From the NCBI GenBank assembly GCA_001438605.1, contig LIDE01000023.1, positions 1 through 55,966 on the forward strand: a DNA stretch of 55,966 nucleotides. Reading direction: 5' to 3'. This DNA comes from SAR92 bacterium BACL16 MAG-120619-bin48 (GTDB lineage Bacteria; Pseudomonadota; Gammaproteobacteria; Pseudomonadales; Porticoccaceae). Of this stretch, positions 1 to 55,966 are shown one piece after another (positions within the stretch are counted from its first letter, which is position 1; each line of letters starts with the position of its first letter). Below the pieces are notes generated by a model. That model saw only the letters and a list, made by a program, of their open reading frames with translations, did no database searches and was not told the origin of the DNA. The translations under genes were made by a program, and so were the position numbers.

Positions 1-40
1 CTGAACCTGCCGCTAAAATCACTGCGTTAATCACCGGCAT
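1..40 (-). CDS. MobA/MocA-like nucleotidyltransferase, N-terminal fragment
   Basis: Only the first 13 codons lie in the window; the gene runs off the left edge. The ATG at 40 opens the peptide MPVINAVILAAGS, which is the start of the LAAGxSxRxG nucleotide-binding signature of MobA-like NTP transferases. These enzymes transfer CMP or GMP to molybdopterin. A GGAG ribosome site precedes the ATG by about nine bases. The start sits 19 bases after the xdhC stop, so it is probably the last gene of the molybdenum hydroxylase operon and would make the dinucleotide form of the cofactor. The family is inferred from a very short segment. Confidence 0.6.
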   Translation of the reverse strand, partial: MPVINAVILAAGS

Positions 41-59
41 GGACAAATACTCCATTTGG

Positions 60-1079
60 CTAGGGGAGATCCGTGTTCAAGATACCACTCAGCGATTGAC
101 CGCTGGCCCTCTGCAATCGCGCATGGCACTCGGCCAATATTGACAGCGCGATCGCTTCAGGAAGCTCGCCCCCGAGATCTAAACCCGCTGGCCCAGCAAT
201 AGGAATGGCCAATGTCTGCTCGGTCAACTGCGCCAGCTGTAAGACCTGCTGTTTACGTGTCGTGGGGCCGAGCAGGGCAAGATATTTTACGTTGGATTTT
301 TGTAATAGGTTAATGGCCGCGGCATCCATTTGCAGATTGTGCGACATCACGATGGCCGCATCGCAGGTGGCGAGTGTGGGATTATCGTGCAGCGACTCAA
401 TGGGCTCACGAAGGATATTTGTAGCGGCCAGAAAGTATTCTCGACGGGCATTGGCAGGTCTTGAGTCCCACAGGCTGACTTGCCATCCGAGGGTCACAGC
501 AAGTGCCACTAGTGGCTGCGCATCGACACCGCCGCCGACGAGCAGTAAGTGCGGCGGTGGTTTAAGAACGGTTTGCAGCCATATTTCACTGCCTTTGGTC
601 ACTAGGTTCGCGCCGCCATCGCGATGGACTGGAGGCGATGTCTGCCAGGTATTTTTAACGGCAGCGTCTTCGTCAATTTGTTGACAATAGAGGCCATGAC
701 CACCGTCACTTAAATCTCGATAAACAGTTCCTAAGTCGAGGTAATTCAGTTCAGGGAGGATAGGTTGCAGTAAAATGTGCACTGTGCCGCCACAGCCGAT
801 ACCCAATTGGAAAGCGATATCGTCTTCATCACGACCATCGTAACAAACCGTAAGTGACCGCTTACTGCGCATTACGCGCGCGGCTTGGCGCTGAATATCC
901 GCTTCTAAACACCCTCCACTGAGCAGGCCATAATGCTGGCCAAGGTCGTTGAAGAGCATCATAGCGCCTGCTTTGCGATAGCTGGGGCCTATGGTTTTGT
1001 AGACGGTCGCTAGCACCCAGAGGCGCGTGTCGCGCTCGGGGTGCCACTTTTTTAGCAGTTGCACAAGGTGGTTATTCAT
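60..1079 (-). CDS. xdhC: XdhC/CoxI family molybdenum hydroxylase maturation factor
   Basis: XdhC proteins bind molybdenum cofactor, promote its sulfuration and deliver it to xanthine-dehydrogenase-family apoenzymes in the cytoplasm. The N-terminal XdhC/CoxI domain shows the conserved LSGGCLEADI segment and a GIGCGGTVHI segment. The C-terminal half is a Rossmann-like XdhC_C domain beginning at LLLVGGGVDAQPL and containing MSHN. A longer reading frame opens with GTG at 1100, but the ATG at 1079 has an AGGGG ribosome site about ten bases upstream, giving 339 residues, normal for the family. It follows the large-subunit gene by 20 bases and precedes the MobA-like gene, so it is most likely the dedicated chaperone of that oxidoreductase. 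Confidence 0.88.
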   Translation of the reverse strand: MNNHLVQLLKKWHPERDTRLWVLATVYKTIGPSYRKAGAMMLFNDLGQHYGLLSGGCLEADIQRQAARVMRSKRSLTVCYDGRDEDDIAFQLGIGCGGTVHILLQPILPELNYLDLGTVYRDLSDGGHGLYCQQIDEDAAVKNTWQTSPPVHRDGGANLVTKGSEIWLQTVLKPPPHLLLVGGGVDAQPLVALAVTLGWQVSLWDSRPANARREYFLAATNILREPIESLHDNPTLATCDAAIVMSHNLQMDAAAINLLQKSNVKYLALLGPTTRKQQVLQLAQLTEQTLAIPIAGPAGLDLGGELPEAIALSILAECHARLQRASGQSLSGILNTDLP

Positions 1080-1099
1080 CGCGGCAACGCCCCTTTGCA

Positions 1100-3304
1100 C
1101 TAACTCAGTTTGAGCGGTAACGTGCGTAATCGCTGCCCTGTCGCTTTAAAAATCGCGTTTGCCACAGCCGGTGCTATCGGCGGCAGGCCCGGCTCGCCAA
1201 CCCCTTCTGGATGCTCTTGACTATCAACAATATGAACGTCCACGGTGGGCGCTTGGGCCATTCTCAGCATCGGATAGGTGTGGAAATTGGTTTCCTGAAC
1301 CACGCCGTCGCGCAGAGTGACTTCACCGTAAAGCGCCGCAGTTAGGCCGTAGATAATGCCGCCCTCGACTTGATCGCGAACAATTCCTGGGTTGACCACC
1401 ATACCGCAGTCAATCGCTGCGGTAACACGGTGGACAACAATCGTGTTGTTTTCAATCGACACTTCTGCAATCTGTGCCACGGCTGAACCGAACGAGCTGT
1501 GCGTCGCCAGACCGTGAAAATGACCCGCTGGAAGTGGCTGACCCCAGTTAGCTTTTGCGGCGGCAAGCTCGGTCGCTTTTTTCAACCGCGGATTTTTCTG
1601 CATATTGGCGAGGCGAAATTGCACTTCATCCATACCCACGCGGTGGGCGAGCTCATCAATAAATGACTCTTTAAAAAATGCGTTGGACGAGTTGCCTACA
1701 GAGCGCCAAAAACCGGTGCGCAGGCCTGGATCTTGGGTCACGTGATAGACGGCTTTATTGGCTGTGTCGTAATCCGTATAAATACCGTCGCCGGAGCTCG
1801 GGTCGGCGACAAAACGGTTAAACAGCGAATGAGGGAATTTGCTCAACCAGTTCACAAAGCGCTTGTTCAGAAAGTCCGGTGCCAAGGCATCAACCCACTC
1901 GTCGAGCACATAATTCATGGTATTTGGGCCGACGCGGCGCACTGCCCAAGTTTCAATAACCCCCTGTTCGGAGACGCCCGCCTGCATGCGCACCAGAGCT
2001 GCTGGTCGGTAAAAATCGGCCGTCATATCATCCTCACGGCTCCAAACCACTTGAATATTGCGGCCAGTTTGTTTGGCAATCACAACAGCTTCGGCAACAT
2101 CATCGCCAATCACTCGGCGGCCAAAACCACCACCGAGGAAGGCTGGATGCATGGCAACTTTATCAGCGTCGAAATCACCATAATAAACAGCTGCGCCCGC
2201 AGAGACTTGAACCGACTGAGTGCCGACATAAATAGCGCAGCGGTCGCCATCAATTTGCACAGTACAGTTCATTGGCTCCATCGTGGCATGGGCAAGATAG
2301 GGCGCGTAGTAATCCGCGACGGCGACGATAGCTGAGTTCTCTAATAAAGATCCGCCTTCGCCTTCATTACAACACTCCAACCCTTTCTGGCTTGTGTCAT
2401 TCAACGTCTCAACAAATTTTTCGTAGAGCGTGTCTGACGACCAGGAGGAGAGTTCTGTTTTACTCCACTGGATGTCAACCAATGCCGCTGCTTTGCGCGC
2501 TTGCCAATAGGACTCAGCTACAACAGCGACACCGTTGCGAATTTCTAGGACAGCGACAACACCACTCTGCTTGCGCGCTTCGGTGGCGTCAAAGCTGATC
2601 AGGCTAGCGCCAATCACCGGCGATCGCACCACCACGGCACGCAACAGATCGTCGACCTCTGCATCGATACCGAACAGGGCCGTGCCAGTGGACTTAGCCA
2701 GCGCATCCAAGCGCGGCCGCTCGCGACCTATCTGATCAAACTGCTCTGCGCTGCGCAGGGTCGCATTTTCCGGCACGGGAAGCGTCGCTGCGAGGCTGGC
2801 AAATTGCCCGTAGGGGTAACGCTTGCCATCAACGTCAACCATGCCATTGACCAAGACAATTTTATCGGCGGCTACATTGAGCTGCTGTGCTGCGGCATTG
2901 CGCACTGCCGCGGCTGCATTTGCCGCCGCTTGGCGCAGGGGTAAAAATTGCCCGCGCACGGCATTACTGCCGCCGGTGGCCTGCATGCCCATCTCTGGAT
3001 TTGTGTAGTCTTCATGCCGTTGCGCGTGACGAACGTCGATGGCTCCGGGCTCAACACGCAACTCTTCGGCGATCAGTGTCGTTAGACCGTCGAGAATCCC
3101 CTGCCCCATTTCGTTGTTGGGCAAGTAAAAAATAACCTCGCTATCAGACGTAATTTGGATAAAAGAGTTAGGTTCGAATGCGCCGGCAACTGTGCTGTAG
3201 CCGATTTCGTTGGCTCGCGTTACAGAGCAGCCAACAATTAGTCCTGTGGCGGCAATACCGGTTGAAAGGAGAAATTTGCGTCGTGTTAAAGAGACTTTAT
3301 TCAT
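1100..3304 (-). CDS. iorB: Molybdopterin-binding large subunit, isoquinoline 1-oxidoreductase type
   Basis: Large catalytic subunit of a xanthine-dehydrogenase-superfamily hydroxylase, 734 residues, as usual for IorB-like proteins. It would hydroxylate an N-heterocycle or aldehyde using water; the substrate cannot be read from sequence. The N-terminus carries a Tat motif (TRRKFLL), a hydrophobic stretch, then IVGC, which also resembles a lipobox, so export to the periplasm is expected. A glycine-rich cofactor loop (GGGFGRR) lies near residue 390, and the conserved GVGEPGLPP near the C-terminus holds the catalytic glutamate. Its ATG overlaps the stop of the iron-sulfur subunit gene by four bases, so the two are translationally coupled. 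Confidence 0.9.
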
Positions 3305-3807
3305 GACTGCGTCTCCACAGCACGGGGATCAAAGGTCTGAACCGTGGCGGAATTTATCGCCTGGGCGCCGGCTTTAATCGCTAATTTAATTTTTCCATAG
3401 GTACCACAGCGACAAATATTGCCATTCATGGCTGTATCGATATCGGCGTCGGAGGGGTTGGGATTTGTCGCTAACAGCGCGCTTGCCGACATCAATTGAC
3501 CCGACTGGCAGTAACCACACTGCGGCACACTGTGCTCAACCCAGGCTTGCTGCAGCGGGTGAAGCTTGTCCGGCGTTCCCAGACCTTCGATCGTGGTGAT
3601 TGATGCACCCTGAACCGCCGCGACAGGCAGTGTGCAGGTGCGCACTGCGGCGCCATTCATGTGCATGGTGCAGGCTCCACAAAGCCCCATCCCGCAACCA
3701 AACTTGCTGCCTTTAAGCTTAAAGTGATCGCGCACTACCCAGAGCAACGGGGTATCGGGATCAACGTCGACATCAACAGGATTATTATTGAGCTGGAAAC
3801 GGATCAT
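3301..3807 (-). CDS. iorA: (2Fe-2S) small subunit, isoquinoline 1-oxidoreductase type
   Basis: Electron-transfer subunit that passes electrons from the molybdenum centre of the large subunit. Two cysteine clusters are visible: a plant-type ferredoxin cluster (GCGMGLCGACTMHMNG) near residue 45 and the C-terminal helical cluster (CGYCQSG then NICRCGTY) near residues 105-140. The open frame extends to a TTG at 3864, but the ATG at 3807 (MIRFQLNN) gives 168 residues and fits the family N-terminus. It has no signal peptide and probably rides out with the Tat-bearing large subunit. It lies 93 bases after the TetR gene on the same strand and overlaps iorB by four bases. Confidence 0.9.
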   Translation of the reverse strand: MIRFQLNNNPVDVDVDPDTPLLWVVRDHFKLKGSKFGCGMGLCGACTMHMNGAAVRTCTLPVAAVQGASITTIEGLGTPDKLHPLQQAWVEHSVPQCGYCQSGQLMSASALLATNPNPSDADIDTAMNGNICRCGTYGKIKLAIKAGAQAINSATVQTFDPRAVETQS

Positions 3808-3900
3808 GGCAGGGAACTCGACAAAGTGTGGCCACAGATTGCCGAGTCTCAGGGCAAACTGCAAGTCTTAACCCTGTGAAAAAATGACCGGAGGGATCCG

Positions 3901-4518
3901 TCAACCACGCAGCATAGCGTGCATAACTTGCTTAAGTGACTGATGCAAACCGCGCATCTCATCGAGGTTATCAGGATCAGACATCCAGTGATAAACAATC
4001 CCGCTGACCGATGCGGTGAAGTGGTCGGCGACCAACGCACTGTTCACTGACGGGGGAACCACGCCCTGCTTAATGCCCTGCTCGATCCAGCTGATGACGT
4101 CCGCTCGGCGACGTTTGTGAATACCCAAAATGACTTTTTTCAGTGCCGAGCCCGGTTCGAGGGACTCAAACCACAGGCGATAAAACGCTTCTACATGCTT
4201 TGGCGCATCTTCGCAGAACTTAATGTGTGCATCCAATGCCGCCGCGATGGCGTCGTAACCACATTTACCTTTGCTGACTAGGGTCAGTTCGCTCAGCCAT
4301 TCATCGCCAACAGAGCGCAACACAAAGTCAAACAGTCCTGCTTTGTTGCCAAAGCGGTAGCCGGCAAGACCTCTCGAATAACCGGCTTTTTCACCGACAT
4401 CTTTTAAGGTTGCCTGACCGGCTCCACGCTCGACAATGAGGTCGACGGCGGCGTCCAGCATCTTTGCGTCAGAGATCTCTTTGCGTTCAACCTGCGTTAA
4501 ACGAAGGGCTTTTGCCAT
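3901..4518 (-). CDS. TetR/AcrR family transcriptional regulator
   Basis: A 205-residue repressor with an N-terminal TetR helix-turn-helix at about residues 17-65 (AAVDLIVERGAGQATLKDVG, then the recognition helix and YRFGNKAGLFDFVL). The C-terminal ligand domain resembles the group that often controls fatty-acid or aromatic catabolism genes, but no ligand can be named. It is the first gene of a same-strand series leading into iorA-iorB-xdhC. Two copies of a 15-bp dyad sit between its start codon and the end of icmF, so autorepression is likely, and read-through could bring the oxidoreductase genes under the same control. Confidence 0.85.
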   Translation of the reverse strand: MAKALRLTQVERKEISDAKMLDAAVDLIVERGAGQATLKDVGEKAGYSRGLAGYRFGNKAGLFDFVLRSVGDEWLSELTLVSKGKCGYDAIAAALDAHIKFCEDAPKHVEAFYRLWFESLEPGSALKKVILGIHKRRRADVISWIEQGIKQGVVPPSVNSALVADHFTASVSGIVYHWMSDPDNLDEMRGLHQSLKQVMHAMLRG

Positions 4519-4540
4519 TTTTTTGTGTCCAATTCAGCCT

Positions 4541-4580
4541 GTTATCGGCCATAACTTATTAACGCGTTACGGCCGTTAAC
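4541..4580. promoter_or_regulatory. Twin palindromic TetR operator candidate
   Basis: Two dyads fit GTTAnCGGCCnTAAC: GTTATCGGCCATAAC at 4541-4555, and at 4566-4580 a copy reading GTTAACGGCCGTAAC on the minus strand. Their centres are 25 bp apart and 30-55 bp upstream of the tetR ATG at 4518, where a promoter would lie. TetR repressors commonly bind dyads of this size. Assignment to the adjacent regulator is inference from position and symmetry. Confidence 0.6.
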
Positions 4581-4610
4581 CTGCAATCAAATCAATCTGC
4601 GTTGTGAAAC

Positions 4611-7600
4611 TTACATGCTGCGACGATATTGCCCGCCCACTTCGAACAGGGCATTGGTAATCTGTCCAAGAGAGCAAACGCGCACGGCATCCATCAGTAC
4701 TTCAAAACCATTATCACCCTGACGCACAGCATCTTGCAGTCTTTTTAGCATCAGCGCAGATTGCTCGCTATTGCCTGCCTGAAACTCGCGCAGACGGGAA
4801 ATTTGGCTTTTCTTTTCAGCATCCGTTGAGCGTGCCAGTTCAATTTCAACATGCTCCTGACCCGCTTCGTTCAGGAAGGTGTTTACGCCTACGATCGGCA
4901 GTGAACCGTCATGTTTTTTGTGCTCATAAAACAGCGATTCTTCCTGAATTTTGCCGCGCTGATAGCCTGTTTCCATAGCGCCCAGCACGCCGCCGCGATC
5001 AGAGATTTTTTCAAACTCTTGCAACACAGCCTCTTCAACCAAATCGGTGAGTTCTTCAATAACAAAGGCACCTTGGTTGGGGTTTTCGTTTTTCGCCAAG
5101 CCCCACTCCTGATTGATAATCAGCTGAATCGCCAACGCTCGGCGCACAGACTCCTCCGTCGGCGTGGTAATGGCTTCGTCATAGGCATTGGTGTGCAGGC
5201 TATTACAGTTGTCATAGATAGCGATTAACGCTTGCAGGGTTGTGCGAATATCGTTGAAGTTCATTTCCTGCGCGTGCAGTGAGCGGCCGGAGGTCTGAAT
5301 GTGGTACTTCAGTTTCTGGCTGCGCGCATTGGCACCATAGCGGCTGCGCATTGCGGTTGCCCAGATGCGACGGGCGACGCGTCCCATCACGGTGTACTCT
5401 GGATCCATGCCGTTGGAGAAGAAGAACGACAGGTTCGGTGCAAAATCGTCGATATTCATGCCCCGCGCGAGATAGGCTTCAACAAAGGTAAACCCGTTCG
5501 ACAGTGTGAACGCTAACTGTGAAATCGGATTGGCCCCTGCCTCGGCAATATGGTAACCAGAAATGGACACGGAGTAGAAGTTGCGAATTTGCTGGTCGAT
5601 AAAATATTGCTGCATGTCGCCCATCATTCGCAGGCTAAATTCGGTGGAGAAAATGCAGGTATTCTGACCCTGATCTTCCTTCAAAATATCGGCCTGCACG
5701 GTGCCGCGCACTCGCTGCAATGTTGCGCTGCGAATAGCTTGCAGCTCGCTAGCGTCGGGCTGGCGGCCTTGTTCTGCGGCAAATTTAGTCACCTGCTGAT
5801 CGATGGCGGTGTTTAAAAACATTGCCAGAATGGTCGGTGCGGGTCCGTTGATCGTCATCGATACAGAGGTCGACGGATTGCACAAATCAAAACCATCGTA
5901 GAGCGCTTTCATATCATCGAGGGTACAAATCGACACGCCGGCGTTGCCAACTTTGCCGTAGATATCAGGGCGCTCGTCTGGGTCCCAGCCATACAGGGTA
6001 ACTGAGTCGAAGGCGGTTGACAGACGCTTGGCATCGCTGTGTTCAGACAGCGCCTTAAACCGGCGGTTGGTTTTGAAGGCGTCGCCCTCTCCAGCAAACA
6101 TGCGCGCAGGATCTTCGCCTTCACGCTTAAAGGGAAATACGCCTGCCGTGTAGGGGAACTCGCCGGGGAGGTTTTCTAACATCAGCCACTTGAGCAATTC
6201 ACCGTGATCTTGGTAACGCGGCAGCGCCACACGGGGGATTTTATTGCCGGACAGCGACACTGTGTTGAGTCGGGTGCGCACTTCTTTGCCATTGGCAAGC
6301 ACATCAATTTTCTCATCGCCCGAATAGGAGGCGACAACCGCTGGCCAACCCTCCAATAATTTTGCGGCGTCTACCGCCATGGCTTGCTTGCGGTCAGCAA
6401 TCAAACTGTCGATCGCCTCAGGTGATTCTGAGCCACTGGCGAGCAGCATTTTTTTTGTGCCGGCCAGTTGCTGTTGTTCGCGGGCGAGATTAGCTTGGAC
6501 GGCGACATTGCTGTGGTAGTCACGCACGGCTGTGGCAATCTCTGCCAAGTAACGCTGGCGATTGGCCGGCACTACAACCGTTTTTTCTGACGGGGTGCGG
6601 CGGTCAACTTTGGCGAGATGCTGATCAAAATCTCGCAACCCACGGGCCTTGAGAAGGCCGACCAACTCTTGGTAGGCCGCTGTCACACCGTCATCGTTAA
6701 AACGCGAGGCGATGGTGCCAAAAACAGGCATCTGCTCGGGTGACTTTTCCCACGCCTCGCGGTTGCGCTGAACCTGCTTGCAGACATCGCGGTAGGCATC
6801 ATCGCTGCCCTTGCGGTCAAATTTGTTGATAATGGCGAGTTCGGCATAATCGAGCATATCGATTTTTTCGAGCTGGCTCTGAGCGCCAAACTCTGGCGTC
6901 ATGACATAGATTGGAATATCGACATAGGGAACAATGCCCGCATCGCCCTGACCAATACCGGGCGTTTCAACCACTACAAGGTCAAAACCACCGAGACGCA
7001 GGGCGCATACCATCTCCCGCAAAGCCGCAGGCACCTCGCCTGTGGCGCTGCGCGTGGCGATGGAGCGCATGTAGATATTGTGGTGATAAATTGCGTTCAT
7101 ACGGATGCGATCACCCAGCAGCGCACCCCCGGTTTTACGCCGCGTGGGGTCAATCGCCAGCACGGCAATACGCAATTGGTCGTTGCTATCAAGACGGAAA
7201 CGGCGAATCAATTCATCTGTAAGTGAGGACTTACCTGCGCCACCGGTACCAGTAATTCCGAGAACAGGTACGGTTTTTTCAAGAAATTGCGCCTGCTCGC
7301 GGAGGGATTTTAATTGCCCCTCATTTAACTCACCGCGCTCGATAGCAGTCAGCAGACGGGATAGGCGGTACTCGCCCTCTGCCCCTTTGAGCTCTTTTGA
7401 GTCAACACTGACATTGCCGTATTCGCCCAGCGAACAGCGCGAGATCATGTCTTCAATCATGCCCACTAAGCCAAGATTTTGGCCATCGTAGGGCGAGTAA
7501 ATACGCTCAACACCGTAGGCTTCTAACTCTTTAATTTCTGCGGGAACAATCACGCCGCCGCCGCCACCAAAGATCTTGATGTGCTCTGCGCCGGCTTCTT

Positions 7601-7910
7601 TGAGGAGGTCAACCGCATATTTGAAGTATTCGACATGGCCGCCCTGGTAGGAGCTGATCGCGATACCCTGCGCATCTTCCTGCAGTGCAGTTTCAATCAC
7701 TTCGGCAACCGAGCGATTGTGGGCAAGGTGAATAACCTCAACGCCCGCGCCCTGCAAAATTCGACGCATAATATTAATCGCCGCATCGTGACCGTCGAAA
7801 AGACTTGCCGCGGTGACGAATCTCAGCGGGATGCCTTTTTTCTGAGACTGCTTGTGGCTGGCTACATCGGTTTGACTGCCGGTTTTAGAGGGGCTGACGG
7901 AACTGCTCAT
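4611..7910 (-). CDS. icmF: Fused isobutyryl-CoA mutase (B12 domain, G-protein chaperone, mutase)
   Basis: Single-chain adenosylcobalamin-dependent mutase of 1099 residues, interconverting isobutyryl-CoA and n-butyryl-CoA or related acyl-CoAs by a radical mechanism in the cytosol. An N-terminal B12-binding domain at about 30-165 has the lower-ligand motif DGHD. A MeaB-like P-loop GTPase near 215-430 has GTGGAGKSS; it gates cofactor loading. The C-terminal mutase barrel spans about 560-1090. The substrate loop reads YTAGVFPF, with Phe where methylmalonyl-CoA mutases have Tyr, which favours IcmF over MCM. The start has GGAG nine bases upstream and a good sigma-70 promoter further up. The gene is a likely consumer of cobalamin taken up by the salvage genes at 29-40 kb. 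Confidence 0.93.
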   Translation of the reverse strand: MSSSVSPSKTGSQTDVASHKQSQKKGIPLRFVTAASLFDGHDAAINIMRRILQGAGVEVIHLAHNRSVAEVIETALQEDAQGIAISSYQGGHVEYFKYAVDLLKEAGAEHIKIFGGGGGVIVPAEIKELEAYGVERIYSPYDGQNLGLVGMIEDMISRCSLGEYGNVSVDSKELKGAEGEYRLSRLLTAIERGELNEGQLKSLREQAQFLEKTVPVLGITGTGGAGKSSLTDELIRRFRLDSNDQLRIAVLAIDPTRRKTGGALLGDRIRMNAIYHHNIYMRSIATRSATGEVPAALREMVCALRLGGFDLVVVETPGIGQGDAGIVPYVDIPIYVMTPEFGAQSQLEKIDMLDYAELAIINKFDRKGSDDAYRDVCKQVQRNREAWEKSPEQMPVFGTIASRFNDDGVTAAYQELVGLLKARGLRDFDQHLAKVDRRTPSEKTVVVPANRQRYLAEIATAVRDYHSNVAVQANLAREQQQLAGTKKMLLASGSESPEAIDSLIADRKQAMAVDAAKLLEGWPAVVASYSGDEKIDVLANGKEVRTRLNTVSLSGNKIPRVALPRYQDHGELLKWLMLENLPGEFPYTAGVFPFKREGEDPARMFAGEGDAFKTNRRFKALSEHSDAKRLSTAFDSVTLYGWDPDERPDIYGKVGNAGVSICTLDDMKALYDGFDLCNPSTSVSMTINGPAPTILAMFLNTAIDQQVTKFAAEQGRQPDASELQAIRSATLQRVRGTVQADILKEDQGQNTCIFSTEFSLRMMGDMQQYFIDQQIRNFYSVSISGYHIAEAGANPISQLAFTLSNGFTFVEAYLARGMNIDDFAPNLSFFFSNGMDPEYTVMGRVARRIWATAMRSRYGANARSQKLKYHIQTSGRSLHAQEMNFNDIRTTLQALIAIYDNCNSLHTNAYDEAITTPTEESVRRALAIQLIINQEWGLAKNENPNQGAFVIEELTDLVEEAVLQEFEKISDRGGVLGAMETGYQRGKIQEESLFYEHKKHDGSLPIVGVNTFLNEAGQEHVEIELARSTDAEKKSQISRLREFQAGNSEQSALMLKRLQDAVRQGDNGFEVLMDAVRVCSLGQITNALFEVGGQYRRSM

Positions 7911-7972
7911 AGAGACTCCAGGGTTCGCGCAAAGAGCGGCGAGAGGTGTTGGTATAAGGACTATAGGCGGCG

Positions 7973-8001
7973 ATTTTAATTATCTTGCTTGTTACATGCA
8001 A
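7973..8001 (-). promoter_or_regulatory. Sigma-70-type promoter of icmF with overlapping dyad
   Basis: On the minus strand, TTGCAT (7996-8001) and TAAAAT (7973-7978) are separated by exactly 17 bases, about 60 bases upstream of the icmF ATG. An inverted repeat CTTGC-N9-GCAAG (7984-8002) overlaps the -35 box and spacer and could be an operator. Read from sequence only. Confidence 0.55.
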
Positions 8002-8082
8002 GTATCTTTGCTCGACGATAGACGTATCTCGGTATGTGCTTACGGGATTGGATGTGAGTGAAACGCGCGTTTAACCCGGTGT

Positions 8083-9540
8083 TTAACGAGGCGCCAGTGC
8101 ACCACCATCGCCGTACTGGTAGTAATCAGCGATAGCCAGACCGGCTGCCACGCTGGTAAAGGGGTCGTGCTCAACAACTTTGCCAGGGAACTGATTATCA
8201 AGAATGTCCTTCACCGCAGGAATCAATGACGAGCCGCCGGTGCGCAACACGAGGTCAATATCTTCGGCCTGCAAACCGGCTTTATCGAGTACCACACCAA
8301 TCGCTTGTTCCAACTGAAATAGTAAGTCAGAGATCATCACCTCAAATTCCCACCGCTCCAAGCGCACCTCGATATCAATTTCAGGAATATCAAGCACCGC
8401 AGAATCAAAGCTGGACAGCTCTGCTTTGAACGTCTTGATCGCCTCAAAGACCTGATAGCTGTAGTTTTGTTTAATCAGGTCATAGAGCCGTTTAAATTTA
8501 ATGGCGCCCTCATCGGATTGGCTCATGCGCTGCATCACCGCAGCCGTGTATTTATTCTGATTGAGCATGTAACTGATCGGCCAGTTGATCAGCAGTTCTT
8601 CAAAATCACTGAAGGGAAACAGCGTATCGACTTCTGAACCGTCTACTACACGGGTCCAACGCTCACCTTTGCCCAACTCTGGAAAAACCAGTTCAGCAAA
8701 AATGGTCTGATCAATTTTGTCGCCGCCTAGCGCGATACCATGGGTGGCTTCAACGTGAAACGCCTGGCTCACGCGCCGCAAAATACTAAAATCCAGTGTG
8801 CCACCACCAAAATCGACTGTCAGCACTAGCTCGTCATGGCTGCCCGGATGGTTGTGCAGATAGCTGATGGTCGCCGCTGTGGGTTCTGGGCAGAAGCTCT
8901 GCTCGGTAATGCCCGCGTGACGGTAGGACTCGCTCAATCGCTCCAAGGCGATATTGTTGCGGCCCTGCTCAAGACCTTCAAAATTAACTGGATGGCCTAT
9001 GCAGGCGTGTTGCGCCGAGCCAACCGCGGCGCCCAGCGCCTTGCGAATACCGACAAGAATCGGGGTCACCAACGCCACTAAGCGAAAGGGCCGGCTAAAA
9101 ATCACGGTGCGATCGCTGGAAGAGTTTCCAAGTAGACGTTTGGTGCCGCGAAATAATCTGCCGGGCAACCCAATATCGTTAAAGGCTTGACCAAAAACTT
9201 TACTGGTTTCAGATTCGTCGGCAGGACCTTCAGCACCACCGGCACTGGTGCGCGCTTCGCCCAACAGCTCGGCACTGAGCTCAACTTTACGGCCCTGATT
9301 GTCACTAATGTAGTCATCAATCGCCTGCTGACCAATGGTCGACGTGAAGTCGCGGTTAATGTAATTGGCCGACGGCATAATGGCATTGTGTTTGTCGAGC
9401 TGAATTAGCGTGACGCGCTTGCCATCAAAGACGGCCGCAGCACTGTTGCTGGTGCCAAAATCAATACCAATACCAAACTTGGGTCTGTGTGGCGTGGTGG
9501 CCTGTGGTTCAGTCGGCTGAGAAGAGTGATTGTTGTGCAT
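8083..9540 (-). CDS. yegD: Hsp70-family protein, YegD-like
   Basis: A 485-residue actin-fold ATPase related to DnaK. It keeps phosphate loop 1 (GIDFGTSNSAAAV, near 25), phosphate loop 2 (TVDFGGGTLDFSIL, near 240) and the adenosine motif (LRTGGSSLIP, near 435). It is much shorter than DnaK because the substrate-binding beta-sandwich and lid are missing, as in E. coli YegD. YegD proteins are presumed cytosolic chaperone-like ATPases without an established client. The gene stands alone between icmF and a divergent MFS operon, and nothing adjacent suggests a partner. Confidence 0.85.
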   Translation of the reverse strand: MHNNHSSQPTEPQATTPHRPKFGIGIDFGTSNSAAAVFDGKRVTLIQLDKHNAIMPSANYINRDFTSTIGQQAIDDYISDNQGRKVELSAELLGEARTSAGGAEGPADESETSKVFGQAFNDIGLPGRLFRGTKRLLGNSSSDRTVIFSRPFRLVALVTPILVGIRKALGAAVGSAQHACIGHPVNFEGLEQGRNNIALERLSESYRHAGITEQSFCPEPTAATISYLHNHPGSHDELVLTVDFGGGTLDFSILRRVSQAFHVEATHGIALGGDKIDQTIFAELVFPELGKGERWTRVVDGSEVDTLFPFSDFEELLINWPISYMLNQNKYTAAVMQRMSQSDEGAIKFKRLYDLIKQNYSYQVFEAIKTFKAELSSFDSAVLDIPEIDIEVRLERWEFEVMISDLLFQLEQAIGVVLDKAGLQAEDIDLVLRTGGSSLIPAVKDILDNQFPGKVVEHDPFTSVAAGLAIADYYQYGDGGALAPR

Positions 9541-9632
9541 GAAATAGAGGATCGCCAGAATTCTGAATGATGGTGCTATTCTAGCCTAATTTGCGGTGTA
9601 CTCTGAAAAAAATTGCGCGCTATTCCCTCCAA

Positions 9633-9662
9633 TTGCACTGTAAACTAGGGCACAGATAATCT
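9633..9662 (+). promoter_or_regulatory. Sigma-70-type promoter for the MFS/acyl-CoA synthetase operon
   Basis: TTGCAC (9633-9638) and TAATCT (9657-9662) are separated by 18 bases, 77 bases upstream of the MFS start codon. The palindrome at 9671-9684 begins 9 bp after the -10 box, at the expected transcription start. Confidence 0.5.
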
Positions 9663-9670
9663 TGCTAAGA

Positions 9671-9684
9671 ACCACTAAAGTGGT
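9671..9684. promoter_or_regulatory. Perfect 14-bp palindrome, candidate operator
   Basis: ACCACTAAAGTGGT is a perfect dyad (six-base arms, two-base centre) just downstream of the predicted promoter of the MFS operon. This is where a repressor would block initiation. No regulator gene lies next to it, so the binding protein is unknown. Confidence 0.45.
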
Positions 9685-9738
9685 CAGCGTCGCCTAAAGA
9701 TTCCATCGCTCAAATAATAATTAAAAATAGGGCTTACC

Positions 9739-10998
9739 ATGTTTGCGAAAACCCAGCAGCGCTACCGTTTAGTATCACTTTCGATGCTGGCAGTTTTTAT
9801 TTGCTATATCGATCGCATTAATATGTCCGTTGCGATTATCCCCATGGCCGAAGAGTTTGGCTGGGGGCCGCAGATGCAAGGCATGGTGTTGTCATCCTTT
9901 TTTGTCGGCTATTTAGTGCTGCAGATCTTGGGTGGCACCCTCGCCGATCGCTTTGGCGGCAAAGTGGTACTCGGCACTGGTGTCGTGCTCTGGTCACTGT
10001 TCACAGTGCTAACCCCACTTGCGGCGTCCTTCGGTTTGACCATTTTAATTATTAATCGCGTCTTGATGGGCATGGGTGAAGCCGTCACGTTCCCCTCGAT
10101 TTACAGCCTGCTCGCGCGATGGATACCCCAGTCGGAGCGCGCCCGGGCAATGGGTTTCATCAATAGCGGCATACCCTTGGGCACTGTCGTCGCGCTTGTC
10201 GTCACACCGATGATTGTGCAGGCGTGGGGTTGGCCCTGGGCATTTTATCTATTCGGCGCACTGGGTATTGTGTGGTTTTTTGCGTGGCAAAAATACGTTA
10301 CATCAGAGCCCGGCAAACACCCCGATATTTCGCCAGAAGAGCTTGCGCATATTCAATCTGAGGGCGAGCCGACCAAAGCAGAGGGCGCGCCACCCCTTTG
10401 GAAACTGATTAAATCACCCGCCATTGTGGCCATTATGGTTGCGCACTTCTGTAACAACTGGTCGCTCTTTTTAATGCTCACGTGGCTGCCGACCTTTATC
10501 AACAAGGGGCTCGGTGTTGATTATGCCTCGGTAGGCTGGTTCACCATGGTGCCATTTATTATCTCGGTGGTGTTTTACAACATTTCCGGTGGTGTAGCCG
10601 ACCGCATGATTAAAGGCGGTATGGCGGTCATCAGAGTGCGAAAAATTATGCAGACCGTGAGTCTCGGCGGCATGACGGCGGCCATGATGGTGGTGGGTTA
10701 TGCCGACAATGTTTGGATGGCCATCGGAATTATGACCGTGGGCAATATTCTCGGCTCGGCAGCCATTGGTGGATTTGTCGTTAACCATATGGATATTGCC
10801 CCCAAGTACGCAGGCACCCTGATGGGCATTACCAATACTGTCGCTGCGGTCCCCGGCATTATTGGGGTCTACGCAGCGGGCATGATTCTTGAACTGACGG
10901 GTTCTTGGGTGCTGGTGTTCCAACTGGCGGGCTGCGTATCACTGTTTGGCATGATCTTTTATCTGCTCTTTGCCAGCGCAGAAAAGCAGTTTGACTAA
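9739..10998 (+). CDS. MFS transporter, anion:cation symporter type
   Basis: A 419-residue inner-membrane carrier with about twelve hydrophobic segments and no signal peptide. The first helix ends in CYIDRINMSVAI, and the loop between helices 2 and 3 has GGTLADRFGGK, both typical of the ACS family of the major facilitator superfamily, whose members import organic anions such as hexuronates, tartrate, phthalate or sialate with protons. Substrate cannot be deduced from sequence. It is followed 51 bases later by an acyl-CoA synthetase gene on the same strand. The pair therefore suggests uptake of a carboxylate followed by CoA activation. Confidence 0.85.
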   Translation: MFAKTQQRYRLVSLSMLAVFICYIDRINMSVAIIPMAEEFGWGPQMQGMVLSSFFVGYLVLQILGGTLADRFGGKVVLGTGVVLWSLFTVLTPLAASFGLTILIINRVLMGMGEAVTFPSIYSLLARWIPQSERARAMGFINSGIPLGTVVALVVTPMIVQAWGWPWAFYLFGALGIVWFFAWQKYVTSEPGKHPDISPEELAHIQSEGEPTKAEGAPPLWKLIKSPAIVAIMVAHFCNNWSLFLMLTWLPTFINKGLGVDYASVGWFTMVPFIISVVFYNISGGVADRMIKGGMAVIRVRKIMQTVSLGGMTAAMMVVGYADNVWMAIGIMTVGNILGSAAIGGFVVNHMDIAPKYAGTLMGITNTVAAVPGIIGVYAAGMILELTGSWVLVFQLAGCVSLFGMIFYLLFASAEKQFD

Positions 10999-11049
10999 TC
11001 GCACTCTGAGCAACAGCCAACCGGCTCGAATCAACGAGGTATTTGCACC

Positions 11050-12729
11050 ATGAACCGCCACCAAGCCATTGCCCTGCTGACCGCGTCCGGTCAGCCCATG
11101 GAACTCATCGAGAGCGAACTTTACGGAGTGCCCTGCCGCCGCTATAAAAACGCACCGCAAACTCTGCGCCAGCTCTTTGAAGACAATTTAAGCGAGTTAC
11201 CGTTTATTGTCTTTGCTGAAGAGCGCTACAGTTTTCAGCAAACATGGCGCAAGGCCAGCGCCTTGGCCTGTGCTCTGGTTGAAGACTTTTCCATTGGCAA
11301 AGGTGATCGAGTCGCTATCTGCATGCGCAATTATCCTGAGTGGATTATGGCGTTTAATGCCATCACCTCGATTGGCGCAATTGCTGTCGCGCTCAATTCA
11401 CTCTGCCAAGCAGACGAATTAGTCTATGGCGTCACCAACAGCGGCAGCACCCTGCTAATTGCTGACCAAGAGCGGGCCAATCTGCTCTCTTCAGACATCG
11501 CGCAACCCTGGACAACCATCGTCGTGCGCGGCGATGTGTCTCAGCAAACCGATTTTCTGCAGTGGGATACTGTGGTCGCGCCGCACGCGGGCAAACCGAT
11601 GCCAGCGGCTGATATTGCCCCCGAGGATGACGCGATTATTCTTTACACCTCCGGCTCAACTGGCCATCCGAAAGGGGTGGTCTCATGCAACCTCAGTGTT
11701 ATCAGCGCCCTACTGAGCTGGGAGCTGGAATTAATGGCTTTGGTGGTGGTAAAACAAATAGAAATACCTGTGCCGGTCTATCAGGCAGCCGGATTGGCGG
11801 GTGTACCTCTGTTTCACGCAACCGGCTGTCATGCGGTTTTTCTCGCTTCTTACCGAGCACAGCGCAAGCTTGTTTTGATGACGAAATGGGATGCTACGCG
11901 CGCAGCACAACTTATCGAACAAGAGAGGATTAGCTCTTTTATCGCACCCTCCGCCATGACCAGTGATTTGGTCTATCAAGCCGCCAAGGGCGGCAATGAT
12001 TTATCCAGCTTAGCGGTGGTTGGTGGTGGCGGCGCCGCGCGGCCACCCGAGCAGGTAAAGACGATCGACCGCGCCTTTTCCAACGCCATGCCAAACACGG
12101 GCTGGGGTATGACCGAAACCAATGCTATTGGTACGTCTATTGCGGGAGAGGACTATCTAGATCATCCCGCGAGCTCGGGCCGCACCGCACCCGTATTGAA
12201 TATTCGTATCGTGGACGAACAGGGCGCTGAACAGCCGGCTGGCAAAAATGGCGAAGTACAGGTGCGCGGTACGTCGATGTTCCGCTGTTATTGGAATAAC
12301 CCCAAGGCAACCGCAGATTCTCACGACAACGGCTGGTTCAAAACCGGCGATGTCGGTTATCTCGACGATGAGGGGTTTTTGTTTATCGTTGATCGAATTA
12401 AAGATATGGTTATTCGCGGCGGGGAAAACATCGGTTGTGGCGAAGTAGAGGCAGCGTTGCTCGAGCACCCACTGGTCCGGGAAGCAGCAGTCTACTCTGT
12501 TCCAGACGAGCGTCTCGGTGAAGAGGTCGGTGCCACCCTCTTCTGCGACGGCACCTTAGTTGAGGCAGAGGCGCTGCGCGAATTTCTCGCCAGTCGTATC
12601 GCGCGGTTTAAAATACCGCGCTACCTGCATATCACAGGCAGTTGCCTGCCCCGCACCGGTTCTGGGAAAATTTTTAAGCTGCAGATTCGACAAGAGGCCT
12701 TGGCAAGACTGTCCAACAGCGACAGTTAG
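11050..12729 (+). CDS. Class I adenylate-forming acyl-CoA synthetase
   Basis: A 559-residue AMP-dependent ligase that activates a carboxylic acid to its acyl-CoA through an acyl-adenylate. Signatures in order: the P-loop-like YTSGSTGHPKGV near residue 200; GWGMTETNAIG near 350; the hinge region TGDVGYLDDEGF and DRIKDMVIRGGENI near 440-460; and the C-terminal catalytic lysine in PRTGSGKIFK near 535. Length and motifs suit medium- or long-chain fatty acid or aromatic acid ligases; the chain preference is not readable. It is paired with the upstream MFS transporter, likely its substrate supplier. It converges with the asparaginase gene, with only three bases between the two stops. Confidence 0.88.
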   Translation: MNRHQAIALLTASGQPMELIESELYGVPCRRYKNAPQTLRQLFEDNLSELPFIVFAEERYSFQQTWRKASALACALVEDFSIGKGDRVAICMRNYPEWIMAFNAITSIGAIAVALNSLCQADELVYGVTNSGSTLLIADQERANLLSSDIAQPWTTIVVRGDVSQQTDFLQWDTVVAPHAGKPMPAADIAPEDDAIILYTSGSTGHPKGVVSCNLSVISALLSWELELMALVVVKQIEIPVPVYQAAGLAGVPLFHATGCHAVFLASYRAQRKLVLMTKWDATRAAQLIEQERISSFIAPSAMTSDLVYQAAKGGNDLSSLAVVGGGGAARPPEQVKTIDRAFSNAMPNTGWGMTETNAIGTSIAGEDYLDHPASSGRTAPVLNIRIVDEQGAEQPAGKNGEVQVRGTSMFRCYWNNPKATADSHDNGWFKTGDVGYLDDEGFLFIVDRIKDMVIRGGENIGCGEVEAALLEHPLVREAAVYSVPDERLGEEVGATLFCDGTLVEAEALREFLASRIARFKIPRYLHITGSCLPRTGSGKIFKLQIRQEALARLSNSDS

Positions 12730-12732
12730 TCT

Positions 12733-13218
12733 TTAAGGGCGATCTTCAAAGCGGTGTTGCGCGTGATTCTTGACCACCTTATCGGCGGAGAAAATACGCC
12801 CGTTCATAGCAATATAGACGCCAGGCGACACAGTCTGTAGCGCACCCACCGCAGTGCCAATATTAAACATAGCGTCCGTCTTAGCAAAGGCTGCCGGTTG
12901 CAAGGCGCCGGTGAGGACAATTTTTTTATCGCTAAAACCACGCAGCCAACGCGCTGTTTCAACCATACCATCAGTGCCGTGAGAAATAAGAATGTGCTCT
13001 GCCGCTGAGGCAGCCACAGCCTTTTGAATTTGACGGCGATGATCATCCGTCATATCGAGGCTGTCCAAGCGCATCAATTCTTCAACCTGCACCTCAAAGC
13101 CGACATTCATGCTGGCCAGAATACCGCCGATAACGGGCTCGCCGATTTGAAATTCACTCAGGGCATCGAAATAAATTTTGTCGATGGTACCGCCGGTGGT
13201 CAAAATATGTAACTTCAC
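12733..13218 (-). CDS. Short asparaginase-domain protein
   Basis: Only 161 residues, about half of a type I or II L-asparaginase. The N-terminal catalytic domain is complete in its key motifs: TTGGTID (residues 7-13, with the nucleophilic Thr) and SHGTDGMVETA (near 99-109, equivalent to the TGTDTM motif). The C-terminal domain that normally completes the dimer active site is missing. The frame ends cleanly, so this looks like a stable short form and not a truncation. It starts with GTG in a four-base GTGA overlap with the pepQ stop, so the two are coupled and may act together in recycling amino acids. Whether it hydrolyses asparagine is unproven. Confidence 0.75.
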   Translation of the reverse strand: MKLHILTTGGTIDKIYFDALSEFQIGEPVIGGILASMNVGFEVQVEELMRLDSLDMTDDHRRQIQKAVAASAAEHILISHGTDGMVETARWLRGFSDKKIVLTGALQPAAFAKTDAMFNIGTAVGALQTVSPGVYIAMNGRIFSADKVVKNHAQHRFEDRP

Positions 13219-14573
13219 TGTTTGCTTAATCCTTTAAAGGCATCACGGGTTAAATTTTCAAGGGAGCCATCGGCATGGACAATAATATTGTCTTCAATGC
13301 GAATACCGCCGTAGGGCAAAAATTCATTAATACGCGACCAATTGACGGTATCGGCGAACTCACTGTTGCGCAGCTTATTCAACAGTGACGGAATAAAATA
13401 CAGTCCCGGCTCTACTGTGTGAATTTGGTTGGCCACCATGGGGGCTAAGTTGCGCAGCTTGGGGTATTTTTCCGGCGCAGGTAGCGGATCGCCCTTTGCA
13501 TTAGCAAAACGGCTGCCTTTATCGTGGACGTTGCAGCCGAGGTGATGGCCGAGACCGTGTGGATAAAAGGTCGCGGTGAGATCAATGTCCATCGCACTGT
13601 CCACCGAGGTTGTAATGACCCCAAACTCGACTAACACTTCAGCAATTTTTCGGTGCGAGAGTATCTGCAAATCAACGGGACTCTTGCCAATACCGCCCGC
13701 CGCGCAGAGCTCTAACTGCTTACTATCTAACAGCTCAATCATTGCGGCAAATTCAGAGGCGGGATCATAGGCGTAGGTGCGTGTAATGTCTGACGCATAA
13801 CCTCTGACATCAACACCGGCATCCAACAAAAACGAGCGCGGGGTCTGCCGCTGCTTGAACAGATCGTGGTGATGCAGCACCGCGGCGTGCTCGTTCACCC
13901 CTGCGATAATGCCGTAGGGCATTTCATTTTCACTTTGATCACAGGCGCGTAGATAGGCAGCCGCTATTTCGAGTTCTGAACAGCCTGCCATAAAGGCGTC
14001 GTAAGCAGCAACATGGGCGCGCGCTGCGAGATGCGACGCTTCGCGCACAGAGTCTTGTTCATAGGGCGTTTTCGCCAAACGCTGGAAATCGATTTGATTA
14101 ATCACCGCCTCGGGATTCCAAGACTCGGCTGCCACCGACAGACTATTGGTCGAATTGATAAAGGCCGTGCCGCCGTGCCGCGAACTCAACTGCTGCTGAA
14201 CCTCGGCAATGGTGCTGTACTCAACAATATTCAACGCATCTTCAAAGCCCGCTGGCAAGGACTGTGGTGCCGTGTGCCAAATATCTTCAACACAGAGTAA
14301 AAACAGGGTTGGCTTACTCGACCCAGCGGCTATCTGCAAAAATGAGCCTGCGCGCTTATTCAGCGGAACCCACTCTTTAAAGTAAGGATTCGCCTTGAAC
14401 GGGTAAGCCATATCATCTTGGAACTGCATCAGCGTGTCACCAGAGCCAATAACAATTTCACTAAAGCCTGTGGCGTCGAGAATCGCCTGAAATCTCGCCA
14501 GCTTTTCGGTCACATGCTGAACATAGAGCGCCGCTGAGCTATTGAGCTGATGAGTTTTTTTATTGTTCTGCAT
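13215..14573 (-). CDS. pepQ: Xaa-Pro dipeptidase (M24 metallopeptidase)
   Basis: A 452-residue cytosolic pita-bread-fold peptidase that cleaves dipeptides with C-terminal proline. The N-terminal domain follows E. coli PepQ closely, including the YPFKANPYFKEWVPL stretch near residue 60. The metal ligands of the M24 fold are all visible: two Asp in LLDAGVDVRGYASDITRTYA, His in YPHGLGHHLG, Glu in HTVEPGLYF and Glu in GGIRIEDNI. Length is slightly above the 443 residues of the E. coli enzyme. It is cotranscribed with the short asparaginase downstream. No signal peptide is present. Confidence 0.92.
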   Translation of the reverse strand: MQNNKKTHQLNSSAALYVQHVTEKLARFQAILDATGFSEIVIGSGDTLMQFQDDMAYPFKANPYFKEWVPLNKRAGSFLQIAAGSSKPTLFLLCVEDIWHTAPQSLPAGFEDALNIVEYSTIAEVQQQLSSRHGGTAFINSTNSLSVAAESWNPEAVINQIDFQRLAKTPYEQDSVREASHLAARAHVAAYDAFMAGCSELEIAAAYLRACDQSENEMPYGIIAGVNEHAAVLHHHDLFKQRQTPRSFLLDAGVDVRGYASDITRTYAYDPASEFAAMIELLDSKQLELCAAGGIGKSPVDLQILSHRKIAEVLVEFGVITTSVDSAMDIDLTATFYPHGLGHHLGCNVHDKGSRFANAKGDPLPAPEKYPKLRNLAPMVANQIHTVEPGLYFIPSLLNKLRNSEFADTVNWSRINEFLPYGGIRIEDNIIVHADGSLENLTRDAFKGLSKQ

Positions 14574-14666
14574 TATCTTTACGTTCGTCCCCGTTTTAGT
14601 GAGTTATCGCGCCAGCATTCTAGCATTGAAATTAGGTGTTTTTATCGGTTAACCGCGCCCTCTGCG

Positions 14667-16047
14667 TCAGTCAATGACTCGCAGCTTTTTCCACGCTGCG
14701 TGCCGAAAACGCACGTAATGTACCACACACATCAGAAAACCATTAAGGAGAAAAAACACCCAACACCAAAGCAGATGGCCACCCCAAACATTGACGATTA
14801 GCGCCGTTGGCAACACCAGCACAAGCCAGCTCGTCACAATACCCGTCCAAGCGACAAAGCGAGTATCACCGGCACCTTTGAGTGCGCCTGCCATCATCAT
14901 GGACACTGCCTCAAACAGGCAAAAAAGCGCGACAAAGCGCACTAAGTCATGCACCAGAGGCACTGTCTGACTGTACATGGCTGCGTCCATGCCACTGGAA
15001 AAGGGCGCGATAAACCAATCTGGCTGCAAGACCAAAAACAGCCCCGCAATAACAAAGAATACGGCAGCCAAATGGACCGCGGAATGGGTGGCGCGCTCCG
15101 CCGACTGCGGGTCGGAATTACCCAGACGCTGCCCAACCAAAATTGATACCGCAATACTCATACCCGACACAGGCATAACCGCCACCATAAATACATTCAT
15201 AGCAATACTGTGGGCGGTTAGCTCTGCCACACCAATTTTGCCGATCAACAAGGCCAAGAGGGTCCACGCCAAACTTTGCATTTGCATCTGCACGCCAACC
15301 GGGAAGCCAAAGTGCAACAGCCGCTTAAAGCGCCGCCAGTCTGGCCGCCAGTGTCTATGAGTGCCATACAATGCGCGGTATTCTGGCTTTAAAAATATCC
15401 ATATCTGCACCGCAGTACCCACCGCTACCGAGATCACCGTTGCCCATGCGGCTCCGGCAACACCCATGGCGGGCAGTCCCCAGTGGCCAAAAATCAACAG
15501 GTAATCCATCACCAAGTTAATGAGGGTAATTAACAAATTACTCCACATCACCACCCCTGTGCGGCTGATGCCGGAAAAGAATCCTGACAGCGCACCCGAC
15601 ACGATCATCAGCGGAATCGAGAACAGAATAATGCGCGCATAACTAACCTCCATTTCCTGCAGAAGAGGGTCGTGCCCAATAAGCGCAAACAGCGGTTTAA
15701 TAAAAATAATCACCGGCACGATAATCAACAGCGCCAAACCCACCACATAAAAACCTTGCCAGACACTTGCCCCAATTTTTTGAAATTCTCGGGCGCCCTG
15801 ATACTGAGCCACAAAAACACCCACATAGCTGGATATGCCAAGGAAAAGTGAGGTTAGGGTAAAACAGACAAAAAAACGCAGGGACAGTCGCTGCCAGCGC
15901 ATTGGAATCAAACCACGCGAGAAACATGCGATCGATAAAACTCTGCAAACTACCGGAGCTAGTGGTGATAATTAACGGTATAGATAAAACTAACACTTCC
16001 TTGTAACCGCTGGGGCTGTGCCAGCGGCGTTTTAATGCGCGAAACAT
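14667..16047 (-). pseudogene. MATE family multidrug exporter interrupted by a +1 frameshift
   Basis: Two overlapping frames together make one MATE protein of about 459 residues, the normal length. The first frame (from ATG 16047) encodes the start and helix 1 (LSIPLIITTSSGSLQSFIDR, then FLAWFDSNALAATVPAFF). The second continues with TLTSLFLGISSYVGVFVAQY through the remaining helices to the stop at 14667. They meet at a run of seven A on the plus strand (15870-15876); removing one base joins them smoothly as VPAFFVCFTLT. MATE proteins export cationic drugs using sodium or proton gradients. The break may be a real mutation, slippage at the homopolymer, or a sequencing error. The rest of the gene shows no other decay. 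Confidence 0.8.
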
Positions 16048-16440
16048 ATTCCGTCCAGTTAATGAATACGCCACGTTTTAGCCGATTTTTGGGGAGCAAA
16101 AAGGATTTTTAGTGGCCACACAGAGTTGATCTGTGCGATGAATTTTAACAACGAAATCCAGACACTGACGAGAAGGCTACCAATAATCGATAAGCCAGTC
16201 ACACTTGCCAGTCATACTTGAGGGAGACCTCAAGACCAGAGCCACACCGAGAAACCACGCAGAATACGTTGGGATGTGTCGGAATGCGTAAAAAGGTGTG
16301 AATAGCCCAAAGCAAACTAAATAGGGATTTCTGCCAGGGGGGATCTGCGAAACATCAGCGCCAATGGCTTCCGTTGCCGACCCTTATAAGACTGCGTGAG
16401 GACAGAAATCCCTACCTATAAATCGATTATTTTTTTCGTA
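16048..16440. other. Gene-free stretch with several inverted repeats
   Basis: About 390 bases between the MATE and RND genes hold no convincing gene. Three perfect inverted repeats are visible: CACAGA/TCTGTG with a 5-base loop (16119-16135); CTTGAGG/CCTCAAG around GAGA, a GNRA-type tetraloop on the plus strand (16217-16234); and a 12-bp pair TAGGGATTTCTG/CAGAAATCCCTA 69 bases apart (16322-16333 and 16403-16414). It could hold a small RNA, a transcription end for the RND operon, or a small inverted-repeat element. No T-tract terminator is evident. Confidence 0.4.
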
Positions 16441-19400
16441 TCAGACCTTTGTTCGCTTAAAGTCGTGCAGCACTAAATAGAGGCAAGGGATCAAAATCAG
16501 CGTAATCGCCGTTGCCGCGACAATACCAAAGCTCAAAGAGATAGCCATGGGAATCACGAACTGCGCCTGCATACTGGTTTCAAACAGCATAGGCAGCAGG
16601 CCGACGAAGGTGGTCGTTGTGGTCAAAAAGATTGCCCTAAAACGACGTTTACCCGCCGCCAACAACGCTTCCTCTTCCGTATCCACACTCTCTCTAGCCC
16701 GATTGGCAAACTCCACCAAAATCAGACTATCGTTGACCACCACACCTGCGAGTGCAATCAGACCAAAAATAGAGAGCATGTTGATCGTTACACCAAACAA
16801 AATATGGCCGACCACCGCACCAATAAACCCAAACGGAATCACCGACATAATCACCAGCGGCTGTGCATAAGAGCGCAGCGGCACGGCCAGCAGGCCGTAG
16901 ATTAGGAACAGCGCTGCCATAAACCCAAGCAGCATGCGGCTGACCAAGCGGCTCTCCTCTTGACTCGAACCACCCAGAGCAAACTCCACGCCAGGATATT
17001 GTTCAAGTAACTGCGGCATGTAGTTTTTCGTGATATCGGAGATAACCGCACTGCTCTGCACTTTGGCGGTTTCAACGTCAGCAGTCACGGTGACTGTGCG
17101 TTTGCGCTCTGTGCGCGAGATAGTGGTCAAACCCAGTCCCAAGCGAATGTCGGCCACTTCGCCAATGGCAACAACTTGCCCACCTGCTGTGCGGATGTGC
17201 ATATCCTCAATGGTTGCCAGTGAACGACGCTCTTCTAACGGGTAGCGCACCATCACTTTAAAGGTTTCGGCGCCGCGCTGAAGACGCTGCACTTCCTCAC
17301 CGTAAAATGCCTGTCGCACTTGTCGGGCAATGTCGGCTAAGGTGATATTTAACTGGCTGGCGTAGGGTTTTAAACCAATCAGTATCTCGCGGCTTCCAAC
17401 ACCCTGCGAATTGTAAATATCAAACACGCCGTCGTATTCGCCCAACTTATCCTGAAGTGCAGTACTGGCCAAGGTCAGCTGCTCTGGGTCGGGGCTTGAT
17501 AACGCAAGGTTAATCTTTGCACCGCCACCCGAGTTGGTGGTTGAGTAGTAATTTTGTTTGCGCACGTTAGGCAAGTTACCCACTTCCTGACGCCACAATT
17601 TTTCAAATTCAACGGAGCTAATACTGCGCACTTCAGCATGGGTGAGCTGCACAAGAAAGTTAATTTCAATATCAGAGCCTGTGTAGACAAGCAGATGCTC
17701 AATCAGTCCTGCACGGCCGGGGTTTTCCTCGCGGTAGCGTTTATCAACGGCATAGGCAGCCTGCTCGACACTTTTCAGGGTGCCAATAAGGCTCTCTTCA
17801 GAGGTGCCATCATGCATAATAATAATGGCTCGGATATCGTCGCTCGGCACGTCAGGGAAAATCTCAAAGCGCGCAACTCCGCTGGCAACCGCGCCAAAGG
17901 AGAGAATCAATACCGCACCAAACGACGCCAAGGTCACGTAGCGGTGGCGCATGCACTTTTCTAGAAACGGCTGGTATTTGTTGTCTATAAAAGCGGTCAT
18001 TTTCGTGTCGATAGACGCTTGCCACCCTTCGATAAAACGCCAGCGTGACGCTTTTTTCTTGCCAAACCGGAGGCCCACCAAATGCGAAGGTAAAATCAGC
18101 TTGGATTCGATCAAGGAGAACAGTAGACAGAGAATAACCACCACAGCGATAGCTTCTAAAAACGCCGAGACATTGCCACCGACAAACAAAATCGGGACGA
18201 ATGCTGCAATCGTCGTCATCACGCCAATGGTCGAGGGTGTGGCCACTTTTTGAGCACCGGCAATCACGGTTTCCGCTGGCGCGATATAGACATAATCCTC
18301 TGCGGCGGCGTCAGATAGTTGACGGGCCTCTGCCGCGCCCTTGTCCGCTTCATCTTTCGCTTCGCTAAAAATGCTCTCGCCGATCACAATGGCATCGTCA
18401 ACCACAATACCCAGCACCATGATAAAGGCAAACAGGCTCAGGACGTTGATATTGACGTTGTAGGGTGTGATAGGCATTAACCAGAGCGCGCCAAGAAAAC
18501 TCACCGGAATGCCGAGCATCACCCAGCCAGCCACCTGCAGGTTGAGGAACAAGCCAAGCACAACCGCCACCAGCACAGCACCCATCGCGAGGTTGCTGAG
18601 CATCATATTAAGGCGTCCACGCAAGTGAAAAGACTCATCGAAAACATAGTCAATACTCAACCCTTCGGGGAGATCGCCACGCTTTTCGTCTATGTATTTT
18701 TTCACCGAGTCGCTGATGGTGATAATGTCTTGGCCCTTCAGCGAAAACACGCCCAGCGCAAAGGAATTTTCTTGATCAAAGCGGGTTACACGGCTTGTTT
18801 CAACAAATCCATCGGTCACGTCAGCGACATCGGACAGCAACAGCTGCGTTCCATCGGCATTGCTGCGCAAGACGAGATTGGAAAACTCCTGCCCCGTGTA
18901 AGCCTTGCCCTGGGTTCTGACTAGGACGTTGCCATTTTCTGCGCGAATCATGCCAGCCGCCAGATCGAGAGAGGACGAGCGCAATACTTGGGCAACTTCA
19001 TTAAGGGTTAAATTTAACTCGCGCAGACGGTTTTCTTTAACCTCGATAGAGATTTCGTAGTCGTTGACACCCCACAGCATGACCCGCTTAACATCCGGCA
19101 GCTCCAGCAGCTCGTCGCGCACCTCGAGACCAATCTCTTTGCGCGTGCGTTCATCCATGGCGCCGTAGACCGACACGTTCATCACCCAACCAAACATTTC
19201 AATGCGACTGACATTGGGTTTTTCCAGCTCTTTGGGGAACCCGACAATACTGTCAATGCGGTTCTCCACCTGGGCCATAATTTCGTTGATATCTTCGCCG
19301 GGCTCAATATCGAGAGTGACGCGGGCAAAATCGCGGCTCGCCCGCGCGGTAATTTCTTTAATACCTTTCATGCCCTTAAGCGCGGCTTCAATGGGCAATA

Positions 19401-19608
19401 TCACGCCTTTCTCAACTTCGACCGGCGCAGCCCCGGGGTAAGGCACGGCAATTTGAATAACGTCAATATCGGAGCGCGGAAACATATCTTTGCTGATACT
19501 GAGCGCCGAGACCAAGCCCGAAACCACCACAAACGCCATCAGCAAATTTGCGGCAACGGGGTTCTTTGCAAACCACGCCAACAAGCCGTGAGACTGACTG
19601 TTCATCAT
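16441..19608 (-). CDS. RND efflux pump inner-membrane permease, HAE1-like
   Basis: A 1055-residue proton-driven transporter of the resistance-nodulation-division superfamily. It has the usual twelve-helix duplicated plan: helix 1 near residues 18-38, a large periplasmic loop, helices 2-6 around 335-505, a second loop, and helices 8-12 at the C-terminus. Helix 4 contains GIVVDDAIVIGE with the paired aspartates of proton relay. It resembles the broad AcrB-like exporters of marine gammaproteobacteria more than heavy-metal pumps. The start overlaps the adaptor gene stop by four bases. No outer-membrane TolC-like gene is adjacent, so a channel encoded elsewhere is presumably shared. Confidence 0.92.
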   Translation of the reverse strand: MMNSQSHGLLAWFAKNPVAANLLMAFVVVSGLVSALSISKDMFPRSDIDVIQIAVPYPGAAPVEVEKGVILPIEAALKGMKGIKEITARASRDFARVTLDIEPGEDINEIMAQVENRIDSIVGFPKELEKPNVSRIEMFGWVMNVSVYGAMDERTRKEIGLEVRDELLELPDVKRVMLWGVNDYEISIEVKENRLRELNLTLNEVAQVLRSSSLDLAAGMIRAENGNVLVRTQGKAYTGQEFSNLVLRSNADGTQLLLSDVADVTDGFVETSRVTRFDQENSFALGVFSLKGQDIITISDSVKKYIDEKRGDLPEGLSIDYVFDESFHLRGRLNMMLSNLAMGAVLVAVVLGLFLNLQVAGWVMLGIPVSFLGALWLMPITPYNVNINVLSLFAFIMVLGIVVDDAIVIGESIFSEAKDEADKGAAEARQLSDAAAEDYVYIAPAETVIAGAQKVATPSTIGVMTTIAAFVPILFVGGNVSAFLEAIAVVVILCLLFSLIESKLILPSHLVGLRFGKKKASRWRFIEGWQASIDTKMTAFIDNKYQPFLEKCMRHRYVTLASFGAVLILSFGAVASGVARFEIFPDVPSDDIRAIIIMHDGTSEESLIGTLKSVEQAAYAVDKRYREENPGRAGLIEHLLVYTGSDIEINFLVQLTHAEVRSISSVEFEKLWRQEVGNLPNVRKQNYYSTTNSGGGAKINLALSSPDPEQLTLASTALQDKLGEYDGVFDIYNSQGVGSREILIGLKPYASQLNITLADIARQVRQAFYGEEVQRLQRGAETFKVMVRYPLEERRSLATIEDMHIRTAGGQVVAIGEVADIRLGLGLTTISRTERKRTVTVTADVETAKVQSSAVISDITKNYMPQLLEQYPGVEFALGGSSQEESRLVSRMLLGFMAALFLIYGLLAVPLRSYAQPLVIMSVIPFGFIGAVVGHILFGVTINMLSIFGLIALAGVVVNDSLILVEFANRARESVDTEEEALLAAGKRRFRAIFLTTTTTFVGLLPMLFETSMQAQFVIPMAISLSFGIVAATAITLILIPCLYLVLHDFKRTKV

Positions 19609-20756
19609 TCCGCTCTCTCTGGGCTAACACGCATACCCTCAATGGCAACGCCCACGGCGCTGACAATAATTTCTACGCCCTCCTCAAGACCCGTGCGCAC
19701 AAAGTAAAATTCGTCATCGCTGTAAACCGCTTCGACCTTTTTCAAACGCAGCCGGTTTTCACTGTCGACTGTCGCCACATTGCCACCTTCCAGCAGCGCA
19801 TGGCGCGGCACAGCAAACACATCGTCGATCTGCTTGCCCTTGATCATCGCCGTAACAAAGGTTCCCATTAGCAGCGGCATCCTGTCTTCAACGCCCTTTG
19901 TGTTGTAGGGATCGACCACATCAACCACCACGTACTGGGCGCGATTGCGCTCATCAACAACACCTTCCGAACGGGTCAACAGGCCGCGCCAGCTCGCTGG
20001 TTTCCCCGCCACGGAGCCTTTTAGAATGACTTCCTGAGCGGACATCGCCACCGGCGAGGCCAATGGATTCATCATCGATAGATCACGTGTTGTCAGCGGC
20101 AGGCGGATTTCCGCAACGTCGATGGCGAAAGTCTCACCCATCCGCGCGCCAATGGTGACAAACTGGCCAATGTCCACAGACTTGTCAGCGACCATACCCG
20201 TGTAAGGAGCGCGAATAGTGGTTTTCGCCAGCTTCTTCTTGGCTTGCTTGACCTCGGCCTGCGCCTGCAACAGATTGGCTTCAGCTTCCGCCAAGTAGGG
20301 TTCGCGCAATGCCAGCAATGGCGCCTCTGAAGCCGGTCTGCCGGTCATCGACCACTCCTTTGCTGCCTGCACGGAGCGCGCTTTCTCAAAGGTCAACTGT
20401 GCCTGCACGCTGATTAGCCGCGCTTCGGCCCGCTGCAGAGCGACCTCGTAATCTGTCGGATCGAGCTGCAACAGCAAATCACCGGCGTTAAATACGCCGC
20501 CTACAACAAACGCCGGAGAAACCTTGAGAACAACGCCTGAAACTTCCGCAATCAGCGACGTGCGCGTGCGCGGCATTACCGTCCCCTGCGACTCAACCAT
20601 TAACTGCGCCTGGGTTCTGTGCAAAATTTCTGTTTCTACTGCCACCGACGGCTCAGGTGCATCCAATTTCATTGGTGCAGGCTTAAGCAGGAACATGGCA
20701 ACAGAGAGCAGTACAGCTCCCGCCAGAATCATGAGGGGTAAAAAGAATTTTTTCAC
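19605..20756 (-). CDS. RND efflux periplasmic adaptor (membrane fusion protein)
   Basis: A 383-residue adaptor that bridges the RND permease and an outer-membrane channel. It has an N-terminal membrane anchor (FFLPLMILAGAVLLSVAMFL), a lipoyl/barrel-sandwich domain split by a coiled-coil hairpin at about residues 105-180 rich in Ala, Glu and Gln, then a beta-barrel and membrane-proximal domain. The segment TTIRAPYTGMVADKSVDIGQ is the characteristic second half of the lipoyl domain. It is the first gene of the two-gene operon and is coupled to the permease by a four-base overlap. No lipobox cysteine follows the anchor. Confidence 0.9.
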   Translation of the reverse strand: MKKFFLPLMILAGAVLLSVAMFLLKPAPMKLDAPEPSVAVETEILHRTQAQLMVESQGTVMPRTRTSLIAEVSGVVLKVSPAFVVGGVFNAGDLLLQLDPTDYEVALQRAEARLISVQAQLTFEKARSVQAAKEWSMTGRPASEAPLLALREPYLAEAEANLLQAQAEVKQAKKKLAKTTIRAPYTGMVADKSVDIGQFVTIGARMGETFAIDVAEIRLPLTTRDLSMMNPLASPVAMSAQEVILKGSVAGKPASWRGLLTRSEGVVDERNRAQYVVVDVVDPYNTKGVEDRMPLLMGTFVTAMIKGKQIDDVFAVPRHALLEGGNVATVDSENRLRLKKVEAVYSDDEFYFVRTGLEEGVEIIVSAVGVAIEGMRVSPERAE

Positions 20757-20858
20757 AAAGATTTCCGTTTTTTATATTAGCGATTTTCAGTCGGCAGTTT
20801 AATCGTTCCGGCGCGATTATAGCAGCTTATTTTAGCGATAAAAATTTCCACTCAAGAC

Positions 20859-20887
20859 TGATCCAAGCCTTTGGGTGCCGCGTAACT
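20859..20887 (+). promoter_or_regulatory. ECF-type promoter upstream of the sigma/ChrR operon
   Basis: TGATCC (20859-20864) is followed 16 bases later by CGTAACT (20881-20887), about 30 bases before the sigma-factor start codon. This matches in form the promoters recognised by Rhodobacter RpoE of the RpoE/ChrR pair (TGATCC then a GTAA-like -10). The operon therefore probably autoregulates. Confidence 0.65.
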
Positions 20888-20917
20888 CTCTGGTCTTAAC
20901 CTATATTGTGAACTATC

Positions 20918-21562
20918 ATGCAAGCCAACTTAACGAATAGCGAAGCCCCACCAATTATGGATGAACGCATAGCTATTTTTAGCGGCGCAGAAAAACGCTC
21001 GGACCAATGGACACTGTTACTCATTGCCGTAGGCCAAAAGCGTGATCGCGCTGCCTTTGCTCAGCTCTTCAAACATTTCGGCCCCCTGCTGAAGGGGTTT
21101 GCTCACGCTGCACGCAATGAGGGTTGGTTCCCGGGACTGGGCGACGATCTCGTGCAAGAGGTGATGATTAAAGTGTGGCAGAAAGCCCACGGATTCAACG
21201 CCGAAAAAGCCTCCGCCACTACGTGGATTTACACCGTTGCTAGAAACTGCCGCATCGACATGTTGCGCCGCAAGAGCAACACCCAACACTTACCCCTAGA
21301 AAATGAAGACTTTTGGTCTGAGCCTGACGAAGAGACGCCGATTTCGATTCTGCAGCAGAAACGCAGTGAAGATCGCGTCCAAACCGCGCTGGCACAGCTG
21401 CCGAAAGAGCAAGATGAAATATTGCGCAAGGTCTATCTCGAGGGAAAATCCCACGCCGAAGCCTCCGAAGAACTCGGACTGCCACTGGGCACCGTAAAAT
21501 CGAGAGTACGCCTAGCGTTGCAGAAAATGCAGATTATGATCTCTGCAGAGGAACAAGAATGA
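20918..21562 (+). CDS. ECF sigma factor, RpoE/ChrR (ECF11) type
   Basis: A 214-residue extracytoplasmic-function sigma factor. Region 2 (about 40-110) includes DDLVQEVMIKVWQKA and TWIYTVARNCRIDMLRRK for core binding and -10 recognition. Region 4 (about 150-205) has the helix-turn-helix KSHAEASEELGLPLGTVKSR for the -35 box. The partner encoded immediately downstream is a ChrR-family zinc anti-sigma factor, which places it with the group that responds to singlet oxygen or related photo-oxidative stress in other bacteria. The first ATG lacks a clear ribosome site; an alternative ATG lies at 20957. Confidence 0.88.
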   Translation: MQANLTNSEAPPIMDERIAIFSGAEKRSDQWTLLLIAVGQKRDRAAFAQLFKHFGPLLKGFAHAARNEGWFPGLGDDLVQEVMIKVWQKAHGFNAEKASATTWIYTVARNCRIDMLRRKSNTQHLPLENEDFWSEPDEETPISILQQKRSEDRVQTALAQLPKEQDEILRKVYLEGKSHAEASEELGLPLGTVKSRVRLALQKMQIMISAEEQE

Positions 21563-22215
21563 ATAACTCAACTAACTTCCACCCCACCGACAGCATGCTA
21601 ATTGAGTTTTCAGCCGGCAGCTTGGGCGTTGCTCCCTCCATCTGTGTGTCTGCACATCTGCATTTTTGCGCAAGCTGTCGCGCGCAGTTGAAACGCCTGG
21701 ATCAAGTTGGCGGGCAACTTCTGGGCGCAAGCAACAGCTTCGCCGTCGATGATGATGCCTTCGATAAACTGATGGAAAAGATTGACCGAGCCGAGGAGCC
21801 TGTCGCGCAAGAGAACAGCAATCGCAAAATGCCCTTCAGTGTGAACAAGCTGCTCAGCAAAGCCCTCGTCAAAGACAGCTGGCAGCGGTTGACCTCGTCT
21901 GTTGCAATTGCCCGCTTCCGCACCGGCCAAGAAGAATTCGAAGTGGCGTTACACAAAATCTTTGCGGGCGGTAAAACACCCAAGCACGATCACCACGGAC
22001 TTGAATACACCGTTGTGCTCAAAGGCAGCTTCTCCGACGAGCACGCTGTCTACCGCGAAGGCGACTTTTTAGTGCGCAAGCCGGGTGACATTCATCAACC
22101 CATGGGCGCGAATAATGGCGATTGCATCTGCCTTTCAGCGCTCTCAGCACCAATCAAACTGACAAACCCTCTGGGCTTTTTGATGCAGCCTTGGTTGCGT
22201 ATTAACCCAATGTAA
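21559..22215 (+). CDS. chrR: ChrR-family zinc anti-sigma factor with cupin domain
   Basis: A 218-residue cytoplasmic anti-sigma factor that holds its sigma partner inactive until a signal releases it. The N-terminal zinc anti-sigma domain has His8, His33, Cys37 and Cys40, the same spacing as the ChrR ligands (H6, H31, C35, C38). The C-terminal cupin domain has His143, His145, Glu149 and His179, again the ChrR pattern shifted by two. All signal-relevant ligands are thus present, suggesting an intact sensor. Its ATG overlaps the sigma-factor stop by four bases, the usual coupling that keeps sigma and anti-sigma in balance. Confidence 0.9.
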   Translation: MNNSTNFHPTDSMLIEFSAGSLGVAPSICVSAHLHFCASCRAQLKRLDQVGGQLLGASNSFAVDDDAFDKLMEKIDRAEEPVAQENSNRKMPFSVNKLLSKALVKDSWQRLTSSVAIARFRTGQEEFEVALHKIFAGGKTPKHDHHGLEYTVVLKGSFSDEHAVYREGDFLVRKPGDIHQPMGANNGDCICLSALSAPIKLTNPLGFLMQPWLRINPM

Positions 22216-22222
22216 TTGAGCT

Positions 22223-22247
22223 GCATCCGCTTCTGCGAAGTGGATGC
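22223..22247 (+). terminator. Strong hairpin after the chrR gene, possible terminator
   Basis: GCATCCGCTTC and GAAGTGGATGC form an 11-bp stem with one G-U pair around a TGC loop, eight bases after the chrR stop. No T-run follows, so intrinsic termination is doubtful; it may instead be a 3' processing or stabilising stem. Confidence 0.35.
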
Positions 22248-22354
22248 GATCGCTCGCACTTGTGCCATCTATTTTGCGATTTTGAATTCTCTCTGAGCGG
22301 CTATTCCGCTACACTGCGCGCTTCTATCACTGCACAACGTCGGCGTTATTATCA

Positions 22355-24019
22355 ATGGCACAATACGTATACACAATGAATCGGGTGAGCAAAATTGTTC
22401 CGCCCAAACGCGAAATCCTAAAAGACATTTCACTGTCGTTCTTCCCGGGGGCCAAAATTGGCGTTCTTGGCCTCAATGGCTCGGGCAAATCAACTCTGCT
22501 AAAAATCATGGCCGGGCTGGATACAGAAATTCAAGGTGAGGCGCGGCCTATGCCGGGGCTCAATGTTGGCTATCTCGCGCAAGAGCCGCAGCTAGATCCC
22601 AACAAAGATGTGCGCGGCAATGTTGAAGATGGTGTGCGTGAAGCCGTCGATGCGCTCAAAGAACTCGATCAAGTCTATGCCGATTATGCCGACCCAGACG
22701 CTGATTTTGATGCTCTGGCCAAGCGCCAAGGCGAACTCGAGGCGATTATCGAAGCCTGGGATGCGCACAATCTCGACCATTCATTAGATGTTGCAGCTGA
22801 TGCGTTGCGCCTGCCACCTTGGGATGCAGACGTCACCTCACTGTCGGGCGGTGAGCGCCGTCGTGTGGCGCTTTGCCGCTTATTGCTGTCACGCCCCGAC
22901 ATGCTATTGCTCGACGAGCCAACTAACCACTTAGATGCCGAATCGGTCTTTTGGCTGGAGAAATTCCTCGAAGAATTTTCCGGAACAGTGGTCGCTGTAA
23001 CCCACGACAGATACTTTTTAGATAACGTGGCGGGTTGGATTCTCGAACTGGACCGAGGCCACGGCTTACCTTACGAGGGCAACTACTCCACGTGGCTCGA
23101 GGGCAAAGAGCGACGCCTGCGCACGGAGCAGAAACAGGAGGTGTCGCGTCAGCGCGCCCTGAAACAAGAACTCGAATGGGTTCGCCAAAATCCAAAAGGC
23201 CGTCAGGCTAAAAGCAAAGCGCGACTGGCCCGCTTCGATGAGTTGAATTCGCAAGAGTTCCAAGCGCGCAACGAAACCAATGAGATCTATATCGCTCCGG
23301 GCGAACGCCTTGGCGACAAAGTGATCGTGATGGAGAATATCTGCAAAGGATTTGGCGATCAGATGTTGATCGACAATTTCTCTGTTTCGATTCCCAAAGG
23401 CGCAGTGGTGGGCATTATCGGCGGTAACGGCGCAGGTAAATCAACCCTATTTCGCATGATTGCTGGCACTGAAAAGCCCGACAGCGGCACTATCACCCTT
23501 GGTGAAACCGTTAAAGTTGCCTATGTTGAGCAGAGTCGTGATTCGCTAGACGACAACCATAACGTGTGGGAAGCCATCTCCGGCGGCCACGATATTTTGA
23601 GAATTGGTAACTACGAGGTGTCCTCGCGCGCCTATGCGGGACGCTTTAACTTCCGCGGTTCAGACCAACAAAAACGCGTCGGCGAATTGTCGGGCGGTGA
23701 GCGCGGTCGTCTGCATCTCGCCAACACCCTCAAACAGGGCGCCAACGTTCTGCTGCTGGATGAGCCGTCGAACGATTTGGACATTGAAACCCTGCGCGCA
23801 TTGGAAGAGGCGATTCTCTCTTTCCCAGGCTGCGTGATGGTGATCTCTCACGATCGCTGGTTCCTCGACCGTATTGCAACGCACATCCTGGCCTATGAGG
23901 GTGACAGCGAGATTCAGTTCTTCGAGGGTGGCTACAGTGAGTACCACGAGGACTTTATCCGCCGCAAAGGAGCCGATGCGCAACCCACCCGCGTGAAATA
24001 TAAGCGTTTGAAAGCCTAG
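22355..24019 (+). CDS. ettA: Energy-dependent translational throttle protein, ABC-F ATPase
   Basis: A 554-residue ribosome-binding ABC-F protein, the usual EttA length (555 in E. coli). EttA binds the ribosomal E site and restricts entry into elongation according to the ATP:ADP ratio. Domain 1 has Walker A GLNGSGKST (39-47), signature LSGGERRRVALCRLL and Walker B LLLDEPTNHLD. An arm follows, and the charged linker between the domains (about 245-325) is rich in Lys, Arg and Gln. Domain 2 has GGNGAGKST and LSGGERGRLHLA, with LLLDEPSNDLD. No membrane segment is present. It stands alone upstream of a small thioesterase gene on the same strand. Confidence 0.95.
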   Translation: MAQYVYTMNRVSKIVPPKREILKDISLSFFPGAKIGVLGLNGSGKSTLLKIMAGLDTEIQGEARPMPGLNVGYLAQEPQLDPNKDVRGNVEDGVREAVDALKELDQVYADYADPDADFDALAKRQGELEAIIEAWDAHNLDHSLDVAADALRLPPWDADVTSLSGGERRRVALCRLLLSRPDMLLLDEPTNHLDAESVFWLEKFLEEFSGTVVAVTHDRYFLDNVAGWILELDRGHGLPYEGNYSTWLEGKERRLRTEQKQEVSRQRALKQELEWVRQNPKGRQAKSKARLARFDELNSQEFQARNETNEIYIAPGERLGDKVIVMENICKGFGDQMLIDNFSVSIPKGAVVGIIGGNGAGKSTLFRMIAGTEKPDSGTITLGETVKVAYVEQSRDSLDDNHNVWEAISGGHDILRIGNYEVSSRAYAGRFNFRGSDQQKRVGELSGGERGRLHLANTLKQGANVLLLDEPSNDLDIETLRALEEAILSFPGCVMVISHDRWFLDRIATHILAYEGDSEIQFFEGGYSEYHEDFIRRKGADAQPTRVKYKRLKA

Positions 24020-24028
24020 GGATATTCG

Positions 24029-24457
24029 ATGAGCAGCATTTGGCACAACCGACCCAACTTAGACACCATCAACAATGGCATGAACAAAAACACCATCGTC
24101 GAGCTGCTCGGAATTACTATTACAGAAGTCGGCGATGACTTTCTCACCGGCACCATGCCGGCTGACGCGCGCACGTTTCAGCCTTATGGTGTAGTTCATG
24201 GCGGTGCAAATGTTGTGCTGGCGGAAACCCTCGGAAGTATTGCTGGGGCACATGTGGTTGATTTTGCGACAACTAAATGCCTTGGGCAGGAGGTCAGTGC
24301 AACCCACTTGCGCCCTGTCTCGTCAGGCCTTGTAACCGGTACGGCGCGACCTATTCACATCGGTCGCCGCTCGCATGTTTGGGAAATTCGTCTGGTCGAC
24401 GACAATGGTAAGTTGAGTTGTATCTCAAAGCTGGTGCTGGCCATTCTGCCTATGTAA
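24029..24457 (+). CDS. Hotdog-fold acyl-CoA thioesterase, PaaI/YdiI-like
   Basis: A 142-residue single hotdog-fold protein expected to hydrolyse small aromatic or hydroxybenzoyl-type acyl-CoA or acyl-carrier thioesters in the cytosol. The motif VVHGGANVVLAETLGSIAG near residues 54-72 contains the conserved glycines and the catalytic Glu of the EntH/YdiI subgroup. It starts nine bases after the ettA stop and may be cotranscribed with it. YdiI (MenI) acts in menaquinone synthesis in E. coli, but no men genes lie nearby, so a general thioesterase proofreading role is equally possible. Confidence 0.8.
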   Translation: MSSIWHNRPNLDTINNGMNKNTIVELLGITITEVGDDFLTGTMPADARTFQPYGVVHGGANVVLAETLGSIAGAHVVDFATTKCLGQEVSATHLRPVSSGLVTGTARPIHIGRRSHVWEIRLVDDNGKLSCISKLVLAILPM

Positions 24458-24541
24458 GTTTAAGGTGCCGCTCTGGCGCTGTCTGGACAGGATATCCAAC
24501 AAGCGCCCGAGCAGCATACTCAATCTTGTGCGCTGTCCTCG

Positions 24542-25381
24542 CTAAGCTGAAGCCCGCCCCGCTGCCGTTTCCTCCTGCCACTGGAACAGGTTCATCTCGA
24601 TAAAGAAAAACGCGACCAACCAAATAAACGCATCCCAAAAATCGAGGAAATCTCCCATCACGCCCCAATATGCGGCTGCGACAAATAGAATGCTGTAGAG
24701 GGTGCCCTTCACAAATTTACTGACACTGACAAAATAGCCGCCGAATTTGCCCTGTATCTGTAGCCAAACATCCACTTCCAACATCAGCACCACCGCAATC
24801 CAAGTAATCGAATTGATGGTATCTACCCAAGCCAACCGCTGAATCGCCAACCACTCTGCGGCGGTACCGATAATTTTCTGATCATTGAGTTTCATTAGAG
24901 CCTCGCCCTGCAACGCGGCGCAACTCTGCAGATCCATCAACGGATATTCATCCAGCGTAACGATGGTGGAAAACCCCTGCCCCACAAGTGCGCAGATGTC
25001 GTCAACCAAAAAAAGACTAATATCGTAGGTGAAAAATGTCTTCATTAAGTAGCCATAAAAGGCATACAAAATAAATCCATAGGCAAGCGTCCTGGCTAAC
25101 ATAAAGCCATATTTAACCTTGGGCTGACGAAGCACTTGATCAGAAATAACTGATGTTTCCAGCTCAAAAAGCAATAGCAGTAACAACCAAGCAGAGGTGT
25201 CGATGGTGGCTGCAAAACCACTGATAATTTCGCCTAGAACAAGTCCTTGGCTAAAGGTGTGCTGCGTTGCGAGGAACTCTTCTTGAAAGAAAAAATAGAC
25301 GTTGATAGTCAGAAGCGCATAGACAGCGTACTTAAAGACAGTGAACAGTCGATGGGGGGAAACTGATTTACCAAAAGTCAT
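24542..25381 (-). CDS. Unknown multi-pass membrane protein
   Basis: I do not recognise a family. The 279-residue product has about six hydrophobic segments: near residues 14-33, 50-72, 87-110, 188-203, 222-240 and 247-265. A soluble-looking stretch of about 70 residues (115-185) lies in the middle with two cysteines (near 130 and 154). There is no signal peptide and no obvious catalytic or transport motif. The N-terminal helices contain several aromatic residues. It is convergent with the thioesterase gene and upstream of no evident operon partner. Codon use and composition look like those of its neighbours, so recent transfer is not suggested. Confidence 0.6.
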   Translation of the reverse strand: MTFGKSVSPHRLFTVFKYAVYALLTINVYFFFQEEFLATQHTFSQGLVLGEIISGFAATIDTSAWLLLLLLFELETSVISDQVLRQPKVKYGFMLARTLAYGFILYAFYGYLMKTFFTYDISLFLVDDICALVGQGFSTIVTLDEYPLMDLQSCAALQGEALMKLNDQKIIGTAAEWLAIQRLAWVDTINSITWIAVVLMLEVDVWLQIQGKFGGYFVSVSKFVKGTLYSILFVAAAYWGVMGDFLDFWDAFIWLVAFFFIEMNLFQWQEETAAGRASA

Positions 25382-25444
25382 GAACTATCCCGTAAACAAA
25401 ATTTTTATTCTTCTTGTTGGGCAGTGTGCTTTTCGCCCGCGAAT

Positions 25445-25894
25445 TTACTTTGCCAGTTTTTTTGCCAACACCCTGACGATGGTCTCGAGCCCGTCTTGGT
25501 CGCGACCGTCGAATCGCTCAAGACTTGGACTGTCAATATCTAACACGCCCACTAATTTTCCCCCAATCACAATCGGCACCACAATCTCAGACTGAGAGGC
25601 GGCATCGCAGGCGATGTGGCCCGGAAACTGGTGTACGTCTGCGACCACAATGGTTTTTCGTTGTGTTGCTGCAGCGCCACAGACGCCCGAACCCAGGTCA
25701 ATGCGCGTGCAGGCAGGCTTGCCTTGAAATGGGCCTAGCACTAATTTGTTGCGCTTGAGCAGGTAAAATCCCACCCAATTAATATCTGCCAGCTCCATCC
25801 ATAGCAGTGCGGAACAGTTTGCCATATTGGCGATCGGGTCTTTTTCATCTTCGATAAGGCCCTCTAATTGTTCAGCAAGTCGCGAATAATTCAT
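25445..25894 (-). CDS. msrC: Free methionine-(R)-sulfoxide reductase, GAF domain
   Basis: A 149-residue single-GAF protein that reduces free L-methionine-(R)-sulfoxide in the cytosol with thioredoxin. All three cysteines of the fRMsr family are present in their usual contexts: KPACTRI, GVCGAAA and GHIACDA. The substrate-pocket signature SEIVVPI and GVLDIDSP also match. The frame extends to a GTG at 25912, but the ATG at 25894 (MNYSRLAEQL) fits family length better and lies four bases after the SPOR gene stop. Together with the ECF/ChrR pair it suggests attention to oxidative damage. Confidence 0.9.
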   Translation of the reverse strand: MNYSRLAEQLEGLIEDEKDPIANMANCSALLWMELADINWVGFYLLKRNKLVLGPFQGKPACTRIDLGSGVCGAAATQRKTIVVADVHQFPGHIACDAASQSEIVVPIVIGGKLVGVLDIDSPSLERFDGRDQDGLETIVRVLAKKLAK

Positions 25895-25898
25895 GGGG

Positions 25899-26489
25899 TT
25901 AATTGCTCTCACGCATAGACTTTATCGGGCGCACCCAATAATTCAGATTATTATTTTGAGTAACCAATTCCTGTGCCGCAACTTCCGCCGCTTGGCGGGT
26001 TGGGTACTGTCCGTAAACAATCACATAAACCATACGCTCAGCACTGAGTAAATCACGAATTCTTAAGACACCGTCGGCGGCGATAATTCTATCCGCAGCA
26101 GCTTCGGCGACCGCTTGCTGGAGATAGGCGCCGAGCTGCACCGTGTAACCATCGGCACTGATATCGAAGGGTTTTACACTGCTGGCGGAGCTCTCTAAGG
26201 CACTGGCTGGAACCGTCTCCGCAACCACAGCGGTGTCACTACTTTTCGGTGCGCTGGCTGGTGGGTTATCGCTGGGTTTTACATCATCTTTGGACGCCAG
26301 GGGCACGCCCGATTTCAGTGCTGTTTCCCGGCAGCGCCAATTAGTTTTTGAATTTATATCGCCATCACAATGCCAACCGACATACTCTTCTGCGCCAGCC
26401 TGAGCGTCAGCAGAATCAATCGAGGCGCAGGCAGACAAGCTTGCTGCTAAACCAAAAAGTAATAACGTTTTTTTATTTTTAGAATTCAT
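25899..26489 (-). CDS. SPOR-domain lipoprotein
   Basis: A 196-residue envelope protein from the ATG at 26489. It opens with a lipoprotein signal (KKTLLLFGLAASLSAC, cysteine near residue 21), so it should be lipid-anchored in the periplasm. A low-complexity linker rich in Ser, Ala, Asp and Pro spans about 65-105. The C-terminal SPOR domain (about 110-190) begins YTVQLGAYLQ and includes VYGQYPTRQAAEVAAQEL. SPOR domains bind denuded peptidoglycan at division sites. An in-frame ATG eight codons upstream gives a less typical signal sequence. It is not FtsN-like in length, and its division role is inference. It is coupled to msrC by a four-base gap. Confidence 0.78.
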   Translation of the reverse strand: MNSKNKKTLLLFGLAASLSACASIDSADAQAGAEEYVGWHCDGDINSKTNWRCRETALKSGVPLASKDDVKPSDNPPASAPKSSDTAVVAETVPASALESSASSVKPFDISADGYTVQLGAYLQQAVAEAAADRIIAADGVLRIRDLLSAERMVYVIVYGQYPTRQAAEVAAQELVTQNNNLNYWVRPIKSMRESN

Positions 26490-26541
26490 ATGTAGGGGGT
26501 TGTCTGTTTGCACGGCCGCAGAGCGCAGAGCCGCTGCAACA

Positions 26542-26829
26542 TTAAATCCCCATTCGGGACAGAATGTCTAGTATTTGCCGCAAGGTAAAGGCGACTTTTG
26601 GATACTGCGCTTCATAGACAAGACTCTTCTCTTCTAAAAGATCGGTCCAGTCACTTTCTATCTCAGGGTTAGATGACTGCTCCTCCAAGCGCAGAATACC
26701 CACAATCATATTGCTCAACAGGTCTTTTTCTTCTGGATGAATTTTCGTCGCACTTTCCAACTGGTTGTGTAGCTCTTGTAATCTGCTCTTTAGCTCGCTG
26801 CGATCCTTTGCGTCATGATCTGTCGCCAT
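26542..26829 (-). CDS. DUF4404 family protein
   Basis: A 95-residue acidic cytosolic protein of unknown function. The start is set at the ATG at 26829, which has GGAGAAAGAC directly upstream; the frame itself remains open further 5'. The protein is mostly helical, with LKSRLQELHNQLESA near the N-terminus and a conserved-looking C-terminus (KVAFTLRQILDILSRMGI) like that of DUF4404 proteins in pseudomonads. No catalytic motif is apparent. It is divergent from the ammonium transporter gene, with about 280 bases between them. Confidence 0.65.
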   Translation of the reverse strand: MATDHDAKDRSELKSRLQELHNQLESATKIHPEEKDLLSNMIVGILRLEEQSSNPEIESDWTDLLEEKSLVYEAQYPKVAFTLRQILDILSRMGI

Positions 26830-26974
26830 GTCTTTCTCCATTGCTGTTCTTGTCATTGGGTAACGGCAGGCACCGCTGTAGTGGGGGCGCCTCGCACTCT
26901 TCCAGTATAGACAGAATATCAACCACTCTAGACGAAACACGCCTGTCGCAAATAGGTGCCGCGCTCAAAACAGA

Positions 26975-26990
26975 TGGCACAAATATTGCT
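26975..26990 (+). promoter_or_regulatory. Sigma-54 promoter of the ammonium transporter gene
   Basis: TGGCAC-N5-TTGCT matches the -24/-12 consensus TGGCAC-N5-TTGCA except for the last base, 120 bases upstream of the amt start codon. Nitrogen-scavenging genes are classic RpoN/NtrC targets. Confidence 0.75.
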
Positions 26991-27076
26991 GTACCACTGC
27001 ACAAGTCTGCTTTTAGTGCGTTTCGGCACCAAAAAAGCACAGTAAAAGAGCAAAAAACACCCGACAACCGATTGAA

Positions 27077-27093
27077 TGCACCATAAAGGTGCT
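27077..27093. promoter_or_regulatory. NtrC-like binding site in the amt leader
   Basis: TGCACCATAAAGGTGCT matches 14 of 17 positions of the NtrC consensus TGCACCAAAATGGTGCA, with perfect GCACC/GGTGC arms. It lies about 90 bases downstream of the sigma-54 promoter and 17 bases before the amt start. That is unusual for an activator site and may instead be a leader stem-loop near the ribosome site. Confidence 0.45.
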
Positions 27094-27110
27094 CTTGCCG
27101 AGGAAATATT

Positions 27111-28421
27111 ATGTTATCTCCCTACAAAACGCGCACTGCAGCGGCCTTTGCAGCCCTGCTCAGCGTGCTGCCAACAACGGTTTTTGCCGACGAATTGAAT
27201 GGCGCCAACACCGCGTGGATTCTAACGTCAACAGCCCTCGTTCTGTTTATGACCATTCCCGGTCTATCGCTTTTTTACGGTGGCTTAGTGCGGTCCAAGA
27301 ACGTGCTTTCCGTTTTAATGCAGTGCTTTGCTATCACCTGCCTCGCGTCGATCATTTGGTTTGTGGTCGGGTACAGCCTGGCGTTTGGCGATGGCGGCAG
27401 TGCCAATGCCTTTATCGGCGGCTTGGACAATATCTTTTTAGCCAAGGTATTGGAGGACTCCATGTCGGGCGATATCCCCGAGTCGGTGTTCGCCATGTTC
27501 CAAATGACTTTTGCCGTCATTACGCCCGCGCTGATTGTGGGTGCATTTGCGGAACGCATGCGTTTTAGCGCGATGTTGCTGTTTAGTGGTCTCTGGTTAG
27601 TCGTAGTCTACTCGCCTATCACTCACTGGGTTTGGGGTGGCGGCTGGTTAGCGGAAATGGGGCTGCTGGACTTCGCCGGTGGTACCGTCGTTCACATCAC
27701 CGCCGGCGCAGCCGCGCTAGTTGCTGCGTTGGTATTGGGCAACCGCAAGGGCTTCCCAACACAGGCAATGCCACCACACAATCTCACCATGACCGTCACT
27801 GGGGCAGGCATGCTGTGGGTGGGATGGTTTGGTTTTAATGCTGGCTCGGCGCTGGCGGCCAATGGCGACGCAGGGATGGCAATGCTGGTCACACATATCT
27901 CCGCCGCCGCGGGTTCTCTCGCTTGGATGACAATGGAGTGGGTCAGATACGGTAAACCCTCCGTGCTGGGTATTGTCACGGGCATGGTCGCAGGACTTGG
28001 CACAATCACCCCCGCATCAGGCTTTGTGGGCCCTGGTGGCGCACTGGTGATTGGCTTTAGCGCGGGGATTGTCTGTTATTTTGCAACGCAGGCGATCAAG
28101 CAGCGCTTTAAAATTGACGACTCATTAGACGTATTCCCCGTGCACGGCGTCGGCGGCATACTCGGTACGTTTTATGCGGGCATTTTTGCCTCTGATGCGC
28201 TCGGCGTGTTCAGCGGACAGGGCTATAACGAGGGTATGGATATGGGTTCTCAAGTGTATGTGCAACTTGTGGGAATCGGCGCGACGTTCGTCTATACCTG
28301 TGTAGTGACATATTTACTGTTGAAAATAGTTGATCGCGTGTTAGGATTGCGTATTGACGGTGAAAATGAAACAAAGGGTCTCGATCTCGCAGAACACAAT
28401 GAGAGGGGGTACGACCTATAA
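27111..28421 (+). CDS. amt: Ammonium transporter
   Basis: A 436-residue inner-membrane channel of the Amt/Rh family that takes up ammonium. A cleavable signal (SVLPTTVFA before DELNGANTAW) precedes eleven helices, as in AmtB. Conserved features include GLSLFYGGLVRSKN near residue 50, the twin pore histidines (His in FAGGTVVHITAG and His in DVFPVHGVGGILG) and GFNAGSALAAN. A GAGGAAA ribosome site precedes the ATG. Usually glnK lies directly upstream in one operon; here it is absent and a DUF4404 gene lies divergently instead. The sigma-54 promoter implies induction under nitrogen limitation. Confidence 0.95.
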   Translation: MLSPYKTRTAAAFAALLSVLPTTVFADELNGANTAWILTSTALVLFMTIPGLSLFYGGLVRSKNVLSVLMQCFAITCLASIIWFVVGYSLAFGDGGSANAFIGGLDNIFLAKVLEDSMSGDIPESVFAMFQMTFAVITPALIVGAFAERMRFSAMLLFSGLWLVVVYSPITHWVWGGGWLAEMGLLDFAGGTVVHITAGAAALVAALVLGNRKGFPTQAMPPHNLTMTVTGAGMLWVGWFGFNAGSALAANGDAGMAMLVTHISAAAGSLAWMTMEWVRYGKPSVLGIVTGMVAGLGTITPASGFVGPGGALVIGFSAGIVCYFATQAIKQRFKIDDSLDVFPVHGVGGILGTFYAGIFASDALGVFSGQGYNEGMDMGSQVYVQLVGIGATFVYTCVVTYLLLKIVDRVLGLRIDGENETKGLDLAEHNERGYDL

Positions 28422-28513
28422 TAATAAGGAATGTAGGGGACTAACAATAAAGGCCCGAACATCACCACTGAGTCTGTTACTCAAATGCTAGTGGGGTGAA
28501 CCAAAGGGGCGTT

Positions 28514-28543
28514 AAGCCGCTGATTGCGATCAGCGGCTTTTTT
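28514..28543 (+). terminator. Rho-independent terminator after amt
   Basis: AAGCCGCTGAT, a TGCG loop and ATCAGCGGCTT form a perfect 11-bp stem followed by a T-run (28538-28543), 92 bases after the amt stop. It separates amt from the RIO kinase gene. The 92-base leader to it has an imperfect hairpin (TGAGT/ACTCA) of unknown meaning. Confidence 0.88.
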
Positions 28544-28641
28544 ATGTCTCGCGCTTTTGCTACTCGACAGTTCCCTCGCGGCATGTCGTGCACCTAAATG
28601 CATCGATTTCATATCAGAGCAAAGTACTGTATAAGGGCGCT

Positions 28642-29496
28642 ATGAAAATCCCAAAACGCATACAACCACTTATCGACGACGGCGTCGTTGACGAAGTTAT
28701 TCGCCCGTTGATGAGCGGTAAAGAAGCCGCCGTCTTTGTTGTCCGTTGTGGCAATGAAATTCGCTGTGCGAAAGTCTACAAAGAGGCCAATAAACGCAGC
28801 TTTAAACAGGCGGTGCAATATCAAGAAGGGCGCAAGGTTCGCAATAGCCGGCGTCAACGGGCCATGGAGAAAGGCTCGCGCTTTGGGCGCAAACAGCAGG
28901 AAGAGACCTGGCAAAATGCTGAAGTCGACGCGCTTTACAAGCTGGCAGCCGCGGGCGTTAGAGTACCCACACCCTACGGCTGCTTTGACGGCGTTCTCCT
29001 GATGGAGCTTGTCACTGACAGTGCGGGGGAGGTAGCACCGCGCCTTAACGATGTCTCCATGTCACCTGAGCAGGCCATCGAAGATCACACAGTAGTTATG
29101 GAATATGTGCAACGCATGCTCTGCGTGGGCTTGGTGCACGGCGATCTGTCTGAATTCAACGTGCTGGTGGACGACTACGGCCCGGTGATTATTGATCTAC
29201 CTCAGGCGGTGGATGCCGCTGCCAACAATCACGCTGAGCGAATGCTGGCGCGCGATATCAACAATATGACGGTCTACTATGGCCAGTATGCCCCAGAGTT
29301 ACTCGAAACCCAGTACGCGAAAGAGATGTGGGCACTCTATGAAGCCGGCGATCTGACGCCCGAAACTGAACTGACTGGCTTGTTTGAGGAAGACACCACG
29401 CTGGCTGACGTCGACACGGTGCTCGAGGAAATTAAAGCGGCGCTAGAGGCCGAGCGGGACCGCCAAGAGCGTTTGCGCGAAGCCGACGCAGACTAG
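28642..29496 (+). CDS. RIO-type serine/threonine protein kinase
   Basis: A 284-residue protein kinase of the RIO1/PA4780-like bacterial group. The start is placed at the ATG at 28642, preceded by AGGG; an upstream ATG adds an unlikely 18 residues. A phosphate loop and Lys are seen in LMSGKEAAVFVVRCG and IRCAKVYK, the catalytic loop is LVHGDLSEFNVLV with Asp and Asn, and the metal-binding motif is IIDLPQAVDA. RIO kinases lack the classical activation and substrate loops. In bacteria the targets are poorly known; in Pseudomonas PA4780 is a generic regulator kinase. The highly charged C-terminal tail is rich in Glu and Arg. No phosphatase or substrate gene is adjacent. Confidence 0.85.
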   Translation: MKIPKRIQPLIDDGVVDEVIRPLMSGKEAAVFVVRCGNEIRCAKVYKEANKRSFKQAVQYQEGRKVRNSRRQRAMEKGSRFGRKQQEETWQNAEVDALYKLAAAGVRVPTPYGCFDGVLLMELVTDSAGEVAPRLNDVSMSPEQAIEDHTVVMEYVQRMLCVGLVHGDLSEFNVLVDDYGPVIIDLPQAVDAAANNHAERMLARDINNMTVYYGQYAPELLETQYAKEMWALYEAGDLTPETELTGLFEEDTTLADVDTVLEEIKAALEAERDRQERLREADAD

Positions 29497-29510
29497 CCTC
29501 GCGCCAGTTC

Positions 29511-30392
29511 CTAGCCTCGTGCCTGCTCAAAGTAGCGACACATCATTTCAGCACCCTCCAAAATCCGTGCGGAGTGGCGCTGCATAAGGTCTGCCGGAAT
29601 TAGGTAGACATGCTGGTTTTTTACCGCAGAAATAACATCCCACTGCTGCCAATGATCAAACCAATGGGGTTTCTCCTCTTGGCTGCCACCGGCAATAATC
29701 ACTTCTGGGTCTGCGGCCACAACCGATTCGATATTCACGTAAGGCACCAACGGCACTGCGTCAGCAAAGACATTTGTCCCGCCGCAGAGCTCAATCACAC
29801 TGCTCACCATGTGCTCGCGATTCAAGGTGATCAGCGGCTCGTCCCAAATTTGATAAAAAGTCCGCACTGAACGTTTGGTTGAGAAGTTGTTGCGCAACCC
29901 TTCCAATCGATCTCTGAAAGCCTGCGCTTTCACCTCTGCCTCTGGGCTGTGGCCAGAGAGCTTGCCGAGCCGCAAAAAGAGTTCAGGAATATCCTCAAGC
30001 TTGCGCGTCTCAACAACAAATACAGGAATCCCCAACTGGCGAATGCGCTGAATAATCTTGTCGCCATTGCCCGACTGCCAGGCGACAACCACGTCCGGTT
30101 TTAAGGCTACAATCAATTCATAGTTGGCGGCGGCATAGTTGTTCACACGGGTAATGTTTTCGGCTTGGGGAGGGTAGTTGCTGTATTCATCGGCACCCAC
30201 AACCTGATCGCCAGCACCGATATAAAACAGTACTTCCGTCAGACTCGGAGCCAAACTGATCACCCGCTGCGCGGGTTGAGACAGCCGAACATCGTTGCCC
30301 GTATCGTCGCGCAGAGTAATGTCCGCCCACGTTGGCGCCGCCAAGACTGCCATCTCAGCAACAAGGACCAATGCCCATATCCATCGTTTCAT
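29511..30392 (-). CDS. btuF: Periplasmic cobalamin-binding protein of ABC importer
   Basis: A 293-residue class III periplasmic binding protein. It has a signal peptide (LVLVAEMAVLAAPTWA, cut before DITLRDD) and the two-lobed Fe/B12-type fold: RVISLAPSLTEVLFYIGAG, VVGADEYSNYPP and LKPDVVVAWQSGN are typical of BtuF-like proteins. Similar folds bind haem or siderophores, but this gene ends a riboswitch-controlled operon with btuB and cobO, so cobalamin or cobinamide is the likely ligand. Its start overlaps the ATPase gene by four bases. It converges with the RIO kinase gene. Confidence 0.87.
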   Translation of the reverse strand: MKRWIWALVLVAEMAVLAAPTWADITLRDDTGNDVRLSQPAQRVISLAPSLTEVLFYIGAGDQVVGADEYSNYPPQAENITRVNNYAAANYELIVALKPDVVVAWQSGNGDKIIQRIRQLGIPVFVVETRKLEDIPELFLRLGKLSGHSPEAEVKAQAFRDRLEGLRNNFSTKRSVRTFYQIWDEPLITLNREHMVSSVIELCGGTNVFADAVPLVPYVNIESVVAADPEVIIAGGSQEEKPHWFDHWQQWDVISAVKNQHVYLIPADLMQRHSARILEGAEMMCRYFEQARG

Positions 30393-31165
30393 TCAGTGAT
30401 TACCAGTGGTTTATGAGTAGTCGGATGGCGGTCAATAATCGCCTTCACACCAAATACCTGTTGAATAAGCTGCTCGGTTAATATTTCTTCGGGAGAGCCT
30501 TGAGCAGCAATAAGACCGCCATCAAAAACCACCAAATTATCCGCACAGCGCGCCGCCAAATTAAGGTCGTGCAACACCATCACCACACCGACACCCCGCG
30601 CCGCCAGCTGACGCACAATATCCAAGGTCAATTTTTGGTGGGCGAGATCAAAGGCCGACGTGGGCTCATCCAGAACCAGAAACTGCTCCTCCCCGGGACA
30701 GGGCTGCCAAATTTGCGCCAATACTCGCGCCAGCTGCACGCGCTGTTTCTCGCCGCCTGACATCTGAGTGTAGAAACGCTTCTGCAAGTACTGAGCATCG
30801 ACCAACTTAAGTGCCTGCGCCACAATCTCAGCATCGGTGGCACTGCCTGTTTGATGAGGAATACGGCCCAATCCGACGACTTCGTTGGCGGTAAAAGGAA
30901 AGTTCAGCGTGGTGTGCTGGGGCAATACAGCAAGCAGTTGCGCCCTCTCGATAATAGGCCATTGACTGAGGGTGCGACCGTTCAATAGTACGCGCCCTTT
31001 GCTGGCCTGCATCTCACCGGTCAGTACACGCAGTAGACTGGATTTTCCGGCACCGTTGGGGCCAACGATTGCCGTGACTTTGCCCGCCTCGACCGTCATG
31101 GAGACATGGCGCAACAGATCAAACCCCGAGCGATGCAGTGAAATATTTTCCGCGCACATACTCAT
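30389..31165 (-). CDS. btuD: ABC importer ATPase, BtuD/HmuV-like
   Basis: A 258-residue ATPase energising the FecCD-type permease. Motifs in order: Walker A GPNGAGKSS (near 35), Q-loop LAVLPQHTT, signature MSGGEKQRVQLARVLA, Walker B FLVLDEPTSAFD and switch His LHDLNLAARC. Sequence alone resembles HmuV haem ATPases as much as BtuD; the operon context argues for cobalamin. It starts three bases after the permease stop and overlaps btuF by four bases, so the three form a tight cassette. Confidence 0.87.
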   Translation of the reverse strand: MSMCAENISLHRSGFDLLRHVSMTVEAGKVTAIVGPNGAGKSSLLRVLTGEMQASKGRVLLNGRTLSQWPIIERAQLLAVLPQHTTLNFPFTANEVVGLGRIPHQTGSATDAEIVAQALKLVDAQYLQKRFYTQMSGGEKQRVQLARVLAQIWQPCPGEEQFLVLDEPTSAFDLAHQKLTLDIVRQLAARGVGVVMVLHDLNLAARCADNLVVFDGGLIAAQGSPEEILTEQLIQQVFGVKAIIDRHPTTHKPLVITE

Positions 31166-31168
31166 AAA

Positions 31169-32200
31169 TCAGAGCTCCCTGCGCTGCTGCAGGAGCAAGG
31201 CGATAAAAAACGGTGCGCCCAACAGCGCGGTCAGAATGCCTGTGGGCAGTTCAGCCGGCACGAGGACAATCCGCGCCAAGCTGTCGGCGACCACCAACAA
31301 CAGCGCGCCCGCCACTGCAGAGGCGGGAATTAACCAGCGGTGATCTGGCCCGATCAACAAGCGCACCACATGGGGAACAATCAGCCCAACAAACCCCACC
31401 ATGCCCGCAAGGGCCACGGTAAGACCAACGCCCAGTGCAGTTAAAATAATCAATCGGCGTTTGACCCTCTGCACATCAATGCCCAGATGGCGCGCTTCAG
31501 ACTCGCCGAGCAGTAGCGCATTCAATGCCCGACTGTCCCTGGGGAATGCAGAAAAGAGGAGAACAGCAACCAGTGCCATCATGCTAACTTTTGGCCAATT
31601 GGCACCACTCAGATTGCCCATTTGCCAGAGGCTGATCTGACGCAGCATATCGTTGTCGGCAAAATAGCTAAACAGGCTGTTGAGCGCGCCGGCCAGCGCA
31701 CCAATCGCAATCCCAGCCAGCAGCATCGTGGTCACCGAGGTGCCAATGTCCGAGGTGGCCAAGCGGTAGACCAACAGTGTTGCGGCAAAGCCGCCGACAA
31801 ACGCGCCAACAGCAACCAGCGACAAGCCCATCAAGGCACCCGTCTCAACAAAGCCTCCGGCCACAACAATCATTAAACTGGCACCCACCGATGCGCCGCT
31901 GGAGACACCAATCAGCGAAGGATCAGCGAGAGGATTGCGAAACAGTCCCTGCATAACAGCGCCAGTGCTGGCAAGAACAGCGCCCACCAGTATCGCGAGC
32001 AGTATTCGGGGCAGGCGTATTTCAACTAAAATCAGATGAATTTGCGCGGCGACAGGCTCGCCAAAAAGCGCACCCGACATGGCCGACAGACTATCGGCAA
32101 GGGAAATATTGACAGTGCCAACCGTCATGGAAAAGAGCGCCGCTGCGGGCAACACGAGTGCCAACAGCCAAATTAGCCGTGATGCAGAGAGGCGCCTCAA
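31169..32200 (-). CDS. btuC: ABC importer permease, FecCD/BtuC family
   Basis: A 343-residue inner-membrane permease with about ten helices, the standard type II importer subunit, expected to carry cobalamin with BtuD and BtuF. Characteristic stretches are RLPRILLAILVGAVLA, MQGLFRNPLADPSLIGVSSG, and GFVGLIVPHVVRLLIGPDHRW near the C-terminus, which contacts the ATPase. The reading frame opens with a TTG immediately after the cobO stop with no gap, and GGA lies ten bases upstream; no better ATG exists before the first helix. HmuU-type haem permeases look alike; assignment to B12 relies on operon context. Confidence 0.85.
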   Translation of the reverse strand: MRRLSASRLIWLLALVLPAAALFSMTVGTVNISLADSLSAMSGALFGEPVAAQIHLILVEIRLPRILLAILVGAVLASTGAVMQGLFRNPLADPSLIGVSSGASVGASLMIVVAGGFVETGALMGLSLVAVGAFVGGFAATLLVYRLATSDIGTSVTTMLLAGIAIGALAGALNSLFSYFADNDMLRQISLWQMGNLSGANWPKVSMMALVAVLLFSAFPRDSRALNALLLGESEARHLGIDVQRVKRRLIILTALGVGLTVALAGMVGFVGLIVPHVVRLLIGPDHRWLIPASAVAGALLLVVADSLARIVLVPAELPTGILTALLGAPFFIALLLQQRREL

Positions 32201-32815
32201 TTAAAAATCCACGCCCTTGCGCGCCTGAACACCGGAGTTGTAGGCATGTTTGATTTCCTTTAGCTCAGAGACAGTGTCGGCCCAGTCAATCAGTTCGGTG
32301 CCACCACCGCGACCGGTGACAACCACACTTTGGCTTTCAGGGCGATTGCGCAGTGCATTTAAAATTTTGTCTGCATCGAGGTACTTAAAACTGAGCATGT
32401 AGGTTAGCTCATCGAGCACAACCAAATGGTAGCTTTCGTCTTGCAGCATTTTCTCGGCGATCGCCCAGCTGGTTTCCGCGGCAGCAATATCGCCGGAACG
32501 ATCCTGCGTATCCCAGGTAAATCCTGTTCCCATTTGATGGAAGGTCACCTCTGGGCACTTATCGCGAATATAGAGCTCCTCGCCCGAGAGTTGGACGCCT
32601 TTAATAAACTGCACCACGCCAACTTTATAGCCATAACCCAGTGCGCGCATCACCATACCAAATGCCGAGCTCGACTTTCCCTTGCCATTGCCGGTCAATA
32701 AAATGCCAACGCCCCGCTCTGTGTTGGCAGCAGCAATGGTGGCATCAATATTGTCTTTGAGCTTGGCCATTTTTTTCTTGTGAGATTGCTGTTTTTTATC
32801 ATTATCGGCTGTCAT
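32201..32815 (-). CDS. cobO: Cob(I)alamin adenosyltransferase
   Basis: A 204-residue CobA/CobO/BtuR-type ATP:corrinoid adenosyltransferase that attaches the 5'-deoxyadenosyl group to reduced cobalamin or cobinamide. The P-loop GNGKGKSSSAFG lies near residues 42-53, and VVQFIKG, LVVLDELTYML and VVTGRGG follow as in E. coli BtuR. Product AdoCbl is the form required by IcmF at 4.6-7.9 kb. It sits between the DUF71 gene (25-base gap) and the importer permease (no gap) in the riboswitch-1 operon, which links uptake directly to cofactor activation. Confidence 0.93.
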   Translation of the reverse strand: MTADNDKKQQSHKKKMAKLKDNIDATIAAANTERGVGILLTGNGKGKSSSAFGMVMRALGYGYKVGVVQFIKGVQLSGEELYIRDKCPEVTFHQMGTGFTWDTQDRSGDIAAAETSWAIAEKMLQDESYHLVVLDELTYMLSFKYLDADKILNALRNRPESQSVVVTGRGGGTELIDWADTVSELKEIKHAYNSGVQARKGVDF

Positions 32816-32840
32816 TGTTTTCTCCAGCGCAACGCGCGTT

Positions 32841-33533
32841 TTATTTCAGGTCTGAACGACTATTTTCCGTATCAGAGAGTATGTCGGCATACACAAATCC
32901 GTCGCGGGTCACCACCTCACCAGAGGTTATCGTAACAGGCGTTCTAAACATAGGCCCGTCCCACGCGAAGGTGTGGAACTCGCCGCGCTCGCCACAGGGG
33001 TCGACGGATGCTGGCAGGCTTTCCAGAAGCGAGTAATCAAAGGCATGGCCCGCCAGCGTTTCAGGTAATTTGTTGGGGTCGAGACAGGTGATCACGGCTT
33101 TGAGGCCGCCATCGATCATCTCAGCTGCGAGCTGCAAGGTGGGAATTTGCCACAGTGGAAAAAGCAGTTGCAGCCCCGTGCCCTGCATTTTCTCCTCGCG
33201 GTAGCGCCGAATATCCTCGAGGAACAGATCCCCGAAGGCGATAGCATCCATTTGCAACTGTTGCTGCGCATCGGCCAGTGCAGAGCCCATCACAGCTTCA
33301 TACTGTTCGTTCGAGCAGGGCCAGGGTAGCGGCACTTCAATCAGCGGCAGACCGGCGGCTTCAGCTTGCAGTCGCACAAGCTGCTGGCGCACACCGTGAA
33401 TCGCCGAGCGGTTAAACGCGGCATTGAAGGTGGTCAGTAAACCAACCACCTCCACTGTCGGATCCTGCTGCAGCTGATAAAGGGTCCAGGCGGAGTCTTT
33501 ACCGCTGCTCCAAGAGAGCAAAACCCGTGTCAT
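32841..33533 (-). CDS. DUF71/COG2102 ATP-pyrophosphatase of the B12-salvage subgroup
   Basis: A 230-residue adenine nucleotide alpha-hydrolase related to Dph6 diphthine-ammonia ligase. The PP-loop SWSSGKDSAW (residues 8-17) binds ATP, and the C-terminal signature DPCGERGEFHTF (near 192-203) is diagnostic of DUF71. Bacteria lack diphthamide, so Dph6 activity is excluded. A published comparative-genomic study predicted that a bacterial subgroup beside btu/cob genes acts in B12 salvage, possibly in a corrinoid amidation or side-chain step; I know of no proof. Here the ATG overlaps the btuB stop by one base (TAATG), so it is the first cytoplasmic gene after the receptor. Confidence 0.85.
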   Translation of the reverse strand: MTRVLLSWSSGKDSAWTLYQLQQDPTVEVVGLLTTFNAAFNRSAIHGVRQQLVRLQAEAAGLPLIEVPLPWPCSNEQYEAVMGSALADAQQQLQMDAIAFGDLFLEDIRRYREEKMQGTGLQLLFPLWQIPTLQLAAEMIDGGLKAVITCLDPNKLPETLAGHAFDYSLLESLPASVDPCGERGEFHTFAWDGPMFRTPVTITSGEVVTRDGFVYADILSDTENSRSDLK

Positions 33534-35467
33534 TAGAGTTTAACCCGCACACCAAAACTGCCGCCAAAGCCAAGGGCCTGATAACCAAATACCTCTTCGT
33601 ATTGGTCGTCGAGCACATTGTCGAGACGCAAATAGAGCTCCAACTGCTCAGTGGCTTGGTAATTGGTGGTGATATTCAGCAGCGTGTAGTCATCCAGCTC
33701 GACCACCTCAGACGGCATTGGCCAGGGCGGGAAAAAGACATCGTTCTGCGCGCCGTTGTACTGCGCGTTGATATTGATGTGCAGATTGTCTAACGCCTGC
33801 CATGCAAGGGTGGCACTGCCAGTGTGGCGAGCGCGACGCACTTCATCAACGTAGTGACCCATCGCGTCTGACTCGGTGGAGTCTGTGTAGGTATAGGCGG
33901 CGTTTAGGGTCAGTGTCTCGGTCAAATTTGAAAGGGCCGTGAGCTCGACGCCCTGACGCTGGCTCGCGCCGGTTTTGTTCGCGGAGGTGTAGGCAAAATT
34001 CACTGGATCGTAGACAAAGCCATCAATTTCATTATCCAGCGAGGCATCGAACAGCGTTGCCCCCAATCTAAGATCGCCATTGAGTAGCTCTTGATCAATG
34101 CCCACTTCCCACGAACGAGACTCTTCAGGCTGCAAATTAGGGTTGCCCACAAAATTGGTGTAATAACCGAAGCGCTCTGTAAAAGTAGGATTTTTGACCG
34201 CTGTGCCCCAAGCGCTGCGCAGACGAGTCTCTGGGGAGAGCTGGTAGCTCGCTTCCAGACGGTAGGTCTCGGCGCTGTCAAACTCGGAATTGTCGTCGTA
34301 ACGACCACTCACGGCCAATGTCAGGCTGTCGGTAACATCGCTGCGGTATTCGAGAGCCACACTGTCAGTATTGCGCTGGCGATCTTGGTTGGGATCGTAC
34401 ACGCCCCACTGCACTGCCCCGCGCTGCTGCCACTCTTCCTCTTCGCGCTCAAGCAACAGCGACAGGCGCTGGGCAGACTCCTGCCAAAAAACCGAGCCTA
34501 CGTATTGATACTGGTCTTTGGTTGAGGATGTACTGGTACCAAGCACTCCGTCGGAAAAATTTTCATTGTCGTTGTTCGACTGGGCAACCAGCACTTTGTT
34601 CTGCCAGCGGCCGTCGACTGAGCTGTGCTCCGCCAGAAGCCGACCGGTGCTGTTGCGAAACTGTGAGGCGCGATCTTGATCTTCGACTATGCCGTCGAAG
34701 TCAGCATCGGCATCATATTTATTCTGACCATCGGTCTGTCGCGCCGCAAAAGAAACACGCAGCTGCTCACTGACATCAACACCCGCCTTTAAGTTGACGC
34801 TGGTGTTGCGGTAGCCGTCTTTTTCATCGCCGGTGCGGGAAATATTGCCGCCTTCGGATTGTATGTGGGCAACACCCAGACGCAGATCCACGCGCTCGCC
34901 TTTGTGGCCAAGGGAGAGACCATTGTTCGTCGTTGACCAGCTACCCGTTTCAGAAAATGCACTGGCACTAAAGGGCTTCTCTCCGCTGCGGGTAATAATA
35001 TTAATCACCCCAGCAACAGCGTCGCTGCCGTGAATAGCACTCTGCGGCCCGCGAATAACTTCGATGCGCTCGACATCAACAGCCGTCATATTGCCCCAGT
35101 TAACTTCATCGCCCTGCGACGGGTCATTCGCTTCAACGCCATCGACCAGCACCAGCAGGTGATTAGACTCGGCACCGCGCACGCGAACTTGGGTGTTTGA
35201 TCCCAGCACCCCACTGCGGCTAACGGCGAGACCGGGTACATCGCGCAATAAATCACTCACCGTCAATGCCGCGCGATTTTTTAACTGCTCGCTATCGATC
35301 ACAGTAACCGCGTTGGCGGAACGCGATTGGGCGATCGGCGTTAACGACGCGCTGACAAGCACCTCTTCAATCACCGGATTGGTTTCTGCTGACGCAGAGA
35401 AAACAGTGGATACAGCTGACAGCAGCAGTGCTGCAGAATAAATTGATTTTTTCGTGGTAAAAATCAT
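33533..35467 (-). CDS. btuB: TonB-dependent vitamin B12 receptor
   Basis: A 644-residue outer-membrane beta-barrel that imports cobalamins using TonB energy. The start is taken at ATG 35467, with AAGGGAC just upstream; the frame continues into the riboswitch but that part is leader RNA. A signal peptide ends ASAE, a TonB-box-like EEVLVSAS follows, then the plug (LLRDVPGLAVSRSG, LVLVDGVEANDP, IEVIRGPQSAIHGSDAVAG) and the barrel ending in GGSFGVRVKL. An Asp-rich loop (DADADFDGIVEDQD near residue 240) recalls the calcium-binding loops of E. coli BtuB. First gene of the riboswitch-1 operon. Confidence 0.93.
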   Translation of the reverse strand: MIFTTKKSIYSAALLLSAVSTVFSASAETNPVIEEVLVSASLTPIAQSRSANAVTVIDSEQLKNRAALTVSDLLRDVPGLAVSRSGVLGSNTQVRVRGAESNHLLVLVDGVEANDPSQGDEVNWGNMTAVDVERIEVIRGPQSAIHGSDAVAGVINIITRSGEKPFSASAFSETGSWSTTNNGLSLGHKGERVDLRLGVAHIQSEGGNISRTGDEKDGYRNTSVNLKAGVDVSEQLRVSFAARQTDGQNKYDADADFDGIVEDQDRASQFRNSTGRLLAEHSSVDGRWQNKVLVAQSNNDNENFSDGVLGTSTSSTKDQYQYVGSVFWQESAQRLSLLLEREEEEWQQRGAVQWGVYDPNQDRQRNTDSVALEYRSDVTDSLTLAVSGRYDDNSEFDSAETYRLEASYQLSPETRLRSAWGTAVKNPTFTERFGYYTNFVGNPNLQPEESRSWEVGIDQELLNGDLRLGATLFDASLDNEIDGFVYDPVNFAYTSANKTGASQRQGVELTALSNLTETLTLNAAYTYTDSTESDAMGHYVDEVRRARHTGSATLAWQALDNLHININAQYNGAQNDVFFPPWPMPSEVVELDDYTLLNITTNYQATEQLELYLRLDNVLDDQYEEVFGYQALGFGGSFGVRVKL

Positions 35468-35590
35468 GGTAAAAAAGTCCCTTGCACTCACACCCGAGCA
35501 CTCAAGTTTTAAATATACGGGGACGTAAGGGCGAAAAGACAGGAACTGTCGATCAGCACAAGACCGCACCCCGCGGTTTGTCTGCGTTGC

Positions 35591-35797
35591 GATAGGCCGG
35601 TCTCCGGACTCATAAGTTAGTGACTAAAGAATCACTCAATTTAGCGCCTTCCCATGCGGTTGCTGTTATGCAGATGCACAGTGGCATAATGCCAAATTGT
35701 CTTATTTACCGTTGCGGGGGCAGTGTCGGGTTAGCGTGCCGTGTCCTAGCAAGCGCACCGACTTCCCGTTTCACTCTTGGCACACCAAAATCAAACT
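35591..35797 (-). ncRNA. Cobalamin riboswitch 1 (btuB leader)
   Basis: Read on the minus strand, the conserved cobalamin aptamer elements occur in order: ACGGGAAGTCGGTG, CCGACACTGCCCCCGCAACGG, GCCACTG, ATGGGAAGGCGC and GAGTCCGGAGACCGGCC. Downstream (35534-35575) are stems ACCGC/GCGGT and GACAG/CTGTC followed by TTTT, plausible expression-platform elements. A 13-nt element CTCGGGTGTGAGT sits at 35486-35498, just before the btuB start. Cobalamin binding should switch off btuB and the five genes behind it. Confidence 0.95.
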
Positions 35798-35810
35798 GGC
35801 GATGCTAGAG

Positions 35811-35838
35811 AACCTACTGCAGAAGCAAGAGCGGGCAA
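35811..35838 (-). promoter_or_regulatory. Promoter of riboswitch-1 operon
   Basis: On the minus strand, TTGCCC (35833-35838) and TAGGTT (35811-35816) are 16 bases apart and lie just upstream of the aptamer. The same arrangement, with nearly identical spacer sequence, precedes riboswitch 2, which supports the assignment. Confidence 0.5.
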
Positions 35839-35890
35839 TCTACTCTGAGTGCCCAATGATGTCAAACCAGACCGAGCGCGGTGCCGTCAT

Positions 35891-36670
35891 TTAAACGCTC
35901 ACCTCGCCTGGCAGCAGCGCTAAACAGAGCAACAAACCGACTTCGGTCAATTCGACCAGCGCGCCCGCGCAATCGCCATTAAAACCGTTCAACCGCCGGT
36001 AGCAGGCGCGGCGCCAACTCATGAAGATAAACGTCGTCACCAGTGCCAAGAGGACTAAGTGTTGCCATGGCAAGCTGAATTTGAGGCCCAGAATTATTGT
36101 CACTAAAACGACATAAACTCGTCGCGGCGAGAGGCCTTCCGCTAAGCCTGAACCCAACCCAGACACGCTGATATAGTCTGAGGTTAAAAATGCCAATGGC
36201 ACCAATGATCGCGCCGCCAGAGGTATAACCACGATCTCTCACCAGCGCGGCGCAGCCAGCAACAGCTGTAGCGCGGCCAGTTTTGTCAGCAACAACAGAA
36301 TTAAACTCACCACCGCCATAGATCCGCAACGGGGGTCCTTGAGGATGCGAAGCACCTTCTGCCGATCACCCAAGCCGCCAACCCAAGCATCCGCGCAGTC
36401 GGCGACACCATCGAGATGCAATGCACCCGTGATGGCTACCCAGACCACCAGCACCAGCGTTGCCGCCAGAAATAACGAGGTCGTGGCTACCAACACTGCG
36501 CCAACCAACCACAGTATTAAGCCGATAACTAAGCCGACGGCGGGATACCACACCAGAGAGTCAGACCATGCCACGTGAATAGCACTCTGATGCAATCGGA
36601 AAAAGCTCAGTCGGGTGAGAAACTGCATCGCTACTAGAAAGGCTCGCCACTCACGAAGAATTGGTTTCAT
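35891..36670 (-). pseudogene. cobS: Adenosylcobinamide-GDP ribazoletransferase with an in-frame TGA
   Basis: CobS joins activated lower-ligand nucleotide to AdoCbi-GDP in the inner membrane, the last salvage step. The complete frame would encode 259 residues, normal for CobS, and both halves align with the family: ITGALHLDGVADCADAW and LRILKDPRCGSMAVV before the break, and GLGSGLAEGLSPRR and FNGDCAGALVELTEVGLLL after it. One TGA at 36239-36241 interrupts the frame directly after TGG, in a hydrophobic segment (APRW, stop, EIVVIPLAARS). No frameshift is needed to continue. A TGG-to-TGA nonsense change or a sequence error is most likely. It is the last gene of the unit, four bases after cobC. 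Confidence 0.82.
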
Positions 36671-36674
36671 AGCG

Positions 36675-37307
36675 TCACTCGCCCTTCTTGTGAGGCATTA
36701 GAAAAACATAATCACGGTTCGGCAAATGCCACACCTTTAGGCGCATTAAACAGCCATAGGGAACGACAAGGCGACTCATCGCTGCAATGGGCCGGTTAAA
36801 CAGCAGGGTCAGTAAAAGACGCATAGTTCCGCCGTGCTGAACCAACAAAATATGCTGATTGCGATAATCACCGAGCAACCTCCGCCAGCCCTGTTGAACC
36901 CTCTGTTGGAACGCAGCCAAGCACTCACCGCCATGGGGTGTGCTCTGGTCGGGATTGATAAAATAGGCCGCAACCTGTTCCGGCCAACGCCCCCAAACAG
37001 CCTCGACGGGCTCTCCCTCCCAACACCCGAAATCGATTTCGCGCCAATGATTATCTTCTTTAAGCGGTATATTGAGGGTATGAGCAGAGGCGGCAGCAAA
37101 AGAGCGGCAGCGCTGCAGTGGAGACGTGACAATCTGTTGCCAGCCGGACAGCCCTGCCAAAGCATCACTCATCTGCTGCCAACCCTTCTCGGTGAGAGAC
37201 GAATCACTGCCGCACCCACGAAAAATATCACCCCCAGCGCAGTGACCATGGCGCAGTAGATCAACCGTAGTGCAACTGGGCACAGCGTTTTCCACTGAGC
37301 CGATCAA
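36675..37307 (-). CDS. cobC: Histidine phosphatase, alpha-ribazole-5'-phosphate phosphatase type
   Basis: A 210-residue phosphatase of the phosphoglycerate-mutase superfamily. The catalytic LLRHGHC near residue 19 carries the nucleophilic His, followed by TSPLQRCRSFA, REIDFGCWEGEP and the second His in LLVQHGGTMRLLL. CobC removes the 5' phosphate of alpha-ribazole phosphate or of AdoCbl phosphate at the end of nucleotide-loop assembly. Superfamily membership is certain; the CobC role rests on its place between cobT (four-base overlap) and cobS. Confidence 0.85.
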   Translation of the reverse strand: MIGSVENAVPSCTTVDLLRHGHCAGGDIFRGCGSDSSLTEKGWQQMSDALAGLSGWQQIVTSPLQRCRSFAAASAHTLNIPLKEDNHWREIDFGCWEGEPVEAVWGRWPEQVAAYFINPDQSTPHGGECLAAFQQRVQQGWRRLLGDYRNQHILLVQHGGTMRLLLTLLFNRPIAAMSRLVVPYGCLMRLKVWHLPNRDYVFLMPHKKGE

Positions 37308-38338
37308 GCGACACTCACCCCCGCCTCGGCAAAGGTCGCCATGTCGCGATGAAGAGTTAGCGCCGCCTGAATAATAGGAATCGCCACAGCAGCACCACTG
37401 CCCTCACCCAGTCTCAAACCCAAATCAAGCAGCGGCAGCGCGTCCAGCGAACGGAGTACACTGCGATGGGCCGCCTCTGCTGAGCAGTGCGAAAAGAGCA
37501 ACCAGGGCTTTACCGACGGGTTGAGTCGACAGGCTAACAGCGCCGCTGCGGTACAGATAAAACCGTCGACCAAACTCGGCATTCCACGCTGTGCACACCC
37601 GATGTAAGCGCCAACCAACGCAGCAATTTCAAACCCACCCAAGCAGCGCAATATCTCTTGAGGGCCTGTGTCCGCGTGAACATGCAAGGCCAAAGCCTTT
37701 TCAATACACCGCTGCTTTCTGATCAAACCTGCATGATCAATACCGGTACCGCGCCCGACACTCAGCTCCGCAGGCATATCCAGCATTGCGGAATAGATCG
37801 CCGCCGCCGACGTGGTGTTGCCAATCCCCATCTCGCCGCCAATAAACAACTGCGTATTTGCTGGGCAACTATCACGGCCGATACGTAAGGCACTTTCCAG
37901 CTGCGGTGGCGACATCGCCGCCTGTTCTGAAAAATTATGGGTACCCGCCCCCAGCGAACTGTTAATCACATTCGGTAACAGCTCCATCGGCTCTGCTGTC
38001 CCTAAGTTGATCACCGCAAAATCCGCGTGATGGAGGCGCGCCAATACCGTAATTGCGGCCCCACCAGCGGCAAAATTGCGCACCATCTCGGCGGTCACCG
38101 ATTGAGGAAAGGCAGACACTCCTGCGCGGGCAATGCCGTGATCTGCAGCAAACACGCGCACGGCGAAATGCTGCAAACTGGGCAGCGGGGTTTTTTGGAA
38201 GCCAGCAAAATGGATGGCGAGGCCCTCAAGACGCCCCAGTGAACCCTGCGGTTTTGTCAGCTGATTTTGCCTCTCCTGTCCAACACGACGGCTTTCGGCA
38301 CAGGGCAGCGTCACTTTGTTTTGAATCCATTCTGTCAT
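37304..38338 (-). CDS. cobT: Nicotinate-nucleotide:dimethylbenzimidazole phosphoribosyltransferase
   Basis: A 344-residue cytosolic enzyme that makes alpha-ribazole phosphate from nicotinate mononucleotide and a lower-ligand base. Family landmarks include LTKPQGSLGRLEGLA near residue 28, VFAADHGIARAGVSAFPQ near 65, IGGEMGIGNTTSAAA near 165, VGRGTGIDHAGL and the C-terminal GEGSGAAVAIPI with the catalytic Glu. Length fits CobT (about 350). Four-base overlaps with both cobU and cobC indicate translational coupling. Confidence 0.93.
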   Translation of the reverse strand: MTEWIQNKVTLPCAESRRVGQERQNQLTKPQGSLGRLEGLAIHFAGFQKTPLPSLQHFAVRVFAADHGIARAGVSAFPQSVTAEMVRNFAAGGAAITVLARLHHADFAVINLGTAEPMELLPNVINSSLGAGTHNFSEQAAMSPPQLESALRIGRDSCPANTQLFIGGEMGIGNTTSAAAIYSAMLDMPAELSVGRGTGIDHAGLIRKQRCIEKALALHVHADTGPQEILRCLGGFEIAALVGAYIGCAQRGMPSLVDGFICTAAALLACRLNPSVKPWLLFSHCSAEAAHRSVLRSLDALPLLDLGLRLGEGSGAAVAIPIIQAALTLHRDMATFAEAGVSVA

Positions 38339-38856
38339 TCACTCTTTCCTTTTAATGCCAATGGCAGGCCTGCGACAACCAGCGTGACTCTCTGGCTCTG
38401 GGTTGCCAACTGCTGCGCGAGAAACCCGCTTTCATCAACAAAGCGTCGCGCTAGGGCGCCCATGGGTACAACCCCTAAACCCACTTCGTTAAGCACAAAG
38501 ATAATGCGCCCTTCGAGCTGCGGCAGGATGTCGAAAAACGCTAGTCGCTGCTGCAACCAAACATTCGTAAGTAAACAGTTGCTCAGCCACAGCGTGAGGC
38601 AATCAACTACAACACAACGATCAGCTCGGCATTCACGGCGCAGTGTATCGGCCAACAAAATCGGCTCCTCGGCCAGCAGCCAACTGGCATCTCGATCACT
38701 TCTGTGCCGCGCAATGCGCTCCGCCATTTCAGCATCTCCCGCTTCGCCGGTCGCGAGATAGATTTTGTGCAATCCAGACTCAGCAGCTCGTCGCTCCGCC
38801 AAACGGCTTTTACCGGAGCGCGCGCCGCCGACAATTAAATCCATTGAACAATCCAT
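38335..38856 (-). CDS. cobU: Adenosylcobinamide kinase / adenosylcobinamide-phosphate guanylyltransferase
   Basis: A 173-residue bifunctional enzyme that phosphorylates adenosylcobinamide and transfers GMP to give AdoCbi-GDP. The P-loop GGARSGKSRLAE near residues 10-21 is the CobU signature. IARHRSDRDASW follows with the GMP-accepting His, then VVVDCLTLWLSN and VLNEVGLGVVPMG. The length matches CobU of other gammaproteobacteria. The ATG at 38856 and a second at 38844 are both possible starts. It lies 58 bases after the putative transporter gene and overlaps cobT by four bases. Confidence 0.93.
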   Translation of the reverse strand: MDCSMDLIVGGARSGKSRLAERRAAESGLHKIYLATGEAGDAEMAERIARHRSDRDASWLLAEEPILLADTLRRECRADRCVVVDCLTLWLSNCLLTNVWLQQRLAFFDILPQLEGRIIFVLNEVGLGVVPMGALARRFVDESGFLAQQLATQSQRVTLVVAGLPLALKGKSE

Positions 38857-38914
38857 GTCTCTACTTTCCTGTCAAATTCTCTGTCAAATTCGTGGGCAAA
38901 TTCCCACGCAATGC

Positions 38915-39562
38915 CTACTCGCTGGCAAACTTAAACACCCGGGTGGCCGCTAGCCAGCGGCACAGTCGATGAGCAATACTCATCGCCCCAAGATAGAGCA
39001 GCGGGGTGGTGATATAGGGCTGATAGTACTGGGCAACTGCCTCGATATAATCGAGTAGCGTCAAGTGGGCAAAGTACCCAGAAAAAAGATAAAAACTCAC
39101 ATTAGAGATCGCAAACGCCAAACTAAACGCCACCACCGCAGCGAAAAACAGACCGAACAGCGTCAATGGCTGCGGCAACTGTCGCGTCGCCGCCCAGTGC
39201 CCACCGCGCCAAACCGCATAGTAGCCGAGATAGAGAAACCCATAGGCTGGAGTGAAACAGTAAGCCTCAATACCCTCCGCGCCAGCCAACACCCAAAGAT
39301 CAAGTGCTAGCGCCAAGAGTGAAAAATAAACAAACGACCAAAACGTGCGCAAATAAAATCCAGCGATAAAAAAGATCGCCAGACAGGCGTTGGGCAGTTT
39401 GTAGGCCGAGCCAAAATGATCTAAACCCGTCGCCAAAAGCAGCAGCGACAGCGCAGTAAAAACAAACCAGTGCCGCTTTTGGGAAGAACCGGATCGCCGC
39501 GAAGAATTAATAGGGGAAAAACTAGAGGGTAAGGCGGCAAGCGCCCATAAAAAACGTTTCAT
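38915..39562 (-). CDS. Riboswitch-controlled membrane protein, candidate BtuM-like B12 transporter
   Basis: A 215-residue inner-membrane protein with six predicted helices (about 31-50, 56-72, 76-93, 104-120, 135-165, 184-203), the size and plan of an ECF-type S component. It is the first gene behind riboswitch 2 and precedes cobU-cobT-cobC-cobS, so transport of a corrinoid or precursor is the natural inference. BtuM proteins are solitary B12 S-component-like proteins of Gram-negative bacteria with an essential Cys; Cys102 in YCFTPAYGF, between helices 3 and 4, is a candidate equivalent. I cannot confirm homology by eye. Another corrinoid-linked role, such as a lower-ligand or cobalt carrier, remains possible. 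The ATG has GGAG upstream. Confidence 0.6.
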   Translation of the reverse strand: MKRFLWALAALPSSFSPINSSRRSGSSQKRHWFVFTALSLLLLATGLDHFGSAYKLPNACLAIFFIAGFYLRTFWSFVYFSLLALALDLWVLAGAEGIEAYCFTPAYGFLYLGYYAVWRGGHWAATRQLPQPLTLFGLFFAAVVAFSLAFAISNVSFYLFSGYFAHLTLLDYIEAVAQYYQPYITTPLLYLGAMSIAHRLCRWLAATRVFKFASE

Positions 39563-39680
39563 ATTGAGTCTCCATACTCACACCCGAGTGTACAGGCCTT
39601 AAAAAAAACGGGGCGAAGGAGCAAAAAGACAGGAACTGTCGATCAGCACAAGACCGCACCCCGCGGTTTGTCTGCATTGC

Positions 39681-39897
39681 GATAGGCCGGTCTCCGGACT
39701 CATAAGTGAGCAACCGAAAAATCGAGTCACTCTATTTGACGCCTTCCCATGCGGTTGCTGTTACACAGATGCACAGTGGCCTAATGCCAAACAATCTTAT
39801 TTACCGTTGCGGGGGCAGTGTCGGAATAGCGTGCCCTGTCTTGGCAACGCGCACCGACTTCCCGTTTAACTTTTTACACAACCGTCGTGGCTGTAAA
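39681..39897 (-). ncRNA. Cobalamin riboswitch 2 (transporter-cobUTCS leader)
   Basis: The same aptamer elements as riboswitch 1 appear on the minus strand: ACGGGAAGTCGGTG, CACTGCCCCCGCAACGG, GCCACTG, ATGGGAAGGCG and GAGTCCGGAGACCGGCC. The 3' stem GACAG/CTGTC with a T-run (39624-39640) and the 13-nt CTCGGGTGTGAGT (39576-39588) near the start codon are conserved too. Near the 5' end an 8-bp stem TTTTTACA/TGTAAAAA is peculiar to this copy. It should repress the cobinamide-salvage unit when cobalamin is abundant. Confidence 0.95.
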
Positions 39898-39902
39898 AAA
39901 AG

Positions 39903-39930
39903 AACCTACTGCAGAAGCAAGAGATCGCAA
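39903..39930 (-). promoter_or_regulatory. Promoter of riboswitch-2 operon
   Basis: TTGCGA (39925-39930) and TAGGTT (39903-39908) on the minus strand, 16 bases apart, match the layout and spacer of the riboswitch-1 promoter. The 135 bases between here and the plus-strand ABM gene start must also hold that gene's promoter; I see no clear one. Confidence 0.5.
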
Positions 39931-40065
39931 TCTAGTCGGATAGCGATATCAAGTCAAATTGAAACAGCACCATACCCGTGTTTATCGCAAGTGCACAGTT
40001 GTGTTAACCTGCTCGGCCAAAAAAATGAGCCAAAAATAGAGCACTATAATTAGGGAACCAACAAG

Positions 40066-40350
40066 ATGCTTGCAGTGTTAATAAAAAGAACCGTAGCCCC
40101 AGGAATGGAAGCGACTTACGACGAATTCTCTCGCAAAATTGTTCAGGCGGCGGTGCCCGCTCACGGATTTATTTCCAGTAAAGCCTTTAAAGATATCGCC
40201 GATACGCACATTCGCTATGCGCTGATTCAGATGGAAACTCTCAACGACTGGTTGGCGTGGCAGCAATCACCTGAGCGCGCGGCAGCACTTCTACAAATTC
40301 AACCGCTGCTGCAAGAACCGGAAGTGATTTCAATTTTGACAACGGCCTAG
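40066..40350 (+). CDS. Antibiotic-biosynthesis-monooxygenase-domain (ABM) protein
   Basis: A 94-residue dimeric alpha/beta-barrel-type protein. The pattern LIKRTVAPGMEATYDEF, a middle GFISSKAF and QMETLNDWLAWQQSPERAALL-like spacing are typical of ABM domains. Such proteins include small quinol monooxygenases and haem-degrading enzymes, but many have no known reaction. The pair of aromatic residues that mark IsdG-like haem oxygenases is not obvious. It is divergent from riboswitch 2 and convergent with radA, so no operon context helps. Confidence 0.7.
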   Translation: MLAVLIKRTVAPGMEATYDEFSRKIVQAAVPAHGFISSKAFKDIADTHIRYALIQMETLNDWLAWQQSPERAAALLQIQPLLQEPEVISILTTA

Positions 40351-40380
40351 TCACCCTACTCGCAGCAATTAAATCGCACA

Positions 40381-41754
40381 TCAAAGTGCATCCAAGGCCT
40401 CAGTCACTTTGCGCACACCAATCACCTGCATGCCCTTAATTGCCTGCTTGGGTACATTGCCTGCGGGCACTATGGCCCGCGTGAAACCGTGTTTGGCCGC
40501 TTCGCGCAGACGCTCTTGACCATTCGCCACTGGACGAATTTCACCGGCCAACCCAACTTCGCCAAAAACCACTAAATTTTGCGGCAAAGGCTGATCGCGG
40601 AAGCTTGAGATCACCGCTAAAATCAGCGCCAAATCCGCGCTTGTTTCAAGCACTTTGACGCCACCCACAACATTAACAAACACATCTTGGTCACCCACCA
40701 TAATGCCGCCGTGACGGTGCAACACGGCCAATAACATCGAAAGTCGATTGTGGTCCAAACCCACCGTCACACGGCGCGGGTTGCCCAAATGACTGTCGTC
40801 GACAAGGGCCTGCAACTCAACCAGCAAGGGCCGAGTTCCCTCCCACACAACCATCACCACACTGCCTGAGGAGACCTCTTCACCGCGCTGTAAAAAGATA
40901 GCCGACGGGTTGGGCACTTCACGTAGGCCTTTGTCAGTCATCGCGAAAACGCCCAGTTCGTTCACCGCGCCAAAGCGATTTTTATGGCTGCGCAGGGTTC
41001 TAAAGTGGCTGTCGCTAGACCCCTCAAGCATCAGCGAACAGTCGATCATATGCTCCAGCACCTTCGGCCCCGCCAAGGAACCATCCTTCGTCACATGGCC
41101 GACTAAAATCAGTACGGTACCCGTCTGTTTGGCAAACCGCACCAACATAGCCGCGCTCTCTCGCACCTGCGACACACTGCCCGGCGCCGACGCCACCTCT
41201 TCGAGATGCATGACTTGAATTGAATCCACCACCAAAATTTTTGGCCGTTTCTGCTCAGCAATCGCGCAGACCGTCTCTACCGACGTCTCTGCCATAATTT
41301 CTAATTTATTGGTCGGCAGGCCCAAGCGATTTGCGCGCATAGCCACCTGCTGAGGCGATTCCTCCCCCGTGACATAGAGCGATGCATGGTTTTCCGCCAA
41401 TTTGCACAGTGTTTGCAACAGTAGCGTACTTTTCCCCGCACCCGGCTCGCCCCCCAACAGCACGCAGGAACCCGGGACCAGTCCGCCACCGAGGACCAAA
41501 TCCAGCTCGCCGGCCCCTGTGCTAATGCGCGGAATTTCATCCAATGCGATTTCCGCTAGGGTCTTCACGGCACCATCAACCATTCCGGCAAATCCCGTTC
41601 GCGACACCTTGCCACCCCTTGCAGGCCCGCTTAAGCGAATTTCCGACAGCGTATTCCAGCCATTGCACTCGGTACACTGCCCCTGCCACTTGCGATAATC
41701 CGCGCCGCAATCGTTGCACACAAAAGCAGATTTTATTTTGTTCGGCGTTGTCAC
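40381..41754 (-). CDS. radA: DNA repair protein RadA
   Basis: A 457-residue RecA-related branch-migration protein that processes recombination intermediates. The start is set at GTG 41754, with GAGG eight bases upstream, giving a length like E. coli RadA (460). Domains in order: an N-terminal zinc finger (CNDCGADYRKWQGQCTEC), a RecA core with Walker A GGEPGAGKSTL and Walker B LVVDSIQVM, the RadA-specific KNRFG motif (HKNRFGAVNELGVF), and a C-terminal Lon-like domain (about 280-455). Convergent with the ABM gene. Confidence 0.95.
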   Translation of the reverse strand: MTTPNKIKSAFVCNDCGADYRKWQGQCTECNGWNTLSEIRLSGPARGGKVSRTGFAGMVDGAVKTLAEIALDEIPRISTGAGELDLVLGGGLVPGSCVLLGGEPGAGKSTLLLQTLCKLAENHASLYVTGEESPQQVAMRANRLGLPTNKLEIMAETSVETVCAIAEQKRPKILVVDSIQVMHLEEVASAPGSVSQVRESAAMLVRFAKQTGTVLILVGHVTKDGSLAGPKVLEHMIDCSLMLEGSSDSHFRTLRSHKNRFGAVNELGVFAMTDKGLREVPNPSAIFLQRGEEVSSGSVVMVVWEGTRPLLVELQALVDDSHLGNPRRVTVGLDHNRLSMLLAVLHRHGGIMVGDQDVFVNVVGGVKVLETSADLALILAVISSFRDQPLPQNLVVFGEVGLAGEIRPVANGQERLREAAKHGFTRAIVPAGNVPKQAIKGMQVIGVRKVTEALDAL

Positions 41755-41965
41755 TCTCGGTCCTCTTTTTGCGGTGATACTGCGATAACAGCACACACCA
41801 AAATCACTTTACTGTTGTTATGTACAGTAACTCAGTGCGCCTCGTTAAATCAATCTAAAAAGTGCTTGCATGAACTCGTAACAAGCCACTCAACGACCCA
41901 TGCGACTAGCAACGCAGCGCACGTCGAGGGTAAGATAGGGCAACTAAAAAAAGAAAAGGCCAGTC

Positions 41966-42460
41966 ATGTCTCACGCTCCGCTCGTCATCCGTATCGCTAC
42001 TATTGCTGACTGCCCCACCATACTCGATTTTATCGAACAGCTGGCCGCCTACGAAAAACTCAGCCATGAAGTCGTCGCCACCTGCTCGGCGCTGGAAAAA
42101 ACGCTGTTTGGTGAGAAGCCCAGCGCTGAAGTTCTGATCGCCGAATATGCGACTCAACCCGTTGGCTTCGCCCTCTATTTTACTAACTACTCCACCTTTC
42201 TTGCGAAGCCCGGTATCTATCTAGAGGATCTGTTTGTACAGCCAGAAATGCGCGGCAAAGGCTTTGGCAAACAGCTGCTCGCATCACTTGCCAAAATCGC
42301 CGTTGAGCGCGACTGCGGCCGGCTGGAATGGTCGGTACTCGATTGGAACCAACCCGCCATCGATTTCTATCGCTCACTCGGGGCAGTGCCTATGGATGGC
42401 TGGACAGTCAATCGTCTCACCGGCGACGCGCTGCAAAATGTCGCTCACCACGCGGATTAA
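41966..42460 (+). CDS. GNAT family N-acetyltransferase, SSAT-like
   Basis: A 164-residue cytosolic acetyltransferase. The order of elements fits the spermidine/spermine N-acetyltransferase-like branch: IRIATIADCPTILDFI at the N-terminus, LEDLFVQPEMRGKGFGKQLL with the acetyl-CoA pyrophosphate loop near residues 90-109, and LEWSVLDWNQPAIDFYRSLG near 124-143. The acceptor could be a polyamine, amino acid or thialysine; sequence does not decide. It lies 21 bases before the halohydrin-dehalogenase-like gene on the same strand and is probably cotranscribed. Confidence 0.85.
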   Translation: MSHAPLVIRIATIADCPTILDFIEQLAAYEKLSHEVVATCSALEKTLFGEKPSAEVLIAEYATQPVGFALYFTNYSTFLAKPGIYLEDLFVQPEMRGKGFGKQLLASLAKIAVERDCGRLEWSVLDWNQPAIDFYRSLGAVPMDGWTVNRLTGDALQNVAHHAD

Positions 42461-42481
42461 ACTCTCCCTGAGGAGACCAAT

Positions 42482-43162
42482 ATGAGTAGTTTACAACTAG
42501 CCGGCAAGCGTATTCTGATAACGCAGAGCGATACCTTTATGGGGCCAACGCTCTGTGAGGTGTTTAAAGAAATGGGCGCGGAGGTTATCAAAGACAACCA
42601 TCTGCTCACCGACCCCGCTCTGCCTGCACAGATTGTTGAACAGGCTGGCTACATTGATGTGCTGGTAATAAATCTCGCAATTCCAGCACCCTTTACCCGT
42701 GGCGAGCTTGTCGACGACAGCGAATGGTCTGCGACGTTTAGTGCCATCGTCGACCCTCTACCACGCCTTTGCAGAGCCGTGCTGCCGCAGATGATCCAAC
42801 GCCAGTCTGGCAAAATTTTAGTGATGGGCAGCGCCTCAGCTCTGCGCGGTATGAAGCGGGCATCCACCTACAGCGCAGCACGCGGCGCGCAACTCGCCTA
42901 TGTTCAAGCCATGGGGGTGGAAATGGCGGCGCAGGGTATTCAGATCAACGCTATCGCTCAAAACTTTGTCGACAATCCAACCTATTTCCCCGAGGAGACA
43001 AAAGCCAATCCCGCCTTTCAAGCGCGAATACAGCGCGAAGTTCCGCTTGGCCGACTCGTCTCGTTGCGTGAAGATGCACTTTTTGCCGCCTACCTGTGCA
43101 GTGACGCAGCCGACTGCTTCGTTGGCCAAGTGTTCCCAGTCTGCGGTGGCTGGACGACGTAA
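42482..43162 (+). CDS. Putative halohydrin dehalogenase (SDR fold)
   Basis: A 226-residue short-chain dehydrogenase-fold protein without the glycine-rich NAD(P) site. It has the two signatures used to define halohydrin dehalogenases: T-X4-F-X-G (Thr14, Phe19, Gly21 in TQSDTFMG) and S-X12-Y-X3-R (Ser117, Tyr130, Arg134). The spacing equals HheC Ser132-Tyr145-Arg149; SDRs have Lys in place of Arg. IAQNFVDNPTYFP and GQVFPVCGGW also resemble HheC segments. Such enzymes close vicinal halohydrins to epoxides, releasing halide, or open epoxides with nucleophiles, without NAD. Homologues occur in marine gammaproteobacteria. The natural substrate is unknown; only a GNAT gene is adjacent. Confidence 0.88.
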   Translation: MSSLQLAGKRILITQSDTFMGPTLCEVFKEMGAEVIKDNHLLTDPALPAQIVEQAGYIDVLVINLAIPAPFTRGELVDDSEWSATFSAIVDPLPRLCRAVLPQMIQRQSGKILVMGSASALRGMKRASTYSAARGAQLAYVQAMGVEMAAQGIQINAIAQNFVDNPTYFPEETKANPAFQARIQREVPLGRLVSLREDALFAAYLCSDAADCFVGQVFPVCGGWTT

Positions 43163-43213
43163 TAAGTCGTCGATTCTCTCGTTCAGACAGAAGCTTTCTG
43201 ATAAAGTGTTGCG

Positions 43214-44377
43214 ATGTCTTTGATCCCCGAAAAGCCCATTGTGATTTCGCCCACTCTCGCCGCAACCATCGGCTTAGAGGAAGCGGTGTTGCTGCAACTT
43301 CTGCAAGAGTGCCGAGCGCACCGCAGCGCCCAGCAGAGTCAGGGCTATGACTGGTTCACCGTGGCCGGTGAGAAGTTGCTGGAACTGGCGCCTTTTTGGC
43401 GCGACGACGATATCCGACGATTAGCCGTTGGACTGAATGAAAAAGGGTTGTTGCTGATCGGAGGAGCACCGTTTTCCGCGCATCAAGAGTTCCGCTTTGC
43501 GTTTAACGACGCGGTAGCCTCTAGAGCACCAGCGCCAAGTGGCGCGCACCCGCAGCCGAGCTCACAGCTGAACTCACAGTTGAGCCCCGCAACAGTAACC
43601 GCGCTGCACACGGCTGTGGAGACCTCAGCCAAAACCATTGGCAACAGTTGGCAGCCCAGCCAAGACGCGTTGCGCCAGCTCAGCCAACTGGGCGTCACTC
43701 AACAATTTGCACTGCAACAAATTCCACAATTTGTCGCCTACTGGCGGGAGCGCAATGTGCCGCGGCATAGCTGGGAGTCAAAATTTATCAAAGAAGTGTG
43801 GCGTCAGTGGCAGCAGGAAACCGCCACCTCTCATCGCCGCCGGCAAGAAGTCTCCCTCGACAACGACTGGCGCCCGTCAAACGATGCATTGCAAATATTG
43901 ATTGGCCAAGGCGGCATTAACGCCAACTTTATTGAAGACGCGATACCCGAGTTTATTCTCTACTGGCGCGACCGCGGCGACGTTTCCAGCACATGGGATT
44001 CAAAATTTATTCAACATATTCGGCGACAGTGGCAGATTTATACTGGCATGATGGAGCAGGACAATATGCCGCGTACACTGAGCGCGGACTGGCTGCCAAA
44101 AGAGTCGGTTTACGATGTCTTGGAAATGGCCAATATCAACCGTCAATTTGCAGAACAGCTGCTGCCAGAGTTTATTCTTTACTGGCAGGAAAATGGTACA
44201 CCGCAATCATCGTGGAGCACCAAATTTCTTCAGTACGTAAAGCGCCAATGGGCGCGACATATTCAACCCGCGTCAACAGGTACAGCACATGGCAAGCAAC
44301 AAGGATCTAATCCACAAGGTCGCATCAGAGATCGCAGCATCATCGATGCTCTCTCAGACCGCAGCTGGGCATCCTAA
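43214..44377 (+). CDS. DnaT-like primosomal protein with three DNA-binding repeats
   Basis: A 387-residue protein related to primosomal DnaT. The N-terminal region (about 1-100) resembles the DnaT oligomerisation/PriB-PriA-interaction domain. A linker rich in Pro, Ser and Gln follows (about 103-145). Three copies of the DnaT single-strand DNA-binding domain come next, at about 146-200, 219-274 and 292-348, each with the pattern W-x-P, then PxFxxYW and WxxKFxxxxxRQW. E. coli DnaT has one copy in 179 residues. DnaT helps reload DnaB at stalled forks. Its end overlaps the helicase-loader gene by 89 bases, paralleling the dnaT-dnaC pair. Confidence 0.85.
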   Translation: MSLIPEKPIVISPTLAATIGLEEAVLLQLLQECRAHRSAQQSQGYDWFTVAGEKLLELAPFWRDDDIRRLAVGLNEKGLLLIGGAPFSAHQEFRFAFNDAVASRAPAPSGAHPQPSSQLNSQLSPATVTALHTAVETSAKTIGNSWQPSQDALRQLSQLGVTQQFALQQIPQFVAYWRERNVPRHSWESKFIKEVWRQWQQETATSHRRRQEVSLDNDWRPSNDALQILIGQGGINANFIEDAIPEFILYWRDRGDVSSTWDSKFIQHIRRQWQIYTGMMEQDNMPRTLSADWLPKESVYDVLEMANINRQFAEQLLPEFILYWQENGTPQSSWSTKFLQYVKRQWARHIQPASTGTAHGKQQGSNPQGRIRDRSIIDALSDRSWAS

Positions 44378-44966
44378 GACAGGTAGCAAAGCGAGCAAAA
44401 CTGACCCCAATCTGATCGATGCCATCAATCAGATCTTCGCATTATTTCAGGTCAACTATCACAACCAGTATTACAGCGCTTTTGGCGACAACACCAAGTC
44501 CGAAAATTTAGCCAAGAAACTGTGGCTGAGTAAACTGAGCGACTTTACCCCAGAGACGATTCTGCGCGGCGCTGAAAAAATTATTGCCGAGAGCGACTAC
44601 TTGCCCACCCTCCACAAAATGCTAAACGCCTGCCGTCATGTCGGCATGCCTGCTGGCCTGCCATCTCCGCGCAAAGCCTATGAAGAGGCGTGTAACAAAC
44701 CGAGCCCTAAAGCAGAGCAGTCCTGGTCTCACGCGGCCGTCTACTTAGCGGCTCGCGATTGCGGCTGGCACTTTTTGGCCAACACCGTTGAATCAAAAGC
44801 CTTCGCTCCATTTGCCGACATTTATCAACAGTACTGTGAGAGAGTATTGGCGGGAGAAGAATTGATCATAGAAAAACCAAAAGCGCTGCCCGAAACGTCA
44901 TCCAAACCAGCGACCAAGAAAAAGGCACTGGCCGAACTCGACCAATTAAAGCAGCTGCTGCGCTAG
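44289..44966 (+). CDS. Lambda-P-like replicative helicase loader
   Basis: A 225-residue protein resembling replication protein P of lambda, which loads DnaB onto DNA. Recognisable features are a middle helical region (INQIFALFQVNYHNQYYSAF, FTPETILRGAEKIIAES, YLPTLHKMLNACRH near residues 45-120) and a basic, Lys-rich C-terminus. It lacks a P-loop, so it is not DnaC. It is chromosomal in many pseudomonad and marine gammaproteobacterial genomes next to a DnaT-like gene, as here; no phage genes flank it. The family call is by pattern recognition, without alignment. The start codon lies inside the dnaT-like gene in another frame. Confidence 0.78.
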   Translation: MASNKDLIHKVASEIAASSMLSQTAAGHPKTGSKASKTDPNLIDAINQIFALFQVNYHNQYYSAFGDNTKSENLAKKLWLSKLSDFTPETILRGAEKIIAESDYLPTLHKMLNACRHVGMPAGLPSPRKAYEEACNKPSPKAEQSWSHAAVYLAARDCGWHFLANTVESKAFAPFADIYQQYCERVLAGEELIIEKPKALPETSSKPATKKKALAELDQLKQLLR

Positions 44967-44994
44967 AACAACTGAGCGGAGAAAAAGATCACTC

Positions 44995-46764
44995 ATGGCT
45001 ATCACTCCACTGATCCACAACTCCACCGCCAGACGCATGGCGAAAACAATTTTGAACGGTTTTCGCAGCTATTTTGCCGATTATTTAAACGCCACTCTCA
45101 GCGCAAAAGCGCGTTTCGAAAAAGCCGACTGGCACGGTGTGCAGCAAGCCAACGTGGATCGACTCGAGCTCTACAAACAAAAAGTCGCCCAGACAGTAAT
45201 GTACCTCGGCATGGTCACCAACAAAGATTTGGCCAACCTGGCGCTTTGGGCAGAGGCGAAAAAAGCGTATACCCAGCTAGTTTTTAACTTCCCCAATTTT
45301 GAAATTGCCGAAACTTTTTTTAACTCTGTGTTCAGTGACTTGCACGATCACGACAAAATTAGCGACGACATTATTTATGTGCTGTCGTCACAACTGATCG
45401 AAGCACCTGCCGCCGAATACAGTATTTTTGTGCGTTACAAAGGCGCCGATCACCGAGAAATTTTTCGTCAAATTTTAAAGGAATCTGAATTTTCGCTGCC
45501 CGGTGAAGATATCGAAGTAGACCTCGACTGCATCCTTAAAGTCTTTAACCAAGAAGTCTTGCCTTTTGTTAAAGGCCCTGCTGACAAGCTTAAATTTGAT
45601 CTGCTTGAGTCAACATTCTATCGCGGAAAAGCAGCCTACATGGTCGGGCGTGTAGTTGATGGCGATCAAACCTTTCCGATGGCACTGGTGATTTTAAATA
45701 ATGAACAGGGTCAGCTATTTGTCGATACGGCCATGTTTAATTCGGACGATTTGAGTGTGGTATTCAGCTTCACCCGCAACCATTTTATGGTTGATGCGCC
45801 GCTGCCTTATCAATACGCGCACTTTTTGAAACACCTGATGCCGAGTAAATTGGATTACGAAATTTATAATTCCCTCGGCTTTCCAAAACACGCAAAGACC
45901 GAGTTCTATCGGCAGATGGTTCATCATCTCAACAACTCCGACGATAAATTTATTATCGCGCCCGGCATTAAAGGCATGGTGATGACGGTATTTACTCTGC
46001 CCTCCTATAAAATTGTATTTAAAATTATTAAAGATAAATTTGCGCCGCCAAAAGAAGTCACTCATCAAATAGTGCGTGAAAAATATCGACTCGTGTCTCG
46101 TCATGATCGCATTGGACGCATGGCAGATACGCAAGAATTCGATAATTTAGTATTTCCCCTTGAACGGTTTTCAGCGGAGCTGATCGACGAGTTGCAGAAA
46201 GTTGCCGCGTCGTCCGTTGAAATTCGCGGCGACAAACTGGTGATAAAGCATCTTTACACCGAGCGCTATATGACGCCGCTGAATATTTATCTTGAAACCG
46301 CTTCAGACGAAGAAATTGCCAGCGCCATGGACGAGTACGGCAACTGTATTAAGCAGCTTGCCGCGGCGAATATATTTCCCGGCGATATGCCTCTGAAAAA
46401 CTTTGGCGTTACTCGTCATGGTCGTGTGGTATTTTACGATTACGATGAAATCGCATTTCTCACTGACTGCAATTTCAGAAAAATTCCAATGCCGCGCAAC
46501 GAAATTGAAGAGATGCAGTCTGGCACATGGTACACAGTGGGCCCCGACGATATTTTTCCTGAAGAGTTCAGGCTGTTTTTCTCCGGAAATACTAAAGCGC
46601 GAAAAATGTTTGAAGAGATGCACAGCGACCTTTATGAGGTCGAATTTTGGCAGGGCCTGCAGGAAAAAATCCGTGACGGTTATGTACTAGACGTGTTCCC
46701 CTATCGCCGGGCAAAGCGCTTTAACCGCGGCAAAAACTCTGGCCTGCAAGTCTTTTCCGATTAG
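44995..46764 (+). CDS. aceK: Isocitrate dehydrogenase kinase/phosphatase
   Basis: A 589-residue bifunctional enzyme (578 in E. coli) that phosphorylates isocitrate dehydrogenase on acetate or fatty acids to divert isocitrate to the glyoxylate shunt, and reverses this. The N-terminal regulatory domain is about 1-310, and the kinase-like domain follows. Visible landmarks are IAPGIKGMVMTVFTLPSYKIVFKI with the nucleotide loop, FPGDMPLKNFGVTRHGRVVFYDYDE with the catalytic and metal-binding Asp, and FFSGNTKARKMFEE near the end. aceA and aceB are not adjacent. Its TAG stop shares four bases with the gspB stop on the opposite strand. Confidence 0.95.
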   Translation: MAITPLIHNSTARRMAKTILNGFRSYFADYLNATLSAKARFEKADWHGVQQANVDRLELYKQKVAQTVMYLGMVTNKDLANLALWAEAKKAYTQLVFNFPNFEIAETFFNSVFSDLHDHDKISDDIIYVLSSQLIEAPAAEYSIFVRYKGADHREIFRQILKESEFSLPGEDIEVDLDCILKVFNQEVLPFVKGPADKLKFDLLESTFYRGKAAYMVGRVVDGDQTFPMALVILNNEQGQLFVDTAMFNSDDLSVVFSFTRNHFMVDAPLPYQYAHFLKHLMPSKLDYEIYNSLGFPKHAKTEFYRQMVHHLNNSDDKFIIAPGIKGMVMTVFTLPSYKIVFKIIKDKFAPPKEVTHQIVREKYRLVSRHDRIGRMADTQEFDNLVFPLERFSAELIDELQKVAASSVEIRGDKLVIKHLYTERYMTPLNIYLETASDEEIASAMDEYGNCIKQLAAANIFPGDMPLKNFGVTRHGRVVFYDYDEIAFLTDCNFRKIPMPRNEIEEMQSGTWYTVGPDDIFPEEFRLFFSGNTKARKMFEEMHSDLYEVEFWQGLQEKIRDGYVLDVFPYRRAKRFNRGKNSGLQVFSD

Positions 46765-47420
46765 CGAAGAGGTAGGTTTGCTGTGCTGTCGCCAGCGCGA
46801 ATAGTAACGCTGTCGGCAGAAATGGCCTCAATAATCCACGCGCTATCCAATTTTTCGCCCACATGGTAGGTGCGCTCGCCAACAAAAATACGGTTGAGCG
46901 TCGAGCCTGGGCGAATATACATATGACCGGTAATCACTACTTGTGGCAATGCTGTGGCATCGCTTGCGACATCCACGGCCGGCGGCACTGTTGTCTCTGC
47001 GAGGGATACCCTGTCGGGAGCAGATGATGCTTCAGGAGACTTTTGATTTATGGGCGCTTTTTCTGGGGGCACTTGATCTAAGGACCCTTGATATAAAGGT
47101 GTTTGATTTACCGGTGCGGCCTCCACCTCTGCGCTTTGCAGCACCTCTGGCTCTGCTGCAATACCTGAGGGCACCGCCGGCGATAACGCGCCCGCCTTCA
47201 CAGAGGATTCACTACTCACTGGCCCCTGAGCGCTGTAAATAGCGTAGATAACGACCGCAAAAAACAACACTGCGAGAGCGATCATTGCGTAGCTCTGTCG
47301 ACTTTTTTCTGGTGGTTGATACGGATCCCACCCCGCACTGACAAAGTCGTCAAGATCTTGTGCGTCTTCACGCAGGCGCTCGTGTTCGGCTTTCTTTAAG
47401 GCATTCAGAATATAAGACAT
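46761..47420 (-). CDS. gspB: Type II secretion protein GspB
   Basis: A 219-residue inner-membrane partner of GspA. The N-terminus MSYILNALKKAEHERL is diagnostic of GspB/ExeB, a single membrane helix follows near residues 44-60, then a Pro/Ser/Ala-rich periplasmic linker, and a C-terminal domain containing RIFVGERTYHVGEKL. GspAB remodels peptidoglycan so that the secretin can assemble in some gammaproteobacteria. It is the last gene of the cluster and overlaps gspA by one base. Confidence 0.88.
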   Translation of the reverse strand: MSYILNALKKAEHERLREDAQDLDDFVSAGWDPYQPPEKSRQSYAMIALAVLFFAVVIYAIYSAQGPVSSESSVKAGALSPAVPSGIAAEPEVLQSAEVEAAPVNQTPLYQGSLDQVPPEKAPINQKSPEASSAPDRVSLAETTVPPAVDVASDATALPQVVITGHMYIRPGSTLNRIFVGERTYHVGEKLDSAWIIEAISADSVTIRAGDSTANLPLR

Positions 47421-49126
47421 TAGGGCGCCTCTTTGAGCGTCGGGGTGACAACACCGGTCAGCTGATTGAGTCGCATTAGCGTTTCTCGACCCAAAATACC
47501 GTCGGCGACCAGACCCTGCTGCTGCTGAAACCGCTGAACCTGCTGGGCGACGGCGGCGGTATAGCGGCCGCCACTGATGATTACGTCAGTATTGGGGTCG
47601 AGCAGCGCAAATTGCGCCAGCAACCACTCAACCAGCTGCTGGTTTTCGCTGTCCGCACTGCCCGCAGCAGCGGCCATCGCGCTGGCTACGCTAAGCGGCT
47701 CACTGTAGCCCAGCGGAGCTTCCCACAGATAGAGATAGCGCCCTGTCCAGCGCTGCGCAAGGCTCTCGCGATCGACTCGGGTGATGCCAGAACGATCCTG
47801 CAATTTAGCCCCTGCGGCTGACAAGCTCGTGATTAGGTAGGCTTTGATGTGGTCATTTTCTTGCAGCCATACAATTCCGGGACGATCGATTTTTTCGAGC
47901 TCATCCAGATTGGGCAGTGTCGTTTTTTCCGCGCGTAGATTGTGCCCTGCGGCCACAGAGGCTAGCTCTTCTTCACTGTATACATCGTCGCTAGGAATAC
48001 CCCAAAGCGCCATTAGCCCAATAAATGGATTGCTCGGTGTTGTCGCAACCGTGGTTTCCGTATGCGGTTCTGTTTGACTCGAGGCTGGCTCAACGGCGTC
48101 TGCAGGTTCAGATAGTGCGGGGGCGCTGTTCACTGCAACAGTCGCGTCAATAGGCTCTTCAATAGGCATGTCAGCGCCAATAGAACCAACATCGAGTGCG
48201 GTAGGTTGCTGATTGAATCTATCGGGCCACAACACAAAAGCGCCGGCCGTGAGCAGAACAATGAGTAGCGCCGCTAGGAGCCAATAGCGCTGCGGAGACG
48301 GTTTTTCTTCGCCAAGTATTTCTGCCGCCGCTTGTTTTACCAGTTTTGCTGACACCACGGGCAGACCCAAAGAGTAAGCGGCGACAAGGGATTGGTGGCA
48401 GACTAAATTGATTAATCGGGGCACTCCGCCGGTCAGACGGTAGAGGGCGGTCATGCAGGCGGCGTCGAACAATGGGCGCTGGGCGCCAGCGCGATGCAGG
48501 CGATGGTTGACGTAATTGGCGAGATCATTTTTATCCAGCGGCGAGAGATGAAAGCGCGACACTACTCGCTGATTGAGCTGACGCAGTTCGCGGCGCGCAA
48601 GAATATCGACTAACTCCGGCTGACCCACCAAGAGAATGTGCAACAACTTGTGGGTGCTGGTTTCCAGATTACTCAGCAAGCGCAGCGTCTCGAGTACTTC
48701 GGGAGATAGATTTTGCGCTTCCTCAATAACAATTAAGGTTTTTTTACCATCGGCATGGCTGGCAAGCAGATTTTGATTGAGTGCATCGATACACTTTTTA
48801 CTAAATGAGCGCTCGTCGCCGCTGGGAACCTCAATACTCAGCTCGTCGCAAATACTCGCCAGAACATCGGTGACATTGAGCTTGCTGTTGAGAATGTAGG
48901 CGACACGAATATGCGGCGGAATGCGTTTGATTACCGTGCGTGTCAGCGTGGTTTTACCGGTGCCAACTTCGCCGGTGAGCAGAATAAAGCCGCCCTCTCG
49001 ATCAAGCCCGTACTTTAAGTGCGCTACCGCCTGACGGTGAAAGATGCTCGGGTAGAGAAAGCCGGGATCAGGGACGATCGAGAACGGCTCTCGCTTAAGG
49101 GCAAAATGCTGCAAATAAATGCTCAT
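47420..49126 (-). CDS. gspA: Type II secretion ATPase/peptidoglycan-binding protein GspA (ExeA)
   Basis: A 568-residue inner-membrane AAA protein that positions the secretin complex. The cytoplasmic ATPase domain has Walker A TGEVGTGKTT (51-60) and Walker B TLIVIEEAQNL (near 130). A transmembrane helix lies near residues 284-303 (LLAALLIVLLTAGAFVLW). The long periplasmic part holds an acidic, Pro-rich linker and a C-terminal peptidoglycan-binding domain (QRFQQQQGLVADGILGRETL). A GspA/B pair directly downstream of gspD links it to secretin assembly across the cell wall. Confidence 0.9.
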   Translation of the reverse strand: MSIYLQHFALKREPFSIVPDPGFLYPSIFHRQAVAHLKYGLDREGGFILLTGEVGTGKTTLTRTVIKRIPPHIRVAYILNSKLNVTDVLASICDELSIEVPSGDERSFSKKCIDALNQNLLASHADGKKTLIVIEEAQNLSPEVLETLRLLSNLETSTHKLLHILLVGQPELVDILARRELRQLNQRVVSRFHLSPLDKNDLANYVNHRLHRAGAQRPLFDAACMTALYRLTGGVPRLINLVCHQSLVAAYSLGLPVVSAKLVKQAAAEILGEEKPSPQRYWLLAALLIVLLTAGAFVLWPDRFNQQPTALDVGSIGADMPIEEPIDATVAVNSAPALSEPADAVEPASSQTEPHTETTVATTPSNPFIGLMALWGIPSDDVYSEEELASVAAGHNLRAEKTTLPNLDELEKIDRPGIVWLQENDHIKAYLITSLSAAGAKLQDRSGITRVDRESLAQRWTGRYLYLWEAPLGYSEPLSVASAMAAAAGSADSENQQLVEWLLAQFALLDPNTDVIISGGRYTAAVAQQVQRFQQQQGLVADGILGRETLMRLNQLTGVVTPTLKEAP

Positions 49127-49137
49127 CGGCGTCCTGC

Positions 49138-51057
49138 TTAGGGATTGCTTGGCTCTCCCTCTTGAATGAATTCATCAAACCTTGGCTGTATTAAGCCACC
49201 CTCTTGGGTTTCTAAATCGCGCTTGATTAAGTGCCGGTATTTGCTTTCCGACAAGTTGCGGGCATCTTCAGCGGTGCGAATAATCGTCGGTCGAATAAAC
49301 ATCATCAATACAGACTGGCTATCGCTTTTACTCGTTGAACGGAACAAGCGACCGAGCAACGGAATATCCCCTAGCAGCGGCACTTTGGTGGCAGTGCCAT
49401 TGGTTTGATCTTCGATCAGGCCGCCCAAAATCAGCAGCTCGCCATCCTGTATTAGCACATTCGTCTGCATGGTGCTCTTTGACGTGGTTTGCAAGCCTGG
49501 CTCGCCGCTTTTCACTTTCGACGATTCCTGTTCAATTTCTAAGCGCACCGAATCGCCTTTGCTTATCTGTGGCTTGACCTTGAGCTTAACCCCAACCTCT
49601 TCGCGATTGATGGTGGTGAACGGATTGTTGCTACCATTATTGCTGCTGGTGAAGCTACCGGTTTGGAACGGCACCTCTTCACCCACGGAAAGTGTGGCTT
49701 CTTCGTTGTCCAGAGTGACCACTGAGGGCGTAGACAGTATTTTCGTGCTGCCATCAGTTTTTAATGCCTGAATTAAAACGCCAATACCCTTTCCGGTCAC
49801 AGGATCAAAGTCGCCTGCGACACCAATGGTAGTCGCTGCAGTACCGAGGGCAGCCCCAAGCGCAGTGGCGTCAGCAGAGCTCACATCACCATCGGCGCCA
49901 ACACCAATCAGGGTGGTTAAGAGATTATCAAACTTGGTTAAATAGCCGCCGCGGTTTTTGCTTGTGTAAGCCAGCTGCGCGCTGAGGCGCTTGGCTTGGT
50001 CTTCCGACAGTTCGGCGATTACCGCTTCGATCAGCACCTGTGGGCGCGAGCGGTCAAGCTGGGTTACGACATTTTTAATTTCCCGAATAACCGCAGTGGG
50101 TGCAGCCACCACGAGGGCGTTGCTGAGCTCATCAATTTGAATCTGGTAGTTACTTTTACTTTTGCCTTCGGCACCGGCTTCCCCCGCCAGCTGCAAGAAG
50201 ATATCGGATTGCAACATACCCTCAACGATGGGCTTCATCTCTGCCGCGCGGGAGTAGTCGAGATAGATCACCTCAACACTGCCTTTTTTGGTTGACGGCT
50301 GGTCGAGGGTTTTCAGCATGGTTTTAAAGGCGCGACGGGCAGCACCGGGGCCACTGACAATCACGCGATTGTTCATACCATCTTCGACAAGGGAGAGCTC
50401 TTGGTTTTTCAGTTGCTTCAACTGCCCGGCTATATGAACCGCTTCGCCGGCAGAGATATGTTCGAGCGAGATGACTTCGACGGCACTCAATTCGGGATCA
50501 TCCAGATCTTTCAGCACGGACTCCAGCAGCACGAGGTTTGACTGAACATCGGTGACTACCAGTGTGTTGCTCTGGGCGAAGGCCTGTAATCGGGCGCCGG
50601 AGCTCATCATCGGCTTCAATACTGGCACTAAATTGGCGACCTGCACATGGTCAACTTGAATCACTTTGGTAATAAGTTCGTTGTTGCCTGCGCCACCAGC
50701 AAAATTAAACGCTTGGTTAAACGGTACAATGCGGGTCACGACACCGTCTTCTATCGCCTGAAAACCCTGCACTTGTATGGCTGAAAGAACAGCTTGATAG
50801 AGCAGGCTGGCGTCGATTGCCTCTGGGGAGATAATGGTGACTTTGCCCTTCACGCGAGGGTCAAGGACAAATGACTTGCCGGTGATTTCAGCAACGCTTT
50901 CAATCACACTGCGTATATCCGCATCGCGGAAATTAATGCGAACCAGTTCGTCCGCGCTCGCCTGAGCGACAAGCCCAGCCATGAGACTCAGCGCTGCGAC
51001 CCATCCGAGGAGTTGTTTGGCGACGTTATTGCGTGGCTCTTTTATGGTTTTTTTCAT
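49138..51057 (-). CDS. gspD: Type II secretion secretin GspD
   Basis: A 639-residue outer-membrane secretin that forms the exit channel. A signal peptide ends ASAD; N0 domain begins ELVRINFRDADIRSVIESVAE; N1-N3 domains span about 110-340; and the secretin core follows with EVGVKLKVKPQISKG, LLILGGLIEDQT and VPLLGDIPLLGRLFRS near 560-590. Length is typical (about 650-710). A serine/asparagine-rich loop, SFTSSNNGSNNP, lies in the gate region. The gene follows gspC directly, with a one-base gap. Confidence 0.94.
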   Translation of the reverse strand: MKKTIKEPRNNVAKQLLGWVAALSLMAGLVAQASADELVRINFRDADIRSVIESVAEITGKSFVLDPRVKGKVTIISPEAIDASLLYQAVLSAIQVQGFQAIEDGVVTRIVPFNQAFNFAGGAGNNELITKVIQVDHVQVANLVPVLKPMMSSGARLQAFAQSNTLVVTDVQSNLVLLESVLKDLDDPELSAVEVISLEHISAGEAVHIAGQLKQLKNQELSLVEDGMNNRVIVSGPGAARRAFKTMLKTLDQPSTKKGSVEVIYLDYSRAAEMKPIVEGMLQSDIFLQLAGEAGAEGKSKSNYQIQIDELSNALVVAAPTAVIREIKNVVTQLDRSRPQVLIEAVIAELSEDQAKRLSAQLAYTSKNRGGYLTKFDNLLTTLIGVGADGDVSSADATALGAALGTAATTIGVAGDFDPVTGKGIGVLIQALKTDGSTKILSTPSVVTLDNEEATLSVGEEVPFQTGSFTSSNNGSNNPFTTINREEVGVKLKVKPQISKGDSVRLEIEQESSKVKSGEPGLQTTSKSTMQTNVLIQDGELLILGGLIEDQTNGTATKVPLLGDIPLLGRLFRSTSKSDSQSVLMMFIRPTIIRTAEDARNLSESKYRHLIKRDLETQEGGLIQPRFDEFIQEGEPSNP

Positions 51058-51058
51058 C

Positions 51059-51913
51059 TTATTTGTTCAATCCAAGTCTCGGTAACATTTTAGCGGACAA
51101 ACTCGCGGCATTCACATACACCACCATTTCTTCGCCGTTGCGAATAATCGTCACGGGTAAATTGCTTTCACCGCTGTAATTGGTCCAGCTGGTTGGGTCT
51201 GACATCAGGCTCTCTATGCCGAGGCCGCCGACACTGACAACCACGTCGCCCTCTTCAATATCGGCCAGTTGCTTCATCTCTTGGGAGAGATTGTTGAGTT
51301 TTAACCCGCTACCGAAGCTTTCAACATTCACCGGCACGGCGCCAAACATATTGGCCATGGCAAAACCGTCGTCTTGTGCCTGCGGCGCCTCTGCGGGGGG
51401 TTCATCTGGGTAATCTTCTGTCTGCATAATACTGTCGGATTTCTCTAGCAGTATTTGTTTATCCGCCCCATTTTGCACCACCACAATACGGTAGGGTTCA
51501 ATCTGTTTAATCAAGGTTGACCCGTCGAGTTTGTCATTGATGTGGTAGACCGCCTCCGGTTTGCCATTGTACGAAATAGTGGCCGAGGAGAATTGTGCCG
51601 TGAGCATCACACCCAAAAGCTTAGCTTTGATCGTGGCGTCGGGCAGCTCACCAAGCTCTTTGACCTCTGCCACAACAGCAGTTTCTGGGCGACGAAACCA
51701 GTTCCAGCGCAATGAGGGTGCTGTCGGCCCAGCCACTCGAGTAACCGAGGCGACGTCACTTTTGTCGCCGATATAGAGCGCGACACCGCTGACCAGAAAG
51801 GCGAGGCAGAGCAGAACTAATACACAGTTCCCTGCTATAACCAGACGTTGCGACACTGTAGCGCCGCGAAAGCTGTGCAACCAAGAGTTCAGCAAAGACG
51901 CTTTAGTTGACAT
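51059..51913 (-). CDS. gspC: Type II secretion protein GspC
   Basis: A 284-residue inner-membrane protein linking the inner platform to the secretin. One transmembrane helix near residues 26-47 (IAGNCVLVLLCLAFLVSG) precedes the homology-region domain (about 95-160: IKAKLLGVMLTAQFSSATIS, VYHINDKLDG). A C-terminal PDZ-like domain follows (about 190-275: GSGLKLNNLSQEMKQLADIE, VVVSVGGLGIESL). The start overlaps gspM by 11 bases. Confidence 0.88.
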   Translation of the reverse strand: MSTKASLLNSWLHSFRGATVSQRLVIAGNCVLVLLCLAFLVSGVALYIGDKSDVASVTRVAGPTAPSLRWNWFRRPETAVVAEVKELGELPDATIKAKLLGVMLTAQFSSATISYNGKPEAVYHINDKLDGSTLIKQIEPYRIVVVQNGADKQILLEKSDSIMQTEDYPDEPPAEAPQAQDDGFAMANMFGAVPVNVESFGSGLKLNNLSQEMKQLADIEEGDVVVSVGGLGIESLMSDPTSWTNYSGESNLPVTIIRNGEEMVVYVNAASLSAKMLPRLGLNK

Positions 51914-52394
51914 GGGTCACCTCAATCACTGCGGTGAAGCCTGTGCCAGTTTTCGCTGCTGCTTTGACCTCGAGGGATGTAAGCGCCAGCCCCTGACAGC
52001 TGACCTGATGAACCAATTCGAGCAGACGATTGGCGTCACGACCCTCAGCGGTGACTCGATAGGCGCCAGATCCCTGCGCTTGCAGACTCACCAAGGTGAG
52101 CAGGTTGCGCCTAACCAAACGGGTGATGACGTCTTTGTCACTGCCTTTTTGTGGCACCAAGGCTTGGCAACTACTGCCGAGCCGCGCCACAGTATCAGAT
52201 TGCGCGTGCAACCAGCGCATATCGGCGGTCAGCTGCTGTTGACGGGACTGCAGTTCGGCGTGGCGCTCAAGGAGCGGCGCGAGGGCCAGATACACTGCCG
52301 CTGCCGCCACTAAAACCATACCAAGCACGATAATGAGACGTTCGCGGGGCTGGAGTTGCGAGAATCCGCGCTGAAGGGTGGCGAGATTCATCAT
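51903..52394 (-). CDS. gspM: Type II secretion protein GspM
   Basis: A 163-residue inner-membrane platform protein. The N-terminus has the GspM pattern of LQPRERLIIVLG followed by a membrane helix (MVLVAAAAVYLALAP, about 25-40). The rest is a small periplasmic ferredoxin-like domain that pairs with GspL. Overlaps gspL by four bases and gspC by 11 bases. No gspN follows it; gspN is often found between gspM and gspC in pseudomonad-type clusters. Confidence 0.8.
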   Translation of the reverse strand: MMNLATLQRGFSQLQPRERLIIVLGMVLVAAAAVYLALAPLLERHAELQSRQQQLTADMRWLHAQSDTVARLGSSCQALVPQKGSDKDVITRLVRRNLLTLVSLQAQGSGAYRVTAEGRDANRLLELVHQVSCQGLALTSLEVKAAAKTGTGFTAVIEVTHVN

Positions 52395-53521
52395 GGTCGA
52401 TCCACCGCTACAAGGGTGAGACGGGTTGTCTCTCCCTCATTCTGTTTGTCAACTTGATAGCCGGGCAATGTCAGCGGCTTGACGGCTAAACTGCCTGCGT
52501 TGCTCACTTCAAGGACTGCCTTGCTCGCGCTGGCGACAAGCACTTGCAGGTCACAACCACAGTTAACCATCGCGGGCTCTAGTTGAATTAGGGCCTGCAT
52601 GGCGGGCGCTTGCAAGCTTTCACGCTGGCGAAACAATTCTGCAATCAGACGTTCGGCTTCAGTTCGCACAGTGTCGGCCTCAGTCCGTTTGCCGGGGAAG
52701 AGTGTGCCAAATCCGCTCTGCAGTTGCTGCTCAAGATCGCTGATGGTTTGACCGAGTTGCTGGTTGGCAAACTGCAAGTAACCAATGCCCAAGCCCAATG
52801 TAAGCAACACTAGGGCTGCGCTCGTTATCCAAGAGGGTGTTGCAGTGTTGGCTACGGTAGGCGTGAATTCTCCGCGCATAAGGTTGGCGGAGAGGGGTAA
52901 ATCGCTTAAAGGCCAGTCGATGGTGGCGCTGTTAATGTCTGCTAAGGCACGCAGATCTTCAGGCACCAGCGTTTCATCTGGCACCGAGATGGATAGTCTT
53001 GGCGCTCTATCTAAGCCACTTTCTGCGCCACTTTCTGCAACACTCAGGACGCGACGCAGCAGTGTCCAAGCGATGTCGGGCGCGGCGCCATAACCACTGC
53101 TAACGCCGGTCCGAACTAGGCACATGCCTTCGCGCCAGACTAGGCTGATACGTCCCGGCTCGTAAGGCAGTGCAAGATAGTCGGGCACCATCGCGGTGGG
53201 GTGAATGCCTGCATTTTCAGCAATTCGCTGCCATTCACCCATGTCCTGCTTGCTGACCACAGCCACATCGACCTGTTTTTTGCCCTCGACCATGACGGTC
53301 TGGCCGACAACGAAGTGCATTTCGTCAACGGGTTGGAGCAGACGATCTTCTAAAATCCACGGAATTAAGTCGGCCCACTTGCGCTCGGGGGCGGTCGGGA
53401 CGTCAATCCGCTGCACGGTAACACGCTCTGCCGGAACCCAGAGCGCCATTGATCTGCGCAGATCACCCACAGGAGGTAACTCGCGATCAAGATGGTGGAT
53501 ATGGTCAACAGACGCTGTCAT
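52391..53521 (-). CDS. gspL: Type II secretion protein GspL
   Basis: A 376-residue inner-membrane protein that anchors the cytoplasmic ATPase GspE. The N-terminal cytoplasmic actin-like domain (about 1-220) includes WADLIPWILEDRLLQPVDEMHFV, split by the usual Trp-Leu-Glu pattern near residue 50. One transmembrane segment (ITSAALVLLTLGLGIGYLQF) lies near 232-251. A periplasmic ferredoxin-like domain closes the protein. It abuts gspK with no gap and overlaps gspM by four bases. Confidence 0.87.
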   Translation of the reverse strand: MTASVDHIHHLDRELPPVGDLRRSMALWVPAERVTVQRIDVPTAPERKWADLIPWILEDRLLQPVDEMHFVVGQTVMVEGKKQVDVAVVSKQDMGEWQRIAENAGIHPTAMVPDYLALPYEPGRISLVWREGMCLVRTGVSSGYGAAPDIAWTLLRRVLSVAESGAESGLDRAPRLSISVPDETLVPEDLRALADINSATIDWPLSDLPLSANLMRGEFTPTVANTATPSWITSAALVLLTLGLGIGYLQFANQQLGQTISDLEQQLQSGFGTLFPGKRTEADTVRTEAERLIAELFRQRESLQAPAMQALIQLEPAMVNCGCDLQVLVASASKAVLEVSNAGSLAVKPLTLPGYQVDKQNEGETTRLTLVAVDRP

Positions 53522-54715
53522 TTACAGGGCACCCAGATTGTTATCCTGCTGTCGGTCTGAAAAATCGCACAGAGGCCGCAGATAGGCATTTTTATTTTTC
53601 CAAGGACTGTCATCGTCATATTGACGGCCCGCGCTGTCGTCAGCGTCAGGGTTATCGTCCTCGGTTAAGTCAGACGCAGATGTTACCGTTGCGACACCTG
53701 CAGGTACAACCGTTATCTCGCGACTTATCACAATTGGCGCACTGCGATCGGTGCGATCTAAAACACTTTTGACCTCTAATCGAGCCTGACCCAAGGTGAC
53801 CTCGAGATTTAGCTGAAAAAAAGTCGATTTAACATCGATAAGCGTTTCTGGCCAGCGCTGTTTGACCTCATCCTGAGGCACAACGAGATAGTCGGCCATC
53901 AGTTGATAAAAATCCGCGGTGGTCATAAACGGGCGATTATCGCGCACCAAGTCAACAAACTCACGGGCCAATCCGTCGCTGAGCGCGAGCAGAATCGGCT
54001 CTGGTGCGGTATTGATGTTAATTGCAGTTGGCGCTGGCAGCGCAACAATCCACGGCATCAACTGCTGTACGTCGGTGAGACGGTAACCGACCATCGCGGC
54101 GAGCTCGGCGGTGTCTGAAATAGCGCTGTTGGGTGGAAAGCGCGGTGGCGTAAAACGGCTGTAATCCGGCTGTTCGGCGCCAGCGGAATTGACCAGTTCG
54201 CTATCGCTGTCGAGCCAATCGACGAGCACGGCCACTTTCGAGGCATCAACCGGTATATCCAGCAGTGTCAGCACATTGTCCCACAGCTTGGCGTAACCCA
54301 TAGCGGTGGACGCTCTCTCGTCGCTCAAGCGTTTATCGGTGTAGGTGCCGTAGTTGTTCAGGTTGATCTGTGACTGCAGGTCGACAATGCAGCCCGCTAG
54401 AGTTCCACCATCGACGGGTAACAGCGGAACGGCTTGGGCCCAATCTTCGTCGAAATTGTCGACGGTCAGGTCGTCATTGGCTGAGGCGAGTAGATCGCGC
54501 GCCCAACTCTCGCCGCTCATGGCCAGTAAAATAGCTTGATCGCCGTGCAGTGAACCCGTCGCCTGTGACACATCCATTTGATGCCGATAGAAAATATTGC
54601 CCAGCACGAGGGTTACTGCCAGCATAAGAATTAGCGTGGCCAGCAGTGCAACACCGCGCTGTTGGCGTGGAAGTTTGCTTGGGACGCGCCTGCGGCTCAC
54701 TCGCCTACTGGTCAT
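53522..54715 (-). CDS. gspK: Type II secretion minor pseudopilin GspK
   Basis: A 397-residue tip pseudopilin, large as usual for GspK. The start is set at ATG 54715 (MTSRRVSRRR), giving a short basic leader; the frame is open further upstream through gspJ. The prepilin peptidase site is QRG/VALLATLILMLAVTLVLG. A central helical insertion and the C-terminal part contain ITVVPAGVATV. With GspI and GspJ it forms the trimer that starts the pseudopilus. Overlaps gspJ by 11 bases. Confidence 0.88.
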   Translation of the reverse strand: MTSRRVSRRRVPSKLPRQQRGVALLATLILMLAVTLVLGNIFYRHQMDVSQATGSLHGDQAILLAMSGESWARDLLASANDDLTVDNFDEDWAQAVPLLPVDGGTLAGCIVDLQSQINLNNYGTYTDKRLSDERASTAMGYAKLWDNVLTLLDIPVDASKVAVLVDWLDSDSELVNSAGAEQPDYSRFTPPRFPPNSAISDTAELAAMVGYRLTDVQQLMPWIVALPAPTAININTAPEPILLALSDGLAREFVDLVRDNRPFMTTADFYQLMADYLVVPQDEVKQRWPETLIDVKSTFFQLNLEVTLGQARLEVKSVLDRTDRSAPIVISREITVVPAGVATVTSASDLTEDDNPDADDSAGRQYDDDSPWKNKNAYLRPLCDFSDRQQDNNLGAL

Positions 54716-55388
54716 TGCTGCCCTCCTCACCAGAGTCAGCATTTTGCCCTGTATCGATCGCTCCTTTCGGATCAAAGTCGAGGCCGGGCAGCAATCGCGA
54801 TGTCTCTACCCCGTTTTTTAACCGGATGGTGAGACGTATCATTTTTGGCAAACTCAGCAAATCGTGCTGCTCATTCAGCGGCGGCCAGTCGGGGGTAAAA
54901 ATATTGGCGCGGGACAGTTGTTCAATTTCCACATCGCTGACATTGTTTAACAACACCAGTCTATTGCCGGGACTATTGTGGGAGGTGGAGATCACCGGCC
55001 ATGAGCGTCGCTCAAGCTGATTATCTTTGTTGATACTGTATTCGACACGGCTGACACCCGTCGGGTTGGAACGCACCAAAGGCCCACCCCCGCGACTGAA
55101 GCGAACACCAAACTCACTGGGGTCGGTGAGATAAGCGCGCTCAACAGAGCCAAGACCGTCGGCAAATGCGCGCGGCCGGATATGCAAAAAATCGCGACTA
55201 ATCGTCTGCCATGCGCGATGCAGCTCAGCCTCATCTGCAAGTGCGCTGCGACTGCGTTCATTGGCGCCTAATACGACCTCAACGCCCTGATAGGACATCA
55301 CGGACAGCACCGCCAACAGAAGCAGCGATATAACAGCCTCAAGCAGGGTAAAACCCGATTGGCGGGAAAAGCGCGCGGGGTGGGCCAT
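54705..55388 (-). CDS. gspJ: Type II secretion minor pseudopilin GspJ
   Basis: A 227-residue pseudopilin. A short basic leader ends at the prepilin peptidase site QSG/FTLLEAVISLLLLAVLS with Glu at +5, followed by an N-terminal helix and a globular domain. Conserved GspJ features include the RAWQTISRDF-like segment near residue 45 and RLTIRLKNG near the C-terminus. The start overlaps the gspI stop by one base. Confidence 0.87.
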   Translation of the reverse strand: MAHPARFSRQSGFTLLEAVISLLLLAVLSVMSYQGVEVVLGANERSRSALADEAELHRAWQTISRDFLHIRPRAFADGLGSVERAYLTDPSEFGVRFSRGGGPLVRSNPTGVSRVEYSINKDNQLERRSWPVISTSHNSPGNRLVLLNNVSDVEIEQLSRANIFTPDWPPLNEQHDLLSLPKMIRLTIRLKNGVETSRLLPGLDFDPKGAIDTGQNADSGEEGSNDQ

Positions 55389-55789
55389 CAGTTTTTCTCC
55401 ACCAAATAGAGAAATAAAGCGGCGCCTTGACGGTCGCTGTTGGGGACGCTGACCCGAACCTGATAGCGATACAGATCTCTCCCCATCGCCTCTTTAATCT
55501 CCAGCTGCCACGGCCACTCCTGGCCGGCCTGCCGCTCAGCACCCTTGGTCGCACGGTTGGCAGCTTTGTTCGCAGCGGTCCATTTTTCGCTCTGTTGATA
55601 GCGTTCAAGCAGCTGATTCCAAGACACCTGCGTCGCGTAAAACTGCTCGCGCAAACGCACGCGCTCATCGGCGTACTGCTTTACCAGATACAGCGCACTG
55701 CCCATTACCCAGCCCACAATGGCCAGTGCCACAGCAACCTCGATCAGTGTAAAACCTGAGGCGCGACGTCTGGTCGGAAAGGCGCTCAC
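55388..55789 (-). CDS. gspI: Type II secretion minor pseudopilin GspI
   Basis: A 133-residue pseudopilin. The leader ASG/FTLIEVAVALAIVGWVMG has the peptidase cleavage glycine and Glu at +5. Its N-terminus packs with GspJ and GspK at the pilus tip. It starts with GTG in a four-base GTGA overlap with the gspH stop, which supports one transcription unit from gspH down to gspB. Confidence 0.87.
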   Translation of the reverse strand: MSAFPTRRRASGFTLIEVAVALAIVGWVMGSALYLVKQYADERVRLREQFYATQVSWNQLLERYQQSEKWTAANKAANRATKGAERQAGQEWPWQLEIKEAMGRDLYRYQVRVSVPNSDRQGAALFLYLVEKN

Positions 55790-55966
55790 GGCGCAACTCG
55801 CTGCATAACGATAGTGGCGGTCTTGTCATCCCAGCGATATTGGAAACGGATTGGGCTGGAGGAAAATGTTAGGGTCATTTGACCGTTCGGATCCATAAAA
55901 CCGTCTGGCATCATCGCGACAACAGGCACCAGCGTATCTTCCTCGAGATCAGTAAACTCGTCGCTA
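55786..55966 (-). CDS. gspH: Type II secretion minor pseudopilin GspH, C-terminal fragment
   Basis: The last 59 codons and stop of a gene that continues past the right edge. The frame read back from the TGA at 55786 has MMPDGFMDPNGQMTLTF near its middle, like the C-terminal strand region of GspH pseudopilins, and ends in VMQRVAP. Position before gspI in an HIJKLM-order cluster supports the call. The N-terminal prepilin signal is not in the window. Confidence 0.72.
   Translation of the reverse strand, partial: SDEFTDLEEDTLVPVVAMMPDGFMDPNGQMTLTFSSSPIRFQYRWDDKTATIVMQRVAP

Follow-up and report, generated by a model that had tools for sequence, protein, structure and literature searches.

Halohydrin dehalogenases (HHDHs) are described in an excerpt of PMC11976700 as carrying two motifs, both present in HheC; the first, T-X4-F/Y-X-G, is defined in excerpts of PMC11976700 and PMC4989007. 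Section 4 of PMC4989007 describes a substrate hydroxyl that is held by Ser and loses its proton to Tyr, whose pKa is lowered by Arg, and a leaving halide that enters a pocket located where SDRs hold their cofactor. As excerpted, the same source lists HheD through HheD6 as experimentally verified and puts the identity between HHDH subtypes below 30%. According to an excerpt of PMC6922532, HheD12 and its close relatives occur in marine Pseudomonas, and 5 of the 43 HHDHs reported in 2014 were of gammaproteobacterial origin. Within a limited literature collection, no paper was found joining HHDHs with HTCC2207, or SAR92 with dehalogenase. Here we describe hheD, a gene in a 55,966-nucleotide stretch of SAR92 bacterium BACL16 MAG-120619-bin48 (contig LIDE01000023.1; this whole stretch is called the window below). 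We estimate a probability of about 95% that hheD encodes a cofactor-independent HHDH of subtype D orthologous to HheD2, as judged from sequence. The features of the locus are as follows.

40381..41796, minus strand: radA, which borders the cassette upstream and lies outside it (TIGR00416, 679.8 bits)
41966..42460, plus strand: GNAT acetyltransferase, diamine/thialysine N-acetyltransferase type, which opens the two-gene cassette (PDB matches)
42470..42475, plus strand: GAGGAG, ribosome-binding-like, for hheD, within the gap after GNAT (read directly)
42482..43162, plus strand: hheD, putative halohydrin dehalogenase of subtype D and HheD2 orthologue, 226 aa (motifs and HheD2 comparison)
42521..42544, plus strand: motif 1, T14-X4-F19-X-G21, predicted nucleophile/halide pocket, in place of the SDR glycine-rich cofactor loop
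42830..42883, plus strand: motif 2, S117-X12-Y130-X3-R134, predicted catalytic triad (read directly)
43214..44377, plus strand: DnaT-like gene, which borders the cassette downstream and lies outside it (Pfam DnaT, three stretches)
44289-44966, plus strand: lambda P-like replication protein gene, overlapping the DnaT-like gene (Pfam Phage_lambda_P)

The hheD frame starts with ATG and is open for 226 codons. Its product spells T14-QSDT-F19-M-G21 at motif 1 and Y130-SAA-R134 at residues 130-134, with Arg where SDRs have the catalytic Lys. Direct reading confirmed the two defining signatures that the sequence-only reading had placed at residues 14-21 and at Ser117/Tyr130/Arg134. In an alignment of 93 rows (the window protein and 92 relatives; 83 distinct cores), S117, Y130, R134 and G21 were conserved in every row, and T14 and F19 in 92. 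Both motifs were present in 92 rows; the exception, L019, has an N assembly gap across the start of motif 1, followed directly by DTFMG. The window's genome has 22 SDR-like places, hheD included. All of the other 21 were read and neither HHDH motif was found in any, suggesting that the match in hheD is more than chance. Twenty of these places gave 25 frames at E < 1e-4, some of them repeated in overlapping loci, and the last is L156; YxxxK was seen in 24 of the 25 frames and in L156. Comparison of the hheD protein with five close relatives gave dN of 0.09-0.19, while dS was saturated in two pairs, at 2.1 and 3.0, and not computable in the other three. The protein is under strong constraint.

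A phmmer search against PDB sequences returned 7b73 at the top (444 bits, E 7.8e-133), followed by 8xxb (302 bits), HheB (199 bits) and a HheB mutant (193 bits), the others listed scoring at most 101 bits. In the structure search, 7b73 is listed as halohydrin dehalogenase HheD2, and 8xxb is a HheD8 mutant with chloride. By these sequence comparisons, the window protein is closer to verified HHDHs than to reductases. The alternative, that hheD encodes an ordinary NAD(P)-dependent SDR reductase resembling HHDHs by chance, is extremely improbable. The product does have the SDR fold in its predicted model, and SDR models make up the best 25 of its 174 NCBIfam matches and both of its Pfam matches, as had been foreseen in the expectation that automated annotation would call it an SDR oxidoreductase. 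Against this, the NAD(P) glycine-rich loop is replaced in the sequence, T-QSDT-F-M-G standing where SDRs have TGxxxGxG, the catalytic Lys is Arg, and the product matches HheD2 at 197 of 226 positions; a test for SDR signatures found neither the TGxxxGxG loop nor YxxxK in the product. Best profile hits to reductases had been named beforehand as a result that would count against a dehalogenase. NCBIfam and Pfam do rank reductases first, but the ranking is uninformative, since the NCBIfam scores fall far below the curated cut-offs (none of the best 25 of 174 matches reached its cut-off, the top one scoring 93 bits against 312) and in 20 of these 25 the alignment begins no earlier than residue 45, leaving the N-terminal cofactor half uncovered.

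The predicted structure of the hheD product (mean pLDDT 82.9) retrieved only dehalogenases at ranks 1-10 of the structure search (HheD2, HheD8, HheB and 6a41), with FabG reductases appearing from rank 11. Superposed on 7b73, the model gave a TM of only 0.81 and an rmsd of 6.2-6.8. Its pLDDT falls below 50 at residues 118-122, 161-164, 187-191 and 221-226, stretches that reach into the catalytic and halide loops. The pocket and triad segments 62-72, 114-136 and 156-172 equal those of HheD2 in sequence, and the model is below 50 in parts of them. Since the model is weak in the loops of interest, the pocket geometry proposed here rests on the 7b73 homologue. Together, these results support the identification as a halohydrin dehalogenase made in the sequence-only reading and sharpen it to a close orthologue of HheD2, through phmmer, structure search and residue identity.

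The motifs would make S117, Y130 and R134 the catalytic triad and the T14-G21 loop the pocket. A vicinal haloalcohol would be held by Ser117 and would pass its proton to Tyr130, whose pKa Arg134 would lower. The alkoxide would then close to an epoxide, expelling the halide into the Thr14/Phe19/Gly21 pocket, at the position of NAD(P) in reductases. In the reverse direction, the enzyme could use halide, azide, cyanide or similar nucleophiles to open epoxides. Catalysis by the hheD product is probable because of its near-identity to HheD2, and the mechanism itself is that of the family literature. In the cell, we infer that the product would remove small natural halohydrins, in catabolism or detoxification.

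To place the locus among its relatives, 35 genomes of the genus (G000-G034) were searched for HheD and 33 of them (G000-G032) for GNAT and DnaT; many are incomplete, and absence here means not found. HheD was present in 13 genomes, GNAT in 15 of 33 and the flanking DnaT in 29 of 33. GNAT lay beside HheD in all 13 carriers, and two relatives, G016 and G017, had GNAT alone. The remaining 18 of 33 genomes had neither gene, and the site could be read in 13 of them. Three states of one site were thereby seen: radA-GNAT-HheD-dnaT in the 10 stretches checked (three genomes of the genus sample and seven named loci, partly from the same organisms), radA-GNAT-dnaT in G016 and G017, and radA-dnaT in the 13 others, where the DnaT-like gene adjoins radA. 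Two longer stretches spanning the site in G016 and G017 (L162 and L163) did not enter this comparison. Within this genus, GNAT and HheD make up a cassette of two genes flanked by radA and dnaT. Mapped on a tree of DnaT from 28 genomes, the three states are accounted for by two changes in all: the pair changes on a branch supported at 81/81, and HheD changes on the branch of G016/G017 (100/99). These two genomes lie inside the carriers, and loss of HheD in them is the simpler reading. The tree was midpoint-rooted, and its root does not give the direction, gain or loss, of the pair change at the base.

Beyond the genus, 21 genomes from other families of the order gave no HheD match at E 1e-40, and matches at E 1e-60 were found in 5 of 369 genomes of the class, the window's own included. 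Reading frames in the relatives' loci were called by codon usage; calling by length lost HheD to shadow frames in 25 of 93. No conserved neighbour emerged at the 64 HheD loci outside the genus, many of them truncated where the contig stops: among the genes up to six away from HheD, no family recurred in more than 7 of the 64, and offsets were scattered. The sequence-only reading had called members of the enzyme family few, which is out of date, as one genome scan gave 362 relatives, of which 80 were retained, all at least 67% identical.

The genes bordering the cassette have features of their own. A lambda P-like gene follows dnaT in all 25 stretches looked at, and no match to DciA was found in the window's own genome. 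The DnaT-like and lambda P-like pair is possibly a domesticated phage-type helicase loader replacing DciA. Upstream of radA lies a palindrome, CTGTTGTTATGTACAG (41812-41827), which we take to be LexA-box-like. A similar element precedes radA in four congeners lacking the cassette (L132, L133, L136 and L140) and is not evident in L142. Six bases ahead of the dnaT start lies CTTTCTGATAAAGT (43194-43207), kept with small changes in all seven relatives compared, which have GNAT only or no cassette. This element may be a promoter from which dnaT is transcribed with almost no leader. A promoter and terminator scan of 41750-43300 found none.

The earlier reading also held that the co-directional GNAT and DnaT-like genes reveal no pathway. 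This needs correction for GNAT, which is more than a bystander and belongs to the cassette of the genus; the DnaT-like gene only borders it. GNAT scored 173.8 bits against 2fe7, a "probable N-acetyltransferase", 173.7 bits against 12jc, a "Thialysine Acetyltransferase", and 94-101 bits against diamine acetyltransferases 1 and 2. It could be imagined that GNAT and HheD act as one unit against toxic halogenated amino or alkylating compounds, with GNAT acetylating the amine and HheD removing the halogen. Consistent with this, HheD without an adjoining GNAT was never found in the genus sample, the pair lies between radA and dnaT in every carrier stretch checked, the two window genes are co-directional with 21 bases from the GNAT stop to hheD, and the GNAT is near thialysine and diamine acetyltransferases. 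However, the DnaT tree explains the pattern with a single change of the pair and a single change of HheD, so that the GNAT-HheD pairing counts as one event rather than 13, and none of the 64 loci outside the genus has a close GNAT of the cassette kind near HheD, the single match there being distant (offset -6, 28% identity, E 6e-4). A joint function of the two proteins, weakly supported, is possible, and the particular division of labour just described is improbable.

A different partner would be a haloalkane dehalogenase, converting a vicinal dihaloalkane to the halohydrin that HheD then converts to an epoxide. Mycobacterium GP1 reportedly degrades 1,2-dibromoethane in this order, by a haloalkane dehalogenase and then a HHDH. 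The window's genome encodes a homologue of haloalkane dehalogenase, which scored 428 bits against a cut-off of 265 and 341 bits to 5esr. At E 1e-40 the family was present in 13 of 13 HheD carriers compared to 10 of 20 genomes in which HheD was not found (Fisher p 0.002), and over the cut-off in 12 of 13 (G021 partial) compared to 9 of 20 (G031 partial). Neither genome that lost HheD gave a match. Outside the genus, 13 of 50 HheD genomes (50 of the 64 loci) were over the cut-off, compared to 22 of 369 genomes of the class, two sets that are unmatched for lineage and were searched to different depths, the class search scoring at most six candidates per genome. The contrast within the genus weakens, however, when the six genomes below 1.9 Mb are left out (13 of 13 versus 10 of 14, p 0.10). 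Correction for descent leaves only two pairs that are independent on the tree, giving a median p of 0.5 in a sign test, which has no power; significance would take six or more such differing pairs. Among the five HheD genomes of the class sample, the window's own counted, only two had a haloalkane dehalogenase match. In the window's genome the gene also lies on another contig (C48, L171:1111-5196), where co-directional APH-like kinase, Nudix-like and acyl-CoA-dehydrogenase-like genes follow it, the latter two labels being sequence readings made without a profile; this gene order suggests a role other than haloalkane use. The association between HheD and haloalkane dehalogenase is thus suggestive, a lead rather than a result, and HheD as second step of a haloalkane route is doubtful.

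For the epoxide, no obvious next step is seen in the window's own genome, because neither the EHN nor the LEH epoxide hydrolase family gave a match there; across the genus, LEH matched in 2 of 33 genomes, both without HheD. The window's genome also has three weaker alpha/beta hydrolase candidates. Pfam annotation of 73 co-directional genes adjoining HheD gave alpha/beta hydrolases as the commonest family among the best 25 of 81 (6 of 73). In Halopseudomonas (L068:7000-7968), an epoxide hydrolase homologue lies directly upstream of HheD (277.6 bits to a chain named EphA), and in Pseudomonas neustonica (L100:7000-7968) a gene of the same cluster has that position. The alpha/beta hydrolases of L085 and L078 had PDB matches named only alpha/beta hydrolase and, weakly, a proline iminopeptidase. 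The L068 gene order fits a putative halohydrin-epoxide-diol sequence in the Halopseudomonas lineage. HheD adjoining a predicted epoxide hydrolase gene is therefore an arrangement of a related lineage and not of the window locus. PMC4989007, as excerpted, allows that HHDHs may have physiological functions besides mineralising halogenated compounds, because only two of the genes then known stood in an operon with an epoxide hydrolase.

Taken broadly, SAR92-clade bacteria might keep an inherited dehalogenation capacity, made up of the haloalkane dehalogenase and the GNAT-HheD cassette, with which halohydrins formed naturally in the sea would be consumed. We regard this as unlikely; if true, the native role of HheD would become testable in a lineage where sister genomes carry the gene at this site, have lost it or never possessed it. 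As an enzyme, the hheD product is one further natural variant of HheD2 in a biocatalytic family. The comparative setting is of more use, with one site in three states (GNAT and HheD, GNAT only, neither) within a single genus and a carrier, HTCC2207, in a named record. This genome set allows a direct test of the halogenated compounds that carriers use or tolerate. The new part is the natural history of the GNAT-HheD site; the kind of enzyme is already known.

Compared with known HHDHs, the window protein is least like HheC (1pwx), with which it shares 25% identity and which ranked 47th in the structure search. HheC has a C-terminal extension (excerpt of PMC4989007), whereas the window protein ends in GGWTT. 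HheB (4zd6) has the HHDH fold and triad of the window protein but belongs to subtype B and has Tyr in its motif 1; the identity of 46% in the structure search exceeds the below-30% rule between subtypes. HheD8 (8xxb, a triple mutant with chloride) is of subtype D by name and shows both motifs in the alignment, yet is more distant (60% identity) than HheD2 (88%). The "HheC-like segments" of the sequence-only reading were accordingly not specific. The closest named genome locus to hheD is that of marine gamma proteobacterium HTCC2207 (88%); other close named loci include those of SAR92 clade bacterium H921 (85%) and H231 (79%), which places the organism with the SAR92 group. The HTCC2207 product equals the 7b73 chain in 226 of 226 residues, and its gene stands in the order radA-GNAT-HheD-dnaT, as in the window. 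HheD2 and the window protein have the same length and are fully identical across segments 62-72, 114-136 and 156-172. They differ by 29 substitutions, of which the segments compared contain only V13I and A16S in segment 13-22, position 16 being variable within motif 1, and S221C, A225T and V226T near the C-terminal end. This near-identity is the ground for the probable assignment to subtype D. The hheD product is a close cousin of the already characterised and crystallised HheD2, a find that is real but ordinary as an enzyme.
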